Shown one piece after another: positions 1 to 64,000 of a stretch of DNA of 64,000 nucleotides. The translations under genes and the position numbers were made by a program. The notes under the pieces are model-generated. The model was not told the origin of the DNA. It was given only the letters and a program-made list of their open reading frames with translations, and made no database searches. Position 1 is the first letter of the stretch. Every line of letters starts with the position of its first letter. Source of the stretch: Arthrobacter sp. TMP15 (lineage in GTDB: Bacteria > Actinomycetota > Actinomycetes > Actinomycetales > Micrococcaceae); NCBI RefSeq assembly GCF_039529835.1, contig NZ_CP154262.1, positions 62,001 through 126,000 on the forward strand, read 5' to 3'.

Positions 1-305
1 CTAATGCTGTGGAGACAAAACATCCTTGTGGGCTGCGTCTCAGTGAGATTGCAGATATTGTTATCGATAACAGGGCTCCTTATGGCGATACAACCCTAGA
101 GATTTCCGGCGGAGGAGGTGTTGGTGCTGTTTCATCGATCACTGCCGCATACATTGCGCAGGTGCTCACGATTGAAACGGCTCAATGCCTGGTCCGTGCG
201 GGGAAAGAGCCGCCCATCTATATTTCGGCAAATATTCCGGGCGGAGACGAACACAACACCGCACTGGTGGGCCAGTACGTTGGCCGGCTCAGGCGTGAGG
301 CATGA
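1..305 (+). CDS. SIS-domain sugar-phosphate-binding protein (C-terminal part, 5' end outside window)
   Basis: The reading frame is open from the window edge and ends at TGA 303-305, so only the last ~100 residues are visible; the GTG at position 9 is probably internal. The piece HPCGLRLSEIADIVIDN, then APYGD and ISANIPGGDEHN, matches the C-terminal half of the UPF0309-type SIS-domain proteins, which bind phosphosugars as isomerases or sensors. It lies 139 bp upstream of an amino-sugar importer on the same strand, so a role with N-acetylglucosamine phosphate is a reasonable inference. The substrate cannot be read from this fragment. Confidence 0.7.
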   Translation, partial: NAVETKHPCGLRLSEIADIVIDNRAPYGDTTLEISGGGGVGAVSSITAAYIAQVLTIETAQCLVRAGKEPPIYISANIPGGDEHNTALVGQYVGRLRREA

Positions 306-357
306 TTCCAATGCAACGAGGTGGGGAACGCCCGTACCACGTGAGGTCAGCCGCGAG

Positions 358-375
358 ATTGCAGTCAAATGCAAT
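358..375. promoter_or_regulatory. inverted repeat upstream of ngcE (candidate operator)
   Basis: ATTGCA, six bases, then TGCAAT form a perfect 6-bp inverted repeat about 70 bp before the ngcE start. The size and place fit a repressor operator, but no regulator gene is adjacent in the window and the half-site is short, so chance is possible. Confidence 0.3.
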
Positions 376-444
376 AGCAGCACTAAGAAGTACAAAGCCG
401 TACAGATTTAGCACACGTACCATCAATGGAAGGCAGTACACAGA

Positions 445-1863
445 ATGAATATCCAGAACAAACCGCTGCAGCGTCGTGGATTCCTCCGCGGAGCCCTAGC
501 CACCGCCGTACTTTTGCCGCTGGGTGGAGCCTTGGCTTCCTGTGCAGGTGGCGGCGATTCCTCGAACGCCTCTGCCGCCCCCGGTGGAGAGGTTGACCCT
601 GTGAAGAACCCGTTTGGTGTTGCCAGCAGTGGCAAGCTTGACGCAGTCATCTTCAAGGGTGGCTATGGCATCGACTACGTTGAATTCGCTGGCAAGGCCT
701 TCGCCAAGAACTTCCCCGACGTTGAAGTCAGCATTAACCCCTCAACAGATATTGCTCAGGAACTGCAGCCGCGCTTTGCCGGCGGCACCCCTCCTGACCT
801 GATTGACAACTCCGGAGCTAAGGCCATCGGTTTCTCCGTCATCCTTGATCAGCTTGAGGACCTGCAATCTGTTATTGATGCCAACAACCTTGAAGGCACC
901 AAGATCGCTGACACACTCTTCGACGGCGTGCTGGCACCGGGTACCTTCGACGGCAAGCTGGCCGCCATCAACTACGTACTGACGGTTTACGCATGGTGGT
1001 ACTCCGCCAGTTTATTCAAGGAAAACGGTTGGACCGTTCCCACTACCTGGGATGAAGCTTACGAGCTCGGCCTCAAGGCCAAGGAGAAAGATAAGTACCT
1101 GTTTGTTTGGGGCAAGGAAGCTGCCACGTATTACCAGACCATGGCGATCGAATCAGCTATCAAAGAAGGTGGCGATGAAGTTCGTCTCTCCCTGGAAAAC
1201 CTCAAGCCCGACTGCTGGTCACAGCCCGCGGTGCAGAGCGTCTTCGCTGGCATGGAAAAGATTGTTAAGGCCGGTATGTTCAAGCCGGGCGGCTCCGGCA
1301 CGGTCTTCACTGCAGCTCAGGCACAGTGGAGCAACGGCCAGGAAGCACTGCTTTACCCGTCAGGTTCTTGGATTGAGAACGAGATGAAGGACCAGACAAA
1401 GGCCGGCTTCGAAATGACGGGTGCACCCGTTCCGGTTGCATCTGCCAGCCCGAAGATTGCTCATGCCGGCGTCCGCTCAGCAGGCGGCGAGCCTTTCATT
1501 GTTCCCACCAAGGGCGCGAACGTTGCCGCAGGCAAGGAATTGCTGCGCATCATGCTCTCAAAGGATGCGGCAACGAACTTCGCAAAGGAGAAGTTGGCTC
1601 CGACAGTTGTCAAGGGCACCGTCCCGGCCGACGGCTTCGGTTCCACCGCGCTGGTCTCGCAGACCACCATGTTGGAGAAGGCCGGTAAGGACATTTTCAC
1701 CTGGAACTTCGTGGACACTTACGGCATGAACGCCGATCAGCTGGTGCCGTGGAACTCATTCCTTGACGGCAAATTGGATTCTGCGGGTCTGACCAAGGCA
1801 CTGCAGGAGATCACCGATAAGGTGGCCAAGGACGATTCGGTCAAGAAGATTGAAGTGAAGTGA
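445..1863 (+). CDS. ngcE: N-acetylglucosamine/chitobiose ABC transporter, substrate-binding lipoprotein NgcE
   Basis: This is a 472-residue extracytoplasmic solute-binding protein. The N-terminus has a twin-arginine stretch (R10-R11, RRGFLRG), a hydrophobic core and the lipobox LASC with Cys33 as lipid anchor, which suggests a Tat-exported lipoprotein. The block FKGGYGIDYVEF followed by ELQPRFAGGTPPDLIDNSGA is characteristic of the NgcE family, which in Streptomyces binds N-acetylglucosamine and N,N'-diacetylchitobiose. A GGAAGG ribosome site lies 11 bases before the ATG. It is the first of three overlapping genes; the stop overlaps the GTG of ngcF. No ATPase gene is present, so a shared MsiK-type ATPase is expected. 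The chitin link is strengthened by the AA10 enzyme at 23407. Family call is firm, exact ligand inferred. Confidence 0.9.
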   Translation: MNIQNKPLQRRGFLRGALATAVLLPLGGALASCAGGGDSSNASAAPGGEVDPVKNPFGVASSGKLDAVIFKGGYGIDYVEFAGKAFAKNFPDVEVSINPSTDIAQELQPRFAGGTPPDLIDNSGAKAIGFSVILDQLEDLQSVIDANNLEGTKIADTLFDGVLAPGTFDGKLAAINYVLTVYAWWYSASLFKENGWTVPTTWDEAYELGLKAKEKDKYLFVWGKEAATYYQTMAIESAIKEGGDEVRLSLENLKPDCWSQPAVQSVFAGMEKIVKAGMFKPGGSGTVFTAAQAQWSNGQEALLYPSGSWIENEMKDQTKAGFEMTGAPVPVASASPKIAHAGVRSAGGEPFIVPTKGANVAAGKELLRIMLSKDAATNFAKEKLAPTVVKGTVPADGFGSTALVSQTTMLEKAGKDIFTWNFVDTYGMNADQLVPWNSFLDGKLDSAGLTKALQEITDKVAKDDSVKKIEVK

Positions 1864-2855
1864 CACAAGCAACAAAAGAAGTGCGGTCGGGCAGTGGCGT
1901 TGTCGCCACTGCCCGGCGGCGCCGGAAAAAACTGACATTCGATAAGGTCAGCTTCATGGCAGTCTTCTTGGGACTGCCCTTGGTGATCTATCTGGTCTTT
2001 GTAATCTCGCCTTTTGCCCAGGCGGTGTATTACTCTATGACCAGCTGGGGCGGCTTCGACAACAACATGCCGTTCATTGGCTTTGGCAACTATGTCAAGC
2101 TCTTTAACGATGACATTTTCATGTTATCCGTCCGCAACAGCGTTACCTTGGCTGTCTTTCTTCCGGTTATCACCGTTATTTTGGCGTTGGTTTTGGCTAC
2201 TTTGGTCACTATTGGTGGCAGCAGCCGCGGCCAGATCAAAGGACTGAAAGGTGCCGGGTTCTACCGGGTAGTTTCATTCTTTCCCTATGTGATCCCTGCG
2301 GTTGTTATTGGTATTATTTGGCAGCAGATTTTCAACCCCAGCAATGGCTTGTTGAATGGAATCCTGACAGGCATTGGTTTTGATGGCCTGAAAGACTACC
2401 CGTGGCTTGGCGATTCGCGCACTGCCATGATCGCCTCGATGTTTGTTATTGTGTGGGGCTTCGTTGGCTTTTACATGATCTTGTTCGTCGCTGCTATCAA
2501 GGGCATTCCCGCTGAAACGTTTGAGGCTGCCCGTATTGACGGAGCTGGACGTTTCCGTACAGCCGTTAGCATCACCATTCCGCTCATCCGCGATAACATC
2601 CAGACAGCGTACGTTTACATGGGAATTTTGGCGCTCGACGCTTTCGTTTATATGTCTGTTTTGAACTCCACGGGTGGACCCGAGAACTCCACTTTGGTCA
2701 TGTCACAGAAACTCTTTACCACCGCGTTTTCTAAGAACCAATTCGGTCTAGCCTGCGCCATGGGCGTGGTCTTGGCAGTAATTACATTGATTTTCTCGGC
2801 ACTGGTATTCCTGGTGAACCGGATGACCGGCGGCAGTCAGGATGTGTCTGAATAA
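1860..2855 (+). CDS. ngcF: N-acetylglucosamine/chitobiose ABC transporter, permease NgcF
   Basis: This 331-residue inner-membrane protein is a MalF-type sugar permease. After a basic cytoplasmic tail (ARRRRKK near residue 20) it has about six hydrophobic segments, and it carries the EAA loop EAARIDGAG that contacts the ATPase. The start is a GTG overlapping the ngcE stop (GTGA), which implies translational coupling. It should form the membrane channel together with NgcG. The family is clear; sugar specificity is taken from ngcE. Confidence 0.88.
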   Translation: MTQATKEVRSGSGVVATARRRRKKLTFDKVSFMAVFLGLPLVIYLVFVISPFAQAVYYSMTSWGGFDNNMPFIGFGNYVKLFNDDIFMLSVRNSVTLAVFLPVITVILALVLATLVTIGGSSRGQIKGLKGAGFYRVVSFFPYVIPAVVIGIIWQQIFNPSNGLLNGILTGIGFDGLKDYPWLGDSRTAMIASMFVIVWGFVGFYMILFVAAIKGIPAETFEAARIDGAGRFRTAVSITIPLIRDNIQTAYVYMGILALDAFVYMSVLNSTGGPENSTLVMSQKLFTTAFSKNQFGLACAMGVVLAVITLIFSALVFLVNRMTGGSQDVSE

Positions 2856-3748
2856 TGTCACTGAAACTCTCCAAAAAATCCCCTTCCAAGACGCACATAG
2901 CTCGGAAGCCACAGGACACCAGTGGGGATAAGGTTGTAGCAGGCGTATCGCACACCATGTTGACCCTGTGGTCACTCCTGGTACTTGTCCCGCTCGGCTG
3001 GACCTTGATGTCGTCCTTCAAGACGACCACGGAAATCTTTTCCTCACCATTTTCCCTTCCGGCCGACTGGAAGTTCGAAAACTACGTCAATGCCTGGAAC
3101 ACAGCCGGCATTGGCACGTACTTCTTTAACACTGTCATTGTGGTGGGCTTCGCACTTGTCATTGTGATGGTCCTAGGTGCCATGTGCGCCTACGTTTTGG
3201 CCCGTTACGTGTTCCCGGGCTCGCGAGCCATCTATTATCTGATGCTCGCCGGACTGACGTTTCCGATCTTCTTGGCAATCGTGCCCCTGTTTTTCATTCT
3301 GAAGAACATGGGCCTGTTGAACACGCTGCCAGGTTTGATTATTGTTTATGTTGCGTTCGCGTTGCCTTTTACCGTCTTCTTCCTATTCTCCTTCTTCAAA
3401 GCCCTTCCGAGCGAAATTGCTGAAGCTGCTCAGATTGACGGGGCCGGCGAATGGCGGACTTTCTTCCAGGTCATGCTGCCTATGGCCAAGCCGGGTATGG
3501 CGTCCGTGGCCATTTTCAATTTTCTTGGTTTGTGGAACCAGTACTTGATCCCAGTAGCCATCAACACCAACCGTGAGAACTACGTGCTTTCTCAGGGCAT
3601 TGCTGCCTATGCCGGGCAGCAGGGTTATGCGGTTGACTTTGGTTCGCTCTTTGCGGCCGCCGTCATCGTGGTTGTTCCCGTTTTGATCATGTATATCCTG
3701 TTCCAGCGCCAGCTTCAGGGCTCCGTATCTGCGGGAACTATGAAGTAG
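2855..3748 (+). CDS. ngcG: N-acetylglucosamine/chitobiose ABC transporter, permease NgcG
   Basis: A 297-residue MalG-type permease with about six membrane segments and the EAA loop EAAQIDGAG, typical of the second channel subunit of CUT1 sugar importers. Its ATG shares one base with the ngcF stop (TAATG), so translation is coupled. It is the last gene of the unit and is followed 23 bp later by a strong terminator. As in most actinobacterial sugar importers, the ATP-binding subunit is not encoded here. Confidence 0.88.
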   Translation: MSLKLSKKSPSKTHIARKPQDTSGDKVVAGVSHTMLTLWSLLVLVPLGWTLMSSFKTTTEIFSSPFSLPADWKFENYVNAWNTAGIGTYFFNTVIVVGFALVIVMVLGAMCAYVLARYVFPGSRAIYYLMLAGLTFPIFLAIVPLFFILKNMGLLNTLPGLIIVYVAFALPFTVFFLFSFFKALPSEIAEAAQIDGAGEWRTFFQVMLPMAKPGMASVAIFNFLGLWNQYLIPVAINTNRENYVLSQGIAAYAGQQGYAVDFGSLFAAAVIVVVPVLIMYILFQRQLQGSVSAGTMK

Positions 3749-3770
3749 TATCTGTCCCAGAAAAATACCC

Positions 3771-3805
3771 AAGTGGCCCGCATCTGAGAATGATTCGGGC
3801 CACTT
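3771..3805 (+). terminator. terminator after ngcEFG
   Basis: AAGTGGCCCG and CGGGCCACTT form a perfect 10-bp stem with a 15-base loop, ending in a short run of T. It lies between ngcG and the convergent CGNR regulator gene and could serve both strands. Confidence 0.8.
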
Positions 3806-3872
3806 TCGCGTTAACGTCATGGCGGTGAATTGTTCACGCCGCGGTCTCGAGGAAGAGCACGCCTGGGCCGAT

Positions 3873-4445
3873 TTACCCCTGGGCCGACTTACGACGGCGG
3901 TAGGCGGCCACGTGGGCACGGTTGCCACAGTTTCCGGTATCGCAATACCGGCGGGACCGGTTCTTGGACAGGTCAACCAGGACAGCGGAGCAGTCGGGAG
4001 CTGCACAGATTTTCAAGCGTGATAACTCGCTGCCACGAATTACGTCAACCAAGGCCATGGCAGCTTCAACGCCCATACGCAGCGACAAGGCAGCGCCGGG
4101 GGCAGTCGCGTGCAGGTGCCAGTCCCATTGGTCGTGCTTGACCAGCTGCGGTAGGGCGTCGGCGCGAGCCAACAAGGCATTAACCATGCTGACAGCTGTT
4201 GTTTCATCCGCCGTGAAGATACTGCGCAGTTCCGTTCGCATCGCCCGTACTGCCGTCACCTCCGCAGCGGAATTTTCCCGTGAACCAGTGAATTGTTCCC
4301 GCGCCACAAAATCATCCAGGTCAGCCAAGCTGAGCATTGAATCCTTTCCCGTGGTTTGGTTTTCGGGATCAAGGGAGATGGGGGCTGTGTTGATGAGATT
4401 GACCGCGGACATCAGCGCCATTTCCGTGTCATGACTAAAGGCCAT
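3873..4445 (-). CDS. CGNR zinc-finger regulator with ABATE domain
   Basis: About 190 residues. The N-terminal two thirds resemble the ABATE (putative stress-induced regulator) domain and the C-terminus carries the zinc-finger-like CGNR motif: CAAPDCSAVLVDLSKNRSRR, then the CGNR signature followed by AHVAAYRRR. These proteins are thought to be small DNA-binding regulators. I choose the ATG at 4445 rather than the in-frame one at 4460 because AGGAG stands 5-9 bases before it. It is divergent from an EamA transporter with only ~70 bp between the starts, so it is a likely regulator of that transporter and of itself. The ligand is unknown. Confidence 0.85.
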   Translation of the reverse strand: MAFSHDTEMALMSAVNLINTAPISLDPENQTTGKDSMLSLADLDDFVAREQFTGSRENSAAEVTAVRAMRTELRSIFTADETTAVSMVNALLARADALPQLVKHDQWDWHLHATAPGAALSLRMGVEAAMALVDVIRGSELSRLKICAAPDCSAVLVDLSKNRSRRYCDTGNCGNRAHVAAYRRRKSAQG

Positions 4446-4454
4446 ATTGACTCC

Positions 4455-4506
4455 TGACATAATATGGGCGTAATGTCATCAGTCTAACGCTAATGACTGC
4501 TGACAT
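4455..4506. promoter_or_regulatory. divergent control region with TGACAT repeats
   Basis: Between the CGNR regulator and the EamA gene the hexamer TGACAT occurs at 4455-4460, in reverse orientation (ATGTCA) at 4473-4478, and again at 4501-4506. The first two form a perfect inverted repeat with a 12-base spacer. A second small repeat, CAGTC/GACTG, lies at 4480-4499. These are candidate binding sites for the adjacent regulator. Confidence 0.4.
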
Positions 4507-4517
4507 ACGGACTTGCC

Positions 4518-5741
4518 ATGACCTCCCCCAATACTTTTACTTCGGTTCCTGACGCCAACACGCGCAGGGTACTGGCATCCCCGGTTCTTTTGCTGGCCTT
4601 TGCCTCCGCCGCAGCTTTTGCCTTGTCTGGTTCGTTTGCGAAGTCCTTGTTTGACGTTGGCTGGTCTCCCGGCGCTGCGGTGGCTGTTCGCATTGGGGGA
4701 GCCGCCGTTGTACTTTTGATTCCTGTAATTCTTAGCTTGGTGCGCAACTGGGCTCAGGTGAAAGGGTCGCTGGCGCGTATTGCGATTTATGGAATAGTGC
4801 CGATCGCGTTGTGCCAGCTGTTTTATTTCAATACAGTCCAACATCTATCTGTGGGTGTGGCCTTGCTGCTGGAGTACCTTTCGCCGGTGCTTTTGGTGGC
4901 CTGGGCGTGGGTCATGACCCGGCAGCGACCACGAGTTCTGACGATTGTGGGCGCTATTTGCGCCATGTCAGGACTGGTGTTGGTGCTGGATTTGGCAGGC
5001 AGCCAGGAAGTCAGTGTGGAGGGCATCCTTTGGGGACTTGCGGCCGCCGTCTGTTCGGCCGTGTACTTCATTATGTCGGCTCGAGCGGGAGATAATGTGC
5101 CGCCGATTCTCATGGCTGGTGGCGGAATGGCCGTGGGTGCTGCCATGATCGTGGCTCTGGGTGTGGTGGGTGTGCTGCCGATGGCTTTCACCTTCAACAA
5201 CCCGGTATTCGCTGGAACCCAGGTGCACTGGCTGGTTCCCGTATTGGGCCTGGTGCTCATAACGACGGTTTTCGCCTACGTTGTGGGAATCATCTCCACG
5301 CGCGGACTGGGGTCCAAAGTGGCCTCCTTTGTGGCATTATTTGAGGTCCTTTTCGCTGTCATCTGGGCGTGGATACTGTTGGGTGAGCTACCCCGAATGA
5401 TCCAGCTGCTGGGCGGGGTAGCCATTATGGGCGGGGTGGTCCTAGTCAGGCTGGATGAACTCCGCGGCTCCCCCCCAGCGGGGTCCAGGGTATCCGGTGG
5501 ACTTGGACTTGGACTTGGACGAAAAAAGTTCGCCACCGAGCGGCTAACGGAGCGGCAGCTGCCACAGCGGCAGCTACCGGCCGAAGCGCCGCAACCGGAG
5601 GGAGTTGGCTACCACCAGCACAGAGCTTGCGGCCATCGCCGCCCCGGCAATCATGGGGTTGAGCAGTCCAAGAGCTGCAATGGGGATGCCGACGGCATTA
5701 TAGAAGAACGCCCAAAAAAGGTTCGTCTTGATGGTGCCTAG
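4518..5741 (+). CDS. EamA/RhaT-family (DMT) transporter with unusual C-terminal extension
   Basis: The first ~310 residues form a typical drug/metabolite transporter of ten hydrophobic segments arranged as two EamA repeats, probably exporting an amino acid or other small metabolite (compare RhtA-type exporters). The family normally ends near the present LVRLDEL. Here the frame continues for about 95 hydrophilic residues, starting with a GLGLGLGR repeat (CTTGGA triplication in the DNA). The last 168 bp overlap, on the opposite strand, the 3' end of copA. The tail is rich in Gln, Pro and Arg and resembles no domain, so it is probably read-through caused by loss of the original stop. The ATG at 4518 has no strong ribosome site. 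Function of the core is fairly sure, substrate unknown. Confidence 0.8.
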
Positions 5742-7901
5742 TGTCTTGCGGGAGAGGGCTATCGCTGTGGCTACTTGGCCCAAATCGTTTCCCATGACTG
5801 TCAGATCGGCCGCCGCAATTGCCACATCGGAGCCGGACCCCATGGCGATGCCTAGATCCGCCTGGGCCAAGGCTGCGCCATCATTGACGCCATCCCCCGC
5901 CATTGCGACGGTGGCTCCGCCGGCCTGGAGTTTCTTTACGGCAGCTACCTTCCCCTCAGGAAGCACCTCAGCGTACACATCCTCATCAGCGATACCCACG
6001 ATTTCAGCCACCTGGGCTGCCACCGCGGCATTGTCGCCGGTGAGGAGGATGGGGCGCAGTCCCAGCTCTTTCAATTTGGCGATGGCGGTTACAGACCCAC
6101 TCTTGATGGTGTCCTTAAGCGCAATAAGTCCAGCAGCTTCACCGTCTATGGCTACCCAAATCGCGGTGGTTCCGCGCCGTTGTTGGGTAGCTAACGCATT
6201 TCTGGCTTCCTGTGTCAACGGGACGTGATTTTCCTCCAGCCAACCGGCCCGGCCAGCCAGGACAGTGTGTCCCTCGATCACAGCACGCACGCCGCCGCCG
6301 GGGGCCGAGGAAAAGTCCGCAACCTCGGGGAGTGTGCCTGCGCTGCCACCATGTTCGCTGGAGTGTTCGCGGGCATGCGCCGTGATGGCGTGGGCAATGG
6401 GATGTTCGCTATGGGATTCCACGGCACCGGCCAGACGCAGGATCTTCTCGGCGGGCACCTGTGAAAGTGGTTCGATCTCAACCACGCTCAACTTGCCTTC
6501 GGTAATGGTGCCTGTCTTATCCAGCAAGATTGTGTCCACTGTGCGAGTATCTTCAAGCACTTGTGGACCTTTGATCAGGATTCCTAGTTGGGCCGCGCGG
6601 CCCGTTCCAGTGAGCAGGCCAACAGGGGTGGCTAGTCCTAAGGCGCAGGGGCAGGCGATGATTAGGACAGCCACGGCGGAAGTAAAGGCTCCTTGGACAT
6701 CTCCGCTGAGGATTAACCAGAGGGCGAAAGTAATCACGGCTATCACCAGCACAACCGGTACAAAGACGGCACTGATTCGATCGGCCAACCGCGCAATGGG
6801 GGCCTTGGCCGCCTGTGCCGCACTGACCAACTTACCCATTTGTGCCAGCGTGGTTTCACTACCCACGCGCGTAGCGCGAACCAGTAGACGGCCGGAAGTA
6901 TTGATAGTTGCACCGGTAACTACGTCTTCAACCGTGACGTCGACTGGCAGTGATTCGCCGGTGATTAGCGAAGTGTCTACGGCAGAGGAGCCATCCGTGA
7001 CCACTCCGTCTGTCGCAATTTTCTCGCCAGGGCGCACCACAAAGATTTCATCAACGGCTAAGTCTGCGGCCGGTATTTTCACCTCGACGCCGTTGCGTAG
7101 CACCGTAGCCTCGTGGGCACCCAGGCTCAGCAGCGCCTTCAGGGCATCGCCGGCTTTCGCCTTCGCTTTTGCTTCTAGATAACGGCCCAAGAGCAGGAAC
7201 GTAACCACCACGGCAGAGACTTCAAAGTACAAAGGCGCATGCCCGCCCATGGCGCTTCCATGAGCTGTCATCTGCGGATCAAGCCCCAATTCCACCGCCG
7301 AAAACAAAAATGCTGCGGAGACACCAATTGAGACCAACGTGTCCATAGTTGAGGCGAAATGGCGGGCGTTGATGGCTGCAGCCCGATGGAACGGCCATGC
7401 CGACCACGTCACCACCGGAAGGGCTAGGATCCCGGCCACCCAGCCCCATTGAGGAAACTGGAGGGCAGGGAACATTGATACGAGGAACACCGGGACTGTC
7501 AGTATGGCGGCAAGAATCAACCGGGGCCGCAACGTGGCTGCTGTGCCACCGTGTGCCATGTGGTTGGTCTGCTCAGGCACTGTCTCCAAAGGCGATTCGT
7601 CCCCGGGGGTAGCTTCGGCGAGCTCCGTGGACGGTTTGCGGGTAGCTGGCGAGCTTTTCAAACTAGCCGTGTAACCGGTTGCCTTGACGGTGTCGATGAT
7701 GCGCTGATCGGTCATGCCAGCTGGCACCGTGACCGCTGCTGACTCCAAAGGGAGGTTGACGGAAGCGCTGACGCCCTCGAGTTTGCCCAATTTTCGTTCA
7801 AGCCGGCTGACGCACGACGCACAAGTCATTCCCTCGATGTCCAGCTCGAGGATTCGTGAACCGGGTGTGCTGGTTTGAGACAAAACTTCTGAGGGGCTCA
7901 T
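5574..7901 (-). CDS. copA: copper-exporting P-type ATPase CopA
   Basis: A 775-residue P1B-type ATPase of the inner membrane. In order it has one heavy-metal-binding domain with GMTCASC (Cys27, Cys30), membrane helices, the actuator TGES, the CPC metal site in a membrane helix (Cys417-Pro-Cys419), the phosphorylation motif DKTGT with Asp461, the SEHP motif that marks P1B pumps, and GDGVND. CPC with an upstream csoR and copZ identifies copper(I) efflux. It is the last gene of the csoR-copZ-copA unit. A His-rich patch (HMAHGG, and [10 protein letters not shown] between helices) could help gather metal. Its 3' end overlaps the tail of the convergent transporter ORF. Confidence 0.95.
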
Positions 7902-7930
7902 GGCATTCCTTAGTGTGTAAGACGGTACTG

Positions 7931-8152
7931 TTATGCGTTATTTGCTACGACTTGATAGCCGGCCTCGGCCACGGCTTCGCCGATTTCTGCCGGGTCAAGC
8001 GGCAGAGTTGAAGTGATGGTGATCTCAGAGACACTGCCGGGATTGAGATTAACACTCACATTCTCCACACCATTGAGCTCAGTCAGTTCTTCAGTGACCG
8101 AGGTGACGCAATGGTTGCAGGTCATGCCGGAAACGTTGATGGTGGTGTTCAT
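7931..8152 (-). CDS. copZ: copper chaperone CopZ
   Basis: A 73-residue single heavy-metal-associated domain with GMTCNHC near residue 9, the usual ferredoxin-like Atx1 fold. The His between the Cys residues (CNHC) is common in bacterial CopZ. It carries copper(I) in the cytoplasm and hands it to CopA. It lies directly downstream of csoR (4-bp gap) and 29 bp before copA, so all three are co-transcribed from the CsoR-type sites. Confidence 0.9.
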
Positions 8153-8156
8153 GGTG

Positions 8157-8471
8157 TTAGCTCCTTAATAGGCGGGAAATCGCGGCGGTGGCTTCAGAAA
8201 CTTTGCCGGAAACGATCTCCGGGTTGCCGGTGTCTTGGGATTCATTGGCGGCATTGACTACGCAGTGGGATATGTGGTCTCCCAATAACCCGATGCTTAC
8301 CGCGTGCAGTGCTTTGTTGACGGCTGCCATTTGGGTGAGAATGTCGATGCAATACTTATCTTCTTCAACCATGCGCGCGATGCCTCGGACCTGACCCTCA
8401 GCGCGCTTAAGGCGGCGCAGGTAAGCCTGCTTCTCCTCGGAGTAACCCCGAGTCTGATCTTCTGTATCCAT
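8157..8471 (-). CDS. csoR: copper-sensing repressor CsoR
   Basis: A 104-residue all-helical repressor of the CsoR/RcnR family (DUF156). The copper ligands are all present: Cys41, His66 and Cys70 (YCIDIL, then GDHISHC). The N-terminal helix contains the conserved RLKRAEGQVRGI segment. Copper(I) binding releases it from DNA. It is the first gene of the copper operon and lies immediately downstream of two GC-rich palindromes that fit its operator. Confidence 0.93.
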   Translation of the reverse strand: MDTEDQTRGYSEEKQAYLRRLKRAEGQVRGIARMVEEDKYCIDILTQMAAVNKALHAVSIGLLGDHISHCVVNAANESQDTGNPEIVSGKVSEATAAISRLLRS

Positions 8472-8482
8472 ACCCTCACCTT

Positions 8483-8523
8483 ATACCCCGCAGGGGTATG
8501 GGTCAAGTACCCCTAGGGGGTAT
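8483..8523. promoter_or_regulatory. two CsoR operator palindromes
   Basis: ATACCCC-GCA-GGGGTAT at 8483-8499 is a perfect 7-bp inverted repeat with a three-base centre, and TACCCC-TA-GGGG with a following GTA lies at 8508-8522. Both match the known G/C-tract CsoR box. They precede csoR on the minus strand and lie ~80-120 bp before the BNR gene on the plus strand. Confidence 0.85.
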
Positions 8524-8601
8524 GTGGCTCCACCGTGAATGCGTATATTACTGATCAGTCACCCCTTGTTGCCAAGCGGGGACGATGATGGACTTTAGAC
8601 T

Positions 8602-9717
8602 ATGAGCAATGAAGCTACGCCACAAGATAGCCAAATGACCCTACTCGCTGTGGGCACCAAAAAGGGCCTTTGGCTTGGTACCAGTGCGGATCGAAAAAGC
8701 TACGATTTCACTGGACCGCATTTCCTTATGCACGAGATTCCCAGCATCGGCCTTGATACCAGGGAGGGGCGCACTCGCATCTTGGTGGGATTGCGCAGTG
8801 AACATTGGGGACCCACCATTGCTCACTCTGACGATTTTGGCATTACCTGGCATGAACCCGACAATGGTGCCATCAGCTTTCCAGCCGATACCGACGCCGC
8901 ACTTGAACGTGTGTGGCAGATTCAACCGGACTGCGCGGACCAACCGGGTGTGGTGTGGGCGGGCTGCGAGCCCATCTCGGTATGGAAATCCTCCGACGGT
9001 GGAGAGCATTTTGAGCTTAATCGTGGACTCTGGGATCATCCTCACCGCACCGAATGGGGAGCAGGATTCGGCGGCGCGGCGGCGCACACAGTCCTGCCCA
9101 GCCCCGCTGATGAGGCCATGATTCATGTGGCCATGAGTACCGGAGGCGTGTATGCCAGCGCCGATGCGGGAGAGACTTGGGAGCCACGGAACAAGGGTAT
9201 AGGCGCCTATTTCATGCCGGATCCGCTCCCAGAGTTTGGCCAGTGCGTGCATAAAGTGGCTCGTGATGCCAACAATCCGGATGTTCTCTACGCACAAAAT
9301 CATCATGGCGTTTATCGCACGGATGACGCTGGTGATAACTGGATCTCCATCGCCGACGGGCTGCCGGCAGACTTTGGCTTCACCATCTTCACCCACCCGA
9401 GTCGCTCAGGTACAGCGTGGGTGATCCCGATTAAGGCTGATGGGGAACGGATTCCCCCAGATGGTCAGCTTGCCGTTCACAGGACCGACGACGGCGGCTC
9501 CTCCTGGGAGCGGTTAGCCGTGGGTTTAAACGAACCGGAGTACAACGTGGTCCTCCGCGACGCAGCGTGCGTAGATGCCTCCGAACCGGCGGGCGTTTAC
9601 TTTGGCACCCGCGGAGGGTCGGTTTACGCCAGTGCTGACGAGGGAAACCAATTTAGTGAAGTACTTAGCCGGCTGCCTGACGTTTTGTGCGTCCGTGCGG
9701 CTTCGGTTCGGCGCTGA
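8602..9717 (+). CDS. BNR-repeat beta-propeller protein (sialidase-like fold)
   Basis: A 371-residue protein with six recognisable Asp-boxes spread evenly through the chain: SDDFGITW, SSDGGEHF, SADAGETW, TDDAGDNW, TDDGGSSW and SADEGNQF. This predicts a six-bladed propeller of the VPS10/sialidase type. No signal peptide is visible, so it is probably cytoplasmic. The sialidase arginine triad cannot be identified, so glycosidase activity is not supported. It is followed 38 bp later by a ThiS/MoaD-like gene, an association that suggests a joint but uncharacterised function. Confidence 0.75.
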   Translation: MSNEATPQDSQMTLLAVGTKKGLWLGTSADRKSYDFTGPHFLMHEIPSIGLDTREGRTRILVGLRSEHWGPTIAHSDDFGITWHEPDNGAISFPADTDAALERVWQIQPDCADQPGVVWAGCEPISVWKSSDGGEHFELNRGLWDHPHRTEWGAGFGGAAAHTVLPSPADEAMIHVAMSTGGVYASADAGETWEPRNKGIGAYFMPDPLPEFGQCVHKVARDANNPDVLYAQNHHGVYRTDDAGDNWISIADGLPADFGFTIFTHPSRSGTAWVIPIKADGERIPPDGQLAVHRTDDGGSSWERLAVGLNEPEYNVVLRDAACVDASEPAGVYFGTRGGSVYASADEGNQFSEVLSRLPDVLCVRAASVRR

Positions 9718-9755
9718 TCCGGTGACTGTGACAGCGCAGATATGACAGCGCGGAT

Positions 9756-10046
9756 ATGACAGGGGAAGTGAAGGTGCTGGTACCAACTCTGCTGCATCCG
9801 TTTGTGGGTGGGGTTGATGAGTTGCGCCTTGAGGTTGGGGAGTCTGCAACGGTGGAGGAAGTGCTGGATGCGATCAAAGTGGAGTTCCCCGTATTTGACC
9901 GCAGGCTCCGAGATGAAACCGGGGCGTTGCGCAGATACGTGAATATTTACCTTGGCCACGACGAGGTGCGGCGCTTGGATGGCTTGAAAACACGCGTGGC
10001 AGCGGGCAGCGAACTCATGGTGGTCCAGTCTGTTGCCGGTGGCTGA
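9756..10046 (+). CDS. ThiS/MoaD-family ubiquitin-like sulfur-carrier protein
   Basis: A 96-residue protein of beta-grasp type ending in Gly-Gly (VAGG), the feature needed for adenylation and thiocarboxylate formation in ThiS and MoaD. Segments LRLEVGESATVEEVLDAI and VNIYLGHDEVRRLDGL fit the family. No activating enzyme (MoeB/ThiF), molybdopterin or thiamine gene is nearby; the only partner is the upstream BNR protein. The short gap before it contains a near-duplicate GATATGACAGCGC repeat; the earlier ATG there runs quickly into a stop, so 9756 is the likely start. The sulfur acceptor is unknown. Confidence 0.75.
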   Translation: MTGEVKVLVPTLLHPFVGGVDELRLEVGESATVEEVLDAIKVEFPVFDRRLRDETGALRRYVNIYLGHDEVRRLDGLKTRVAAGSELMVVQSVAGG

Positions 10047-10080
10047 GGAAACCTTCCCCTCCTCAAACAAGCAGTGCGGA

Positions 10081-11118
10081 TCAGGGGTGGACCATAGCCT
10101 TCAATGCGCCGGGGTTGGCGCCTGCTGTGAGTGCCGCCTCGACGTCATCGAGGCTATGGCAAGAGGTGACAAGCCCGTCAAGATCAATCTGGCCGGAGGC
10201 TGCCAGTGCAATGGCCGTTGGCCACGTATTCGCATAACGGAATGTGCCCGTAATGCGCAGCTCCCTGCCCTGGACTAACGGCACAGGAAGTGCAATAGTG
10301 TCCGCCCCCATACCAACCAATACGCAACGTCCGCGAGGAGTTAAGCGGGCCAATCCCCCCAAAATGGCCTGTTCGGCACCGCTGGCATCGATGAAAACGT
10401 CAAACTCTGGCTCTACGGGCGGTTGCTCGCCCGCAGTAAAAGTATGCAGAACCCCGTATGTTTCTCCTACACTGAGCCGTTCGGCCCGCACGTCCGTCAG
10501 GGTGACACGTGCCCCTGCCAACTGGGCAACCTTTGAAATGAGCAAGCCAATGGGGCCGGCTCCAGCCACCAATACCGAATCACCAATCTGAATCTGCCCG
10601 GCGACTCGTGCTGCCAAAGCCACACTCAGAGGCTCAAGGAGGGCCGCTGCATCATCTGAAAGAGAATCCGGTACCGGGTGGCAGAACGCGCTCGGGTGTA
10701 CCACATATTCGCAGAACACCCCGTCAATGGGAGGTGTAGCAAAGAACCGGACCCCCGGGTCCAGGTTGTAGCAGCCTGAAAGTGACTGCTTTGATAAAGG
10801 GTCCGGAATGCCCGGCTCCAGCGAGACACGCTGACCCGCAGCGAGATCGCGCACGCCTTGACCGAGCCCCACAATGACCCCAGCGGGTTCGTGGCCAAGA
10901 ACAAGCGGCTCCTGGACAACGAACGCTCCGATCCGCCCATCCGTGTAGTAGTGAGTGTCCGAGCCGCAGACGCCAACGGAAGTGATCCGCACTAGCACCT
11001 CACCCGGGCCGGGAACTGGAACCGGGCGCTGTTCGGTGCGCAATTCCCCACGGCGAACTAGTACGCAAGCTCTCATGGTTTCAGGCACATGGTCCACTAA
11101 TATCTGTTGACTTTTCAT
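10081..11118 (-). CDS. zinc-dependent polyol (sorbitol/xylitol-type) dehydrogenase
   Basis: A 345-residue medium-chain dehydrogenase. The catalytic-zinc region has VGVCGSD with its Cys and GHEPAG with its His, and the coenzyme fold shows GAGPIGLL. The lobe that normally holds a structural zinc by four Cys (RVSLEPGIPD through GCYNL) keeps only one Cys, as in mammalian sorbitol dehydrogenase, so this enzyme probably lacks the second zinc. It likely oxidises a sugar alcohol such as sorbitol, xylitol or arabitol to the ketose with NAD+. It is the last gene of a four-gene importer operon, starting three bases after the preceding stop. Confidence 0.82.
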   Translation of the reverse strand: MKSQQILVDHVPETMRACVLVRRGELRTEQRPVPVPGPGEVLVRITSVGVCGSDTHYYTDGRIGAFVVQEPLVLGHEPAGVIVGLGQGVRDLAAGQRVSLEPGIPDPLSKQSLSGCYNLDPGVRFFATPPIDGVFCEYVVHPSAFCHPVPDSLSDDAAALLEPLSVALAARVAGQIQIGDSVLVAGAGPIGLLISKVAQLAGARVTLTDVRAERLSVGETYGVLHTFTAGEQPPVEPEFDVFIDASGAEQAILGGLARLTPRGRCVLVGMGADTIALPVPLVQGRELRITGTFRYANTWPTAIALAASGQIDLDGLVTSCHSLDDVEAALTAGANPGALKAMVHP

Positions 11119-11121
11119 AGC

Positions 11122-12009
11122 TTATTTCACTGCACCCATGGAGAGCCCGCGGACAAGCTGCTTTTGTGCCACCCAGCCTGCAATGACCACCGGCAATGAC
11201 GCCAGAACCGAAGCGGCTGAGAGTTTAGCCAAGAATAAACCTTCACTTGTCATTTGGGAGACAAGGAAAACAGGCACTGTGGAGGCGTTGGCCGCTGTGA
11301 GGTTCAGCGCGAAGAAGAATTCATTCCACGCAAAAATAACGCAAATTAGGGCGGTGGCAGCAAGCCCTGGTGTGACCATGGGGATCAAGATGGTGCGCAG
11401 TGTCTTGATGAGCCCGGCACCGTCCATTGAAGCGGCTTCGAGGACTTCGGCTGGTACTTCCTGGAAGAAGGATCGCATCATCCACACGGCGATGGGCAGG
11501 TTCATAGCCGTGTACAAAATCACCAGCGTGCCGATGTTGTCCAAGACCTTCAGCTGTCCGGCGATCACATAGATGGGCATGATCACTGCCACGACCGGAA
11601 GCATTTTGGTTGAGATGAAGAAGAACAATACGTCTGAGGTCTTCTTTACTGGACGGATGCTCACCGCGTAGGCGGCCGGGACGGCCAACAACACAACAAG
11701 AATTGTGGAGACACCTGTGGCGATCAACGAATTCAGGAAGTACGCTCCCGCCCCGTTGCTCAGCACCGCCTCGAATTGCTCGAAGGTGGGGACAAAAAAG
11801 AAAACTGGCGGGTTTGACGCGGCAGCCGATTCGGGCTTGAAAGCCGTCATAACAAGCCAGATCACCGGTGCGAAGAAAACAAACGCAAGCAGCCATGTAA
11901 CTGTAGTGATAGCGGAACCGGTGAAACGCCGTCGTACTTCACGGGACTTTCGCTCAGCGGACTTTTCGCTAGAGGAATTGGGGGCAGGGTCAATGAGGGT
12001 AGTGGTCAC
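11122..12009 (-). CDS. polyol ABC transporter permease (MalG type)
   Basis: A 295-residue permease with a polar N-terminal tail, six predicted membrane helices and the EAA loop EAASMDGAG. It starts with GTG three bases after the stop of the upstream permease, which points to tight co-translation. With the partner permease and binding protein it forms a CUT1 importer of the SmoEFG type used for sorbitol, mannitol or arabitol. The polyol assignment rests on the dehydrogenases and kinase around it. Confidence 0.85.
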   Translation of the reverse strand: MTTTLIDPAPNSSSEKSAERKSREVRRRFTGSAITTVTWLLAFVFFAPVIWLVMTAFKPESAAASNPPVFFFVPTFEQFEAVLSNGAGAYFLNSLIATGVSTILVVLLAVPAAYAVSIRPVKKTSDVLFFFISTKMLPVVAVIMPIYVIAGQLKVLDNIGTLVILYTAMNLPIAVWMMRSFFQEVPAEVLEAASMDGAGLIKTLRTILIPMVTPGLAATALICVIFAWNEFFFALNLTAANASTVPVFLVSQMTSEGLFLAKLSAASVLASLPVVIAGWVAQKQLVRGLSMGAVK

Positions 12010-12012
12010 GGC

Positions 12013-12975
12013 TTAGTCCTTTGCGTCAAAGCTGCGGAAGATCAGGCGAAGGGCGAAGGTGGCGATGATGATCGTGGCGATGACAACCACAACACCCATC
12101 GCAGCTGCCTGGCCAATATCGAAGCCCAAAAATGCCCGCTGATAAATGTAGAACGGCAAGTTAGCGCTGGCAGTGCCCGGACCGCCGGCCGTCATGAGGT
12201 AAATCTGGTCAAAGGTGTTGACAACATAAATGGTGCCCAACAGCACACCCAGCTCAATGTAGCGGCGCAGTTGGGGCAACGTGACCCACACGAACGTCTT
12301 GGTCCAGCTGGCACCATCGATCTGCGCGGCCTCCAGTACATCCTTGGGTTGGGACTGCAAGCCAGCCAGCACCAGCAGCATGGTGAACGGGGTCCACTGC
12401 CACACCAACGCCATCAGGATTGAAATGATGGGGTGCGACGCCGTCCAATCGACCGGCGGAATCCCCACCAGGGAGATCGCCCAGTTCACCAAACCGAAGC
12501 TTGGGTTGAGCATGGAGATACTCCACAAAGTGGCGCCAGCCACGGGCATGATCAAAAAGGGTGTGATGAGCATGGTGCGTACCACGCCCTGGCCTCGAAA
12601 CTTGCGGTCAAGGAGGAGAGCGAAGATGATCCCAAGAATCATGGCGAAGAAGACGCAGCCCAACGTGATGACGATGCTGTTCAGTGCCGAGCTGCGAAAG
12701 GTGGAGTCCATGAAAATGTCCACATAATTTTGCAGCCCGGTGAACTGGTTGCCATCAGGGCGCAACAGGTTCCAGTTGCGCAGCGAGTACCAAATGGTGA
12801 CCAGGAAAGGCAGCTGGGTAATGACAATCGTGAAGATCAAAGCCGGTAGTAGTGGACCGCGACGGCGCCAGCCCTCCGCCTTGGACATGCCGGAGCTGTC
12901 CTTAGCGCTCTTGCGATTATTTTGTTTACGGTTGTGTTCTTTGAGGTTGTGTTGATCAACCAAAGTGGTAGCCAC
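12013..12975 (-). CDS. polyol ABC transporter permease (MalF type)
   Basis: A 320-residue permease with a basic, Asn-rich N-terminal tail of ~35 residues, six membrane helices and the EAA loop EAAQIDGAS. Its GTG start overlaps the binding-protein stop by one base (TAGTG). It is the first channel subunit of the importer; no ATPase gene is present in the operon. Confidence 0.85.
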   Translation of the reverse strand: MATTLVDQHNLKEHNRKQNNRKSAKDSSGMSKAEGWRRRGPLLPALIFTIVITQLPFLVTIWYSLRNWNLLRPDGNQFTGLQNYVDIFMDSTFRSSALNSIVITLGCVFFAMILGIIFALLLDRKFRGQGVVRTMLITPFLIMPVAGATLWSISMLNPSFGLVNWAISLVGIPPVDWTASHPIISILMALVWQWTPFTMLLVLAGLQSQPKDVLEAAQIDGASWTKTFVWVTLPQLRRYIELGVLLGTIYVVNTFDQIYLMTAGGPGTASANLPFYIYQRAFLGFDIGQAAAMGVVVVIATIIIATFALRLIFRSFDAKD

Positions 12976-14393
12976 TACTTTCCTCCTTCTTGGTATGACT
13001 GCGCAACAGGCAGGGCATATTGCTGAGCCTGGTTCAGTGCTTCATCAACTGATTTCTGCCCGGCAATGGCGGCAGAGATTTGCTGGCTGACCCGGGTGCC
13101 CAGGTCTTGGAATTCGGGAATTCCCACAAATTGCAGCCCCGGATAGGGCACGGGATTGACCATGGAGGTATCCTGCTTGGCGCCATACATGGCATCCAGG
13201 GTGGGCTTGGCGTAGGCCTTGGCCACGGCGGCATATTCTGGGATTTCATAGGTAGATTGACGGCTGCCAGGGGGGACGCGTTCCCACCCAATCTTCTTGC
13301 CCACTAACTTGATGTAGTCCTTGTTGGTCATCCAAGAGATGAAGTCCCACGCTATGTCTTTATGCTTAGTGGTAGTTGGGATAGCCAATGACCAGCTGTA
13401 AAGCCAGCCGGCCGATTCCGTATTTTTCACGGGAGCAGGGGCATACTGTGACTTACCGGCAACCAGGGACGATGCGGGGTCTTCAATGCTGGACACCATG
13501 GCCGTGGCGTCGTACCACATGGCGGCCTTGCCTTGGCTGTAGCGGGTGATGCAGTCGCCGTAACCGCTGGTTGCTGCGCCGGGCTGGCCGGCATCGTGGA
13601 GTAGGTCTACATAGTCTGTGACGGCGGCGTTGACCTCAGGGGAATCCAGCCTGGCGTTCCAGTCCTTATCGAACCACTGGCCGCCGTAGGTGTTGATAAC
13701 TGTGCCCAGGGGTGCCATGACTTCGCCCCAGCCGGCTAATCCGCGCAGGCAGATGCCGGCGAAGTCTTTAGAGGGGTCATTGAGTTTGCGCGCAATTGCG
13801 CCAATCTGGTCCCATGTGGGGTGTTCCGGCATGGTGATGCCAGCCTCCTTGAACAGGTCCTCACGGTAGACCAGGAAGGATGATTCCCCATAGAAGGGTA
13901 CCGAGTACATGTCATCCTGATAGCTCAGGGCGTCCTTGATGGTGGGGATGAAGTCGGCAGTGTCGTAGCCTGCGGTGGCATCGGCGAGAGGCTGGAGGTT
14001 CTCGATCCAGCCATTTTTGGCCCACATTTCGGTTTCATAGTTGGAGATCATAACCACGTCGAATTCGCCCCCACCGGTAGCCACCGATGCTGTAATTTTG
14101 GCCCTGGCTTCATTCTCGGGCAGGGTCACGAACTTGACATTGACATTGGGATGTTTGGATTTGAAGTCATCCTGCAAGGAGACAGCGTCCTTCATCTGCG
14201 GGTTCGCCACAATGGCAACAACAAGGGTGTCCTGAGCGGAACCCTTTGGCGCGCAGCCGCCTAAGGCCAGGGCGGCTGCCGCAGCAACGGCCAAAAATTT
14301 CGCTACCCGGTGGCCCGAGCGGTGGTGATTGTGACTGTCGCTGTGACTGACGCGTGGGGATGCCTTCGGGGCGCGGAATGGGGGGAACTTCAT
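12975..14393 (-). CDS. polyol ABC transporter substrate-binding lipoprotein
   Basis: A 472-residue family 1 solute-binding protein. The N-terminus is unusually long before the hydrophobic core (His/Ser-rich, residues 15-30), then the lipobox LGGC places the lipid anchor at Cys47. A start at a later codon cannot be excluded. The sequence is of the type found with SmoE/MtlE sorbitol-mannitol systems. It is the first gene of the operon binding protein-permease-permease-dehydrogenase, and its promoter region carries repeated GCTCATTTGAGC sites facing the divergent SorC-type regulator. Confidence 0.83.
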   Translation of the reverse strand: MKFPPFRAPKASPRVSHSDSHNHHRSGHRVAKFLAVAAAAALALGGCAPKGSAQDTLVVAIVANPQMKDAVSLQDDFKSKHPNVNVKFVTLPENEARAKITASVATGGGEFDVVMISNYETEMWAKNGWIENLQPLADATAGYDTADFIPTIKDALSYQDDMYSVPFYGESSFLVYREDLFKEAGITMPEHPTWDQIGAIARKLNDPSKDFAGICLRGLAGWGEVMAPLGTVINTYGGQWFDKDWNARLDSPEVNAAVTDYVDLLHDAGQPGAATSGYGDCITRYSQGKAAMWYDATAMVSSIEDPASSLVAGKSQYAPAPVKNTESAGWLYSWSLAIPTTTKHKDIAWDFISWMTNKDYIKLVGKKIGWERVPPGSRQSTYEIPEYAAVAKAYAKPTLDAMYGAKQDTSMVNPVPYPGLQFVGIPEFQDLGTRVSQQISAAIAGQKSVDEALNQAQQYALPVAQSYQEGGK

Positions 14394-14413
14394 TGGTCAC
14401 TCTCAATCTCGTT

Positions 14414-14497
14414 GCTCATTTGAGAACATGATCCTGCTCATTTGTTAAGTGACTCTAGTCATATATACTCATTTGAGCAATAGCAATCGCTCAAATG
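14414..14497. promoter_or_regulatory. SorC-type operator cluster between polyol importer and regulator
   Basis: The divergent intergenic region holds four copies of one motif: GCTCATTTGAGA at 14414-14425, GCTCATTTGT at 14436-14445, ACTCATTTGAGC at 14467-14478 and the reverse GCTCAAATG at 14489-14497. The last two form a 9-bp inverted repeat with a 10-base spacer. The same word recurs before the mannitol-type dehydrogenase gene at 19704-19735, so it is very probably the operator of the adjacent regulator. Confidence 0.75.
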
Positions 14498-14518
14498 TAA
14501 TTCTCAGGAAGGCGCACA

Positions 14519-15472
14519 GTGCCCGACATTTCTCATGAAGAGCTGCTCGCCCGTATTGGGCGGGCCTACTACCTTGAAAGTCAATCCAAGGTTGAAATCG
14601 CCGATGAGCACGGAATCTCGCGGTTTCAGGTGGCACGTTTCCTTGATGAGGCGCGTGCGGCTGGGATTGTTCACATCGAAATCCGAATGCCCGGAGCGCC
14701 TGTAACAATTGACACGGAGGCGCTCGCAGCAACTCTCGGTCTTCGGCGGGTAGTGGTGGTTAAGACAGTTGATGACGAATTTCAACAGCGTGACCTGCAG
14801 GCCCATGCAGTGGCTGAGGAGTTGATGCGAGAGGCACGGACCGGAATGAGCGTGGGTATCTCGTGGTCGCGGACCCTGGACCTGGCGGCAAGACACGTGC
14901 TGGAGCTACCCCGCTGCAACATTGTCCAACTTGCAGGGGCGCTACCCGTTCCTGGTGGGGGCAATCCCTTGGACCTCATTCAGCGTTTGGGGCGAGTTGG
15001 TGGGGGGAAGACCTGGCCCATGTGGGCTCCGCTGGTGGTTGATAGCGCAGCTACAGCATCAGGTCTGCGCCGCCAACCGGAAATTGCCGATGCCATGCGG
15101 AAGGCAGATTCATTGGACCTTGCGGTTGTGGCCATCGGTGCCTGGGCGCCAAACCTTTCGACCGTCTGGGACCGTGTGGACAATGCCGTGCGCCAAGACG
15201 GGATCGATCAGGGTGCGGTCGCAGAATGTTCCGGCCGGCTCATAGCTGCAGACGGAACGGCCGTGGCGGCTGAACTCGATGCCCGGGTTCTCTCTGTCAC
15301 ATTAGAGCAGCTTCAGCGTACGCCCAAGGTTATTGCCGTTGCTCAGGGAGCTGTGCGTGCCGAGGCTGTGCGTGCTTGTCTGGGGGCTGGGATCATCCAC
15401 ACCCTTGTAGTGGATGAATCACTGGCTCATGCCCTGCAGGCTGCCGGCGATAATGATGTGGTGTCCGCATGA
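14519..15472 (+). CDS. SorC/DeoR-type sugar-binding transcriptional regulator
   Basis: A 317-residue regulator. The first ~55 residues contain a helix-turn-helix (SKVEIADEHGISRFQVARFL), and the rest is the SorC effector domain that binds a sugar phosphate (GMSVGISWSRTL region). The start is GTG with AGGAAGG six bases upstream. It overlaps the xylulokinase gene (ATGA), so the effector may be xylulose 5-phosphate or a related phosphate. Repeated motifs upstream and before the dehydrogenase at 19664 define its likely regulon. Confidence 0.87.
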   Translation: MPDISHEELLARIGRAYYLESQSKVEIADEHGISRFQVARFLDEARAAGIVHIEIRMPGAPVTIDTEALAATLGLRRVVVVKTVDDEFQQRDLQAHAVAEELMREARTGMSVGISWSRTLDLAARHVLELPRCNIVQLAGALPVPGGGNPLDLIQRLGRVGGGKTWPMWAPLVVDSAATASGLRRQPEIADAMRKADSLDLAVVAIGAWAPNLSTVWDRVDNAVRQDGIDQGAVAECSGRLIAADGTAVAAELDARVLSVTLEQLQRTPKVIAVAQGAVRAEAVRACLGAGIIHTLVVDESLAHALQAAGDNDVVSA

Positions 15473-16917
15473 GCGCCGCCGCTCAATCAGCTGCCAACGC
15501 AGACGCCCTCCCCGTGGGGGACCTGGTGGTGGGGGTTGATTCCTCTACGCAGTCCTGCAAAGTCGTGGCAGTTGATCTGGCCACGGGGTCCCAAGTGGCC
15601 ACCGGCGCCGCGGCACATCCAGATGGGACGTTCATTGACCCACACCTGTGGACATCGGCACTAGAGGTCGCCTGGGAAGAGGCAGGCATTGCAGCTCTGG
15701 GACAGCGGGTTGCCGGAGTCTCAGTTGCCGCCCAGCAGCACGGAATGGTGGGTGTTGACGAGGACAACGAACCAGTCCACGATGCCTTGCTGTGGAACGA
15801 TGTGCGCAGTGCAGAGGAAGCCGAGGCTATGGTTTCTGCGCTGGGCGCCAATGAGTGGATGGAGGCGGTCAATTTACTCCCCGTAGCTTCCTTTACCTTG
15901 ACCAAACTGGCGTGGTTGACAAAAAACTCTCCAGAGGCCGCTGCGCGTCTAAAAACCGTCGGCTTACCGCACGATTGGTTGAACCTCCAACTGTCAGGGG
16001 CATGGAGCACGGATCGAAGTGATGCCACGGGCACAGCTTATTTTGATGCGTTGAGCAATGAATATCACCCGGAGCTGCTGAAGAGGTTCTTTGGCCGGGT
16101 TCCGCTGCTCCCTACTGTGCTTGCGCCTAACGCAACCGCTGGAATGCTGCTGCCGCGCTGGGGGGCAGGTGCCGCCGTCGTAGGTGCCGGTATGGGGGAC
16201 AATGCTGGTGCGGCCCTGGGTCTGGAACTGGAGCCGGGGGAGATCGTTGTTTCGATCGGAACCTCCGGAACCGTATTTACCGTCTCAGAGGACCCAGTGC
16301 GCGATATATCCGGCCAACTTGCAGGATTTGCGGACGCTACGGGACGGCACCTGCCGCTCCAGGCGACCATCAATGCGGCCCGTGTCATGGTGGCAGGTGC
16401 TGCCATGCTCGACGTGGACTTGGCCGAGTTTGACCGGCTCGCGCTCGCGGCCGCACCCGATGCGGGAGGGATGACGCTGCTGCCCTATCTCGATGGCGAA
16501 CGGACGCCCAATCTGCCCGATGCCACAGGATCCATGGTTGGCCTGACCCGCGCCAATATGACCCCCGAAAATATGGCCAGGGCTTCCGTGCTGGCCGTGT
16601 TGAACTCATTGGCGGATGCGCTGGACTCGCTGGCCTCCTTCAATGTTCCTGTGAAGCGCGTCCTCCTTATTGGTGGTGGGGCCAAGTCCCGGGCGCTGCG
16701 TGAGGCGGCAGCAACTGTATTCGGTGTGCCCGTGGATGTTCCCGAGCCGCGAGAATACGTGGCTCTGGGTGCGGCTAGGCAGGCGGCGTGGGCGGCAACC
16801 GGGGTATTGCCAGTGTGGGGCCGGCGGATCGAGGAGTCCTTTATGCCCCACGGCGAATGGGGCGCCGTGGTGCGTGAGCGATACGTTGCCGCGCGGAAGG
16901 CTGTGTACGGGCGGTAG
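15469..16917 (+). CDS. xylB: xylulokinase
   Basis: A 482-residue FGGY-family kinase. The N-terminal phosphate loop is GVDSSTQSCK, the substrate region has QQHGMV, and the second domain has GMGDNAGAALG, SIGTSGTVF and a GGGAKS adenine-side motif. The QHGMV and LWND segments favour xylulose over glycerol or ribulose. It makes xylulose 5-phosphate, completing a polyol route: import, oxidation to xylulose or another ketose, phosphorylation. It overlaps the regulator gene by four bases. Confidence 0.9.
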   Translation: MSAAAQSAANADALPVGDLVVGVDSSTQSCKVVAVDLATGSQVATGAAAHPDGTFIDPHLWTSALEVAWEEAGIAALGQRVAGVSVAAQQHGMVGVDEDNEPVHDALLWNDVRSAEEAEAMVSALGANEWMEAVNLLPVASFTLTKLAWLTKNSPEAAARLKTVGLPHDWLNLQLSGAWSTDRSDATGTAYFDALSNEYHPELLKRFFGRVPLLPTVLAPNATAGMLLPRWGAGAAVVGAGMGDNAGAALGLELEPGEIVVSIGTSGTVFTVSEDPVRDISGQLAGFADATGRHLPLQATINAARVMVAGAAMLDVDLAEFDRLALAAAPDAGGMTLLPYLDGERTPNLPDATGSMVGLTRANMTPENMARASVLAVLNSLADALDSLASFNVPVKRVLLIGGGAKSRALREAAATVFGVPVDVPEPREYVALGAARQAAWAATGVLPVWGRRIEESFMPHGEWGAVVRERYVAARKAVYGR

Positions 16918-16941
16918 TGGTACTGTTCCACAACTGGTGCG

Positions 16942-17015
16942 CGCCGACGGCGTGCCATCGTGGCGAGGGCCCCTGAAGTTACACACGCCCCCGCCAGCAT
17001 GGCACGCCGTCGGCG
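16942..17015. repeat. long hairpin upstream of AbiEi-domain gene
   Basis: Two perfect 17-base arms (16942-16958 and 16999-17015) contain the core GGCGTGCCA. Inside them a second paired stretch (16961-16970 with 16987-16996, one mismatch) extends the stem. It can act as terminator of the regulator-xylB unit, though no T-run follows. The core is shared with the palindrome at 18078-18147 on the other side of the next gene. Confidence 0.75.
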
Positions 17016-17091
17016 GTAAAGGGCGCGGGACTTATCCACAGTTCGTTGGAGTGCCATTGAATTCAGCGCATGACAGGTCAAGGCTTACAGG

Positions 17092-18063
17092 ATGGAAACC
17101 TCAGAACTTGCCATAAAAATTGACCATGATTGGCCGTCCGGCACCATCATCGTGACTAGTGCAGAGCTTGCCGGTGTTGGTTTGAGCCCACGTTTGCTGG
17201 CGGCAGCCGTGAAATCGGGGTTATTGCTGCGGATCCGTCATGGCGCCTACACCAAAATGGCACAGTGGCAAGGGAAGTTTCCATCAGAAAAAGATGCTCT
17301 GCGCATCGCGGCACACTTCAAAGCGACGCGGGGCAACTCCCTCTACAGTCACGTCAGTGCAGCGCGTTTGTTGGGGCTCTATGTATGGAACGCAGACGCG
17401 ATCATCCATGTCACAACACCTTCTTCGTGCTCAGCAACAAGTGCAGTGCCCGGGGTGAGGGTGCATCGCCGGGCCCTAGAGGCCGGGGCGCACCAGCAGA
17501 TCCGGCACCCCAGGCTCGGAACTGTCAGGGTGACAAGGCTGGAGCAGACCATTGTGGACTGTGCCCGTACGGAGTCATTTGTCACGGCCGTGATCATCGG
17601 CGATTGTGGGCTGCACAATGGGGCCAGCCTCGAGGTCATGCACCAGCTGTTGAGCATGCTGACTGGCCGGCGGGGAGTGCGTGCAGCACGGAGAGTTCTT
17701 GAGGCACTGAGCATTGGTTCGGAGTCTGCAGGTGAGACCCGCCTGCGGCTGGCAGTGGCGGAGATGGACGTTCCCCAGCCGGAATACCAGGTGTGGTTGA
17801 GGGCTGCGGGAAACAATTACCGGGTGGGCGGTGCCTGGCGTGACATCAAATTAGCCTTGGAGTTTGACGGAAAAACCAAATACTTCGCCTACAAGCGCAC
17901 GGAGGATGCTATCTACGAGGAGCGTCTTCGCGAGCGCGAACTCATGGAGGAGGGCTGGAGCTTTCTGCGGGTGGAGTGGAAACATTTAGCCGAACGGGAA
18001 TGGTTGGAGCGCCGAATTCTGGCCTCACGGGAGTTAGCTCGGCGCCGAAACGGCCTCCAATGA
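17092..18063 (+). CDS. AbiEi-type antitoxin-domain / DUF559-like protein
   Basis: A 323-residue protein. The first ~80 residues look like the N-terminal winged-helix domain of AbiEi-type antitoxins (SAELAGVGLSPRLLAAAV, then RIRHGAYTK). The C-terminal ~90 residues resemble a DUF559/Vsr-like nuclease fold: the patterns KLALEFDGKTKY and WSFLRVEW place Glu and Asp in the expected beta-strand. Such proteins are common and often multicopy in Micrococcaceae. No AbiEii toxin gene follows, so this is not a full AbiE system. The gene stands alone between two strong hairpins. AGG directly before the ATG gives a poor ribosome site, so the start is uncertain. Function unknown. Confidence 0.7.
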   Translation: METSELAIKIDHDWPSGTIIVTSAELAGVGLSPRLLAAAVKSGLLLRIRHGAYTKMAQWQGKFPSEKDALRIAAHFKATRGNSLYSHVSAARLLGLYVWNADAIIHVTTPSSCSATSAVPGVRVHRRALEAGAHQQIRHPRLGTVRVTRLEQTIVDCARTESFVTAVIIGDCGLHNGASLEVMHQLLSMLTGRRGVRAARRVLEALSIGSESAGETRLRLAVAEMDVPQPEYQVWLRAAGNNYRVGGAWRDIKLALEFDGKTKYFAYKRTEDAIYEERLRERELMEEGWSFLRVEWKHLAEREWLERRILASRELARRRNGLQ

Positions 18064-18077
18064 GCCGACGGTTTCAT

Positions 18078-18147
18078 CCGAGGGCGTGCCAAACCGGTGA
18101 GGGCGTATGAAATTTCATACGCCCTCACCGGTTTGGCACGCCCTCGG
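18078..18147. terminator. 70-bp perfect palindrome between convergent genes
   Basis: Each base from 18078 to 18112 pairs with its partner from 18113 to 18147: 35-base arms, no spacer and no mismatch. It sits between the AbiEi-domain gene and the convergent dehydrogenase gene and would end transcription from both sides. It contains GGGCGTGCCA, akin to the core of the hairpin at 16942-17015. A perfect palindrome of this length is unusual. Confidence 0.85.
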
Positions 18148-18182
18148 CGAAGGAGGCGGGCGAAGGGGGTGGAAGTTGCCGG

Positions 18183-19664
18183 CTACCGATCCAGCGCCAC
18201 GAGCTCTTCAACAGCGGCCCGGGCACCACGGGTGTGCAGCGTGTTAAGGGTGCGCAGGTAGGCGTCGGTGAAGCGGGTGTTGTCCACAAGGTCGCCAAAA
18301 ACGTCGCGGTTGCGCAGAAACGCCAGCTTGTCCTCATGTTGTTGCGCCGCGGCCGCCATCAAGGGCACCTTCAGGCGGTCAACCACTGTGATGGGAGCCC
18401 CGGATTCGTCCGTCCCTTCGGCATACCGAGCCCAAGAGGCAACGATGCCGGCGGAACGGGCAATCACGCCGTCGTTCTCTAGATTGAGGTTGATGACAGG
18501 GACGAGCCATTTGGGAATCCTGTCCGAACTCTCCGCGCAGAGGCGAGTCAAGGTGTCCCGGACGTGTTCGTTGGCAAAACGCTCAATGAGTGTGCGCTTG
18601 TACAACGGCAGGTCAACCCCGGGCAGGGGGGAGAGCGCCGGTGTGCCCTCAAGGTCCATGTAATCGAGAAGGAACTGCACAAATAGCGGATCCTGGCAGA
18701 CCTCGTGCGCGTAGGTGTAACCCGCCAATGTGCCGAAATAGCACAGGGCCTGATGGCTTGCGTTGAGTAGGCGCAGCTTCATGAGCTCATAGGGTTCAAC
18801 GTCATCAACTAGCTGTACGCCAGCGTCCTCATATGGGGGGCGGCCGAGCGTGAAATCATCCTCCAGGACCCACTGCTCAAAGGACTCGCACACTACTGGC
18901 CACTGGTCCGCAATGCCGAATTCCTTGGCAATGGCGCTTCGATCCTCATCCGTGGTGACAGGGGTGATTCGATCCACCATGGAGTTGGGGAACAGTACAT
19001 TTTGACGCATCCAGTTCGCCAAAGCTGGGTCCCGCAATTCGGCAAACGCCGTAAACATCTTCTTTGCCACGTCGCCGTTGCCAGCAATGTTGTCGCAAGA
19101 CATGACGGTGAATGGTGCCAGGCCCCGAGCGCGACGGCGGGAGAGGGCTTCCGTGACGAGGGCGAAGGTGGTGCGCGGGGCAGCGTTAGGGGCAAGGTCA
19201 TGAACAATGTCAGGATTTTCGGCGTCAAACTCGCCGGTGACGTGATGGAAGTTGTAGCCGCCCTCGGTCACTGTCAATGAAACGATTCGAGTGTCAGGGG
19301 TGGCCATTTTCTCAATAACAGCCTCGGGGTTGGCCGGAGCGAAGAGATATTCGGTGATTGATCCGATCACTCGGGCCTCGCGCCGGCCGTCTGGGTGCTT
19401 CAACAGCAGCGTGTACAGGCAGTCCTGTGCCGCCATGACCTGTGCCATTTTCTCATCATGCGGGAGCACTCCCACTCCGCAAATACCCCAATCAAGGGCT
19501 TTCCCGGAGTTCAGCAACCTGTCGATATACATGGCTTGGTGGGCCCGATGAAAACCACCAACGCCAAAGTGAACAATCCCGGTGCTGACTGCACTGCGGT
19601 CATATGTGGGCACAGCAACAGATTCCGGTAGTCCGGCGAGGCTCTGCGCATTGAGTTGGACCAT
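18183..19664 (-). CDS. mannitol dehydrogenase-family polyol dehydrogenase (mannitol 2-/arabinitol 4-dehydrogenase)
   Basis: A 493-residue long-chain polyol dehydrogenase. The N-terminal nucleotide fold shows VHFGVGGFHRAHQA and the active site has KLRLLNASHQAL with the family Lys, Asn and His. These enzymes oxidise D-mannitol to fructose or D-arabinitol to D-xylulose with NAD+, without metal. With xylulokinase in the same regulon, arabinitol is an attractive substrate, but sequence alone does not separate the two. Two SorC-type motifs lie 40-70 bp before the start. Confidence 0.88.
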   Translation of the reverse strand: MVQLNAQSLAGLPESVAVPTYDRSAVSTGIVHFGVGGFHRAHQAMYIDRLLNSGKALDWGICGVGVLPHDEKMAQVMAAQDCLYTLLLKHPDGRREARVIGSITEYLFAPANPEAVIEKMATPDTRIVSLTVTEGGYNFHHVTGEFDAENPDIVHDLAPNAAPRTTFALVTEALSRRRARGLAPFTVMSCDNIAGNGDVAKKMFTAFAELRDPALANWMRQNVLFPNSMVDRITPVTTDEDRSAIAKEFGIADQWPVVCESFEQWVLEDDFTLGRPPYEDAGVQLVDDVEPYELMKLRLLNASHQALCYFGTLAGYTYAHEVCQDPLFVQFLLDYMDLEGTPALSPLPGVDLPLYKRTLIERFANEHVRDTLTRLCAESSDRIPKWLVPVINLNLENDGVIARSAGIVASWARYAEGTDESGAPITVVDRLKVPLMAAAAQQHEDKLAFLRNRDVFGDLVDNTRFTDAYLRTLNTLHTRGARAAVEELVALDR

Positions 19665-19703
19665 GGTGGCGCTCCTTTGGCGAAGTGAGGTTCACCCATT
19701 GTA

Positions 19704-19735
19704 TCAAATGAGCGCTTTGATTTGCTCAAATGAGC
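19704..19735. promoter_or_regulatory. SorC-type operator pair upstream of polyol dehydrogenase
   Basis: TCAAATGAGC occurs twice in direct orientation (19704-19713 and 19726-19735, 22 bp apart, two helical turns). The second is part of GCTCAAATGAGC. This equals the motif set at 14414-14497 and places this gene under the same regulator. Confidence 0.7.
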
Positions 19736-19849
19736 ATGGCGCGTTGTTGCGCCGGAATGTGAGGTTGGACTGGTTGGGCTGCATAGGCCATTTCTGGGGA
19801 CTATATTGGCCAGTATCTAACGCAGGACTATTTTCAGCAGGAGGACAAC

Positions 19850-21598
19850 GTGGCCAAGGAACTTGCCAGTCAACTTATTGAACAACTGCAGCTTGCCGGA
19901 GTGCGGCGCATTTACGGGATTGTGGGCGACAGCTTGAACCCACTGGTGGATGCCGTGCGCAAGACAGGTGGCTCCGCCAACGGAGGTATTGACTGGATCC
20001 ACGTCCGGCACGAGGAAGCAGCCGCATTTGCAGCTGGTGCGGAGGCGCAGCTGACAGGGGAGCTGGCCGTGTGTGCCGGATCGTGCGGTCCAGGTAACCT
20101 GCACCTCATGAATGGGTTGTACGACGCCAACCGGACGGGTGCTCCCGTCCTGGCCATTGCCTCACACCTGCCCAGTGTGCAAATTGGCAGCGGGTTCTTC
20201 CAGGAAACTCATCCGGACAGACTCTTCGGGGAATGCTCAGTATATTCGGAGCTCATCAGCACCGCAGAGCAGGCGCCACGGGTTATGCGTAACGCCATCT
20301 CACATGCCGTGGGGCTTCGAGGCGTGGCCGTTGTGACTTTGCCGGGTGACATTGCCAGCCTCCCTGCCACTGCACCAACCCCACAGTGGCGTCCGCTCAA
20401 AGCGGCAAGCATGGTCCCGGCTCCCGAAAGCGTCACGGAGCTTGCGGACGCTATCAACCAAGCAGAAAAGGTGGCCATCTTTGCTGGCGCCGGTGTGCAA
20501 GGTGCGCACGCGGAGGTTATGGCACTTGCTGAACTGATCAATGCCCCAGTTGCCCACAGCCTGCGGGGGAAGGACTTCATTCAGTACCAGAACCCCTTCG
20601 ACATTGGCATGACAGGCCTGCTGGGTTACGGCGCAGCAGCTGAGGGTATTGAAGGTGCTGACCTGCTGATTTTGCTGGGCACCGACTTCCCCTACGATCA
20701 GTTCCTGCCCGATTCGCGCACAGCACAAGTTGACCGTGCCCCTGAGCATTTGGGCAGGCGCACAGACGTTGACATCGCCGTCCACGGGGACGTGCTGCCC
20801 ACGCTCCAAGCCTTGATGCCGCTCTTGACTAATAAGAAGAATTCCAAGTTCTTGGATCAAATGTTGAAAAAGCACGACAAGCTGATGAACAAGGCGGTTG
20901 GTGCATACACCCGCAAGGCAGAGAAACTTGTGCCAATTCACCCGGAATACGCGGCCTCGCTACTGGATGAAATCGCCGCCGACGACGCCATCTTTACTGC
21001 CGACACCGGCATGTGCAATGTGTGGACAGCCCGTTACATCAACCCCTTGGGCACGCGCAGACTGATTGGCTCATATCTGCACGGCTCCATGGCCAATGCC
21101 TTGCCCCAAGCCATCGGTGCCCAGAGCGCATACCCACAGCGGCAGGTCATCTCCGTCTCCGGTGACGGAGGGCTGTCCATGCTGCTGGGTGAATTGCTCA
21201 CTGTTGCTGCCCATAAATTGCCCGTCAATGTTGTGGTGTTCAACAACTCCACTTTGGGCATGGTGAAACTGGAAATGCTGGTTGACGGCCTACAGGACTT
21301 TGGTGTGGACGTTCCTGACGCCAACTACGCCGGGGTTGCTGCGGCCCTTGGCTTCCATGCGATCCGCGTCACCGACCCGGCCAAGATAGCCGACGCGTAC
21401 AAGGCCGCCTTCGCCCACAACGGGCCCTCTCTGGTGGAACTGATCACCGATCCCAATGCGCTGTCCATACCGCCAAAAATCAAGGGCGGCCAGGTGTTGG
21501 GTTTCGCCACGGCAATGTCGAAAATCGTGCTAAATAAAGGTGCTGGTGAGGCTGTCAGCATGGCCCGGTCCAACCTGCGCAATATCCCGCGCGGCTAA
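19850..21598 (+). CDS. poxB: pyruvate dehydrogenase (quinone) PoxB
   Basis: A 582-residue thiamine-diphosphate flavoenzyme. The N-terminal domain has YGIVGDSLNP and the catalytic Glu region VRHEEAAAFAAG; the C-terminal domain carries the cofactor motif GDGGLSMLLGE ending near VVFNNS. The combination is typical of PoxB, which oxidises pyruvate to acetate and CO2 and passes electrons to quinone at the membrane. The start is GTG with AGGAGG eight bases upstream. It is a single-gene unit, divergent from the polyol dehydrogenase. Confidence 0.92.
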   Translation: MAKELASQLIEQLQLAGVRRIYGIVGDSLNPLVDAVRKTGGSANGGIDWIHVRHEEAAAFAAGAEAQLTGELAVCAGSCGPGNLHLMNGLYDANRTGAPVLAIASHLPSVQIGSGFFQETHPDRLFGECSVYSELISTAEQAPRVMRNAISHAVGLRGVAVVTLPGDIASLPATAPTPQWRPLKAASMVPAPESVTELADAINQAEKVAIFAGAGVQGAHAEVMALAELINAPVAHSLRGKDFIQYQNPFDIGMTGLLGYGAAAEGIEGADLLILLGTDFPYDQFLPDSRTAQVDRAPEHLGRRTDVDIAVHGDVLPTLQALMPLLTNKKNSKFLDQMLKKHDKLMNKAVGAYTRKAEKLVPIHPEYAASLLDEIAADDAIFTADTGMCNVWTARYINPLGTRRLIGSYLHGSMANALPQAIGAQSAYPQRQVISVSGDGGLSMLLGELLTVAAHKLPVNVVVFNNSTLGMVKLEMLVDGLQDFGVDVPDANYAGVAAALGFHAIRVTDPAKIADAYKAAFAHNGPSLVELITDPNALSIPPKIKGGQVLGFATAMSKIVLNKGAGEAVSMARSNLRNIPRG

Positions 21599-21779
21599 GT
21601 GCCGGTCCAACAAAAATCGTCGTGGCTGCGCCGTCGTTTCCGCGGCGCGGAACTGCGCCCGGGGAGTATGGAAACCGCCGTCGTGCGCGGGGCACAATGC
21701 CGAGACTTGAGACAGCAGGGAAGAGTAAAAATGTGATCTTGGCGGCCAAGACGGGACAGTTTGGGGTAAGTGGGAGACA

Positions 21780-23057
21780 ATGGAAAGGATGACCTCGAAC
21801 AAAAGCAACCCCAGCCCTGCGATCGCAGTCCCCAAGGACTCAACCGCCACCACTTCGACGACGCCAGCTCCTCGTCGTCCGGCTCAGGTCATGCCTGCCA
21901 CGGAGGGCTGGAAGCAGGCGAAGGATCCGGGTGGACGCCCACTGCTGCAGTTCAAATCCCCGCGAGTTTCCCAACCTCCGGTGCATTTGGCGGACCTGAC
22001 CTTGGCTGAGCGTGAAGCGAAATTCAAGGAGATGGGCTTGCCGGCTTTCCGTGCCAAGCAGCTCTCAGTGCACTACTTCCAGCACTACACCACTGATCCT
22101 GAATTGATGAGCGACCTTCCCAAGGACCGCCGCGCTGAAATCACCGAGACAATGTTCCCGAAGTTGCTCACTGAGATCAAGCGACTCTCCACCGATAATG
22201 GTGACACGGTGAAGTTCCTGTGGCGTCTCTTTGACGGTTCGCTCGTGGAATCGGTGCTCATGCGTTACCCCGGCCGGGTTACTTTGTGCGTGTCCAGCCA
22301 GTGCGGTTGCGGGATGAACTGCCCGTTCTGCGCTACCGGACAGGCGGGGTTGACCCGCAACATGTCTACGGCGGAGATCCTGGACCAAATTGTCCAGGCC
22401 AACAGGGTCATTGCTGAAGGTGGGTTGGGTAATCTTCGCCGCGACGGCGGGCACGACGCCGAGCGCGTCACCAACATTGTTTTCATGGGTATGGGTGAGC
22501 CGCTGGCCAACTATAAACGGGTCATGAACGCCGTCCACAGGATGGTTGCGGAGGCGCCTGAAGGGTTGGGCATGAGCGCCCGCGGTATCACCGTTTCCAC
22601 TGTTGGCTTGGTTCCGGCCATCAACAAGCTGGCAGAAGAGGGTGTGGCGATCACCTTTGCTTTGTCCCTGCACGCTCCGGATGATGAGCTGCGTGATGAG
22701 CTGATTCCTGTCAATGACAAGTGGAAAGTAGATGCGGCGCTGGATGCTGCTTACAACTACTACAAGGTCACTGGCCGGCGCGTCTCCATTGAGTACGCGC
22801 TGATCAAGGACATGAACGATCACCCGTGGCGAGCCGAACTCTTGGCGAAAAAGCTCAATGCCCGCGGCCGCGGCTGGGTCCATGTGAACCCGATTCCGCT
22901 GAACCCCACTCCCGGCTCCATCTGGACGTCCTCGGAGCCGGAAGTCATGGCCGAATTCATTGACACGCTGATTGCAAACGGCGTGCCTACCACCCTGCGC
23001 GACACCCGTGGCAAGGAAATTGACGGTGCCTGTGGCCAGCTAGCCGCCGCAGAGTAA
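21780..23057 (+). CDS. rlmN: 23S rRNA (adenine-2503-C2)-methyltransferase RlmN
   Basis: A 425-residue radical SAM enzyme. The cluster cysteines are Cys177, Cys181 and Cys184 ([11 protein letters not shown]), the methyl-carrying Cys is Cys418 near the end (GACGQL). The N-terminal ~60 residues (Thr/Pro-rich) are not part of the core and are typical of actinobacterial homologues. It methylates A2503 of 23S rRNA and also tRNA. GGGAG lies five bases before the ATG at 21780; the ATG at 21789 is an alternative. Confidence 0.95.
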
Positions 23058-23406
23058 CTTCTTTTGGAGCCGAGCTTCGGCTGGATTATCCTACTGAAAA
23101 CGGCATTACAGAACGACGCCGGGACCTAGAGTCCCGGCGTCGTTCTGTGGGTTAAGCGCGGCCTTACGTTGGGCGAAGCTGCCTAGTGGAGGGGACTTTC
23201 AAGGGAATCCGCACAATTTTTTGCGGATTCGATTCTGGCAAATTCCGCGGTTATTCGATGATTATGGCAGGGATTCAGGTGCTTCTACGTAGTCCCGCTA
23301 GGGGGTTCCCCCAATGTTGCTGGAAGACAAGGCTGGCTAGCGTGGTCGTAGCCGCCAAGGAAGCACAGGCAGTATTCGCCACTTCGGGCGGGTAATTAAT
23401 CACCAG
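23058..23406. other. intergenic region between rlmN and the AA10 enzyme
   Basis: This 349-bp stretch has no supported gene. It holds the rlmN terminator (23108-23148) and a 9-bp inverted repeat GAATCCGCA/TGCGGATTC with an 8-base AT-rich loop at 23205-23230, about 180 bp before the chitin-active enzyme. The latter could be an operator or a small hairpin. Confidence 0.5.
23108..23148. terminator. terminator after rlmN
   Basis: Perfect 18-base arms (23108-23125 and 23131-23148) with loop CTAGA. No T-run follows, but the stem is very stable and directly follows the rlmN stop by 50 bp. Confidence 0.7.
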
Positions 23407-24468
23407 ATGAAGCGAGAATTTTTGATGATGCAACTCCGAGGGGGCATGCTCACGCTTGTTGTTGCTGCCGCAGTGGTGGTTCCGCTTGCAACTGCTACCG
23501 GATCCTCTGCACATGGTTGGGTGACCGATCCACCTAGCCGGGCAGAAAATTGCGCAGCCGGAACGACAAGCTTTGATTGCGGCAAAATCAAGTATGAGCC
23601 CCAAAGCGTTGAAGCTCCTAAGGGCTCCCTGAAATGCAGTGGCGGAGCGCCGGAGTACACCGTTCTTGATGATGAAACTAAGCCGTGGCCACGGAAGAAC
23701 ATTGCTAGCACCATCGACATCAAGTGGAACCTAACCGCTTTGCACGCAACACAAAGTTGGGAATACTTCCTGGATGGCACGCTGGTTAAGACAGTGGATG
23801 CTCACGGTGCCAAACCAACCGCCGTCCTCTCTCACAGGCTCACAAATTTACCCCGTGGCCAACACACCATCTTGGCGCGCTGGAATGTGGCCGACACGCC
23901 CATGGCTTTCTACAGCTGCCTGGATGTCAACGTAAAAACTGATGGGTCGCTGGATCCGAGCACGGCACCAACCGAACCTGCGGTGACTCCCACACCCACC
24001 GAAACGCCCACCCATCCCCCGGCAGGGGTATGCGAGGCAGCCGAATGGAAGGCTGGCTCGTCATATAGTTCCAGTAGTCAAGTGAGCTACCGCGGCAGCA
24101 TCTGGCGCGCCAAATGGTGGACTCTTGGAGAAGCTCCCAGCGTCATCACCAGCAACGGGGCTTGGGCCTATGAGCGAGTCTGTGGCGCAACGACGCCCAG
24201 TGCCACTGCCACTGCTACTGCCACCGCGACGCCCAGTGCCACTGCCACTGCTACTGCCACCGCGACGCCCAGTGCCACTGCCACTGCGACGCCCACGGCC
24301 AATGTGCCAGGCTGCAGGTCCATCCCATGGGTACCCGGAAATATTTACGCCGGAGGAGACACTGTTTCCCGCAACGAGCACAACTGGTCTGCCCAATGGT
24401 GGACGCAGGGCGATGAGCCCGGCAGAGGTGACCCGTGGGGTGTCTGGAAAGACCTCGGGGCCTGCTAA
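23407..24468 (+). CDS. secreted AA10 lytic polysaccharide monooxygenase with two chitin-binding modules
   Basis: A 353-residue exported enzyme. A signal peptide (residues ~1-35) ends at SSA, so the mature protein begins with His36 (HGWVTDPPSR), the copper-ligand His of AA10 enzymes. The second copper ligand is His113 (NLTALHATQSWEYF). The catalytic domain spans ~36-178. A Pro/Thr linker leads to a CBM5/12-like module at 210-260 (WRAKWWTLGE), a TPSATATATATA-repeat linker, and a second such module at 303-353 (WSAQWWTQGD). It should cleave crystalline chitin oxidatively outside the cell and fits with the NgcEFG importer. No strong ribosome site precedes the first ATG; later in-frame ATGs at residues 7-8 are possible. 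Confidence 0.9.
   Translation: MKREFLMMQLRGGMLTLVVAAAVVVPLATATGSSAHGWVTDPPSRAENCAAGTTSFDCGKIKYEPQSVEAPKGSLKCSGGAPEYTVLDDETKPWPRKNIASTIDIKWNLTALHATQSWEYFLDGTLVKTVDAHGAKPTAVLSHRLTNLPRGQHTILARWNVADTPMAFYSCLDVNVKTDGSLDPSTAPTEPAVTPTPTETPTHPPAGVCEAAEWKAGSSYSSSSQVSYRGSIWRAKWWTLGEAPSVITSNGAWAYERVCGATTPSATATATATATPSATATATATATPSATATATPTANVPGCRSIPWVPGNIYAGGDTVSRNEHNWSAQWWTQGDEPGRGDPWGVWKDLGAC
24191..24298 (+). repeat. 36-bp tandem repeat encoding Thr/Ala linker
   Basis: A 36-bp unit beginning CGACGCCCAGTGCCACTG recurs at 24191, 24227 and 24263, the third copy shortened. It lies wholly inside the AA10 gene and encodes the 12-residue TPSATATATATA linker repeat, so linker length could change by slippage in frame. 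Confidence 0.9.
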
Positions 24469-24578
24469 AAGTTCACCAAACCTAAAGACTGGATGAGGGT
24501 TCCGCCGACGGCCGGCCACCTTGATCCCGCGAAGCCACAGGCTCAGTGTCCTTCCGCACCCCCGTTCAAGCCGTCCAA

Positions 24579-24619
24579 GACACCAACCCGGCCCCCCTGC
24601 GCGGAGCCGGGTTGGTGTC
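24579..24619. terminator. bidirectional terminator
   Basis: GACACCAACCCGGC and GCCGGGTTGGTGTC form a 14-bp perfect stem with a 13-base loop, followed by CTTTTCGTCTTT. It lies between the convergent AA10 and Pth2-domain genes. Confidence 0.85.
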
Positions 24620-24637
24620 CTTTTCGTCTTTCTGCGG

Positions 24638-25297
24638 CTACGGTGTGGGCGTCGAGACTGCCACGTAAGCGGTGGTGGAGCCGGGTTCAATTTCGGTGCG
24701 TCCGGCGTCCTGAATAACCGGCCCCGCCGATTTCCGGGCTCCCTTGCGAAAGTCCTTGGCAGGGAGTTTCTGAATGCCGAGGGGGAACCCATCGGCAGCC
24801 CACGCCTCCACCGTGAAGGGTTTTGCCTGAAGCACCCAGGCGAAAAGCGCGTGCGCAGCCTGAGCCGCAGCTTTCCCTGTGGACATTTCTAAGGATCCAT
24901 TGAGTACAATCGTCAGCGTCTGCGGCGGCAAAGGATCCCCAGCAGGCAGCGTGGTGGATGAAACCTGTAGTTTGGCCAGCAACTTCGGCAGATTCGCTGA
25001 GGGCATCGGAGCCAGTGCCATGGCGCTCGCCTGGCCAACAGAGACAAGTGCATGTTCGGGAAACGCTGTGAGTACTTTGGCAAACGTCTTGGCATCTGCG
25101 CGCCGGACGGATTTGGCGAAGGCCCCGGCGGCCCACTGCTGCCAGTCCGGGTTCTCCGGTTCCCGCATGAAGGCTTGTACGGATGCTAGAGCGGCCGCTG
25201 CTATTCCAAATAGTTCACCAGCGGGTTCCTTCCGGTCCACCAACAAAATAATGGGTTGGATTAGTTCCGCGGGAGTGTCTTGTGCAAATTCTTTCAC
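24638..25297 (-). CDS. peptidyl-tRNA hydrolase (Pth2-domain) protein
   Basis: A 219-residue protein. The C-terminal ~115 residues show the Pth2 pattern: a strand, then SLEMSTGKAAAQAAHA with the catalytic Lys region, and near the end IQDAGRTEIEPGSTT with the family DAG. The first ~100 residues are Ala-rich, helical and not part of classical Pth2. The protein may release peptides from peptidyl-tRNA, but such two-part actinobacterial forms are not well tested. It stands as a single gene between two convergent or divergent neighbours. Confidence 0.75.
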   Translation of the reverse strand: MKEFAQDTPAELIQPIILLVDRKEPAGELFGIAAAALASVQAFMREPENPDWQQWAAGAFAKSVRRADAKTFAKVLTAFPEHALVSVGQASAMALAPMPSANLPKLLAKLQVSSTTLPAGDPLPPQTLTIVLNGSLEMSTGKAAAQAAHALFAWVLQAKPFTVEAWAADGFPLGIQKLPAKDFRKGARKSAGPVIQDAGRTEIEPGSTTAYVAVSTPTP

Positions 25298-25467
25298 CTC
25301 ACCAGCCTAAGGGGTTCCCCAACACCTGAGCATTTTCCACGTAACCCCGCGGGTGGAGGAATGCCCCCGTGATGTCTGGCACATATGACAAGCTGGAGTG
25401 TCGCCACCATAGCCCGGCGCCATTGCCCTGCACCGCCCTCCACAGCCAGAATCTTTCGGGAGTTAGT

Positions 25468-26697
25468 ATGAGCCATCCATTGACAGTAGCCAGCCGCGCC
25501 CAGGTGCCGCCGTTCCAAGTCATGGATATCTTGGCGCGAGTGGCAGAACTCCGTGCTCAAGGCCGCCCAATAATTTCCTTGTGTGCCGGAGAACCCGGTA
25601 GTGGTGCTCCCACTGCGGTCTCGGCTGCGGCAGCAGATATCCATTCCACAGGTACGCCGCTGACGTACACGCCAGCACTGGGTATCGCCGAACTCCGCGA
25701 GGCCATCTCCGCTCACTACCGCCGCTGGTACGGCCTGGATGTGCCAGCCCGCAACGTGGCTGTCACCACCGGCTCCTCAGGTGCTTTCATGCTCTTGTTT
25801 CTGGCTTCCTTTAATCCGGGCGACAAAGTGGCACTGGCCCGCCCCGGCTACCCGGCCTACAAAAATATTCTGCACGCCCTAGGCGTGGACGTGATCGAAC
25901 TCGATGCTGGCCCAGAGGTGCGATTCCAGCCCACACCGGTGCTACTGGACGCCGCCGTTGCCGAACATGGTCCGCTCACAGGGCTGGTGCTCGCTTCTCC
26001 AGCCAACCCCACAGGAACCATGGTCTCCCGCACAGAACTAGCTGCCCTGACGGTGTGGTGTGCGGAGAATTCGGTGCGGCTAGTCAGCGATGAAATTTAC
26101 CACGGCATCACCTATCCCGCGCTCGGCGACCCCGATCCCAAGGGCGTATGCGCCTGGGAACTTGACCGGTCCGGCGTCGTCATTTCCAGTTTTTCAAAAT
26201 ATTGGGGGATGACCGGCTGGCGGCTGGGGTGGGCGCTGGTTCCGGATGACCTGATTGCAGTAGTGGATGCTTTGGCCGGCAACGTTGCCCTGTGTCCGCC
26301 AGCCCCGGCCCAAATGGCGGCCGTGGCGGCGTTCACGGAGCTCTCATACATGGAAGCAGACACGTTTGTTGCCGAATTTGCGCAGACTCGCGCTTACCTG
26401 CTGGAGAACCTTGACCGGCTTGGCTGGGTGGATGCCGCCCCGGCGGATGGCGCCTTTTATCTGTACGCGGATCTGGGCGCAGCCATGGACGGCTTCACGG
26501 ACTCAGCCGGGTACTGCTCAGCGTTGCTGGAATCTGCTGGGGTGGCCGTGGTGCCCGGGCTAGACTTTGACGCCGTCAATGGCCGAGGCACGGTGCGGTT
26601 GAGTTTTGCTGCAGGGTACGACGCCGTCCGTGACGGTTTAGAGCGAATCGTTACGTTCCAGGCGGCCCGCTTGCGCGACGGCGCTGCGGAACACTAG
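25468..26697 (+). CDS. pyridoxal-phosphate aminotransferase (class I/II)
   Basis: About 409 residues from the ATG at 25468, chosen because GGGAG stands five bases before it; the frame is open further upstream to 25369 but that part looks non-coding. It is an aspartate/aromatic-type aminotransferase: LCAGEPGSGAP, TYTPALGIAELREAI, ASPANPTGTMV, SDEIYHGI, the cofactor Lys in SSFSKYWGMTGWRLGW, and the C-terminal Arg in VRLSFA. The amino donor and acceptor cannot be set from sequence. The neighbouring genes give no pathway context. Confidence 0.85.
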   Translation: MSHPLTVASRAQVPPFQVMDILARVAELRAQGRPIISLCAGEPGSGAPTAVSAAAADIHSTGTPLTYTPALGIAELREAISAHYRRWYGLDVPARNVAVTTGSSGAFMLLFLASFNPGDKVALARPGYPAYKNILHALGVDVIELDAGPEVRFQPTPVLLDAAVAEHGPLTGLVLASPANPTGTMVSRTELAALTVWCAENSVRLVSDEIYHGITYPALGDPDPKGVCAWELDRSGVVISSFSKYWGMTGWRLGWALVPDDLIAVVDALAGNVALCPPAPAQMAAVAAFTELSYMEADTFVAEFAQTRAYLLENLDRLGWVDAAPADGAFYLYADLGAAMDGFTDSAGYCSALLESAGVAVVPGLDFDAVNGRGTVRLSFAAGYDAVRDGLERIVTFQAARLRDGAAEH

Positions 26698-26971
26698 TTG
26701 CTTAAACGGCTGACTGCAGGTGTGTGCTGGGCTTGCGGTGGCGGTCGTAAGTGATGAAAGCATAGCCATGTACTTTGTCACGGTTATGCCGTTGTCACGC
26801 TGGGCGTACCGCTGAATGAAGGTCTACCACTGAATGAAGGCCCACCACAGTGGTTCCTCCGCCAAGCCACATCACCTCTACGCACGGCAGCAACACTCAC
26901 CGCAGCGCAAACGGCACCCCCGATGCGCCTAGAACGCAAGGTGGGTGCCGCCGTCGCACTTTAGTTTGTAA
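26698..26971. other. intergenic region between convergent aminotransferase and purB
   Basis: No gene is supported in these 274 bp. A short direct repeat (CTGAATGAAGG) occurs near 26812 and 26832, and CGGCACCC (26912-26919) pairs with GGGTGCCG (26943-26950), a possible weak terminator for both genes. Confidence 0.4.
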
Positions 26972-28414
26972 CTATTTTTTCAAGTGGTCCACCAGGGAAT
27001 CAGCGATGCCGATGTACTTGCCGGGGGTCAGCGCCAGTAGACGGCCTTGGGCATCGGCGGACAGGCCCAGACCCGTGACGAACTCACGCATGCGGGCACC
27101 GTCCACGCGATGGCCCCGGGTAAGGTCCTTCAGACGTTCATACGGGTCCTGCATGCCTTCAACGCCGGCAATGGCCTCGGCGCGCATAACCATCTGGATG
27201 GCTTCGGCGAGGACTTCCCAGTTGTGGTCCAAATCATCGGCCAGCACCGCCTCGGCGGTGTCCAAACGACCCAATCCGCCCAGAACATTGTTGATAGCCA
27301 ACACGGAATGACCGAAGGCAACGCCGATGTTGCGCTGACTGGAGGAATCCGTGAGGTCCCGCTGCCACCGGCTGGTCACTAGCGTGGCACCCAAGGTGTC
27401 CAGCAGGGCATTGGAGATCTCTAGGTTGGCTTCTGCATTTTCAAAGCGAATCGGGTTGACCTTGTGCGGCATGGTGGAGGAGCCGGTGGCGCCGGGAACC
27501 GGGACCTGGGCGAAGTACCCGATGGAGATGTAGCTCCACACATCGGTGCACAGATTGTGCAGGATGCGGTTGAATCGGGCCATGTCAGCGTACAGCTCGG
27601 CCTGCCAGTCGTGGGATTCGATCTGGGTGGTTAGCGGGTTCCACGTTAAGCCGAGGGACTCGACGAAAGTCTTGGCAATGTCCTGCCAGTCGGCTTCCGG
27701 GACGGAGGCGTAATGGGCGGCGTAAGTACCGGTGGCGCCATTGATTTTGCCCAGGAAATCGGTCTTTGTGATGCGATCGAGCTGGCGGGTCAGGCGGAAC
27801 GCCGTGACGGCTAATTCCTTGCCTAAAGTGGTGGGTGTGGCTGGCTGGCCATGCGTACGGGACAGCATGGGCACGGCGCGGTTTTCTTCTGCCATGGCGG
27901 CAATCTTTTCCACGAGTGCGTGGGCTGCCGGAAGCCAGACATCCTCAACGGCGCCCTTAATACCCACTGCGTAGGAGAGGTTGTTGATGTCCTCACTGGT
28001 GCAACCAAAATGCACCAACGGCTTCAAACGCTCCAGACCCAGGGCTTCTAGGCGGTTACCGATGAAATATTCCACGGCCTTGACGTCGTGGAACGTCACT
28101 TTTTCAATACCAGCCAGCTCTGTAACGGAGGCCGTGTCGAATTCGGTGACGATAGCGCGAAGGCCTTCCTGCTGCTCAACCGAAAGCGGCTTCGTGCCGG
28201 GCAGCGCAGCACTATTGCTGAGGTGGATGAACCACTCAACTTCCACTCCTACGCGGTCACGGTTCAGGGCGGCTTCGGAAAGGTAGTCAACCAATGGCGC
28301 TACTGCACCGAAGTAGCGACCGTCGAGAGGGCCCAAAGCGATGTGCTCAGAGGAGGCGGCCAGGGACTTCCGGCCGGAAGGGATGCGGGCAGAGGCATTT
28401 GCGGATTCAGACAT
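26972..28414 (-). CDS. purB: adenylosuccinate lyase
   Basis: A 480-residue member of the fumarase/aspartase superfamily. The signature GSSTMPHKVNPIRFEN, the early LGPLDGRY motif and SRTHGQPATPTTLGKE identify adenylosuccinate lyase of the longer (E. coli-like) type. It acts twice in purine synthesis, releasing fumarate from SAICAR and from adenylosuccinate. It stands alone with a ribosome site GGAAG ~10 bases before the ATG. Confidence 0.96.
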   Translation of the reverse strand: MSESANASARIPSGRKSLAASSEHIALGPLDGRYFGAVAPLVDYLSEAALNRDRVGVEVEWFIHLSNSAALPGTKPLSVEQQEGLRAIVTEFDTASVTELAGIEKVTFHDVKAVEYFIGNRLEALGLERLKPLVHFGCTSEDINNLSYAVGIKGAVEDVWLPAAHALVEKIAAMAEENRAVPMLSRTHGQPATPTTLGKELAVTAFRLTRQLDRITKTDFLGKINGATGTYAAHYASVPEADWQDIAKTFVESLGLTWNPLTTQIESHDWQAELYADMARFNRILHNLCTDVWSYISIGYFAQVPVPGATGSSTMPHKVNPIRFENAEANLEISNALLDTLGATLVTSRWQRDLTDSSSQRNIGVAFGHSVLAINNVLGGLGRLDTAEAVLADDLDHNWEVLAEAIQMVMRAEAIAGVEGMQDPYERLKDLTRGHRVDGARMREFVTGLGLSADAQGRLLALTPGKYIGIADSLVDHLKK

Positions 28415-28564
28415 GGCTCAATTCTTCCATGAACCACCAATTCCCCCACAGCCGGGGCTGATTGAGGTTAGATTCACAATCTGCCGGGATCCTGTGGCGC
28501 AGTGGCGTGGTGACTTCTAGGCTGTTTTGCAGGGGTTTCATTCCAAAGGCCAAGGGAGGGCTTA

Positions 28565-28999
28565 ATGAGATATGCAGGTGGTGGGGGCGTCGGGGCGACA
28601 CATGGTTTTAGTGCGGGCGCGGCTGCTGGTTCCAAGGCAGGCCCTAGCGCGATCGCGGGCCCTTCCGCTGAGTCGGTGTTAGTACTGGCCGAACGGTTGT
28701 CCGGAGTAGCTGCAGAACTTCAAAGGTTGCGGTTGCAATTGTGCGCCCTGGACAGCGTGGACTGGAATTCGGTTGCAGCTACTGCATTCCGGAAGTCTTT
28801 GGCTGAAGCGGATGCAGACTTCGTTGCGGTGGGCCAACGGACAGAGGCTGCTGCAACGGCGGCAGCAAGCTACGGAATGTACCTGCGTTCAGTAGCTGAC
28901 TCGCCGGCAGGATCTGATGCGATCTGGCAGCTGAACCCGGGTATCGCTCCAACCTGGAGTGGGAACTCGGGGTTGGGCAGTTGGCGGCCCGCGTTCTAG
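28565..28999 (+). CDS. WXG100-like small protein
   Basis: A 144-residue protein with a Gly/Ala-rich start (1-35), a long helical core and a short Gly/Trp tail. The core contains VDWNSVAATAFRKSLAEADADF, in which Trp67-Asn-Ser followed by AATAF resembles the WXG turn between two helices of WXG100 proteins. GGGAGGG lies six bases before the ATG. The next gene, 63 bp on, encodes an alpha/beta hydrolase with a helical N-terminus, so the two may act together. No ESX secretion gene is seen here. Identity is inferred from pattern only. Confidence 0.5.
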   Translation: MRYAGGGGVGATHGFSAGAAAGSKAGPSAIAGPSAESVLVLAERLSGVAAELQRLRLQLCALDSVDWNSVAATAFRKSLAEADADFVAVGQRTEAAATAAASYGMYLRSVADSPAGSDAIWQLNPGIAPTWSGNSGLGSWRPAF

Positions 29000-29062
29000 T
29001 ACAGACGGACCAGCGGTAAGGCAATATGCAGTGCCGAGGGTGGAGGGTGGAGGAATTCGGGC

Positions 29063-30646
29063 ATGACTGTTTATTCAGAGGATGGGACAACGTTTAGCTT
29101 TGCTGGCGGTACTGGTTCCATCAGCTGGACCAGCGCAGAAATAACTGAAACCGGGGCTGTCCTGAACAGGATTGCTCAACTTTTGGATCCCTTGGTCGAT
29201 CGGCTGCGGTCGGAATGGTCGTGGTTGGCTGATGCTGGCGCGGCACCTTACCCGTTCGAGTGCCTGGATCTTATGAGAGGAGCATGGTGGCAGTGCACAA
29301 GCCTGCAATGTGGCATTGCGAGCTTGGCCAAGAAAACAACGCAAGTAGGAATCAACTATGCCCAGGCTGAAACGCTCAACGCCAGAGCCATGACTGAGAC
29401 TGAACGGGTGGCGAAAACCCGTGCGGGTTTGGACGTTTGGGCATGGGGTGCTTTGGCTCCAGCGAAGTTCGGTGCCGACCTGTTTAAAGTTCTCACCAGA
29501 GCCAAACATGAGGGCTTGCGGGACACTGTGGAGCAAGTTCTCCGAGAGAGCGGTGCATACCTCGCCGGCGCACAAGGCCCGGGTATTGCCATGATGTTTC
29601 TAATCTCGGCTATGGGCCGAAAAGGAAACGGCCCGGCCGGGGAACGGCAGGCCTTTCTTCTGCGAAAACTTTTTGATGCAACAACCTTGACCCTGCCCGG
29701 ACATTTAGCCGTACGGGAAGTACCTGCACAGGAATGGGATCCAAAGAGCACAGAGTTTTATCCAGCCGGGCATGCGAATGCCACGGGCGGGGAACCGTGC
29801 ACAGTTGAGGTGAGTATTGAAGGGATGTTGGCTGGCAGCAGCGAGGCCTATGACTACCCGCCTGGTTCTATCGGCGTTGTGCGGCTGAAACGCCCGGACG
29901 GGACGAATGCGTGGGTGGTTCACCTGCCTGGAACTGAAGACTGGTCCACGATGGATAGTTCAAACCCTTTTGATATGGAGGGCAATATCGAGGGTCTGAC
30001 AGCGGCTAGTCAGAAAGAATTTGAGCAGCAGGAGGTGCTGGTTCAGCAACTAATCAAAACGGGACTTGCAAGTTCAGGGGCAGTAGCGGGAGAAGACGTG
30101 GTGCTGACGGGCCATAGTGGGGGCGGGATCCATGCGGCGGCCGCTGCAGCCGATCCGGCTTTCCTCGCTGACGTAAACGTGCGGATGATTGTTATTGCGG
30201 GAGCTCCGGCCAAGAACTCTGGAGTGGGTGATGAAGTCTCAGTATTGGACCTACAAAACGAGAACGATATTGTCACGGCTTTAGATTATGGGCCTCCACC
30301 GCCATCCAAAAACTGGGTGTCAGTAACCTCTCACCGTCCAGCTGCCGCAGAGGATGGCACTTTGGCGGGCATTGTGGCGGATGCACATTCAATCAAGAAC
30401 TACACGAATGATGCCACGCGGCTTGATCAAAGCAACAACCCAGCCGTGGCCGGCTCGCGCGAGACGCTGAGGAATCTCCTCGGTGTAGGTGTGGCTGGGG
30501 CGGCCATTGGCGGAACCAAATGGGTTTATCAAGGACGTGACGTGAACAATGGGACCAAAGCCAAGCCGGAGCCCAAATCTACGTCTGCTCCGGTGTGGTC
30601 GAATAAAACTGGATCGGAAGACCGCTACAGGCTCGGCATCCGATGA
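29063..30646 (+). CDS. alpha/beta hydrolase with helical N-terminal domain
   Basis: A 527-residue protein of unknown substrate. The N-terminal ~150 residues are helical and Trp-rich, of the kind seen in WXG/LXG-type proteins. The second half has a lipase-like fold: nucleophile elbow GHSGGG with Ser352, an Asp candidate at Asp402 (NENDIVTALDY, as in class 3 lipases) and a His candidate at His442 (DAHSIKNY). The C-terminal tail is charged. No signal peptide is present. Downstream of a WXG100-like gene, it could be a secreted or partner-dependent hydrolase; no immunity-like gene follows. GGAGG before the ATG supports the start. Confidence 0.65.
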   Translation: MTVYSEDGTTFSFAGGTGSISWTSAEITETGAVLNRIAQLLDPLVDRLRSEWSWLADAGAAPYPFECLDLMRGAWWQCTSLQCGIASLAKKTTQVGINYAQAETLNARAMTETERVAKTRAGLDVWAWGALAPAKFGADLFKVLTRAKHEGLRDTVEQVLRESGAYLAGAQGPGIAMMFLISAMGRKGNGPAGERQAFLLRKLFDATTLTLPGHLAVREVPAQEWDPKSTEFYPAGHANATGGEPCTVEVSIEGMLAGSSEAYDYPPGSIGVVRLKRPDGTNAWVVHLPGTEDWSTMDSSNPFDMEGNIEGLTAASQKEFEQQEVLVQQLIKTGLASSGAVAGEDVVLTGHSGGGIHAAAAAADPAFLADVNVRMIVIAGAPAKNSGVGDEVSVLDLQNENDIVTALDYGPPPPSKNWVSVTSHRPAAAEDGTLAGIVADAHSIKNYTNDATRLDQSNNPAVAGSRETLRNLLGVGVAGAAIGGTKWVYQGRDVNNGTKAKPEPKSTSAPVWSNKTGSEDRYRLGIR

Positions 30647-30660
30647 CCAGCAGTGGTGGC

Positions 30661-31089
30661 TTATCTGCGTGACTTAGATTTGCCCAGATTGGCCGTGACC
30701 ATGGAAATTATGCTGATGATCAATGCAGCCAGAATTGCTGTCCAAAAGAAATCATCGATCGAGAACTGCACCGGTGTAAACGTGCTCACCCAGGCGGTCA
30801 GCCACAACATGGCTGCGTTGATAACAATGGTGAACAATCCAAGGGTCAAAATTGTGACGGGAAGTGAAAGCATCTTCACTATTGGTTTGACCAACGCGTT
30901 GACCACACCGAAAATGAGGCCTATGAACAAATAGGCCAAAATAGTGTTGATGGTGTTGGCAGTCTCTGCAGAACCGCCAACTTCGGTGCCAACAATGGAG
31001 TCCGATGCGATATGCATCCCGGGAAGAACCCAGCTAGCAACCCATAGTGCGGCGGCATTGATCACTACTCGAATAACGACTCTAAACAT
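30661..31089 (-). CDS. phage holin family / YvlD-like membrane protein
   Basis: A 142-residue protein with four hydrophobic segments and the conserved FGVVNALVKPIVKMLSLP and LGLFTIVINAAMLWL stretches of the family called phage holin 4/YvlD. Despite the name these are chromosomal membrane proteins of unknown role, and there are no phage genes around it. Its 3' end lies 15 bp from the convergent hydrolase gene. Confidence 0.85.
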   Translation of the reverse strand: MFRVVIRVVINAAALWVASWVLPGMHIASDSIVGTEVGGSAETANTINTILAYLFIGLIFGVVNALVKPIVKMLSLPVTILTLGLFTIVINAAMLWLTAWVSTFTPVQFSIDDFFWTAILAALIISIISMVTANLGKSKSRR

Positions 31090-31155
31090 GTGTCCATAGT
31101 TTCACATTCCACAGGGAAGGAACCGGCGCGGTGGGCCCTGGCTTAAGCTTGTTGC

Positions 31156-32301
31156 ATGACTGAGACAAACGGCACCGTCCATTCCGGCGTTCAACCCGGC
31201 GTCCATCCCGGCATTCAACCGCGCCCCGTTGTGGGTCGACTGCCCAAATACGTTGCAGGCAAACCACCGGAGGCTGTATCGGGGCTTGAAAGTTTCAAGC
31301 TCTCCTCCAACGAAAATCCGCTAGGTCCGGTGCCAGCGGTCCTTGAAGTACTGCGGGGGACACTTGACGTTCATCGCTATCCGGACACAAGCTGTACGCT
31401 CTTGCGCAATGCACTCTCAAATTTTCTTGAGGTACCCGCTGACGACGTGGTCACGGGGGCAGGAAGCCTGGGCGCGCTGAACCAGATTCTGGCCGCTTTC
31501 GCAGGCCAAAATAGCGACGGCAGCCAGGACGAAGTTGTGTACGCCTGGCGGTCCTTTGAGGCATATCCCATCTGTGTGGGTCTGGCTGGTGCTAAGAGTG
31601 TGCAGGTGCCTGTGCGCGCGGACGGTAGTCATGATCTAGATGCCATGGCAGCGGCAGTCACCAAGCAGACCAAAGTGGTGCTCTTGTGCACGCCTAACAA
31701 CCCCACGGGGCCGGTGTTGGGTTCACAAGAGAGCGAGAGCTTCATCCAAAGCATCCCCTCTGACGTGGTGATTGTCATTGACGAGGCTTATCAAGAGTTT
31801 GTCCGCGCCGAAGATGCGCTCAATGGGGTTGATCTGTACCGCAAGTACCCCAATGTGTTGGTGCTCAGGACATTCTCCAAGGCGCATGGACTTGCCGGAT
31901 TGCGTGTGGGCTATTCAATTTCTCAGCCTTCAATCACAGGATTCCTGCGAAGTGTGGCGACACCGTTCGCCGTCTCAGGCGTTGCCGAGCAAGCCGCTGT
32001 CGCCTCACTGGAAAACTATGACCAGGTTGTAGAAAGAGTACAAAGTCTTGTCGATGAACGCACACGTGTTGTAGCGGGTCTGACGGACCTGGGATGGGAT
32101 ATTCCGGATGCCCAAGGGAACTTTGTGTGGTTGAACCTAGGCACCAACTCTCAGGAGTTTGCGGGACTAGCGCAAAGTCACGCATTGTCCTTGCGTGCCT
32201 TTGGTGATGAAGGCGTTCGTGTCACCATCGGTGAGGCTGAAGCCAACACTCGTTTTCTTGAGATCTGTACCTCCTATACAAAAGAGCCACGACGTTCCTA
32301 G
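31156..32301 (+). CDS. hisC: histidinol-phosphate/aromatic aminotransferase
   Basis: A 381-residue fold-type I PLP enzyme. Key motifs are LSSNENPLGP, CTPNNPTGPV, VIDEAYQEF, the cofactor Lys in TFSKAHGLAGLRVGY, and GVRVTIG with the substrate Arg. This pattern is typical of HisC and the closely related phenylalanine/aromatic aminotransferase Pat. No other his gene is nearby, so an aromatic role is as likely as histidine synthesis. The N-terminus has a short repeat GVQPGVHPGIQP not needed for the fold. Confidence 0.83.
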   Translation: MTETNGTVHSGVQPGVHPGIQPRPVVGRLPKYVAGKPPEAVSGLESFKLSSNENPLGPVPAVLEVLRGTLDVHRYPDTSCTLLRNALSNFLEVPADDVVTGAGSLGALNQILAAFAGQNSDGSQDEVVYAWRSFEAYPICVGLAGAKSVQVPVRADGSHDLDAMAAAVTKQTKVVLLCTPNNPTGPVLGSQESESFIQSIPSDVVIVIDEAYQEFVRAEDALNGVDLYRKYPNVLVLRTFSKAHGLAGLRVGYSISQPSITGFLRSVATPFAVSGVAEQAAVASLENYDQVVERVQSLVDERTRVVAGLTDLGWDIPDAQGNFVWLNLGTNSQEFAGLAQSHALSLRAFGDEGVRVTIGEAEANTRFLEICTSYTKEPRRS

Positions 32302-32465
32302 CGGTTAACAAAGACGTGCTTTAGAGGTTTGTACCGATACAGTTGTAAATCGAAAACGTATATATATGCGCCCCAGCGAATGCATTCCTGTAGTGGCATA
32401 TGTCGAGATCAACGTGTCGGGACAGGTCGCATGAGGCCTCCTGAATCGACAGACGAGGAGACAGC

Positions 32466-33800
32466 ATGGGCGCCGCCCAGCAAGCTGCCAATGGATCATC
32501 TAGAGCCGACGCCGGCCCGGCAACTTCAGCCGGTTCGGCTGCCTCCGGAGCAGACTCGCCAGCACGCTCCCAATCAGGACGTTCGGAATCAGCACGCTCC
32601 CAATCAGGACGTTCGCAAGCCGGGCGTCCCCAATCAGGTGAATCACCTGGGGTTTTGCGTAGCAACACTGTTGGTTCAGATGACTCGGTCCAGCTTCTTG
32701 ACGAGCACGGAATGCTCCATCATGATGGGGTTTTCAGCCCCTATATTGACAAGCTGAGCCCGGATGACCTGCGCGGATTTTATCGCGATATGGCCTTCGT
32801 GCGACGTTTCGATACGGAAGCGACGGCCCTGCAACGCCAAGGCGAGTTGGCGTTGTGGGTTCCGGTCGTTGGCCAGGAAGCCGCGCAAATTGGTTCTGGC
32901 CGTGCCATGAACAAGGCTGACTATGCCTTTCCCACCTACCGCGAACACGGTGTGGCGCTGACACGCGGGTTGGATCTGGCAGACCTGCTTAAGCTTTTCC
33001 GCGGTGTTTCCAATGGCGGCTGGGATCCGCGTGGAACGAATTTCCACCTCTACACGCTGGTCCTCGCTGCTCAGACGCTGCACGCTGTTGGCTACGCTAT
33101 GGGCATCTCCCGTGATTTGGCTGCTGACCCTGCAACCGAGCCGGCCGCGGTAGTGGCCTATTTTGGCGATGGAGCAAGCAGTGAAGGTGATGTCCATGAA
33201 TCGATGGTATTTGCCTCCTCCTATGACGCGCCTGTGGTGTTCTTCTGCCAAAACAACCACTGGGCAATTTCCGTGCCGTTTGAAGTTCAGTCAAGAATTC
33301 CGCTTGTCAACCGGGCCAGCGGGTACGACATCCCCGGCATCCGTGTTGACGGCAACGATGTTCTGGCGGTTTATGCTGTGACTCAATGGGCTCTGGAACA
33401 TGCTCGGAACGGCTTTGGCCCGGTGCTGATCGAGGCCTCAACCTACCGCGTGGGTGCGCACACAACTGCCGACGATCCTACCAAGTATCGTCTGAACGCT
33501 GAAGAGGAACTCTGGAAAACGAAAGATCCGCTACAGCGTTTAGAGACGTACCTGCGGGCTGAAAAGTTGGCAGATGACGGATTCTTCGAGCAGCTAAAGA
33601 GCGACGCCGATGAGCTGGCTGCACATGTTCGCAGGGCCACGCTGGCGCTGGACGGAGCGGACATCCGCCAGAAGTTTGCCTCTGTCTACGCACAAGCCCA
33701 CCCCTTGGTGGCTGAAGAGCTGGCCTGGTTTGAAAATTACGAGGCGTCTTTTGCTGATGCTCATACACAGACTTCCGAAACGCAGGGTGGTGCAGCATGA
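32466..33800 (+). CDS. pdhA: 2-oxoacid (pyruvate/branched-chain) dehydrogenase E1 alpha subunit
   Basis: A 444-residue thiamine-diphosphate subunit. The cofactor motif GDGASSEGDVHE ends at NNHWAIS, and the phosphorylation-loop region YRVGAHTTADD is conserved. The first ~65 residues are a Ser/Gly/Arg-rich extension made of repeats (ARSQSGRSE type) encoded by 30-bp direct repeats; it is probably unstructured. With E1 beta (ATGA overlap) and E2 it forms a complex converting pyruvate or branched 2-oxoacids to acyl-CoA. No E3 gene is present. Preference between pyruvate and branched substrates cannot be fixed. Confidence 0.85.
   Translation: MGAAQQAANGSSRADAGPATSAGSAASGADSPARSQSGRSESARSQSGRSQAGRPQSGESPGVLRSNTVGSDDSVQLLDEHGMLHHDGVFSPYIDKLSPDDLRGFYRDMAFVRRFDTEATALQRQGELALWVPVVGQEAAQIGSGRAMNKADYAFPTYREHGVALTRGLDLADLLKLFRGVSNGGWDPRGTNFHLYTLVLAAQTLHAVGYAMGISRDLAADPATEPAAVVAYFGDGASSEGDVHESMVFASSYDAPVVFFCQNNHWAISVPFEVQSRIPLVNRASGYDIPGIRVDGNDVLAVYAVTQWALEHARNGFGPVLIEASTYRVGAHTTADDPTKYRLNAEEELWKTKDPLQRLETYLRAEKLADDGFFEQLKSDADELAAHVRRATLALDGADIRQKFASVYAQAHPLVAEELAWFENYEASFADAHTQTSETQGGAA
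32561..32638 (+). repeat. 30-bp direct repeats in the E1 alpha 5' end
   Basis: A 25-bp identical stretch occurs at 32561-32585 and 32591-32615 (period 30), with a shortened third copy around 32622-32638. They encode the Ser/Gln/Gly/Arg-rich N-terminal extension of the E1 alpha protein. Confidence 0.85.
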
Positions 33801-34771
33801 AGACCATGACCATGGCTAAAGCCATCAATGAGGGGCTGCGTGCCACGTTGGCCAATGATCCGAAGAGTTTCCTCATGGGTGAGGACATAGGCGCCCTTGG
33901 AGGTGTGTACCGTGTCACCGAGGGGCTGAAAAAGGAATTTGGGGCCCACCGGGTTATGGACACGCCACTTGCCGAATCCGGCATTGTCGGAACTGCTCTT
34001 GGGATGGCTCTGCGCGGGTACCGCCCGATCTGTGAAATCCAGTTTGATGGCTTTGTGTTTCCAGCGTTCAACCAAATCACCACGCAGCTGGCAAAAATCC
34101 ACACCCGTTCAGACGGCCAGCTAAGCGCGCCGGTGGTTATTCGTATCCCGTACGGTGGCGGTATCGGTTCCATTGAGCACCACTCCGAGTCCCCTGAGGC
34201 GTTATTTGCCCACACGGCGGGGCTGCGCATCATCACCCCGTCAAATGCGAATGATGCCTACTGGATGATTCAACAGGCCGTTCAGTGCCAAGATCCAGTG
34301 ATTTATTTTGAACCCAAGCGCCGCTATTGGCTCAAGGGTGAAGTGGACACGGAGAATTCCCCCGGCGATCCGTTCAAAGCCCATGTAGTTCGTGAGGGGA
34401 GTGAGGCAACCCTAGTGGTTTATGGCCCGTTGGTCCCGGTAGCTTTGGCTGCAGCTACGGCTGCGGCCGAGGATGGGCACAGTGTTGAGGTGATTGACCT
34501 GCGCTCCATCTCCCCGATCGACTTTGATGCCGTTGAAGCCTCCGTGAATAAGACCGGACGGCTGGTGGTGGCTCATGAAGCCCCCACCTTTGGCGGGATT
34601 GGTGGCGAGATTGCCTCACGCATCAGCGAACGCTGTTTTTATTCGTTGGAGGCGCCCGCCATTCGTGTGGGCGGCTTCCACATGCCTTACCCGGTGGCCA
34701 GTGTTGAAGAACATTACCTGCCGGACATTGACCGCATGTTGGAGGCGTTGGACCGCGCCTTCGCATTCTAG
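33797..34771 (+). CDS. 2-oxoacid dehydrogenase E1 beta subunit
   Basis: A 324-residue transketolase-like subunit. MGEDIGALGGVYRVTEGL, FAHTAGLRIITPSNA and the C-terminal transketolase domain (VVYGPLVPVALAA) match E1 beta of pyruvate or branched-chain complexes. Its ATG overlaps the E1 alpha stop (ATGA), so the two are made in equal amounts. It forms the heterotetramer that decarboxylates the oxoacid. Confidence 0.9.
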   Translation: MKTMTMAKAINEGLRATLANDPKSFLMGEDIGALGGVYRVTEGLKKEFGAHRVMDTPLAESGIVGTALGMALRGYRPICEIQFDGFVFPAFNQITTQLAKIHTRSDGQLSAPVVIRIPYGGGIGSIEHHSESPEALFAHTAGLRIITPSNANDAYWMIQQAVQCQDPVIYFEPKRRYWLKGEVDTENSPGDPFKAHVVREGSEATLVVYGPLVPVALAAATAAAEDGHSVEVIDLRSISPIDFDAVEASVNKTGRLVVAHEAPTFGGIGGEIASRISERCFYSLEAPAIRVGGFHMPYPVASVEEHYLPDIDRMLEALDRAFAF

Positions 34772-34783
34772 GAAGGCCGCACT

Positions 34784-36184
34784 ATGTCGACCCCGAACCT
34801 GTTCAATCTCCCAGATGTAGGCGAAGGCCTGACTGAAGCTGAAATTGTCTCCTGGAAGGTCAAGATTGGCGATGTTGTTGCGATTAACGACGTCCTGGTT
34901 GAGATTGAAACAGCCAAATCCATTGTTGAACTGCCCTCGCCCTATGCGGGGATGGTGGCGGAGCTAATGGTGGCTGAGGGTGAAACGGTGGACGTTGGTA
35001 CCGCGATTATTGCCATCGGTTCCCAGATTTCTGCTCCTGCTTCCGCTACTTCCGCTGCACCCCCGGATCCGGTTGCTGCGGCTCCTTTGGCGGATGCGGA
35101 AGGTGATGTGCTCAAACCGTTGGTAGGATCTGGCCCCAAGGCCGACGCCGTTAAACGCCGTCCACGGGCGGGCGCGACACCCGTCAAACTCGCCACGGCT
35201 ACGATCTCGCACCCACCCGCCGCTGTGCCAGCCCCTGCGCTTGGGAAGTCCAGCCGGGTGTTGGCGAAGCCGCCAGTTCGCAAGGCCGCGAAAGACTTGG
35301 GGATTGACCTGGCGGTTGTACCGGCAACTGGTCTGCGGGGTGAAGTGACGAAGAAGGACCTGCTCGGCTATCAGGATCAGCGCACCGCAGCGCGGGATGG
35401 GGCCAACAACCATGACGGCCACAACAACCACAACCATCCAGGTGTCACTGGTTCGTTTTGGGCGTCTACCGCAGGATCCGCATTGGCTGATGATCCGCGT
35501 GTTGAACGCATCAAGGTCAAAGGCGTGCGCAAGGCGACTGCCAAGGCCATGGTGGAGAGTGCATTTTCTGCACCGCATGTCAGCATTTTTGTTGACGTTG
35601 ATGCCTCGCGCACAATGGAGTTTGTGAAGCGCTTGAAAGTGTCACGAGACTTTGAAGGCATAAAAGTCTCGCCGTTGTTGATTCTGGCCAAGGCGGTGAT
35701 TTGGGCAGCCGCTCGGAACCCGTCAGTCAATGCAACCTGGGCCGGGGAGCAGATCATCATTAAACACTTCATGAACTTGGGTATTGCCGCGGCCACTCCG
35801 CGAGGTCTTATGGTGCCAAATATCAAGGACGCGCAGGATCTCTCACTGAAAGAGTTGGCGATTGCCCTAAACTCTCTGGCAATAACTGCCAGGGCCGGCA
35901 AGACTCAGCCGGCGGACATGCAGGGCGGCTCACTCACAGTGACCAACATTGGTGCACTGGGTATAGACACAGGAACTCCCATCATCAACCCGGGGGAAGT
36001 GGCGATCGTTGCCTTTGGCACGATCAAACAAAAGCCTTGGGTTGTTGATGGGGAAGTGATCCCGCGCTGGATCACAACCCTGGGAGGCTCGTTCGACCAC
36101 AGGGTGGTTGATGGCGACCTTTCGGCCCGGTTCATGGCCGACGTGGCTGCGATCATGGAAGAGCCCGCACTGCTCCTTGATTAA
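34784..36184 (+). CDS. dihydrolipoamide acyltransferase E2
   Basis: A 466-residue E2. Residues ~5-80 form one lipoyl domain with the lipoylated Lys45 ([10 protein letters not shown]). An Ala/Pro linker follows, then an E3-binding domain at ~165-200 ([19 protein letters not shown]), a His/Asn-rich linker ([11 protein letters not shown]), and the catalytic domain with [10 protein letters not shown] (His and Asp of the acyltransferase). It has a GGAAGG ribosome site and lies 12 bp after E1 beta. It transfers the acyl group to CoA as the core of the complex. Confidence 0.92.
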
Positions 36185-36276
36185 GCGTGTTCTTACTTTG
36201 TCCTGTGCAGCACTAGTCAGGGTCCGGCAGTAACCGAACTCCGGCTACTACCAGGCCCTGACTTGGGTCTCAGCGA

Positions 36277-37626
36277 TCAGCTTTCAGGGTGGTTGTAGTT
36301 CTCGAGGGCGTGTGCCAAAACCGGGGCCAGACGCTTCACGCCTTCCCGCAGCGCCTCAGCCGGAACAGCGCTGAACGCTAGCCGGAGATTGTTGCTGGGA
36401 CCCGCCGTTGTTGAAAATGCCGCGCCAGGTACAAAAACCACACCGGCATCGATCCCCGTGTACAGCAAGGGGTACGTGTCGATTCCCTCGGGCAACGTGA
36501 GCCAGACGAAGAAGCCGCCTTCAGGGCGGGTCCACGTGACACCCGCTGGCATGAAGTCGTCCAGGGCCGCCAGCAATGCTGCGCAGCGTTCCGAGTACAG
36601 TGCACGGTAGGTGCTGATCTGGCCCTGCCAGTCGTAGCTGCGCAGGTATTCACTGACTAAGAGTTGGTTAAATGCTGGGGGGCACAGAGTGACAGCTTCG
36701 CTTGCCAAGTAGTAGCGCTGTTTCAGGTGCGCCGGGACAAGCGCCCAGCCGATGCGTAGCCCTGGTGCAAAGATCTTCGAGAATGAGCCCAAATACAGCA
36801 CGTCGTCGGGGTTGGCCGCGCGCATGGGCTGCGGCAGAACGCCGTCGAACTTCAACAATCCGTAAGGGTTGTCCTCCAGCACTAAAATATTCGCCTCACG
36901 GCATAGGTCTACGATTTCCTGCCGACGTTCCGGGGCCAACATGACGCCCGAGGGGTTGTTAAAATTGGGGATCGTGTACAGCAGCTTGATGCGTTTGCCT
37001 TCGGCCTGCACAGCGGCGATTGTGCTGCGCAATGCGTCGGGGATGAGTCCCTGTTCGTCCCCAGCCACCGGGCGAACATCAACTTGGTACGCTTCAAAGG
37101 TGTTGAGTGCGCCAACATATGTAGGGTCCTCAAGCAGGATCACATCACCTGGATCGCAAAAGACCTTGGCGGCAACATCTTGGGCAGACTGGGATCCGGA
37201 AGTGATAACAACGTTCTCAGGATCGGCGTCGAGAATGCCTTCGGCAGCCATAACTTCACAAATTTGGGTGCGCAATTCAAGGGTTCCCTGGCCCCCGCCG
37301 TACTGCAGTGCTTCCAAGCCATGCTCAGAGATGATGTTTGCGGCCGTGGCGGCTAGGCGATCCAGCGGCAGAGACTGCAAGTAAGGGTTGCCGCCGGCAA
37401 GAGAAACCAGGCCTGGCTGCATTGAAATTTCAAATACATCACGCACCGCCGACTGCTTGATGTTTGCCGCTCGAGCGGACAACAGGGCGTCATGTCTGTG
37501 AGTGGCTGCGGCCGGTGTGGTGGAGGGCGTGGACGCCGCTTCGTTTTGAGCCCGGGCCAAAGCGTCGACGGTTTCTTCTGACAGGGTTTCGGCGGCTGCA
37601 TTGGCGCCGGAGTTTGGAGTGTTCAC
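36277..37626 (-). CDS. PLP-dependent aminotransferase (LysN/MocR-type catalytic domain)
   Basis: A 449-residue aminotransferase without a DNA-binding domain. It has SLAGGNPYLQSLPLD, LQYGGGQGTLELR, YTIPNFNNPSGV, LEDNPYGLL and the cofactor Lys in LGSFSKIFAPGLRIGW, a set typical of 2-aminoadipate/kynurenine-type enzymes. The first ~45 residues are Ala/Thr-rich and not conserved in the family. Convergent with the E2 gene. A branched-chain, aromatic or aminoadipate substrate is possible. Confidence 0.85.
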   Translation of the reverse strand: MNTPNSGANAAAETLSEETVDALARAQNEAASTPSTTPAAATHRHDALLSARAANIKQSAVRDVFEISMQPGLVSLAGGNPYLQSLPLDRLAATAANIISEHGLEALQYGGGQGTLELRTQICEVMAAEGILDADPENVVITSGSQSAQDVAAKVFCDPGDVILLEDPTYVGALNTFEAYQVDVRPVAGDEQGLIPDALRSTIAAVQAEGKRIKLLYTIPNFNNPSGVMLAPERRQEIVDLCREANILVLEDNPYGLLKFDGVLPQPMRAANPDDVLYLGSFSKIFAPGLRIGWALVPAHLKQRYYLASEAVTLCPPAFNQLLVSEYLRSYDWQGQISTYRALYSERCAALLAALDDFMPAGVTWTRPEGGFFVWLTLPEGIDTYPLLYTGIDAGVVFVPGAAFSTTAGPSNNLRLAFSAVPAEALREGVKRLAPVLAHALENYNHPES

Positions 37627-37684
37627 CAGCTCAGGATATAGCCTTTGTTGCTAAATAGGCATCAAAAGTTTTCGCAGACGTGGG

Positions 37685-38320
37685 CTATTTCAAACTCAGG
37701 GCCTCACTCAACGTTTTCCCGTTGATGGTAATGGCCACAGGAGCTCCCTCCGCCTGTCCTGCCGTCAGCAAAAGCTGCTGCTCAACCCTAGGGATGTCGC
37801 ACTCTCCGCCCAGGATTAGAGTGCCACGTAACTGTGCCGTAACAGTTCCGCCCGAACGCTCAATCGCACTCACTGAGAGCTCCGAGTTCCACAGTGCATT
37901 GTGCAGTCCAGACTGTCCCACCTCCTCTGAATGGTTCTCTAACAGCGTCCGCAATGCTCCCTCGACGGGGTCAGAGAAAGTCACTGATGGGCTCGTCGTG
38001 GCAACGGCACTGTCACCACAGCCAACTACCGGGCCCGAGGTCCCGCCGTCGTCTTGGGCAATATAAAACAGTGTCAGTGAGGCGCTGGTGGGTGAGGGCG
38101 CCGGTTTACTGCTCGGCGAAGTGGGTTCCGGGGGATTCGCTGAAAGCGTGGCACTTGCCCCATCGGTGGCAGTTGCCAGTGGTGTGCCGGGTGCCACGGC
38201 CGAAGACGAGAGCGAACTGCCCGATGCTACGTCGGAAGGCACAGTTCCCGTGCAGCCAACCAAAATCAGAGCAGCACCGGCCAGCAGTGCCAAAGCTGAA
38301 CACATTGTTCTGCGACGCAT
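37685..38320 (-). CDS. GerMN-domain lipoprotein
   Basis: About 211 residues from the ATG at 38320, preferred because GGGAGG stands 6 bases before it; an in-frame ATG at 38353 lacks such a site. The signal has a basic start (RRR) and lipobox LVGC with the lipid anchor at Cys23. A Ser/Ala/Pro-rich linker (to ~95) leads to a domain resembling GerMN: LTLFYIAQDD, then EGALRTLLENHSEEVG and VEQQLLLTAGQ. GerMN domains occur in spore-germination and cell-envelope lipoproteins; the role here is unknown. Confidence 0.75.
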   Translation of the reverse strand: MRRRTMCSALALLAGAALILVGCTGTVPSDVASGSSLSSSAVAPGTPLATATDGASATLSANPPEPTSPSSKPAPSPTSASLTLFYIAQDDGGTSGPVVGCGDSAVATTSPSVTFSDPVEGALRTLLENHSEEVGQSGLHNALWNSELSVSAIERSGGTVTAQLRGTLILGGECDIPRVEQQLLLTAGQAEGAPVAITINGKTLSEALSLK

Positions 38321-38421
38321 GACGGCCTCCCGTTGGATTCGTAAGATCCGCAATATCCCCTGCTCCTAAATTAGAGGGAATTTCTCGTAGTGAACAGGCA
38401 ACAAAGAGAAAGGAGGTTCAA

Positions 38422-38550
38422 ATGCAATCTGGTTACGCTGGGGTCACGTGCCCTCCCTTGGCGTGGAGCCGGTGCCCGGCGTCTACAACAGCGCTCGCCA
38501 GTTTTCCTCAAGTGCAAGACCGTGTGCGCTTGAAACCGAATGGTGGGTGA
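38422..38550 (+). CDS. possible 42-residue peptide with consensus ribosome site
   Basis: AGGAGG at 38411-38416 stands five bases before ATG 38422, and the frame is open for 42 codons to TGA 38548-38550. The last third overlaps, antisense, the end of the alanine dehydrogenase gene. The composition (many Pro, Cys, Arg) is not telling. It may be a remnant or chance; I include it only because of the ribosome site. Confidence 0.2.
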   Translation: MQSGYAGVTCPPLAWSRCPASTTALASFPQVQDRVRLKPNGG

Positions 38551-39595
38551 CAGAGCCGCCTGCTACGTTCAGGCCCGCCAGTAGGGCCGGATCAGCCGTG
38601 AGGGCGGGCACCACACCAAGGTTGGCCAGCGCCAAGGTGTAGGGCAGGGTCACGTTGGTGAGAGCGTAGGTGGAGGTGTTCGGCACTGCGCCTGGCATGT
38701 TCGCTACGCAATAAAAGACTGAGTTGTGCACCATGAAGGTGGGATCTGCATGGGTTGTGGGCCGGGTGTCGGCAAAACAGCCGCCCTGATCAACGGCGAT
38801 GTCAACCAAAACCGATCCCGGCTTCATTCTCGAAACCAAGTCATTACTCACAAGCTTGGGTGCCCTGGCACCGGGAATGAGCACCGATCCAATCACCAAA
38901 TCGGCCTGCAAGAGGGACCGCTCGATCTCCAGCGAATTTGAGGCCACAGTTTTTAGCCGGCCACGGTAATGAGCGTCAAGTTCCTGCAGCCGGTCAATGT
39001 TGATGTCCAAAATTGTCACGTCAGCACCGGCACCAATAGCCATGGCAGCGGCGTGGGTGCCGGAAACCCCTGCACCCAAAATTGTGACATTCGCCGGACG
39101 GACTCCCGGTACTCCGCCTAGGAGCATCCCCTTCCCACCAGCAGGGGCTGTTAGGCATTGGGCGCCCACCTGGACTGAAAGCCGTCCCGCCACAGCAGAC
39201 ATGGGTGCCAGCAGAGGCAGGGTGCGCCCAATTTGAACTGTCTCGTAGGCAATGGCAGTAACTCCGGCGGCCACCAGTGAGCGCGTCAATGCCGGCTCCG
39301 CGGCCAAATGCAAATAGGTAAACAACACCAGGCCTTTGCGGAAATACGCATACTCACTACTGATGGGCTCCTTGACCTTCACCACCATGTCCGAACGCGC
39401 CCACAACTCTTCGGCAGATGCCACCAACTGCGCACCCGCATCAGCATATTCGGCGTCGGTAATACCAGAACCCTCTCCTGCGCCATTTTGCACCAGCACG
39501 GTGTGACCGCTCCGGGTAAGTTCATGGACCCCTGAATTGGTCAGGGCCACACGGAACTCGTTATTTTTTACCTCTTCGGGAACGCCTATGATCAT
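38483..39595 (-). CDS. ald: alanine dehydrogenase
   Basis: A 370-residue NAD-dependent enzyme that converts L-alanine to pyruvate and ammonia and back. MIIGVPEEVKNNEFRVALT with the catalytic Lys region (VKVKEP), YLHLA with the active His, and the nucleotide motif GAGVSGTHAA are all present. Its ATG overlaps the stop of the AAA+ gene (ATGA), so they are translated together, an uncommon partnership. In Mycobacterium-like relatives Ald is induced by alanine or low oxygen; no such regulator is visible here. Confidence 0.95.
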   Translation of the reverse strand: MIIGVPEEVKNNEFRVALTNSGVHELTRSGHTVLVQNGAGEGSGITDAEYADAGAQLVASAEELWARSDMVVKVKEPISSEYAYFRKGLVLFTYLHLAAEPALTRSLVAAGVTAIAYETVQIGRTLPLLAPMSAVAGRLSVQVGAQCLTAPAGGKGMLLGGVPGVRPANVTILGAGVSGTHAAAMAIGAGADVTILDINIDRLQELDAHYRGRLKTVASNSLEIERSLLQADLVIGSVLIPGARAPKLVSNDLVSRMKPGSVLVDIAVDQGGCFADTRPTTHADPTFMVHNSVFYCVANMPGAVPNTSTYALTNVTLPYTLALANLGVVPALTADPALLAGLNVAGGSVTHHSVSSAHGLALEENWRALL

Positions 39596-41022
39596 GATTG
39601 CTCTTCCTTGCTGGTGGGGTTTCTGGTGCCGCTAGATGGGTGACTGCCCAACTCGGTGCTGCCCAGTAGGTTGCGGGTGAGGGCCTGGTCGTCTGCCATT
39701 AGTTGGGCCACGGCCTGTCTAAGATGAGAATCTGCGGGGTCTTCTCCGGCCAAGGATGCGGCCACGACCGCGCGTCGGATGAGTTCTTTTGCGAACGACG
39801 CCGTTGTCCCTGCGGACTGCGCCGCTGCCGCCAGCAAAGATCCCAGTGAGAAACCGATTCCGTGAGCATACAGCTGCAAGAGCGCCTTGCGTTCGTGTTC
39901 GGAAGGCAGTGGTATTTCCACTGCCAGATCGACGCGCCCCGGGCGTTGCACAAGAGCACGTTCGAGCATGTCTACACGGTTGGTAGTCAATACAAAGGCC
40001 ACGTCGCAGTCGCTGTCGAGCCCATCCATGGCGTCAAGGACTTCAAAGAGAAGTGGCTGCGGACCGTGGCCAAAGCTCCTGTCCTCGGCAATGAGGTCAC
40101 AATCTTCTAGAACAACTATTGACGGGGCAAGGGCCCGGGCCATCGTGGTGGCCTCGGTGATACGAGCCAGCGAACCACCGGATAAAAGGACCGCCGTGAC
40201 CCCCTCACTGCGGCTGAGCAAATAACGCACAGTGTGGGTTTTCCCGGTGCCAGGCGGGCCATAAAGTAACAACCCGCGCTTGAGATGCTGGCTGTGGACG
40301 TTGAGTGCTGCGGCGGCCCGCCCAATTCCCAACGTGTGTTCCTCCACCCGGTTGAGCACGCCGTCGGGCAAAATTACCTCTGCGCTGCTCAGGTCGGGGC
40401 GAACATTAAACGTTACGCCAGCAATACTTGATCCGTAGTCACTTCCCACCAGGGAGATTACTTGGCCCTTGAAGACGCTGCGCTTCTCCATGCCAGTACG
40501 TACCCCAGCCAACAACGCAGCTGCTGTTGAAGGGTGCAGTGCCAGGACCTCAAGGGAAGCGAATTGGCGGCCAAATTGTGGATTGGCTGCACGCTGAAGC
40601 ACGGCCACAGGAGAGCCTGCATAGTTAAAGAGCCACAGTCCCATGGCCACTACTTGACGCTGCTCGACCGGGCCCACAGCCACGTTCGTGTAGTCCGGCT
40701 GAGAGAGTGGAAAGTTGTTGTAAGAAACTGCGTGCTGGATCATGTCGCTGAGTGACAAGTGGTTTCGCTGGTCGTTGGCTATGCCCAAGAGCTGGCTGTT
40801 CGGATCGGCAGCAGCCATTTCAGCCAAGAGGATGTCAGCATCGACCAAACGGTGAGAGGGGATTTCTTCCACGACAACGCTGAGCTGGACAGGTGGGATG
40901 CCCAGATGATCGTTCAGCTCCTCTAGGAACCGTCCGCCATCGGGCAAGGCCGTTGATTCTTTTTGAGCCAACGCCACAAGGGCAGCGAAGTCAGCGATGA
41001 ATTTCCCCACGGTAGCGTCCAT
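39592..41022 (-). CDS. AAA+ ATPase (Cdc48/FtsH-like single module)
   Basis: A 476-residue protein. The first ~230 residues have no familiar domain. The second half is a classical AAA module: Walker A GPPGTGKT (255-262), Walker B VVLEDCD (~303-309), sensor TTNRVD and the arginine region RPGRVDLAVEIPLP, as in Cdc48 and FtsH. No protease or transmembrane segment is seen, so it may remodel proteins. It overlaps ald by four bases and lies 43 bp after an excisionase-type HTH gene. The target is unknown. Confidence 0.8.
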   Translation of the reverse strand: MDATVGKFIADFAALVALAQKESTALPDGGRFLEELNDHLGIPPVQLSVVVEEIPSHRLVDADILLAEMAAADPNSQLLGIANDQRNHLSLSDMIQHAVSYNNFPLSQPDYTNVAVGPVEQRQVVAMGLWLFNYAGSPVAVLQRAANPQFGRQFASLEVLALHPSTAAALLAGVRTGMEKRSVFKGQVISLVGSDYGSSIAGVTFNVRPDLSSAEVILPDGVLNRVEEHTLGIGRAAAALNVHSQHLKRGLLLYGPPGTGKTHTVRYLLSRSEGVTAVLLSGGSLARITEATTMARALAPSIVVLEDCDLIAEDRSFGHGPQPLLFEVLDAMDGLDSDCDVAFVLTTNRVDMLERALVQRPGRVDLAVEIPLPSEHERKALLQLYAHGIGFSLGSLLAAAAQSAGTTASFAKELIRRAVVAASLAGEDPADSHLRQAVAQLMADDQALTRNLLGSTELGSHPSSGTRNPTSKEEQS

Positions 41023-41065
41023 GGGCTGACACTAGCAGGGTGGACTCCTGCGCGGACCAGGCAGG

Positions 41066-41479
41066 CTACTCGTTAGCTGTTTGTGACGGATCTTGTGAGG
41101 GATCTTTTGGTGGCACACCCTTTTGTGTGGATAACCAAGCCATGATGTCTTGCCGGTGAATGCGCCTGTGCGAGCCACGGTATTGCACGCCTACTTCCCC
41201 TCGATCCGTGAGGTTGCGCAGGAATGTGTGTGAAATTCCCGCCAACTCCGCAGCCTGTGAGGTGGTGAGTAGGTCGGCAATACTGGCCACGCTGACAGTA
41301 TCTCCACGGGAGAGGCGGGACAGCAGATCCACTACGGCATCCCTAGAGTTGCCGCCGAGACGGTGTGCAGTTCCGTCCACAAACACTGTCACGTCTCCCT
41401 CGCCGGTAAGGGTCCGTGCTAGCGCGGCCTGCTCAGATGGTTCCAGTGCCGGACTGACTTTAGGGGCATGTAATGTCAT
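41066..41479 (-). CDS. excisionase/MerR-type HTH protein (antitoxin-like)
   Basis: About 137 residues from the ATG at 41479. The C-terminal half has an excisionase-type winged helix: LTTSQAAELAGISHTFLRNL, then GEVGVQYRGSHRRIHRQDIMAWL. The N-terminal half (DVTVFVDGTAHRLGG, DAVVDLLSRL) resembles antitoxins that usually precede a PIN-domain toxin, but no PIN gene follows; the next gene is an AAA+ ATPase. A longer frame to 41533 would run into the divergent oxidoreductase start, so I reject it. Likely a regulator of itself and perhaps of the downstream genes. Confidence 0.65.
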   Translation of the reverse strand: MTLHAPKVSPALEPSEQAALARTLTGEGDVTVFVDGTAHRLGGNSRDAVVDLLSRLSRGDTVSVASIADLLTTSQAAELAGISHTFLRNLTDRGEVGVQYRGSHRRIHRQDIMAWLSTQKGVPPKDPSQDPSQTANE

Positions 41480-41513
41480 GGAACAAATAGTAGCCCGAGC
41501 TAAGGTAAGAGCC

Positions 41514-42566
41514 ATGACGCCAAAAATCCGCACTGCACTCCTAGGATTTGGGCTGGCAGGCAGTGTTTTTCACGCGCCGTCGCTGGCCTCACTGGAGCAG
41601 TTCAGCCTCGATGTGATTGTGACCTCGGATCCGGAACGCCAGGCGGCTGCCAAGGCCGCGTATCCGAATGCTGCAATCCTCACCCGGCTGGAGTGGGATC
41701 GCACGGGAAGCCAGGAGAACATCGACTTGGTGGTGGTGGCAACCCCGCCCGCCACACATGTTGCTCTTGCCACCATGGCACTTGAATCCGGGTGTGCCGT
41801 TGTTGTTGACAAGCCTTTTACGCTGACAAGTGTAGAAGGTGAGGCGTTGATTGCGCTGGCCAAGGAGCGTGGGCAGCTTTTGACGACCTATCAAAACCGT
41901 CGCTGGGACGGGGAGTTCTTAACACTGCAAAAACTACTCGGCGAAGGTGCTCTGGGAGAAGTGCGCAGATTTGAATCCCGGCTTGAGCGGTGGCAACCGG
42001 ATATCACCAAAGCGTGGAAAGCGCAGGCGAGTGCGGCCGACGGCGGAGGGTTGCTTTTTGATCTCGGCACACACCTCATAGATCAGGCACTTGAGCTGTT
42101 TGGCCCCGTGGCAGCTGTCTATGGAGAACTTGCTGCGCGGCGACCAGCGGAATTAGCCGACGACGACGTTTTCGTGGCACTTCGGCACGTTAGCGGCGTG
42201 ATTTCACACCTCTGGATGAATCTCAATGTTGCGCAAAAAGGACCGAGGTTCCGTGTTCTGGGTTCGGAATCTGCGTACGTAAAAGTGACTGCCGATATTC
42301 AGGAAAATCAAGTGATGGCGGGCATCCTGCCAGGAAATCCTGAGTATGGAGTAGACCCGCAGGAATGTTGGGGCCTGCTTGGCCATGACGGAGTCGCGAT
42401 GCCCGTGCCAACTGTGCGCGGTAATTTCGCCTTATTCTATGAGCTACTTTCTGCGGCCGTCCTCTCCGGTGGAGATGTTCCGGTGGACCCAGCAGATTCC
42501 GTGGCGTCGTTGCGCATCATTGAACAAATTCGAAACACCAGCGATCAAGGACGTGTTGACGGGTAA
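41514..42566 (+). CDS. Gfo/Idh/MocA-family oxidoreductase
   Basis: A 350-residue NAD(P)-dependent dehydrogenase of sugars or related compounds. The N-terminal nucleotide fold has LLGFGLAGSVFHAP, the catalytic region has VDKPFTLTSVEGE (the EKP/DKP motif with Lys), and the second domain has GGLLFDLGTHLIDQAL. I place the start at ATG 41514 (AAGG upstream); the frame is open to 41160 but that part is antisense to the HTH gene. It is followed 18 bp later by an MFS transporter, which may import its substrate. Confidence 0.88.
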   Translation: MTPKIRTALLGFGLAGSVFHAPSLASLEQFSLDVIVTSDPERQAAAKAAYPNAAILTRLEWDRTGSQENIDLVVVATPPATHVALATMALESGCAVVVDKPFTLTSVEGEALIALAKERGQLLTTYQNRRWDGEFLTLQKLLGEGALGEVRRFESRLERWQPDITKAWKAQASAADGGGLLFDLGTHLIDQALELFGPVAAVYGELAARRPAELADDDVFVALRHVSGVISHLWMNLNVAQKGPRFRVLGSESAYVKVTADIQENQVMAGILPGNPEYGVDPQECWGLLGHDGVAMPVPTVRGNFALFYELLSAAVLSGGDVPVDPADSVASLRIIEQIRNTSDQGRVDG

Positions 42567-42584
42567 GCTGAGGCGGATACTAGT

Positions 42585-43895
42585 GTGACAAGGCACCAGG
42601 CGGGGAAGGCTGAAGTCACCGTGAAGTACAAACATACCGAGGGTCTCCCTCAACAGGGGCCCGGTAATACGGCCTTGGCTGAGCCAACTAGCAATGTAAA
42701 ACACCGGTGGACTGCCTCCATAGTGCTGGTCAATGTAGGCATCAATGCAGCATTCTTTGGTCCTATCCAGGTATTGCTTGGACAACAGGCTGCAGATTTC
42801 AGCGAAGCTGACAAGGAAGGCATTCTAGCGCTGGTGACAGGTGCCGGGGCTGCTGTGTCACTTGTTGCCAACCCACTTTTTGGTACGTTCAGCGACAGAA
42901 CAACCTCACGGTTTGGCCGGCGGGTTCCATGGGTGTTCATCGGAGCCCTGTTGGGAATCATTGGATTGTTAGGTCTGGCTGGGGCACCGAGCATTGCCGC
43001 CATGACATTACTTTGGTGCGTTGTTCAATTGGGTGCAAACGGTGCGCTCGCGGCCACGACGGCCGCCATTCCAGACCAAGTTCCGGTGCGACAGCGCGGC
43101 ACCATTGGCGGGCTCGCTTCGATGGGCACCGTGGTGGGAATCCTTGTGGGCGCCGCTATTGCTGCAGGAGTGGCAGGGAATTTCTCGCTTGGATTCATTA
43201 TTTGCGCTGTGGCCCTGTTGGTTGGCATGGTTCCTTACTTGTTCTTGGCAAACGACCAAGTGCTTGATGCGCGGGACAAACCACCCTTCACGTGGCCGAA
43301 TTTTGTCAAGGGCTTTTGGATCTCCCCGCAGCGGTACCCTGATTTTGCGTGGGCGTGGATCACCAGATTCCTGGTCAATGTGGGCAATCATTTGGTGACT
43401 TTGTATTTACTCTTCTTCCTGACCGATGCTGTGGGTTTTGAGAACCCGGAATTCGGTGTTTTGATACTCACCGGTGTCTACGCCGTGCTGACGTTAATCA
43501 CTGCAGTCATTGGTGGACGGTGGACAGACAGGGTGGGCAAACGTAAACCATTCGTCATCGCATCGTCAGCCATCATCGCCTTAGCTGCGCTGATCTTGGC
43601 GTTCTTCCCAACGTGGGCCGGTGCGCTCGTGGGAGCTGCTGTCCTAGGGATTGGTTACGGAGTTTACTTGGCTGTTGACTTCGCACTTCTTACGCAAGTT
43701 CTGCCGTCGGCAACCAGTCGGGGCAAAGATATGGGAGTGATTAACGTGGCGAATTCTCTGCCACAGGTCATTGCGCCGATTATTGCTTGGCCGCTTGTCA
43801 CAATTTTCGGTGGCTACGTGACGCTCTATGTTGTAGCAGCTGTCATCGGACTTTTGGGTGCTGTTTTCGTGGTGAAGATAAAGAGCGTCGATTAG
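42585..43895 (+). CDS. MFS transporter
   Basis: A 436-residue carrier with about twelve membrane segments after a hydrophilic start of ~40 residues. The loop after helix 2 has GTFSDRTTSRFGRRVPW, the MFS signature region, and the middle loop shows GGRWTDRVGKRKPF, resembling the second copy. It likely moves a sugar or small polar solute. The start is GTG; nearer in-frame starts exist. It forms a unit with the oxidoreductase. Confidence 0.85.
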   Translation: MTRHQAGKAEVTVKYKHTEGLPQQGPGNTALAEPTSNVKHRWTASIVLVNVGINAAFFGPIQVLLGQQAADFSEADKEGILALVTGAGAAVSLVANPLFGTFSDRTTSRFGRRVPWVFIGALLGIIGLLGLAGAPSIAAMTLLWCVVQLGANGALAATTAAIPDQVPVRQRGTIGGLASMGTVVGILVGAAIAAGVAGNFSLGFIICAVALLVGMVPYLFLANDQVLDARDKPPFTWPNFVKGFWISPQRYPDFAWAWITRFLVNVGNHLVTLYLLFFLTDAVGFENPEFGVLILTGVYAVLTLITAVIGGRWTDRVGKRKPFVIASSAIIALAALILAFFPTWAGALVGAAVLGIGYGVYLAVDFALLTQVLPSATSRGKDMGVINVANSLPQVIAPIIAWPLVTIFGGYVTLYVVAAVIGLLGAVFVVKIKSVD

Positions 43896-44238
43896 GGCAC
43901 TGGCTCCTCGCCGATCCAGTTGGTGGAACTTTGGGCTCTGCGGCCCCGGAAACGACGGTCAGTGCCTATTCGGACCGCCCTCAGTTTGAGGCTGTTTCTA
44001 TTCCAAATTGGGACGGGGTCTATGGGGTTCTTAGGGGCACGGCACTATGCACGGAATTGCGGATGAGTGAGAGAATTTCCACTCGTTCGAGCAGATTCTC
44101 AACCCCAAGGCCTAGAAGCTGGAACCTACGAGCCTGGGACCTACAAGCGCTCCTGCGGTGAGCTTATTGATACCGCACGGAAGACGCTAGCCACTATCTG
44201 AGAATCAGCGGTGCTGCCACGAAGGTGGTAGCTCTGCT
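43896..44238. other. 343-bp region without a supported gene
   Basis: Between the convergent MFS and DUF2079 genes. One plus-strand frame is open for ~265 bp (through the words VSAYSDRPQFEAVSIPNWDG) but its start lies inside the MFS gene in another frame and it matches nothing I know. It may be a decayed gene end. No terminator hairpin stands out. Confidence 0.3.
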
Positions 44239-45663
44239 CTACTGGCGTTGAGCCACTTGATAACGTGCGTCTGCAAAGACGGTGGTGAAACGGGTGCCAG
44301 GGAAGCGCTGTTCGGCCTCAGTGGCCGCGGTTGTAGGAGTAATGTCGGAGCGCCCGGAGACATCAATCAGTACGTAATCTGGAGCCGGATTCTTATTGCC
44401 GATCCAATAAACTTCGGTTCGGTCGGTCAGGTAACTCATCAGTGAGATATCTGTCTCGACGCTCACGCCGTCGGGCACTGCCGCCAAGGCCCTCTGTGAA
44501 GATGCCGCTGTGGTGAGCGGGAAGTTCTTATCTGGATGAGCCAGTTTCCCAAACGCGTATTGGCTCGTCAGTACAATGGAAACCAGCAGAATACTTATGC
44601 CTGCAAGTTGTCTTAGCCGAATAGAATTGAGTAGTTTTCGGCGCGAGAGCGCATCAATGGCAGCGCAGAAAACAATCGGCATGAGCACCGCACTGTACTG
44701 CCATTCCTGGCCCCAATAAACGGGCAGATCCGAGAGGAAGCGCCATGCCAGGGTGGGTAAGACGATCAATATCAAGGGAGATAGTAGGGCGAGTCCGGCT
44801 GTGATGAGCAGAAGCAGCAGAACTGTTGTGACCTTGTCCGGGTGGAAAAGTGAGCCCGGGTCGCGGAGTAGCCCATTGATATTCAGCTGGCTTTGATACG
44901 CCCACTGGTCCCCGGGGTTCATGGCCGGCAAGATGACTTTGGTTGCGAGCACAAACCAAGCAACACCCCAGAGGGAGAGCCATAGGCCTGCTGCGGTCCG
45001 GGCGCGCCATGCCATGACAAGGCCGATAACAAACACTGTCAGACCCAGATCTTCTTTGACAAACACAAGCAGGGACGCCCAGATCCATACAGATCGCCAC
45101 CGCTCGTCAAGTAGGGCAACTAGTGAGAGTGCCAGCAACGGGACCGCGAAAGCAACCTCGTGGAACTGGGAATCGACCGCTGATGCCAGTCCCCAGCTCA
45201 GCGCGTAGCCGATCCCGATGCACACGCCGGGGAGTTTTCCTAGCCGCTTAATTGCGTAGTGGCACACAATCAGGACGGAGAGGGCCAGCAATACGTTTTG
45301 TATCACGAGCAATGTATAGGCGCTGGGGAATAGGCGATAAACGGGTGCGAGAAGGACGAGGAGGGGGTGGAAGTGATCGCCTAATAGGTTGTAACCCTCG
45401 CCCTTGAGGCTCACGATGGGCGGACTGAAGTTCGCGTAGGACTTGGCCAATTGAGTGAAGATACCCAGATCCCACGAGCGGATGGTGAAGCTCCGCCATT
45501 GCAGCCAGGAGAATATTGAATACACGGTGAGAGAGAGTATGCCCACCAAACTGGAAAGGATGATGGGGTGCGTGGCCGAGCGGGCAAAAGCTGTAGGTCG
45601 CCGCAGAAAGGCTGAGGCAGAGCGGGCACCTGCTGGGGGGATGTTCTTTTGCAGTGTGGTCAC
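44239..45663 (-). CDS. DUF2079 polytopic membrane protein
   Basis: A 474-residue membrane protein with about ten hydrophobic segments. Near the start it carries SWDLGIFTQL and GYNLLGDHFHPLL, the hallmark of the DUF2079 family, which resembles glycosyltransferases of the C superfamily (polyprenol-sugar donors). The C-terminal 80 residues are soluble and extracytoplasmic. Start is GTG. Activity is not known. Confidence 0.85.
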   Translation of the reverse strand: MTTLQKNIPPAGARSASAFLRRPTAFARSATHPIILSSLVGILSLTVYSIFSWLQWRSFTIRSWDLGIFTQLAKSYANFSPPIVSLKGEGYNLLGDHFHPLLVLLAPVYRLFPSAYTLLVIQNVLLALSVLIVCHYAIKRLGKLPGVCIGIGYALSWGLASAVDSQFHEVAFAVPLLALSLVALLDERWRSVWIWASLLVFVKEDLGLTVFVIGLVMAWRARTAAGLWLSLWGVAWFVLATKVILPAMNPGDQWAYQSQLNINGLLRDPGSLFHPDKVTTVLLLLLITAGLALLSPLILIVLPTLAWRFLSDLPVYWGQEWQYSAVLMPIVFCAAIDALSRRKLLNSIRLRQLAGISILLVSIVLTSQYAFGKLAHPDKNFPLTTAASSQRALAAVPDGVSVETDISLMSYLTDRTEVYWIGNKNPAPDYVLIDVSGRSDITPTTAATEAEQRFPGTRFTTVFADARYQVAQRQ

Positions 45664-45719
45664 ACAGAAAGTCTAGGCCGCAGGTACTTCACTCCCGTGC
45701 ATTGTTAACGCCGACGTGG

Positions 45720-48107
45720 CTACTTGTGGCGTTTTTTGTGGTGTTTGGTGGTGTTTTCTTTTGGTGGGTTGAGGGTGTGGTTGATGTGTTTTTTGAGCCA
45801 GGTGGGGTATTGGGTGCGTTGGGGTTCTTGATGTTGGGGTTTTTGGTAGTTCCCTGATGGGGTGATCCAGCCGATGCGTCCGTCGGGGGTGGGTTGAGGG
45901 GTCCAGCCACGAAGACGAATGTTTTGCCGGTGTGGTTCTTGATAGCGGCGGTAGTTACCGTGGCGGTCTTTATCGTCCTTGAAGTGCTTGAGGCGGTGGT
46001 GACGTGCGCAGGCAGGGCGAAGATTAGTCATGGCCGTGGTCCCCCCGTGTTCCCACGCGTTCAGGTGATCCAGCTCAGTGTCCATTACTGGATAAGGACA
46101 ATTAGGGATGTAACAACCCCCAGTCAGGGCTTGCAGCACAGCTTTTTCAGCGTTGCTAAGTGTGTACCGGTCAGGGTTCAACGCTAACGCTTCCCCACTG
46201 ATCGGATCGGTGAGCACGCGCAGGAACGTGTGTGAGGCTGCCATGAGTTTCCTTGCGATTTCTTCTGGTACCGGACCGGTGCCGATACCCACAAGCTCCG
46301 CGGGCTCATCAGTTATCCCTAACAAGCCCAGGAAAGGAACCTTCAGGAGAATCAATGCCTTTGGTAGCGGCGGATCCGTAATGACTTTCCCCTGAGCCAG
46401 TGCGTGAAGCTGGTCTAAGTATTCTTGTTGCTGATCTTCCACGATCCCGTCAATGACCCCATTGACGAAACCTGACCCATCCCCCACTAACTCCCCCACC
46501 ACCAGAACATCCACCCCAACATCTACACCAGCATCTACACCACTATCGCCAGCGACGTCCTGGGCAAGGGCAGGGTGCGCATCATCCACCGCACTGCCCT
46601 CACCACCTAATCCCCTCCCAGCCCCCTTCTCAGCCGCGGGGCGCTCTTGAACAGGGAGGTACCCCTGAATCGGGTTACCTGGATTATGCAGGGAGTCAGC
46701 CTCACGTCCAAGGCAGGATTCACGCACGTCACCACCTATGGCACCACCACCTATGGCACCACCGCCTGTGGCATCACGGTCTTTGGGGTCAGGGTCTGTG
46801 GTTACGTGAGTGTTGGGGTCAGGATCTGTGTGTGTCCAGATAGGCTCCGGATCAACCAACCTCACCCCAAAGCCCGAGCTAAATCCCCCGGAACTACTCT
46901 CGCTAGTACAGTGCCCGGAAGTACCAGCACTGCCACCGCGGTGACCCCAGTCAGGAGCGTTGCTGCTGGTGCTGGTCTTGCTGGTGCCGGGCCTGGAACT
47001 GCTGTCAGGAGCGTTGCTGCGATCGTTGTTGTTCCGATCGTCGTTGTTGCGCTCAGGAGCGTTGGTGCTGGTGCTGGTCTTGCTGGTGTTGTTACTGCCG
47101 GTCTTGGTGTAGTTGTTGGCGGGTAGTTCTTGGCCCATCAGTAGTAGTGCAGCAACGTCAACACGAAGTTGATCCAGAGTTCTGTATTCCCCACGATCTC
47201 CCCCAACCCCATTCCCAGAACCGGAACCATGACCGGAGCTGGGGTCGGGGCCGGGGTTAGGGTGTGGTGTGGGGTGGGTGTTGGTGTGGTTTTTGATGGC
47301 TCGTGCTGTGCGGGTGCAGTGCGTCATGATTCCTGCTGCGGCCAGGGTGGGTAGATGCAGGCTTAGCCAGGACATCCCGTCGCGGCCTTCTTCGCAGAAC
47401 ATTTTACGCCGTGTGAAGGCTTCCTTGGTGGCGGTGGTGAGGGTATCTGGGAATGTTGACTCACGGGCCCGGCGGGCTTTGGAGGCAAACACTGATGCGG
47501 TAGCCCCGGGTGCTAGCACCAGCAATCGGGTCTGGAAAGCGGCGACTTCAGGGGCACTGATGCCACTGCTCTCTTTGACAGTGGTGATCTCATCAGCGAT
47601 CGTGCATGCGTGCCGCCAAGATAAAACCCCTGCTTGTAAAGCCTTGAACGTGACTGGGTGTTTTAGAACCTCCACGCAGTGATGCGTGAGTGCGGCAGCT
47701 GTTCGTTCAGGGATCCCTAAGACCAAAGCTGCTTCCAACACGGCACTACTTTGCGCTAGTGATGATTGGTTCCGGTCTAGATCAACTAAAACTCGTTCTA
47801 CTTCTACCGCACCCATTAATCGTCCCAACAGGGCCGCTTTACACGCCGCGGTAGCGTCTTCTAAACGCTTCACTACCGCCAAAGCGGCGATAGCACCATC
47901 ATGAACACCACGCACCACACCTAACTGAGAGGGCGGCTCCGGCTGTGGCGGGGGAAAGCCAATCAGTGGCGGTAATCCTGCCAAGGATGGATTGTCAGTG
48001 CCGAAGGGTTCAATAGAAGGAAGAGCGGCTATCGCACCAAGGAGTGCGGCCACATCCTGTGTGGCTTCCTCGCCCCGTTCCCCGGGGGCCATCACCGGAA
48101 TACTCAT
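45720..48107 (-). CDS. HNH endonuclease of the DUF222 (13E12 repeat) family with expanded low-complexity region
   Basis: A 795-residue protein. The first ~280 residues form DUF222; residues ~285-510 are a long low-complexity insertion with Asn/Ser/Thr, Gly/Asp and Val/Gly/Asp repeats (KTSTSTNAPE/KTSTSSNAPD, GGGAIGGGAIGG, DAGVDVGVDV); the C-terminal ~110 residues are an HNH domain with CYIPNCPYP, LDHLNAWEHGG, NLRPACARHHRLKH. Members usually have 400-550 residues, so the insertion makes this one unusually long. The family is multicopy in actinobacteria and thought to be nuclease-derived; function unclear. No repeats flank it that would mark a mobile element. Confidence 0.88.
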   Translation of the reverse strand: MSIPVMAPGERGEEATQDVAALLGAIAALPSIEPFGTDNPSLAGLPPLIGFPPPQPEPPSQLGVVRGVHDGAIAALAVVKRLEDATAACKAALLGRLMGAVEVERVLVDLDRNQSSLAQSSAVLEAALVLGIPERTAAALTHHCVEVLKHPVTFKALQAGVLSWRHACTIADEITTVKESSGISAPEVAAFQTRLLVLAPGATASVFASKARRARESTFPDTLTTATKEAFTRRKMFCEEGRDGMSWLSLHLPTLAAAGIMTHCTRTARAIKNHTNTHPTPHPNPGPDPSSGHGSGSGNGVGGDRGEYRTLDQLRVDVAALLLMGQELPANNYTKTGSNNTSKTSTSTNAPERNNDDRNNNDRSNAPDSSSRPGTSKTSTSSNAPDWGHRGGSAGTSGHCTSESSSGGFSSGFGVRLVDPEPIWTHTDPDPNTHVTTDPDPKDRDATGGGAIGGGAIGGDVRESCLGREADSLHNPGNPIQGYLPVQERPAAEKGAGRGLGGEGSAVDDAHPALAQDVAGDSGVDAGVDVGVDVLVVGELVGDGSGFVNGVIDGIVEDQQQEYLDQLHALAQGKVITDPPLPKALILLKVPFLGLLGITDEPAELVGIGTGPVPEEIARKLMAASHTFLRVLTDPISGEALALNPDRYTLSNAEKAVLQALTGGCYIPNCPYPVMDTELDHLNAWEHGGTTAMTNLRPACARHHRLKHFKDDKDRHGNYRRYQEPHRQNIRLRGWTPQPTPDGRIGWITPSGNYQKPQHQEPQRTQYPTWLKKHINHTLNPPKENTTKHHKKRHK

Positions 48108-48377
48108 ACCACAAGTCTACGCCCGTCGTGACCGAAACGCTATAGTTCCTAGAAGAAACATTCTAAGCAATATCTACTCAGACCCCACCACGCCTCAGCT
48201 ACACAAGCCGAAACCCGAGCCGTACCCACCCCCACAACGCAAGAACCGCCGTCGTCCCCCAACCAACAGCACCAAGCATTGGAAGTCCGCAGGAAAAGCG
48301 CGCAAAGGGATTTGGCGCAGGGGGAGCCACCTTCACAAAAGCAGTAAGCCGCAGAAAATAAATGGGATCATTGCAGG
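48108..48377. other. 270-bp region between divergent HNH and DUF456 genes
   Basis: No gene, hairpin or clear regulatory site is seen. It should contain both promoters. The sequence is A/C-rich on the plus strand. Confidence 0.4.
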
Positions 48378-48878
48378 ATGGACGCTCAGATTATTTGGAC
48401 AATTATTTGCGGATTGGCAATAGCGGTTGGGGCCGCGGGCATTATCATTCCCGTGCTTCCTGGCAGCATATTGATCGCCGTCAGCCTGTTCGTTTGGGCG
48501 CTGGTGTTGGGGTCTCCGCTGGGGTGGGTTATTTTCGGTATCGGCTTACTGTTTGTTGCGGCGGGCATGGTCTCGAGTGCTGTGCTGACGGGCCGCGTCA
48601 TGAAGGAACGCTCCATACCTGGGCGGTCTGTGTTGATCGGCGTGGTTTTGGGCGTTGTAGGTTTCTTTGTAATTCCAGTGGTGGGCTTACTGGTGGGCTT
48701 TGTTCTGGGCCTGTTTCTCTCGGAATTTGCTCGAAAGAAAGAAGTGGGACCCGCTATCTCTTCATCGCTTGCAGCTTTGAGGGCCATGGGGCTGGGGATA
48801 CTGGCAGAATTTGGCTTTGCGGCCATGGCCGCAGGCACGTGGGTCACAGGGGTTTTGATTTACTTTGTAAACAGGTAG
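48378..48878 (+). CDS. DUF456 membrane protein
   Basis: A 166-residue membrane protein with about four to five hydrophobic helices, typical of DUF456 (GIIIPVLPGSILI early, and VLGVVGFFVIPVVGLLVGF with the Gly-rich core). Family function is not known. It is followed 44 bp later by a thioesterase gene, with a palindrome between them. Confidence 0.85.
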   Translation: MDAQIIWTIICGLAIAVGAAGIIIPVLPGSILIAVSLFVWALVLGSPLGWVIFGIGLLFVAAGMVSSAVLTGRVMKERSIPGRSVLIGVVLGVVGFFVIPVVGLLVGFVLGLFLSEFARKKEVGPAISSSLAALRAMGLGILAEFGFAAMAAGTWVTGVLIYFVNR

Positions 48879-48896
48879 ACATGCTCAAGCTGCATT

Positions 48897-48916
48897 ATGT
48901 TACTAGCAAGTAACAT
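48897..48916. promoter_or_regulatory. palindrome upstream of thioesterase gene (candidate operator)
   Basis: ATGTTACT-AGCA-AGTAACAT is a perfect 8-bp inverted repeat with a four-base centre, seven bases before the thioesterase ATG. Its TTACT/AGTAA arms recall TetR-family operators of fatty-acid genes, but no regulator is adjacent. Confidence 0.45.
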
Positions 48917-48922
48917 GTAGTC

Positions 48923-49465
48923 ATGCACCTCTTATTGCGTACTCTCTTTCATATTTTCTGTTCATGGCGCAGACCTCCCGCGACACTGTGGGGCAACTCG
49001 AGCGTGCCCATGCGTGTATGGCCAAGCGACATAGATGTAGCGCGTCACCTGAACAACGGTATGTACTTCTCCCTGATGGATTTGGGCCGTATGGATCTGA
49101 TAGTCCGCAGCGGGGCATGGAAGAAAATGCTGCGCCGGGGCTGGAGTCCCGTATCAGGGGCGGAAACTATATCTTTTAGAAAGTCGCTGCAACTGTGGCA
49201 AAAATACTCCATGGAGACGCGGATTATCGGCACCGATGAGCGGGGCTTCTATTTTGAGCAACGAATGGTGGTAACTGGCGAGATTTACGCTCAGTCCATC
49301 GTGTGGATGCGCTTTGTAGGTAAGGGACGACCCATCCCCATGGAACAGCTGCTTGAGGTCTTTGGGCTGCCGCCGCAGGGTCTCCAGCTTCCAGCATGGG
49401 TGCACCAATGGCAGGCAAACAATGCGCTGCCCAGCGCCCGCAACCCGGCTCCACACAATTGGTGA
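48923..49465 (+). CDS. 4HBT-fold thioesterase (acyl-CoA thioesterase-like)
   Basis: A 180-residue hot-dog-fold protein. The motif WPSDIDVARHLNNGMYFSLMD has the conserved Asp and the N-N-G turn of 4-hydroxybenzoyl-CoA/acyl-CoA thioesterases, and TISFRKSLQLWQKYSMETRI matches the second strand pair. It is probably a cytoplasmic hydrolase of acyl-CoA; its acyl group is unknown. The N-terminal ~20 residues (MHLLLRTLFHIFCSW) are hydrophobic and could be a membrane patch, as in THEM6-like members. Confidence 0.8.
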   Translation: MHLLLRTLFHIFCSWRRPPATLWGNSSVPMRVWPSDIDVARHLNNGMYFSLMDLGRMDLIVRSGAWKKMLRRGWSPVSGAETISFRKSLQLWQKYSMETRIIGTDERGFYFEQRMVVTGEIYAQSIVWMRFVGKGRPIPMEQLLEVFGLPPQGLQLPAWVHQWQANNALPSARNPAPHNW

Positions 49466-49560
49466 GCCAGAAGGTGTGAGCTAAAAGATGTGCGCCACAG
49501 TCTTTACGGGCCGCGCAACTGGGTGAAGCGCGCTAGTGAGCCGCCTGGGGAAAGCCAACT

Positions 49561-50025
49561 CTAGGGGACGTCGAATGCCACGTTGATGTTCGCCATCCTG
49601 CCGCCGCAGCGCTCGTTGCCTGACACGCGTGTCCAGTTCAGTGCCGTGGATTGGGTAGCCAAGAGCTTGCCGTCTTGGTCGTAGACCCTGAAACTAACAG
49701 CTGTGGGAGGTGGCGCACCCAAGACCAGCAGCCACGATCCGTCCCTTTGCTGGGTGAGGATGCGCGAGTCTCCGAGAGAGCTCTTGGCGAACGTGGGAGA
49801 GGTCGGGACACAATCCGCGTCCGGACAAGCAGTGACTGCTGCAGCCTTGACGCTGCCGCTGTTTCCCAATGACAGTGAGAGGTTGTTATCCCATGTGGGA
49901 GAGGGGCACGGGGCGCTGTCGCGGTCCAGTACTATTGCGCCGATGATGAAGGCCATACAAAAAGCGGAAACGAGTGGAACCAGAATGAGTTCCACGCGTC
50001 GGCGAGTTGTTGGAGCGGCAGGCAT
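49561..50025 (-). CDS. membrane-anchored hypothetical protein
   Basis: A 154-residue protein with a basic start (RRR), one membrane segment (~10-32) and an extracytoplasmic part holding four Cys (APCPS, ACPDADC, ERCGG) that may form disulfides. It recalls small actinobacterial proteins of unknown function. No functional motif is seen. Confidence 0.6.
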   Translation of the reverse strand: MPAAPTTRRRVELILVPLVSAFCMAFIIGAIVLDRDSAPCPSPTWDNNLSLSLGNSGSVKAAAVTACPDADCVPTSPTFAKSSLGDSRILTQQRDGSWLLVLGAPPPTAVSFRVYDQDGKLLATQSTALNWTRVSGNERCGGRMANINVAFDVP

Positions 50026-50031
50026 GAAGCC

Positions 50032-50241
50032 ATGTTATCGAACGAGTCTGACTGTTTGCCGCGAGAGATAGCGCCTGAGGCGGCTCCTGAACTAGGGCCT
50101 GAACTAGGGCCTGAACCAGCGCCTGAACCGGCCTCTGACCAACGGTTCAGCCGGCTCGAACACCTAGCAGGACGCGGGTGGGGAGCGCAATATATCTATT
50201 GGCAGATGCTGTTCGGGCCTGACGCGGGGGAATTCCATTAG
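50032..50241 (+). CDS. possible small protein with Pro/Glu repeats
   Basis: A 69-codon frame just before the GNAT gene. The middle is a repeat (PELGPELGPEPAPEP, from 12-bp DNA repeats near 50089-50125), and the end FSRLEHLAGRGWGAQYIYWQ looks protein-like rather than random. No good ribosome site is visible. Low certainty. Confidence 0.3.
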   Translation: MLSNESDCLPREIAPEAAPELGPELGPEPAPEPASDQRFSRLEHLAGRGWGAQYIYWQMLFGPDAGEFH

Positions 50242-50250
50242 GATCTGAAC

Positions 50251-50919
50251 ATGTCTTGTGAGACTTCAAAGGTCCCCATCCCCGCACAGCCGATCTATCC
50301 GTTCCATACTCAAGTCCATGCTCAAGTCCCTGCCAAAGCGCCTGCCAAATCCTCTGCCAAGGCGCCAGCAGACTGCGGGGCGGAAGACATCCGCCTCCGC
50401 CCCATCGCGGTGGCGGATGCGCCGGCCGTGAACGCATATAGGTCGCTGGCAGAAGTGGCAAGATATCTCCCGCACCCTCCGCAGTCCTTGGTCGACACCG
50501 AATTGACGGTTGATGCAATGGTTGCCCAACGTGATTTTGCCACCCCCGGACAGTGGTTGGATCTGGCCGTTGAGCTGGGATCTTCCCCTGAAATCGTGGG
50601 AGAGGTACTGCTGAAGTGGGATGGCGATAATTGGCGGCGGGGAGAAATCGGTTTCGTTTTCAGCCCCACAGTCCAAGGTCGCGGTGTGGCCTTCGCTGCA
50701 TGTACCGCAGCGTTGGACCTTGCCTTCAACCACTTTGGATGGCACCGGGTAGAGGGGATTTGCGATGACAGGAATGAAAAGTCAGCATCCCTGATGACCC
50801 GGCTGGGGATGCGCTTGGAGGCCACATTTGTGGAAGCTGACTGGAGCAAAGGCGAATGGATTACCCTCCGCCACTACGCCATCTTGAGCCGTGAATGGCC
50901 TTTCCATGAACCAGACTGA
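50251..50919 (+). CDS. GNAT N-acetyltransferase (RimJ/RimL type)
   Basis: A 222-residue acetyltransferase. The core shows DIRLRPIAVADAPAVN at the start of the domain, EIGFVFSPTVQGRGVAFAA with the acetyl-CoA loop (QGRGVA), and WHRVEGICDDRNEKSASLMTRLGM, typical of RimL-like enzymes acting on protein N-termini or small amines. About 45 residues before the domain are a Lys/Ala/Pro repeat region (AKAPAKSSAKAPA) and likely disordered. Confidence 0.85.
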   Translation: MSCETSKVPIPAQPIYPFHTQVHAQVPAKAPAKSSAKAPADCGAEDIRLRPIAVADAPAVNAYRSLAEVARYLPHPPQSLVDTELTVDAMVAQRDFATPGQWLDLAVELGSSPEIVGEVLLKWDGDNWRRGEIGFVFSPTVQGRGVAFAACTAALDLAFNHFGWHRVEGICDDRNEKSASLMTRLGMRLEATFVEADWSKGEWITLRHYAILSREWPFHEPD

Positions 50920-50992
50920 GGCCGCACGGCAGCGTGATGACTGGCTATCGTGCCCGAAGTAAAGATGTGCCAGGAGAAAGAGGCGGATTGAA

Positions 50993-51484
50993 ATGAAAGT
51001 TGTGCAGGAAAAGTTCGACGACGGCCAGCGGCTCACGCTGGCGGTGCCCATGCGCTGGGGAGACATGGACGCCTATGGGCACATCAACAACGTAGAAGTT
51101 CTGCGCATCCTCGAGGAGGCCAGGGTGCATGCCTTTGGCCCTCCATCGGGAACCGGGCTCCCTGGAACTGATGTGGAGATGCCCATCTTTTCCGAACTGG
51201 CCGCCGGTGTGCAGGCACTAGTGGTGGAGCACAGGGTTAGATATCTGGCCCAGTTGAATTACCGCAACGTTGCGGCGAGCGTGCAGTTGTGGATCAGTGC
51301 CATAAAGGGGGCAAGTTTCACAGTGGCTTATGCCATTTTTGATCCGGTCACTGAAAGTAAATGCGTCATAGCTGAAACTGTGCTGGCGTTCTTCCATGAA
51401 CCTAGCAATACCTTGGTGCGACTTCCAGCGGAGAAGAAGAACCAACTGGAGCCCCTACGCGGACCAGCTAACTTCAAACCCTGA
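50993..51484 (+). CDS. acyl-CoA thioesterase (4HBT family)
   Basis: A 163-residue hot-dog protein. MRWGDMDAYGHINNVEVLRILEEAR carries the catalytic Asp and HINN motif of the 4HBT family (YbgC/FcbC type), and VRYLAQLNYRNVAASVQLWI fits the next strands. It should hydrolyse an acyl-CoA in the cytoplasm. It differs from the thioesterase at 48923 and is not its recent copy. Confidence 0.87.
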   Translation: MKVVQEKFDDGQRLTLAVPMRWGDMDAYGHINNVEVLRILEEARVHAFGPPSGTGLPGTDVEMPIFSELAAGVQALVVEHRVRYLAQLNYRNVAASVQLWISAIKGASFTVAYAIFDPVTESKCVIAETVLAFFHEPSNTLVRLPAEKKNQLEPLRGPANFKP

Positions 51485-51493
51485 GTCTCTCAG

Positions 51494-51970
51494 CTATGTA
51501 AGAGGCGGGGCCACAAGGATTCCGTCGGGGTCGGCGTAGAGCATCGCTCCGGGAACAATGATGACATCACCCAAGCTGACTGGGACATCAACGCGGCCTA
51601 TACCGTTTTTACTGCTCTTGGCAGGATTTGTGCCCAGGGCTTTGATGCCTAGATTGATGGTTCCAAGCACCACGCTGTCACGGACGCAGCCATGGATAAT
51701 GACTCCGGCCCAGCCGTTGTCCACAGCGAGTTGGGCGATCATGTCTCCCATCAGGGCAGTACGCAGTGAGCCGCCGCCGTCGATAACCAAAATGGCGCCC
51801 TCGCCGGGAGTTGCCAAAGTTGCCTTCGCCAAGGAATTGTCTTCTAAGCACTTGACGGTGCGGGCCGGGCCGCTAAACGCGGCGACAGCACCGAAATCCC
51901 GAAATTGGAGTGACACCGAGGTTAACTCTGAACCGCGCTCGTCATAAAGATCTGCTGTAGAGATGGTCAT
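51494..51970 (-). CDS. rraA: RraA-family protein (ribonuclease E regulator / HMG aldolase type)
   Basis: A 158-residue protein close to E. coli RraA in length. Motifs GDMIAQLAVDNGWAGVIIHG and CVRDS (with the Arg-Asp pair of the family) are complete. RraA of E. coli binds RNase E; several relatives are metal-dependent aldolases for 4-hydroxy-4-methyl-2-oxoglutarate, and the GD...R-D pattern fits both. I cannot choose between them. Confidence 0.88.
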   Translation of the reverse strand: MTISTADLYDERGSELTSVSLQFRDFGAVAAFSGPARTVKCLEDNSLAKATLATPGEGAILVIDGGGSLRTALMGDMIAQLAVDNGWAGVIIHGCVRDSVVLGTINLGIKALGTNPAKSSKNGIGRVDVPVSLGDVIIVPGAMLYADPDGILVAPPLT

Positions 51971-52155
51971 GGGGCTCCCAAAAATAAAGGTTGTTAGCTG
52001 CTAGCAACAGCATAGGGGGCATGAGGGCCCACTATTAGTTCATGACAGCCGGTTCATGCGAGCTGCTTGCTTTGCGGCAGACCCCGCACAAGACTAGCTA
52101 GAGGGCCAATTGGTTGCTGCCGCTTTGTGTTTTGAATGTGAAGCTCTGAAATCGA

Positions 52156-52184
52156 CAGAAACAGAAACAGAAACAGAAACAGAA
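52156..52184 (+). repeat. CAGAAA hexanucleotide repeat before the FAD/Fe-S gene
   Basis: Four perfect CAGAAA units and a fifth partial unit (CAGAA) lie 17-45 bp before the ATG at 52201, directly upstream of the GGAAAGGG ribosome site. In this place a change in copy number would alter the leader or the promoter spacing, not the reading frame. Confidence 0.9.
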
Positions 52185-52200
52185 GACGGAAAGGGCAGGC

Positions 52201-55071
52201 ATGCCGGGGCATAGAAGTGCGGTTAACGGGGGTAACGCGGCGTTAAGTGGGCCGCTGCTAAAGGAAGTCACGGCGGCGATGGCGGCGCCGGAGCAAACTC
52301 GCACACGTGCCCTTGACCGCCACGCAAACGCCCATGACGCCTCACACTTTCTGCTGATCCCACAGGCAGTGGCCGTCCCGGAAAATGCTACTGAAGTGGC
52401 CAAACTGATGATGGTCAGCGCCGCTCGTGGACTGCCATTAACCTTGCGTTCCGGCGGGACAAGCCTGAGCGGTCAGGCGGTCAGCGCCGGTCTGCTGGTA
52501 GATGTGCGGAAGAACTTTAGAGATATTGAAGTGCTCGACGACGGTGCCCGTGTGCGCGTGCAGCCGGGAGTTACGGTACGGGATTTAAATGCCCGGCTGT
52601 TGCGCTATGGACGGAAGTTTGGACCTGATCCCGCAAGCGAGGTTGCTTGCACCGTGGGGGGAGTGATTGCCAATAACTCCTCGGGGATGGCCTGTGGCAC
52701 CACGGATAATGCCTACCAGACTCTTGAATCAATGACACTGGTGCTCCCCAGCGGAACCGTTATCGACACGGGCGCCGCCGACGCACCTGCCCGGCTCCGG
52801 TCTCTGGAGCCGAAACTCTACAAGGGTCTTGGCGAGTTGGCGGAACGGGTGCGCAGGAATCCGCAGTCGCGTGCCACCGTGGAACGACAATTCGCCATGA
52901 AAAATACCATGGGTTACGGACTTAACTCACTCCTTGATTTCTCCGATCCCGTTGATATCCTGGCGCACCTTGTTGTTGGTAGTGAAGGGACGCTTGGGTT
53001 CGTGGCTGAGGCCGTCTTTAGGACTGTTTCACGGCTGGCTCACGCCACGTCCGGGCTGCTGGTCTTTAAGGATCTCGAGGCGGCCAACACCGCGCTGCCG
53101 GCGTTGGTGCACAGCGGAGCAGCCACGGTTGAGCTCATGGATGCGCTGTCGCTGCGGGTGGGGCAGGGACTGAGTCAAGTACCCGCAGTTGTGCGGGATC
53201 TTAAGGTTGCACACCATGCGGCGTTGCTTGTGGAATACCAAACAGGCAACGCGGGCGAGCTTGCTGAGCTCAATGCGAAGGCTGTGCGACTCGCGGCAAC
53301 GTTGGGATTGGAGGGGCCGGCGGGTTTTAGTACCGATGCTAAGGTGCGTGCAGAGTTGTGGCACTTGCGCAAGGGGCTGTACACCGCGGTGGCCGGGGCT
53401 CGCCCTCCAGGCACCACCGCACTGCTTGAGGATGTGGTTGTTCCGGTTCCTGCGCTCGCGCGCACGTGCCGGGAGCTGGGGACGTTGTTTACCAAATACA
53501 GCTACGAAAACTCGGTTACTTTTGGGCACGCCAAAGATGGCAACATTCACTTCATGCTGACGGATAATTTTGCCAGCAAGGACGAGCTTGACCGCTATGC
53601 CGCCTTCACCGAGGACATGGTGAACGTGGTGCTCGGGGAGGGTGGCTCGCTTAAGGCCGAGCATGGCACAGGGCGGGTCATGGCACCGTTTGTGCGGCGC
53701 CAGTACGGGGATGAGTTGTATGAGGTGATGCGCCGGATCAAGGCATTGTGCGACCCAACGGGCATGCTGAATCCAGGGGTAATTCTCGAAGAGAACCCAT
53801 TAGCACACTTGAACCATATAAAGTCTGCGCCCCCGGCCGTAGACCCGGAAGTGGACCGTTGTGTCTCCTGCGGCTATTGCGAACCGGTGTGCCCCAGCAA
53901 GAATCTGACGCTGACCCCGCGCCAGCGCATTGTCACTCTCCGCGATATGGCGACGGCCCGGGCAGATGGCGATGATGCTCTCGCCGATGCCCTAGCGGCG
54001 GATTATGATTACGCCGGCGTAGACACTTGCGCCGTGGATGGCATGTGCCAAACCGCCTGCCCTGTGGACATCAACACGGGTACTTTGGTGAAGCGGCTGC
54101 GTGCGCAGGCTGCCGGGACAGTGGAAAAGGCGGTGTGGGGTACGGCTGCAAAGCATTGGGGGCCCGTGACTCAGGGGGCCTCGCTGGCACTGGACGTGGC
54201 CGCGAAGGTGCCAGCCGCCGTCGTACTTCCCGCCAATAAGCTCGGGCGCAAGGTGCTTGGTGCTGACACCCTCCCCCTGTATTCAGGGGAGCTTCCCGCA
54301 GGAGGGGAGGCGCGACGTCGGCCAGCACCTGTGGGGGAAGCGGTGGCCGTGTATTTTCCCGCCTGTGTGAACGTCATGTTTGGTCCTGCTGCCAGTGGTT
54401 CGGCTGGAGTGCAGGCAAGTTTTGAGCAATTGTGCTTCGCGGCTGGGGTTGAGTTGCTGGTCCCGGATGGTATTGACAGTGCGTGCTGTGGAACGCCGTG
54501 GTCATCGAAGGGGATGGTGGATGGGTTGGCGCAGATGCACACGCGAACGCTGGCCCTGTTGCGCCAGGCAACGCGGGACGGGGAGTTGGAGATCATTTGT
54601 GATGCCTCCAGCTGCACCGAAGGATTGCTGCACACCCTAGAAAACGAGGTTTTGAGCCCGGGACAGCGGCCGCTGCGGGTCCTTGACGCCGTGGCATTCA
54701 CGGCCGAACGTTTACTGCCGCTCTTGGGTGGAACATGGGCGCGGCTGGATTCCCTTGCGTTGCATCCAACTTGTTCGTCGGTGCGCTTGGGACTGAATCC
54801 ATCCTTGGTGGAGCTGGCACAGGCCGTTGCGAACTCGGTTTACGTCCCGGAAAGCTGGGGCTGCTGCGGCTTTGCCGGGGACCGGGGCATGCTGCACCCG
54901 GAATTGACGGCCTCAGCGACGCAAGCCCAGGCAGCCGAGGTGGCCACGATGGGCGCCTCCGCCCATGCTTCCTGCAATAGGACGTGTGAACTGGGTATGA
55001 GCCGAGCCACGGGGGAAGAGTACCGCCACGTGCTGGAGATCCTGGCCGATGCGCTCACCGAACCCTCGTAG
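52201..55071 (+). CDS. FAD-binding and Fe-S oxidoreductase (D-lactate dehydrogenase type)
   Basis: A 956-residue fused enzyme. An N-terminal FAD domain of the vanillyl-alcohol-oxidase type (~45-270, with TLRSGGTSLSGQAV and GPDPASEVACTVGG) is followed by a FAD-oxidase C-terminal domain (~310-540), two Fe-S motifs (Cys554, 557, 560, 564; and Cys610, 616, 620), and two CCG domains (SACCGTPW and GCCGFAGDRG). This order is that of large D-lactate or D-2-hydroxyacid dehydrogenases that feed electrons to the respiratory chain. Exact substrate is not set by sequence. GGAAAGGG precedes the ATG. Confidence 0.88.
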   Translation: MPGHRSAVNGGNAALSGPLLKEVTAAMAAPEQTRTRALDRHANAHDASHFLLIPQAVAVPENATEVAKLMMVSAARGLPLTLRSGGTSLSGQAVSAGLLVDVRKNFRDIEVLDDGARVRVQPGVTVRDLNARLLRYGRKFGPDPASEVACTVGGVIANNSSGMACGTTDNAYQTLESMTLVLPSGTVIDTGAADAPARLRSLEPKLYKGLGELAERVRRNPQSRATVERQFAMKNTMGYGLNSLLDFSDPVDILAHLVVGSEGTLGFVAEAVFRTVSRLAHATSGLLVFKDLEAANTALPALVHSGAATVELMDALSLRVGQGLSQVPAVVRDLKVAHHAALLVEYQTGNAGELAELNAKAVRLAATLGLEGPAGFSTDAKVRAELWHLRKGLYTAVAGARPPGTTALLEDVVVPVPALARTCRELGTLFTKYSYENSVTFGHAKDGNIHFMLTDNFASKDELDRYAAFTEDMVNVVLGEGGSLKAEHGTGRVMAPFVRRQYGDELYEVMRRIKALCDPTGMLNPGVILEENPLAHLNHIKSAPPAVDPEVDRCVSCGYCEPVCPSKNLTLTPRQRIVTLRDMATARADGDDALADALAADYDYAGVDTCAVDGMCQTACPVDINTGTLVKRLRAQAAGTVEKAVWGTAAKHWGPVTQGASLALDVAAKVPAAVVLPANKLGRKVLGADTLPLYSGELPAGGEARRRPAPVGEAVAVYFPACVNVMFGPAASGSAGVQASFEQLCFAAGVELLVPDGIDSACCGTPWSSKGMVDGLAQMHTRTLALLRQATRDGELEIICDASSCTEGLLHTLENEVLSPGQRPLRVLDAVAFTAERLLPLLGGTWARLDSLALHPTCSSVRLGLNPSLVELAQAVANSVYVPESWGCCGFAGDRGMLHPELTASATQAQAAEVATMGASAHASCNRTCELGMSRATGEEYRHVLEILADALTEPS

Positions 55072-55245
55072 CTGTAGGCAACGGAGCATCCGTGGAGCGC
55101 AGACGATTACTATTGGCGGCGTAACAGGAGGGTAAGTTCGGGCACGTTTAGGCCAAAGTGCAGGCATTTGTGGCTAAAGTAGGGGACAAGATTGGTGCTG
55201 GTGCGCAAAGCACCGGTGTTTCGGAGCAACCAAAGGATGAAGCAA

Positions 55246-55671
55246 ATGGCTGGAATCATCATCGTCGGCGTCGACGGCAACACAACGTCCATGAAGGCTG
55301 CACGCGTTGCGGCAGAACTAGCCAAATCACTTGGCTACACCTTGCGCGTGGTTACAGCATTTGGCGAAGACCGAACCGAGAAGGTTTCCATCGGCAACGA
55401 CGAGTGGTTCCTCTCCACGGCCGATGAGGCTGAGCGCGTTGCACAGCGCGTTGCGGAAGAGCTGAAGATTAGCGGTGTCAAGACCGAGTACTCCTCCGCC
55501 TTGGGCAAGCCTGCCGACGTCTTGATCGAAGAGGCCACCAAGCTCAAAGCCAAATTGATCGTTGTTGGCAACGTGCGCATGCAGGGCTTGGCCCGCGTTC
55601 TGGGCTCCGTGGCGAACGCCGTCTCACATAACGCCCCGTGCGATGTGTACATCGTCAAGACTGACGGCTAA
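55246..55671 (+). CDS. universal stress protein UspA family
   Basis: A 141-residue protein. I choose the ATG at 55246 since AAAGGA stands eight bases before it; a longer frame to 55192 adds a non-conserved piece. IIVGVDGNTTSMKAARVAAELA at the start and VVGNVRMQGLARVLGSVANAV with the nucleotide loop G-x2-(R/M)-x9-G match ATP-binding UspA proteins. It is followed by a very strong palindrome. Confidence 0.9.
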   Translation: MAGIIIVGVDGNTTSMKAARVAAELAKSLGYTLRVVTAFGEDRTEKVSIGNDEWFLSTADEAERVAQRVAEELKISGVKTEYSSALGKPADVLIEEATKLKAKLIVVGNVRMQGLARVLGSVANAVSHNAPCDVYIVKTDG

Positions 55672-55689
55672 TATTTCTCGTTTCACCCG

Positions 55690-55757
55690 ACGCGGGGGTG
55701 GTTATTACTATTCGCAGTGCGTAGACGCACTGCGAATAGTAATAACCACCCCCGCGT
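55690..55757. terminator. 68-bp near-perfect palindrome terminator
   Basis: 33-base perfect arms (55690-55722 and 55725-55757) with a two-base loop, followed after one base by TTGTTTTTT. It lies between the UspA gene and a convergent gene remnant, and should end transcription from the UspA side. Its length is far more than needed. Confidence 0.9.
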
Positions 55758-55782
55758 TGTTTTTTGCCGAGCATGGACCGTG

Positions 55783-55968
55783 TCAGCGATATTTGCGGTG
55801 TTGATTTTCCTGAAGAGACGCCCCGTCTGAGGCGTCGGCAATCCAGGCTCCTGTACCCTCCGAAGGATCGAGCACTCCCTCTTCAAGCCAGGTGAAGTCT
55901 CCGGCCAAGAGTTCCTCGCTGAGTGACTCATCCGAATCGTCGGTGTTGTGCCACAGCTCATTGAACAA
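55783..55968 (-). pseudogene. acidic ORF remnant downstream of the broken dehydrogenase
   Basis: A 61-codon minus-strand frame (MFNELWHNTDDSDESLSEEL and on) rich in Asp and Glu. The frame is open beyond its first codon, through RLRVET, so it is probably the end of a longer lost gene rather than a gene of its own. It is joined to the truncated acyl-CoA dehydrogenase, suggesting a deletion junction near 55975-55995. Confidence 0.35.
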
Positions 55969-55973
55969 GGTTT

Positions 55974-57225
55974 CTACGCGGAGCCGTGACTGCCACGCAA
56001 CAGCTGTTCGGCTGGGATGGCACGCTCTCCTCGTGCGGCGAGGGACGCGGCGCTTTCGTAGCCGCGACCGCCGCGGATCTGAACCAGTTCATCGGCACAC
56101 GTATAGGAAAATTCGGAGGACCATAGTTTGGCGAGTGCCGCTTCGATACGGACGTCCTTCATGCCCGCATCGGCTAGGGCTGCGGAGAGCTCGAACACAG
56201 CTTCCAGGGCGAAAGTAGTGGCCGCCATGAAGGCCAGTTTCTTGCCAACCGCCTCATGCTGTCCAACGGGCAAGCCCCACTGGGCCCCTGCATTGGATCA
56301 TTCCCGGGCGATCTTCAAACCCTGGCCCTCCCGCCCCAAACGATTTTCAGCGGGAACACGCACCTGGTGGAAACGAGTCACACCATTTTCAATACCGCGA
56401 AGTCCCATGAATTCGTTGCGATTCTCCACTGTGATGCCGGGGGGGGTCTGCCTCCACCACGAACGCTGTGATGCCGCCTGTTATGCGTCCTAGAGCATCG
56501 AGCCCCCGTGAGGGAACAAGAGCCATGACGACCACAAGTTCTGCAATGGCGCCGGTGGTTGTCCATAGTTTTACGCCATCCAAAATGTACTCGGACCCGT
56601 CCTTCGAGGGCACAGCTAAACAACCCATCCTGGCAGGGTCGGAGCCAACGTCCGCCTCGGTGAGCAGGAACGCTGTGACAGCACCCGCGGCACAGCGCGG
56701 CAAGTACTTCTGTTTTTGTTCAGCTGTACCAAATACTTTTACGGGTTCGGGTACCCCAATAGACTGATGAGCTGAAAGTAGTGCACCAAAGGCCGGATGA
56801 ACGCTACCCAAGATGGCCAGCGCTCTGCCGTAGTATGTGAGGTTCAAACCTAGGCCGCCGTACTCCACAGGGATTTTCATACCAAAGGCGCCCAGTTCCG
56901 CCAGTCCAGCAAAGTACTCGTCGGGGATTTTTGCATCCCGCTCGACCTTGGCGCCGTCAAGGCTTCTGGCATAGGCATCAACCTTTTTCAGAAATGCTTC
57001 ACCGCGTTCGGCGTCATCGGCAGTGGATTGCGGGTGGGGATGGATCAGATCGATGTCAAAATTGCCCAAGTACAGCCCCTTGGCGAAACTGGGACGAACC
57101 CATGCATTTTCACGCGCAGCTTCGGCAGCGCCATCGTGGCTCATGGCTTCCTCAATTCCGCCGGCGGACTGGCCGCTGCCACCGTCGGCTCGGGGTGAAA
57201 CACGGGTCATGCCTTGATGCTTCAC
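55974..57225 (-). pseudogene. decayed acyl-CoA dehydrogenase
   Basis: Two minus-strand pieces form one broken gene. The front part (56389-57225) is a normal start of an acyl-CoA dehydrogenase, with KIPVEYGGLGLNLTYYGRAL and LLTEADVGSDPARM. At 56439-56446 a run of eight C (minus strand) shifts the frame; with seven C the frame would continue as GITVENRNEFMGLRGI and on to LGREGQGLKIARE. Then TGA at 56298-56300 stands where REWS would be expected, a Trp-to-stop change. About 30 codons seem missing between two LKIA-like words. The frame continues as PVGQHEAVGKKLAFMAATTF and ARGERAIPAEQLLR, then stops, lacking the usual C-terminal part (DLRINRIFEGSSEIM and after). It is not expected to be active. 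Confidence 0.85.
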
Positions 57226-57303
57226 GGGCGTAGGAATGGCGGCTAGGGGCCGCGCGAATCCTCGGTTCCCACGGGCCCTCCGCGCCTAGGCTGCCGGGGC
57301 AAC

Positions 57304-57744
57304 CTAGCGCGGGGCAGTGGCGTAAAAATCTTGCACTACCCGGTGAAACAGCGGTCGAAGCTTGGCCGGATGAGTCCCGTTTTCCCAAGCCAGGGTGATT
57401 TGTGACCCGAGCTCCTCAGCTAACGAAATCACCACCGGCCAACCTTGCGGGAGGCGCAGGAACCAGTCAAAACCCGGGGGCCGGGCGGCGACCCCGGCAT
57501 CGAGCAGAAACTCATTTACTGCCTCGTTCACGGTATGCCTGTCTTTCGCGGTGAAAGGCGCGGCGGTGTGGGATTCCACTTCGTGAAGGACTTGCATAAC
57601 GCGCACCTTCTTCTCCGCATCTTCCTGGGCGGATCGGCTGAGATTCTCCGGACCGGCCGTCCATGCCATCAGTGCAAACCAGCCGCTTTCTGGCAATAGT
57701 TCCCAACCTTGTTCGCAGTCCCTAGGCTGCACCTCATCCCACAT
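57304..57744 (-). CDS. hypothetical protein
   Basis: A 146-residue soluble protein with no family I recognise. The centre is charged and helical; PPGFDWFLRLPQGWPVVISLAEEL and LHEVESHTAAPFTAKDRH look like a folded domain. It lies just downstream of the GH5-like gene on the same strand (15-bp gap), so it may be the last gene of the mannosidase unit. Confidence 0.55.
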   Translation of the reverse strand: MWDEVQPRDCEQGWELLPESGWFALMAWTAGPENLSRSAQEDAEKKVRVMQVLHEVESHTAAPFTAKDRHTVNEAVNEFLLDAGVAARPPGFDWFLRLPQGWPVVISLAEELGSQITLAWENGTHPAKLRPLFHRVVQDFYATAPR

Positions 57745-57759
57745 GGAGTTCCCCGCTTT

Positions 57760-59091
57760 CTAGTCTTGGCACCCGGAGTGTGTACTGCTGTGAGCATCGC
57801 TGATATTTCTCACGTCGGTGATGCCGCGGGCAGCGAGGTAGCGGGAGTTCTCCCTCTGGGATGCTCGCACCAGGGCGGGCTTCTGACCGGAAGCGGTTAG
57901 TTCCAACCACGCCGGGAACAAGGCGCCGGAAGGATCAGCCACTGAGCGCCCAACACCTGTGGCTTCATCACCCGGGTCAAAGGACAGGGCCGTGGATCGC
58001 CAGACTGGCGCCGTGGGGTTGGTCTTCTCCGCGGCAATCAGTTCCGCCAATCGCTGCCCGCCCGGCTTAACCCGACGCTCAGAATCCAGTAGGCCTAGAG
58101 AGTATTCCAGCTCGGGGAAGTCGGCTAGTTTCCTGCTGACATCATGAGAACACCACCACGTCACACCCCACAAATTAGGAGTGTCCAGCACTGGCCTAAG
58201 GCTCTGCTCGAGGAAGTCCGCGGCACCTTCCACAGGGACAGCCGGATGTGGGGCACCGATTTCCTGTAGCCAGATAGGCCGTGTGGGGTCGTTGGAATAG
58301 GCATCCGCTAGCTGCACCAGGTAGTCAGCGAAAAGGGTGCGAGCGGGGTGACCCTGCGGGAACAAACGCGCCACGGCCACGAATACCCACGAATGCACAG
58401 TGGTCACGTCGCCCAGGGATGTCGCGTGTCGGGGAGTAACCGGACAGCTATCCACAAACCAGGCGTTGTCATCAAAGCTGTGTTGGTGCATGCCTGTAGG
58501 CCATGCTTTGCGGGCGGCAGCTAGCAAGGTTGCGAACCATTCGCCCATCTCCGCCGGTGAGGTGACCTGCTGTTCGGGGTGGCGCGCTACAGCAAACTGG
58601 TTCGTTTCATTGCCCAGCGTCATGCCCAGCACGTTGGGACGTGAGGTCACCTCGGCGGCCAGGGCCACAATCAGCTGCGCCTCGGCGTCCACTACCTGCG
58701 GGTCGGTGTAGATGTTGCGCCGGTGCCAGCTCGTCACCCACGACGGCAGAAAATCAAAGCTTGAAAGGTGCCCCTGCAAGCCGTCCACGGAGACGTCCAA
58801 ACCGAACTCCGCAGCGGCATCCACCACGCGGCCCACATCGGCAATCCCGGCCGGACGGATCAGTGACCGGTTGGGTTGCAGTAACGGCCACAGCGGGAAA
58901 ATCCGCACATGGTCAAGACCCAGCTTGGCAATTGACTCAAAATCGGCCCGCACGGCATCAGCATCAAAGTCCTGCCACGAGTGGAACCAGCCCTCGCTGG
59001 GCGTGTAATTCACGCCCCAGCGCAAGGGATTTTTTCGGGCAGCAGCTCTCTGGTCCCGGTTGGTGGGGGTTGTGATATCGGGGCGGCTCAT
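57760..59091 (-). CDS. GH5-like glycoside hydrolase (probable mannosidase/mannanase type)
   Basis: A 443-residue (beta/alpha)8-barrel hydrolase without signal peptide. The chain begins WGVNYTPSEGW and has HVRIFPLWPLLQPN; likely acid/base Glu162 (TLGNETNQF) and nucleophile Glu277 (WLQEIGAPH). Its start overlaps the GH38 stop (ATGA), so the two act together on a mannose-containing glycan inside the cell. GH5 has many activities; a beta-mannoside or glucan substrate is possible. Confidence 0.78.
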   Translation of the reverse strand: MSRPDITTPTNRDQRAAARKNPLRWGVNYTPSEGWFHSWQDFDADAVRADFESIAKLGLDHVRIFPLWPLLQPNRSLIRPAGIADVGRVVDAAAEFGLDVSVDGLQGHLSSFDFLPSWVTSWHRRNIYTDPQVVDAEAQLIVALAAEVTSRPNVLGMTLGNETNQFAVARHPEQQVTSPAEMGEWFATLLAAARKAWPTGMHQHSFDDNAWFVDSCPVTPRHATSLGDVTTVHSWVFVAVARLFPQGHPARTLFADYLVQLADAYSNDPTRPIWLQEIGAPHPAVPVEGAADFLEQSLRPVLDTPNLWGVTWWCSHDVSRKLADFPELEYSLGLLDSERRVKPGGQRLAELIAAEKTNPTAPVWRSTALSFDPGDEATGVGRSVADPSGALFPAWLELTASGQKPALVRASQRENSRYLAARGITDVRNISDAHSSTHSGCQD

Positions 59092-62000
59092 TTGCTGCCT
59101 TTCTGCAAGCGTAAGGTAAGGATCTGGAAGGGGCGCAAGGCCAACAAAATAAGAGGATTGTTGGACTCCATGCTGCCCGGGGTGTCAGTACCTAAGGTGA
59201 GGGATCCGGCGTCGTACGGCTGCTCTAGGAGGTTGTTCTCCAGCACATTTGCCACCGGGAACGACGCCGAGAGGGTCACCTTTGCGCGGCCACCGAGCGG
59301 TTCGTAGAGACGGACGATCACGTCACCACTGCGATCGTCGGCCAATTTGACGGCCTCGATGATGGCGGCCTGCGAATCGGTGCGCACCAGTGGTTCGATG
59401 ACGGTACGGCCGGACCCATCGCCCGGCACGCCGTGCCACGGCAGATTTAGTGCGTACCCGGCGGCCACCGCGTCCTGCACGTCCGCGCCTACCACGAGCC
59501 CGTAGCTGAAAGAATGCTGGCCCTGGTCAGTGGTTGGGTCGGGGAAGCGGGGCCCGCGCAGCAGCGACAGGCGCACGGTGGTGAAACTTGAGCCGTTGGT
59601 TCCGGGGTGGCGAGAGACGTCGTGGCCGTAGGTGGAATCGTTGATCACCGCAGCGCCAAAGCCGGGTTCGCCCACATGTACCCAGCGGTGCGCGCAGACC
59701 TCAAAACGGGCGTTATCCCAGGACGTGTTCTCATGCGTGGCGCGTTGAATGTGTCCATACTGGGTCTCAAAACGGGCGTGATCGGCGTGCAGATCGAGCG
59801 GGAAGGCAGCTTTAAGTAGGGTCTCCTGCTCATGCCAATCGACATCGTTGTGCACTGTGATGGTCTTAGAGTCCGGAGCGATGCGCACGCGTTGGGTGAT
59901 GTGTGAGCTGCGGAAACTGCGTTTGATGGTGATCTGGGCCAGACTGTCCAAGATCGTGACCTCCATCGAGTCCAGCTCGCGAATGTCCGTCACTGTGTTT
60001 TTGTAAAACTCGTCAATGTCCCACGCATCCCACATGTTTGGGAAGTCGGTGTGTAACTGGAGCAGGTTGGCGCCCTGCCCGGACGGTACCAGCTCGCGGT
60101 TGGCCGCAATATCCACAATGGAGATGATGACGCCGTCGGCACCGAAACGGACACGGATGAGTGTGTTCTGGACAACTATTTCCCCGTTCCCGTCCCGCTC
60201 CACCGTCACTTCCGTGGTGTCCGGTGACGGGACGCCTGCGCTGAGAGGGGCAATGCCGCGGCGCGGGTAGGGAGAGGCATTGAAATGCAGGGCGGTCCCT
60301 AGCCTCTCTCCCACCGCGGCGGGGCCGGAGCTGCGTGGTTCAGAGCCGTCTGGCCCAGAATCGGCCGGCCCAGAGCGGTCTTGTCCAGAGTCGGCGAGGG
60401 CGTCCACCGCTGCAAAGATGATTGCTTTCAGGTCTGCCGCAATCCGGGCGTAGCTTTCGGCTGCTTCACGGTGTACCCACGCGATCGAGGAACCAGGCAA
60501 GATGTCGTGGAATTGGTTTAAGAGCACCAGCTTCCAAATCCGGTCCAACTCTGCATAGGGGTAGTCGATGAGGCCGCGCACGGCTGCCGTGGTGCTCCAT
60601 AGCTCTGCCTCGCGCAGCAGGTGTTCGCTGCGCCGGTTGCCCTGTTTGGTCAGGGCCTGCGAGGTGTACGTGCCGCGGTGTAGTTCAAGGTACAGCTCAC
60701 CCTTCCACACGGGAGCATTCGGGTATTCGGCCTCAGCGCTCGTGAAGAACGCTGTGGGAGTTTGGATGGTGACCTGCGGGGAGCCTTCTAAATTTTTGGT
60801 TCGCTTGGCCCGGGCCAGCATTTCGCGCGTGGGTCCACCTCCGCCGTCGCCCCAGCCAAAGGGGACAAGTGAATTCTTTGCCGCACCTTTGTCGCGGAAG
60901 TTGCGCACGGCATGGGCCAGTTCAGTTCCTGAGAGCTGAGAGTTGTAGGTATCTACGGGAGGGAAGTGGGTGAACACTCGGGTCCCATCGATACCCTCCC
61001 AGTTGAAGGTGTGGTGCGGAAACTTATTAACTGTGTTCCAGGAGATCTTCTGAGTCAGGAACCATTTGGCACCTGCCTGTTTCACAATCTGTGGCAGCGC
61101 GGCGGAGTACCCGAAGGAGTCCGGCAACCACACTTCCTGGCACTGTATGCCGAAGTTTTCGGTGAAAAAACGCTGACCGTAGGTGAACTGGCGGGCCATG
61201 GCCTCGGAGCCCACCATGTTGGTATCTGACTCAACCCACATACCCCCGACCGGGATGAAGCGGCCCTCGGTGACGGCAGCCTTGACCTTTGCGAACACCT
61301 CCGGGCGGTGCTCCGCCAGCCACTCGTATTGTTGGGCGGAAGACATAACGAACTGGAATTCGGGGTCTCCGGCTAGCAGATTAATGACATTGGAGGTGGT
61401 GCGAGCCACCTTGCGTACTGTCTCCCTTACCGGCCACAACCACGCCGAATCAATGTGCGCGTGCCCAATGGCGGTGATCTGGTGGGCACTGGCGTTGGCT
61501 GGCTGCGCGAGCACGTTGCCAAGTTGTGCGCGGGCAGCGGCAGCCGAGCCGGGAACATCGGTGAGGGAAACGGCGTCGAGCGCGCGTTCCAGAGCGTAGA
61601 GGATGTCCCAGCGGCGTGGGTTGCCCAGATCAAGCTCATTTTGAAGCTGGTCCAGAACCTCAAAATCCTGGACGAGCTCCCACACCTCGGCGTTGAAAAT
61701 ATTGATGTCTGCCCGGGCCATGGTGTAACGCGGGGTATCCCCGGCGGTGAACTTCTCGCCCAGCTGGGTTGGGACAAAGGGGTTATCGGTAAATACGAAA
61801 GGGTTCGCCGCAGCCTCAACATAAAGGTCAATTGATTCCCCGCCCTGAGCCAATTCCGCCACTGGAACCCAAGTGTTCAAAGGGTTCAGCGCCTTGAGAG
61901 TGCTCCCATCAGGACGATAAATGAGCCCTTCGGCCTGGAATCCAGGCCACGACTGGCTAAAACCCAAGTCCACCACGAGTTCAATTGTGTGACCCCTCGC

Positions 62001-62318
62001 CTCAGCGGGAACGGTACCGCTGAGATGAATCCAGCTGGTGCCCCACGGTGGCCCCCACTGGTCTCCCACTGCGAAGGGCTGGTAATCCACGCCTGTGCTG
62101 GGAGACCCCGTGCTGGGAGACCCCGTTGCCGCGGTGCCGCCGTCGTCCGTTGTTCCCTGGGGAAGCGCCTCAGCCGGAGAGACAGGTTCGCCCTGGCCAC
62201 CTGCAACATGCCAAGCCGTCAAGGTCAGGGCAGCGATGGGTGTGTGGATGGCCGGGATGATCCGCTCAACCAGGACTCGTTTGAGCCGGCTTTGGATTAG
62301 GTCGTGTTTGTCATGCAT
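59088..62318 (-). CDS. GH38 alpha-mannosidase
   Basis: A 1076-residue enzyme. The zinc site and active-site motifs are present: GHAHIDSAWLWP, and WLPDSFGYSAALPQ with nucleophile Asp400. The C-terminal beta-domains follow (TVTDIRELDSMEVTILD and on). An insertion near residues 645-670 is a Ser/Gly/Pro/Asp repeat (DSGQDRSGPADSGPDGSEP), and a Gly/Ser repeat lies near residue 67. No export signal is visible, so it likely works in the cytoplasm. GGAAGG precedes the ATG. It is first of a two- or three-gene unit with the GH5-like gene. Confidence 0.92.
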   Translation of the reverse strand: MHDKHDLIQSRLKRVLVERIIPAIHTPIAALTLTAWHVAGGQGEPVSPAEALPQGTTDDGGTAATGSPSTGSPSTGVDYQPFAVGDQWGPPWGTSWIHLSGTVPAEARGHTIELVVDLGFSQSWPGFQAEGLIYRPDGSTLKALNPLNTWVPVAELAQGGESIDLYVEAAANPFVFTDNPFVPTQLGEKFTAGDTPRYTMARADINIFNAEVWELVQDFEVLDQLQNELDLGNPRRWDILYALERALDAVSLTDVPGSAAAARAQLGNVLAQPANASAHQITAIGHAHIDSAWLWPVRETVRKVARTTSNVINLLAGDPEFQFVMSSAQQYEWLAEHRPEVFAKVKAAVTEGRFIPVGGMWVESDTNMVGSEAMARQFTYGQRFFTENFGIQCQEVWLPDSFGYSAALPQIVKQAGAKWFLTQKISWNTVNKFPHHTFNWEGIDGTRVFTHFPPVDTYNSQLSGTELAHAVRNFRDKGAAKNSLVPFGWGDGGGGPTREMLARAKRTKNLEGSPQVTIQTPTAFFTSAEAEYPNAPVWKGELYLELHRGTYTSQALTKQGNRRSEHLLREAELWSTTAAVRGLIDYPYAELDRIWKLVLLNQFHDILPGSSIAWVHREAAESYARIAADLKAIIFAAVDALADSGQDRSGPADSGPDGSEPRSSGPAAVGERLGTALHFNASPYPRRGIAPLSAGVPSPDTTEVTVERDGNGEIVVQNTLIRVRFGADGVIISIVDIAANRELVPSGQGANLLQLHTDFPNMWDAWDIDEFYKNTVTDIRELDSMEVTILDSLAQITIKRSFRSSHITQRVRIAPDSKTITVHNDVDWHEQETLLKAAFPLDLHADHARFETQYGHIQRATHENTSWDNARFEVCAHRWVHVGEPGFGAAVINDSTYGHDVSRHPGTNGSSFTTVRLSLLRGPRFPDPTTDQGQHSFSYGLVVGADVQDAVAAGYALNLPWHGVPGDGSGRTVIEPLVRTDSQAAIIEAVKLADDRSGDVIVRLYEPLGGRAKVTLSASFPVANVLENNLLEQPYDAGSLTLGTDTPGSMESNNPLILLALRPFQILTLRLQKGSK

Positions 62319-62892
62319 GGGCAGAAACCTTCCAGAAACGGGTGGCGAAGGGACGCAACCGCCAGTCTAGTGGGGTGGGTGTACCCTGTGGCGATTGAGA
62401 CCAGCACAGAAGACGCATCGCTGGCCGCGATTTTCCGTGCCGTCATCGGCTAGCGGTTAAAACGTTAACGGTCAAAGCACGGTGGAAGACTCTCCTTGCC
62501 TCGCCTTGCCTGGCACTGGCACTGGCACTGGACGGTGGCACTTGGCGGTGGCACCTGGGAGCCGCTGCTATGGGGAAACCAGCACCCGTGAATGCTGTTA
62601 TGAACCCGGTGGCTGGCCCAGAGACCTTCGCGTCGATTCAGAGATCTGCGGTTTTGTTCTCATTTTCCATCGGCGTAGTCCGGAGCAGTTCCAACGCTGC
62701 ACCTTTACCGTTGGCGAGTGTGGCGAGTGTGGCGAATACGCCTATGGTGAGCAACAGCCACGAGAGCGCGTGGTCCCAATTTATCTTCGATCACCGGAGT
62801 GCAACGTATGCTACGGGCCAGCCGCTAGCCGAAACTCTCCGGGTCCGTGGTCAAGCGGACCTGCTGGCACACCGGCCCGCTATCGTAGTGGT
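62319..62892. other. 574-bp region without supported gene
   Basis: It should hold the GH38 promoter. I see GTTAA-AACG-TTAAC at 62456-62469 (5-bp inverted repeat), a CTGGCA repeat at about 62510-62531, and a nine-base repeat (GTGTGGCGA type) near 62713-62740. Two open frames cross it, but neither has a family match or a good start. Confidence 0.5.
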
Positions 62893-63156
62893 ATGAGTAG
62901 CGAGCCAGTGCCCGGAGGGGTGGTCCACGCTTTGCCGGCAGACCTGAGAGAGGCCCTGCTCGCCAACCCTGTGGCGCGAGTTCTGTGGGACGACATTACG
63001 CCGTTGGCTCGCAATGAATTTATCTGTTGGGTTGAAGATGCCAAACAAAAGACGACTCGAGTGCGCCGCATTCGCCGAACTCAGGAAGAGCTTGAGCAAG
63101 GTCAGCGACGGCCCTGCTGCTGGCCGGGGTGCAAACACCGCGAGCGAACGGACTGA
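62893..63156 (+). CDS. YdeI/OmpD-associated-like small protein
   Basis: An 87-residue protein from the ATG at 62893. VVHALPADLREALLANPVARVLWDDITPLARNEFICWVEDAKQ matches the short YdeI/OmpD-associated domain (also called bacteriocin-protection), with the helix pair and a KQKTTRVRRIRRTQEEL basic stretch. The frame extends upstream to 62482 but that part has odd composition and no family match. Role in the cell not known. Confidence 0.75.
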   Translation: MSSEPVPGGVVHALPADLREALLANPVARVLWDDITPLARNEFICWVEDAKQKTTRVRRIRRTQEELEQGQRRPCCWPGCKHRERTD

Positions 63157-63267
63157 GTATTTACAGGCGCGCCGGGAGTCACTAGTTCATCTCCGTAGAA
63201 CGTGCAGCGGGTCAACCCCTGATCCACCATGAGGCGCCGTGGGTGCGGTATTCCCTAGAGTGGTTCC

Positions 63268-64000
63268 ATGACACTTTCACAGCAGCCGAGCACCGGCGCA
63301 TCCCAGGGCCTCGCCACCGAACAATTTGCCGGTGTTCGGGAACTTTTTGATTCCATGCTCGACGCCGACCCCGGCTACAGCGCGCAGCTGGCCGTTTACT
63401 TCAACGGCGCCAAGGTGGTTGAACTCGTGGGCGGCCCTGATTCTTCCGAGAACTCACTTACGGGCGTGTTCTCGTGTTCCAAGGGAATTGCTGCGCTCGC
63501 CTTCAGCCTCCTGGTGCAGGATGGCCTGATCGATCTAGACGCAACCGTTGCCACCTACTGGCCGGAATTTGCTGAGAACGGCAAGAGTGCCCTGACAGTT
63601 AGGCAGCTGCTTTCTCATCAAGCTGGCTTGTTGGGTGTACAGGGTGGTTTTGCCATGGAGGAGTACAACGATCTTTCTGCCGTGGCCGAGCGGTTGGCCG
63701 CGCTAGAGCCGATGTGGCGGCCAGGCAGCGGAACGTTCGGTTACCACGCGCTCACCATGGGTGTCTTCCTTGAGGAGTTGTGCCGACGCGTCAGCGGAGA
63801 GCGGTTACAGGACCTGTATAACCGTCGTATTCGAGCACCCTACACGGCTGACATGTACCTGGGCCTACCCGAATCTGAAGAGTCACGCTTCCGCCCTGTC
63901 CTGTTCCAGGAAGAGCCTACGGCCGGGTTTTTTGAGCCGGGTTCCATTGCAGGCGTCTCAGCGAATGTGTTTGCAGGAAATCTTCTAGGAATGCCCAATG
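63268..64000 (+). CDS. serine hydrolase of beta-lactamase/EstB type (5' part, runs off the window)
   Basis: The ATG at 63268 opens a frame that continues to the window edge (about 244 codons seen). It carries the nucleophile motif S-x-x-K as SCSKGIAALAFSLL and a LTVRQLLSHQAGLLG stretch, typical of class C beta-lactamase-like esterases and peptidases. The usual second motif YxN appears as YHA (TFGYHALTMG). No signal peptide is visible, which favours an esterase (EstB-like) over a true beta-lactamase. The C-terminal part is outside. Confidence 0.85.
   Translation, partial: MTLSQQPSTGASQGLATEQFAGVRELFDSMLDADPGYSAQLAVYFNGAKVVELVGGPDSSENSLTGVFSCSKGIAALAFSLLVQDGLIDLDATVATYWPEFAENGKSALTVRQLLSHQAGLLGVQGGFAMEEYNDLSAVAERLAALEPMWRPGSGTFGYHALTMGVFLEELCRRVSGERLQDLYNRRIRAPYTADMYLGLPESEESRFRPVLFQEEPTAGFFEPGSIAGVSANVFAGNLLGMPN

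Follow-up and report, generated by a model that had tools for sequence, protein, structure and literature searches.

A gene for a predicted AbiEi-nuclease fusion and its dispersed palindromes in Arthrobacter sp. TMP15: a possible two-part mobile system

The gene and its two flanking palindromes

The window analysed here is a 64,000-nucleotide stretch (C1:62001-126000) of the 3.7-Mb genome of Arthrobacter sp. TMP15, which is labelled G000 in the comparisons below. Between two hairpins in this window lies a single long ORF of the nuclease family described below, and the unit formed by the gene and its hairpins has an FGGY sugar kinase gene and a mannitol dehydrogenase gene as its neighbours (Table 1).

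Table 1. Features of the palindrome-flanked unit and of a second palindrome family, in window positions unless a contig is named
Feature	Position	Strand	Description
Upstream palindrome	16942..17015	.	Imperfect, 74-nt; 60-nt family core 16949-17008; outer motif GGCGTGCCA at both ends
Nuclease gene	17092..18063	+	323-aa; residues about 1-207 AbiEi-like (winged helix, antitoxin fold), about 208-318 a nuclease domain like those of Vsr and homing endonucleases
Codon 246, GGC (Gly)	17827..17829	+	Probable loss of catalytic residue
Downstream palindrome	18078..18147	.	Perfect, 70-nt, 35-bp arms; 60-nt family core 18083-18142
Second-family solo palindrome	55690..55757	.	60-nt core 55694-55753; cognate gene G000:C1:3410238-3411221

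The left hairpin has 29-nt arms that are 90% complementary, with the outer 17 pairs perfect, and the 35-nt arms of the right hairpin are 100% complementary without a spacer. Folded as single-stranded DNA, the two gave z-scores of -7.4 and -17.4 respectively, and none of 200 dinucleotide shuffles was as good for either. Over 72 nt the palindromes are 75% identical, a likeness that extends well beyond GGCGTGCCA. The sequence-only reading of this stretch had described two exceptional hairpins with a common core around the gene, and both parts of that description were confirmed. The word GGGCGTGCCA, taken with at most one mismatch, is not over-represented in the window (nine occurrences, 10.4 expected); the special feature is the paired, 60-nt-spaced form of the word and not the word itself. 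Rfam had no matches at window positions 14000-20000. Away from the unit, an ORF at 23407-24468 was noted that, judged from its translation only, resembles a secreted chitin-binding protein with a long Ala-Thr-Pro repeat linker.

The unit protein matched the Pfam model AbiEi_4 at 29.3 bits, above the cut-off of 25, and REase_MTES_1575 at 21.6 bits, below that model's own cut-off of 38.2. Across 50 aligned proteins, REase_MTES_1575 was matched by 33, AbiEi_4 by 31 and DUF559 by nine. PADLOC matches were to AbiEi models only, PHROGs gave no match for the unit protein, NCBIfam gave none for five family members, and a search of PDB sequences returned just two weak matches that look unrelated. An AlphaFold2 model built on the 50-sequence alignment had a mean pLDDT of 91 and supports the presence of both an AbiEi-like and a nuclease domain. 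In this predicted structure, residues 5-207 aligned with the AbiEi antitoxin of S. agalactiae (6y8q; Z 12.0, rmsd 7.5, 189 aligned), and residues 213-318 found their closest structural match in the catalytic domain of the homing endonuclease I-Bth0305I (3r3p; Z 12.9, rmsd 2.2, 96 aligned of 97), with Vsr (1cw0) at Z 9.1. The joining of an AbiEi-like winged helix to a Vsr-type nuclease fold, proposed earlier from the letters alone, is in this way supported by the predicted fold, and the neighbouring genes bore out that there is no AbiEii partner beside it.

Residues E211, E215, E257, D259 and K263 were invariant in all 50 aligned rows. Position 246 is Asp in 48 of the 50 proteins, Asn in one and Gly in the window protein. 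On the sequence alignment, the candidates for the EDxHD catalytic residues are the five invariant positions and the nearly invariant D246; the His was not identified among them. The nearest named relative found, among the best 80 of 296 homologues, is Arthrobacter sp. H35-MC1, whose unit protein is 99% identical; in this strain of the same species codon 246 is GAC (Asp) and one other residue differs from the window protein. The change D246G is therefore, as judged from these sequences, recent and probably inactivating. We take D246 to be a metal-binding residue by analogy with Vsr and, because it is Gly here, the window's allele may be dead.

Palindrome pairs among homologues and their common layout

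Repeats matching between the regions upstream and downstream of a gene, in both orientations, were scored at 108 homologous loci (7 from the window genome, with further sets of 29, 12 and 60 fetched), which are related and not independent. Sixty of the loci were hand-picked down the homologue list, with some short fragments skipped, and were drawn from the matches listed. The 156 control genes came from 20 arbitrary 18-kb stretches of 11 genomes. At 30 bits, a matching pair of palindromes was present at 63 of the 108 loci and at none of the controls; at 40 bits the counts were 46/108 and 0/156, and a simple arm score of 14 on both sides gave 33/108 and 1/156. Some pairs at 25-40 bits, and one above 40 (L197), look low-complexity. 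Two loci have faulty coordinates (L324, in the second-family check, and L361, in the phylum-wide draw), and the locus of G098, a strain of the same species, scores just 27 bits, its downstream palindrome being garbled beside a run of N. Two close Arthrobacter-type loci, L238 and L248, are titled Sporosarcina beigongshangi REN13, a species label that looks wrong.

The window genome has at least eight family members. Four of the seven tested lie between palindrome pairs (the window gene, L030, L032 and L034), each with quite different sequences, and the other three (L031, L033 and L036) are among the 45 homologues without a pair at 30 bits. The expectation that hairpins flank the gene elsewhere held in so far as 63 loci have the pair, and failed for these 45. 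A pair was likewise present for 49 of the best 80 of the 296 named homologues, a set that overlaps the 108 loci. In a phylum-wide draw, relatives of the family occurred in 50 of 198 genomes, and 13 of the 30 loci listed had a pair, some of them outside the class and two of them counted before. Across Actinomycetota the enzyme is thus widely associated with palindromes, although at 30 bits no pair was seen at 45 of the 108 loci. The two flanking copies were direct in 33 of the 63 pairs and inverted in 12, with 18 ties (p 0.0025).

The sequences of the palindromes differ between gene lineages and their layout is common, each arm holding direct copies of a motif 19-20 bp apart; the core containing GGCGTGCCA is one palindrome family among many. 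Averaged over 33 families, chosen to share fewer than two 8-mers, the self-match of the arms was 0.484 at 19 bp and 0.358 at 20 bp, compared with a mean of about 0.27 in shuffles and a largest value in 200 of 0.33 and 0.336 respectively. The best offset was 19 or 20 bp in 19 of the 33, and the arms of the window family had a self-match of 0.64 at 19 bp. A typical palindrome therefore holds about four copies of a lineage-specific motif. The arms also co-vary. In the window family, measured on 55 of its 78 copies, 17 variable positions were 79% complementary against 57.6% expected, the largest of 1000 shuffles reaching 64%. Among 34 genes with pairs, the palindromes of two genes were rarely alike once the proteins fell below 60% identity, and the partial correlation of palindrome likeness with the protein domains (0.154 for the wHTH, 0.222 for the middle and 0.198 for the nuclease) did not single out one domain as the part that recognises the palindrome.

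Dispersed palindromes and their alternation with the gene

Copies of the window palindrome also occur singly, without the gene. The pattern GRCGTGSCA-N36-48-TGSCACGYC was found 3-13 times in each of the 10 genus genomes with an orthologue of at least 60% identity, and 0-2 times in the 13 without one, which carry only more distant relatives of the unit gene (rank test over the 23 genomes, p 8.7e-7). The reversed pattern, used as a control, matched once in the 23 genomes. Each of the 10 genomes has exactly one copy of the gene at this identity. That such hairpins might stand equally at the ends of many ordinary genes was not what was found, as none of the control genes has a pair and only three solo copies lie at the ends of ordinary genes in the window genome. 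The refuting conditions set with the sequence-only reading therefore turned out largely in its favour. By a rough reading from longest ORFs, which is wrong at least for L099 and L100, 20 of 52 solo palindromes lie between convergent genes and four between divergent genes; seven are inside a longest ORF and most are extragenic. Several solo sites are common to different species.

The tie between copy number and gene was not cleanly repeated on a second family in the 23 genomes, where it worked only in part. The solo palindrome of this family in the window is 19 nt past the stop of an ORF (55192-55671) that by eye was named universal-stress-like, and its cognate gene, about 3.3 Mb away in contig coordinates, is flanked by two copies of the palindrome. 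The second-family pattern has five copies in the window genome, four in G098, five in G011 and none in the 20 other genomes. Thirteen of those 20 hold orthologues of the second-family gene at 54-69% identity; eight of the 13 have their own, differently spelled palindrome pair, two have none and three have untestable flanks. The second-family members in G011 and G012 contain internal stops. In G011 this is an internal TGA (L323), and five palindromes of its type persist there.

Within the window family, inner cores were more alike within a genome (0.82) than between genomes (0.70), with 0 of 2000 label shuffles as extreme. At the 15 site pairs common to two genomes the cores were 0.60 alike (0.69 in the nine pairs whose outer types are equal), the comparison values being 0.636 for different sites in different genomes (n=853) and 0.765 for different sites in one genome (n=128). 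In the two closest shared-site pairs, with flanks about 93-95% and 88-89% identical, the palindromes were 97% and 84% alike and the cores 1.0 and 0.9; over short times the copies are therefore inherited. The outer type differs in six of the 15 pairs, and all six involve G001. This genome and G012 have mtlD genes that are 93.7% identical and unit proteins that are only 66.6% identical, and the unit protein of G001 is 86.8% identical to that of G019. Three solo sites are common to G001 and G012, and at each the palindrome carries GACGTGGCA in G001 and GGCGTGCCA in G012, as it does at the genome's own gene. The type of a palindrome thus tends to go with the gene of its genome and not with the site. 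It is likely that the gene was replaced in one of the two lineages and that palindromes of the new gene's type came to stand at the solo sites; this pattern would result whether old sites were rewritten or palindromes were newly inserted into the same preferred gaps.

At three loci among the genus genomes, the full unit alternates with a solo palindrome. The first is the locus of the window, between the kinase and dehydrogenase genes, where palindrome, gene and palindrome are found in G000, G008, G001, G019, G015 and G098 (there with the garbled copy). In G012 and G014 the same gap has one palindrome and no gene, with a half-palindrome remnant beside the solo in G012, and in G016 it has a half-palindrome remnant, both remnants being read by eye; in G020 there is no palindrome of the window family and another kind is present. 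The earlier suggestion that the gene interrupts the polyol cluster as an insertion is supported by this comparison. The second locus, beside an SNF2-type helicase gene, has the full unit in G009 and G003 and a solo in G000 and G015, and the palindrome meets the neighbouring stop codon identically in G000, G009 and G003. The third has the full unit in G012 and a solo in G015 and G009. This alternation suggests that the gene moves between palindromes. Comparison of the gene tree with the mtlD tree did not resolve the direction of the moves, the gene tree being open at its base. The solo at C1:426004 of the window genome was checked for recent insertion between strains of the same species, and G000 and G098 alike have the palindrome there. 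By eye, the gap of this solo (L124-L153) holds different palindromes in many other genus genomes, which would suit gaps of this kind being landing sites for a range of families.

A candidate mobile system and its rivals

On balance, we favour the reading that the nuclease gene and the dispersed palindromes form a two-part mobile system, in which the palindromes are recognised by the enzyme as its targets. The flanking pairs, their common layout, the copy-number tie, the alternation at three loci and the match between palindrome and gene type are observed, and the folds are predicted; from these we infer binding, cutting, copying driven by repair, the direction of moves and selfishness. The AbiEi-like half would bind the family motif, of which each 60-nt palindrome has about four copies (two direct ones per arm, the arms being inverted), and would probably do so as a dimer that places one protomer on each arm. 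The domain resembling I-Bth0305I and Vsr would then cut the palindrome. Repair from another palindrome would rewrite the cut one, and the copies in a genome would be homogenised; where the template was the gene-bearing locus, a solo palindrome would become palindrome, gene and palindrome, and recombination between the flanking copies could delete the gene again to leave a solo. The likeness of copies within a genome, the co-varying arms, the alternation of gene and solo and the homing-endonuclease fold would all be explained if the nuclease cuts its own palindromes and repair copies them. The target on which I-Bth0305I dimerises is nearly 60 bp long (PMC3943268), and the 60-nt length of the palindrome core matches this. 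The earlier idea that the hairpins are targeted by the gene's own nuclease fits these sequences.

Several observations count against homing. Both flanking palindromes are intact, and an occupied locus should therefore stay cuttable. Copying should raise the number of genes, yet every one of the 10 genomes has a single copy. In the window protein the probable catalytic Asp is replaced by Gly. The 45 loci that lack a pair at 30 bits and the incomplete repeat of the copy-number tie on the second family also weigh against this reading. As regards rewriting, the likeness of palindromes in the two closest shared-site pairs and the restriction of unlike outer types to comparisons with G001 count against it, and independent insertion into preferred gaps could explain why palindromes at shared sites are unlike.

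The single copy is what would be expected if the enzyme instead excised the gene at its flanking palindromes, by cut-and-paste or through a circle, so that the donor closed to a solo and the gene inserted elsewhere with no extra copies made. Solo palindromes at sites that are occupied by the gene in other genomes are also in keeping with this, as is the excess of direct over inverted flanks, which integration of a circle into a solo would give; direct flanking copies suit both integration at, and excision from, a solo palindrome. The version in which the palindrome is cut at its centre, after which the outer halves should match each other, was not supported in the nine orthologues compared (outer-outer 0.735, the lowest of six comparisons). 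Cut-and-paste alone also leaves the likeness of solos within a genome unexplained, and we consider it unlikely.

The half remnants at the first locus in G012 and G016, together with the internal stops in the second-family members of G011 and G012, would suit a history of loss only, in which an ancestor had the gene at several loci and its lineages lost all but one by recombination between flanking palindromes, leaving solos behind. This would require the ancestor to have had at least three copies at once and every one of the 10 genomes to have kept just one of them, and the matching palindrome types in G001 and G012 would go unexplained; such a history is improbable.

The leaning of solos towards gene ends in the rough ORF reading, and the sites common to different species, would also be expected of bidirectional terminators or nucleoid sites that are bound by the protein and kept by the host, with the nuclease domain in a maintaining role. 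Against this, genomes that lack the close orthologue have only 0-2 copies, so that the host can apparently do without them; the palindrome sequence varies between lineages, and nuclease residues 211, 215, 257, 259 and 263 are invariant in every aligned row. A domesticated regulator or terminator is, on this evidence, quite doubtful.

That the gene is a passenger among REP-type palindromes moved by a Y1 transposase is hardly credible even though passages of PMC3116915 give the same overall picture of dispersed palindromes with a single-copy gene beside its own type, as the palindrome type here goes with the nuclease gene and Y1_Tnp (PF01797) is absent from the window genome and from 21 of the 23 genus genomes, including nine of the 10 with the orthologue (it is present in G016 and G019, and matched in five of 14 control genomes).

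The two-part system that we favour has likenesses to several known ones. In REPIN-RAYT systems a genome has several types of dispersed palindrome, and each type has one cognate gene, single-copy and close to palindromes of that type; co-evolution has been proposed (passages of PMC3116915 and PMC3733652). The same arrangement of palindrome types and single-copy genes was found here. The enzyme here is an AbiEi-Vsr-like nuclease, whereas RAYT is a Y1/HUH transposase. The palindromes here are 60-70 bp long and repeat their motif directly within each arm at a distance of 19-20 bp. The GTAG tetranucleotide that passages of PMC3733652 place at one end of the repeat is, by eye, missing from the 60-nt cores of the window family, and a locus that has the gene in one genome can have a solo palindrome in another. 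RepRanger (PMC12306157) includes an Arthrobacter genome among its REP counts, and the words RAYT, nuclease and transposase are absent from its text.

With EDxHD homing endonucleases such as I-Bth0305I, the unit shares the fold of the catalytic domain and a long candidate target, nearly 60 bp and bound by a dimer in the case of I-Bth0305I (PMC3943268, in passages). The gene here, however, is outside any intron or intein, there are several candidate targets per genome, and the DNA-binding half is AbiEi-like. The presumed palindrome target flanks the gene and stays intact, in the window and at the 63 loci with pairs, whereas a homing gene normally disrupts its own target. AbiE type IV toxin-antitoxin systems share the AbiEi antitoxin fold (6y8q) and the PADLOC AbiEi models, but there is no adjacent gene for an AbiEii nucleotidyltransferase toxin and a nuclease domain is carried instead. 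The unit was filed under none of REPIN-RAYT, AbiE and homing endonucleases because a defining feature of each is missing. Vsr, DUF559 and REase_MTES_1575 are alike in fold and in profile matches among the aligned proteins; MTES_1575 is described as the Vsr-REase domain of a large HEPN-fusion protein in passages of PMC3710099 which do not mention palindromes. The unit also differs from an insertion sequence in having no recognised transposase (AbiEi and REase models only in Pfam, nothing in PHROGs). Among the papers listed in searches of an open-access library, none links these nucleases with palindromes in its title or the opening of its abstract.

The sequence-only reading had suggested a self-contained mobile or defence unit; the mobile part is supported and the defence part is not, as PADLOC matched AbiEi models only and nothing else pointing to defence was found. 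In these soil bacteria related to Arthrobacter, the unit looks like an undescribed kind of selfish genetic element. It may even be, as we tentatively propose, that Actinomycetota carry a large undescribed class of such elements, in which a fusion of AbiEi and a homing endonuclease homes between dispersed 60-bp palindromes with a lineage-specific motif and a common layout, and a newly arrived allele converts old landing sites by cutting and repair. If this is true, the REPIN-RAYT way of life arose also from a wholly different enzyme, and some orphan AbiEi and DUF559-type genes are there for mobility, not for defence. With protein and target sequences paired in many lineages, a DNA-recognition code could then be derived, and the family would supply candidate nucleases that act on long targets. 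Some of the orphan hairpins that stand at gene ends in high-GC genomes would also be accounted for.
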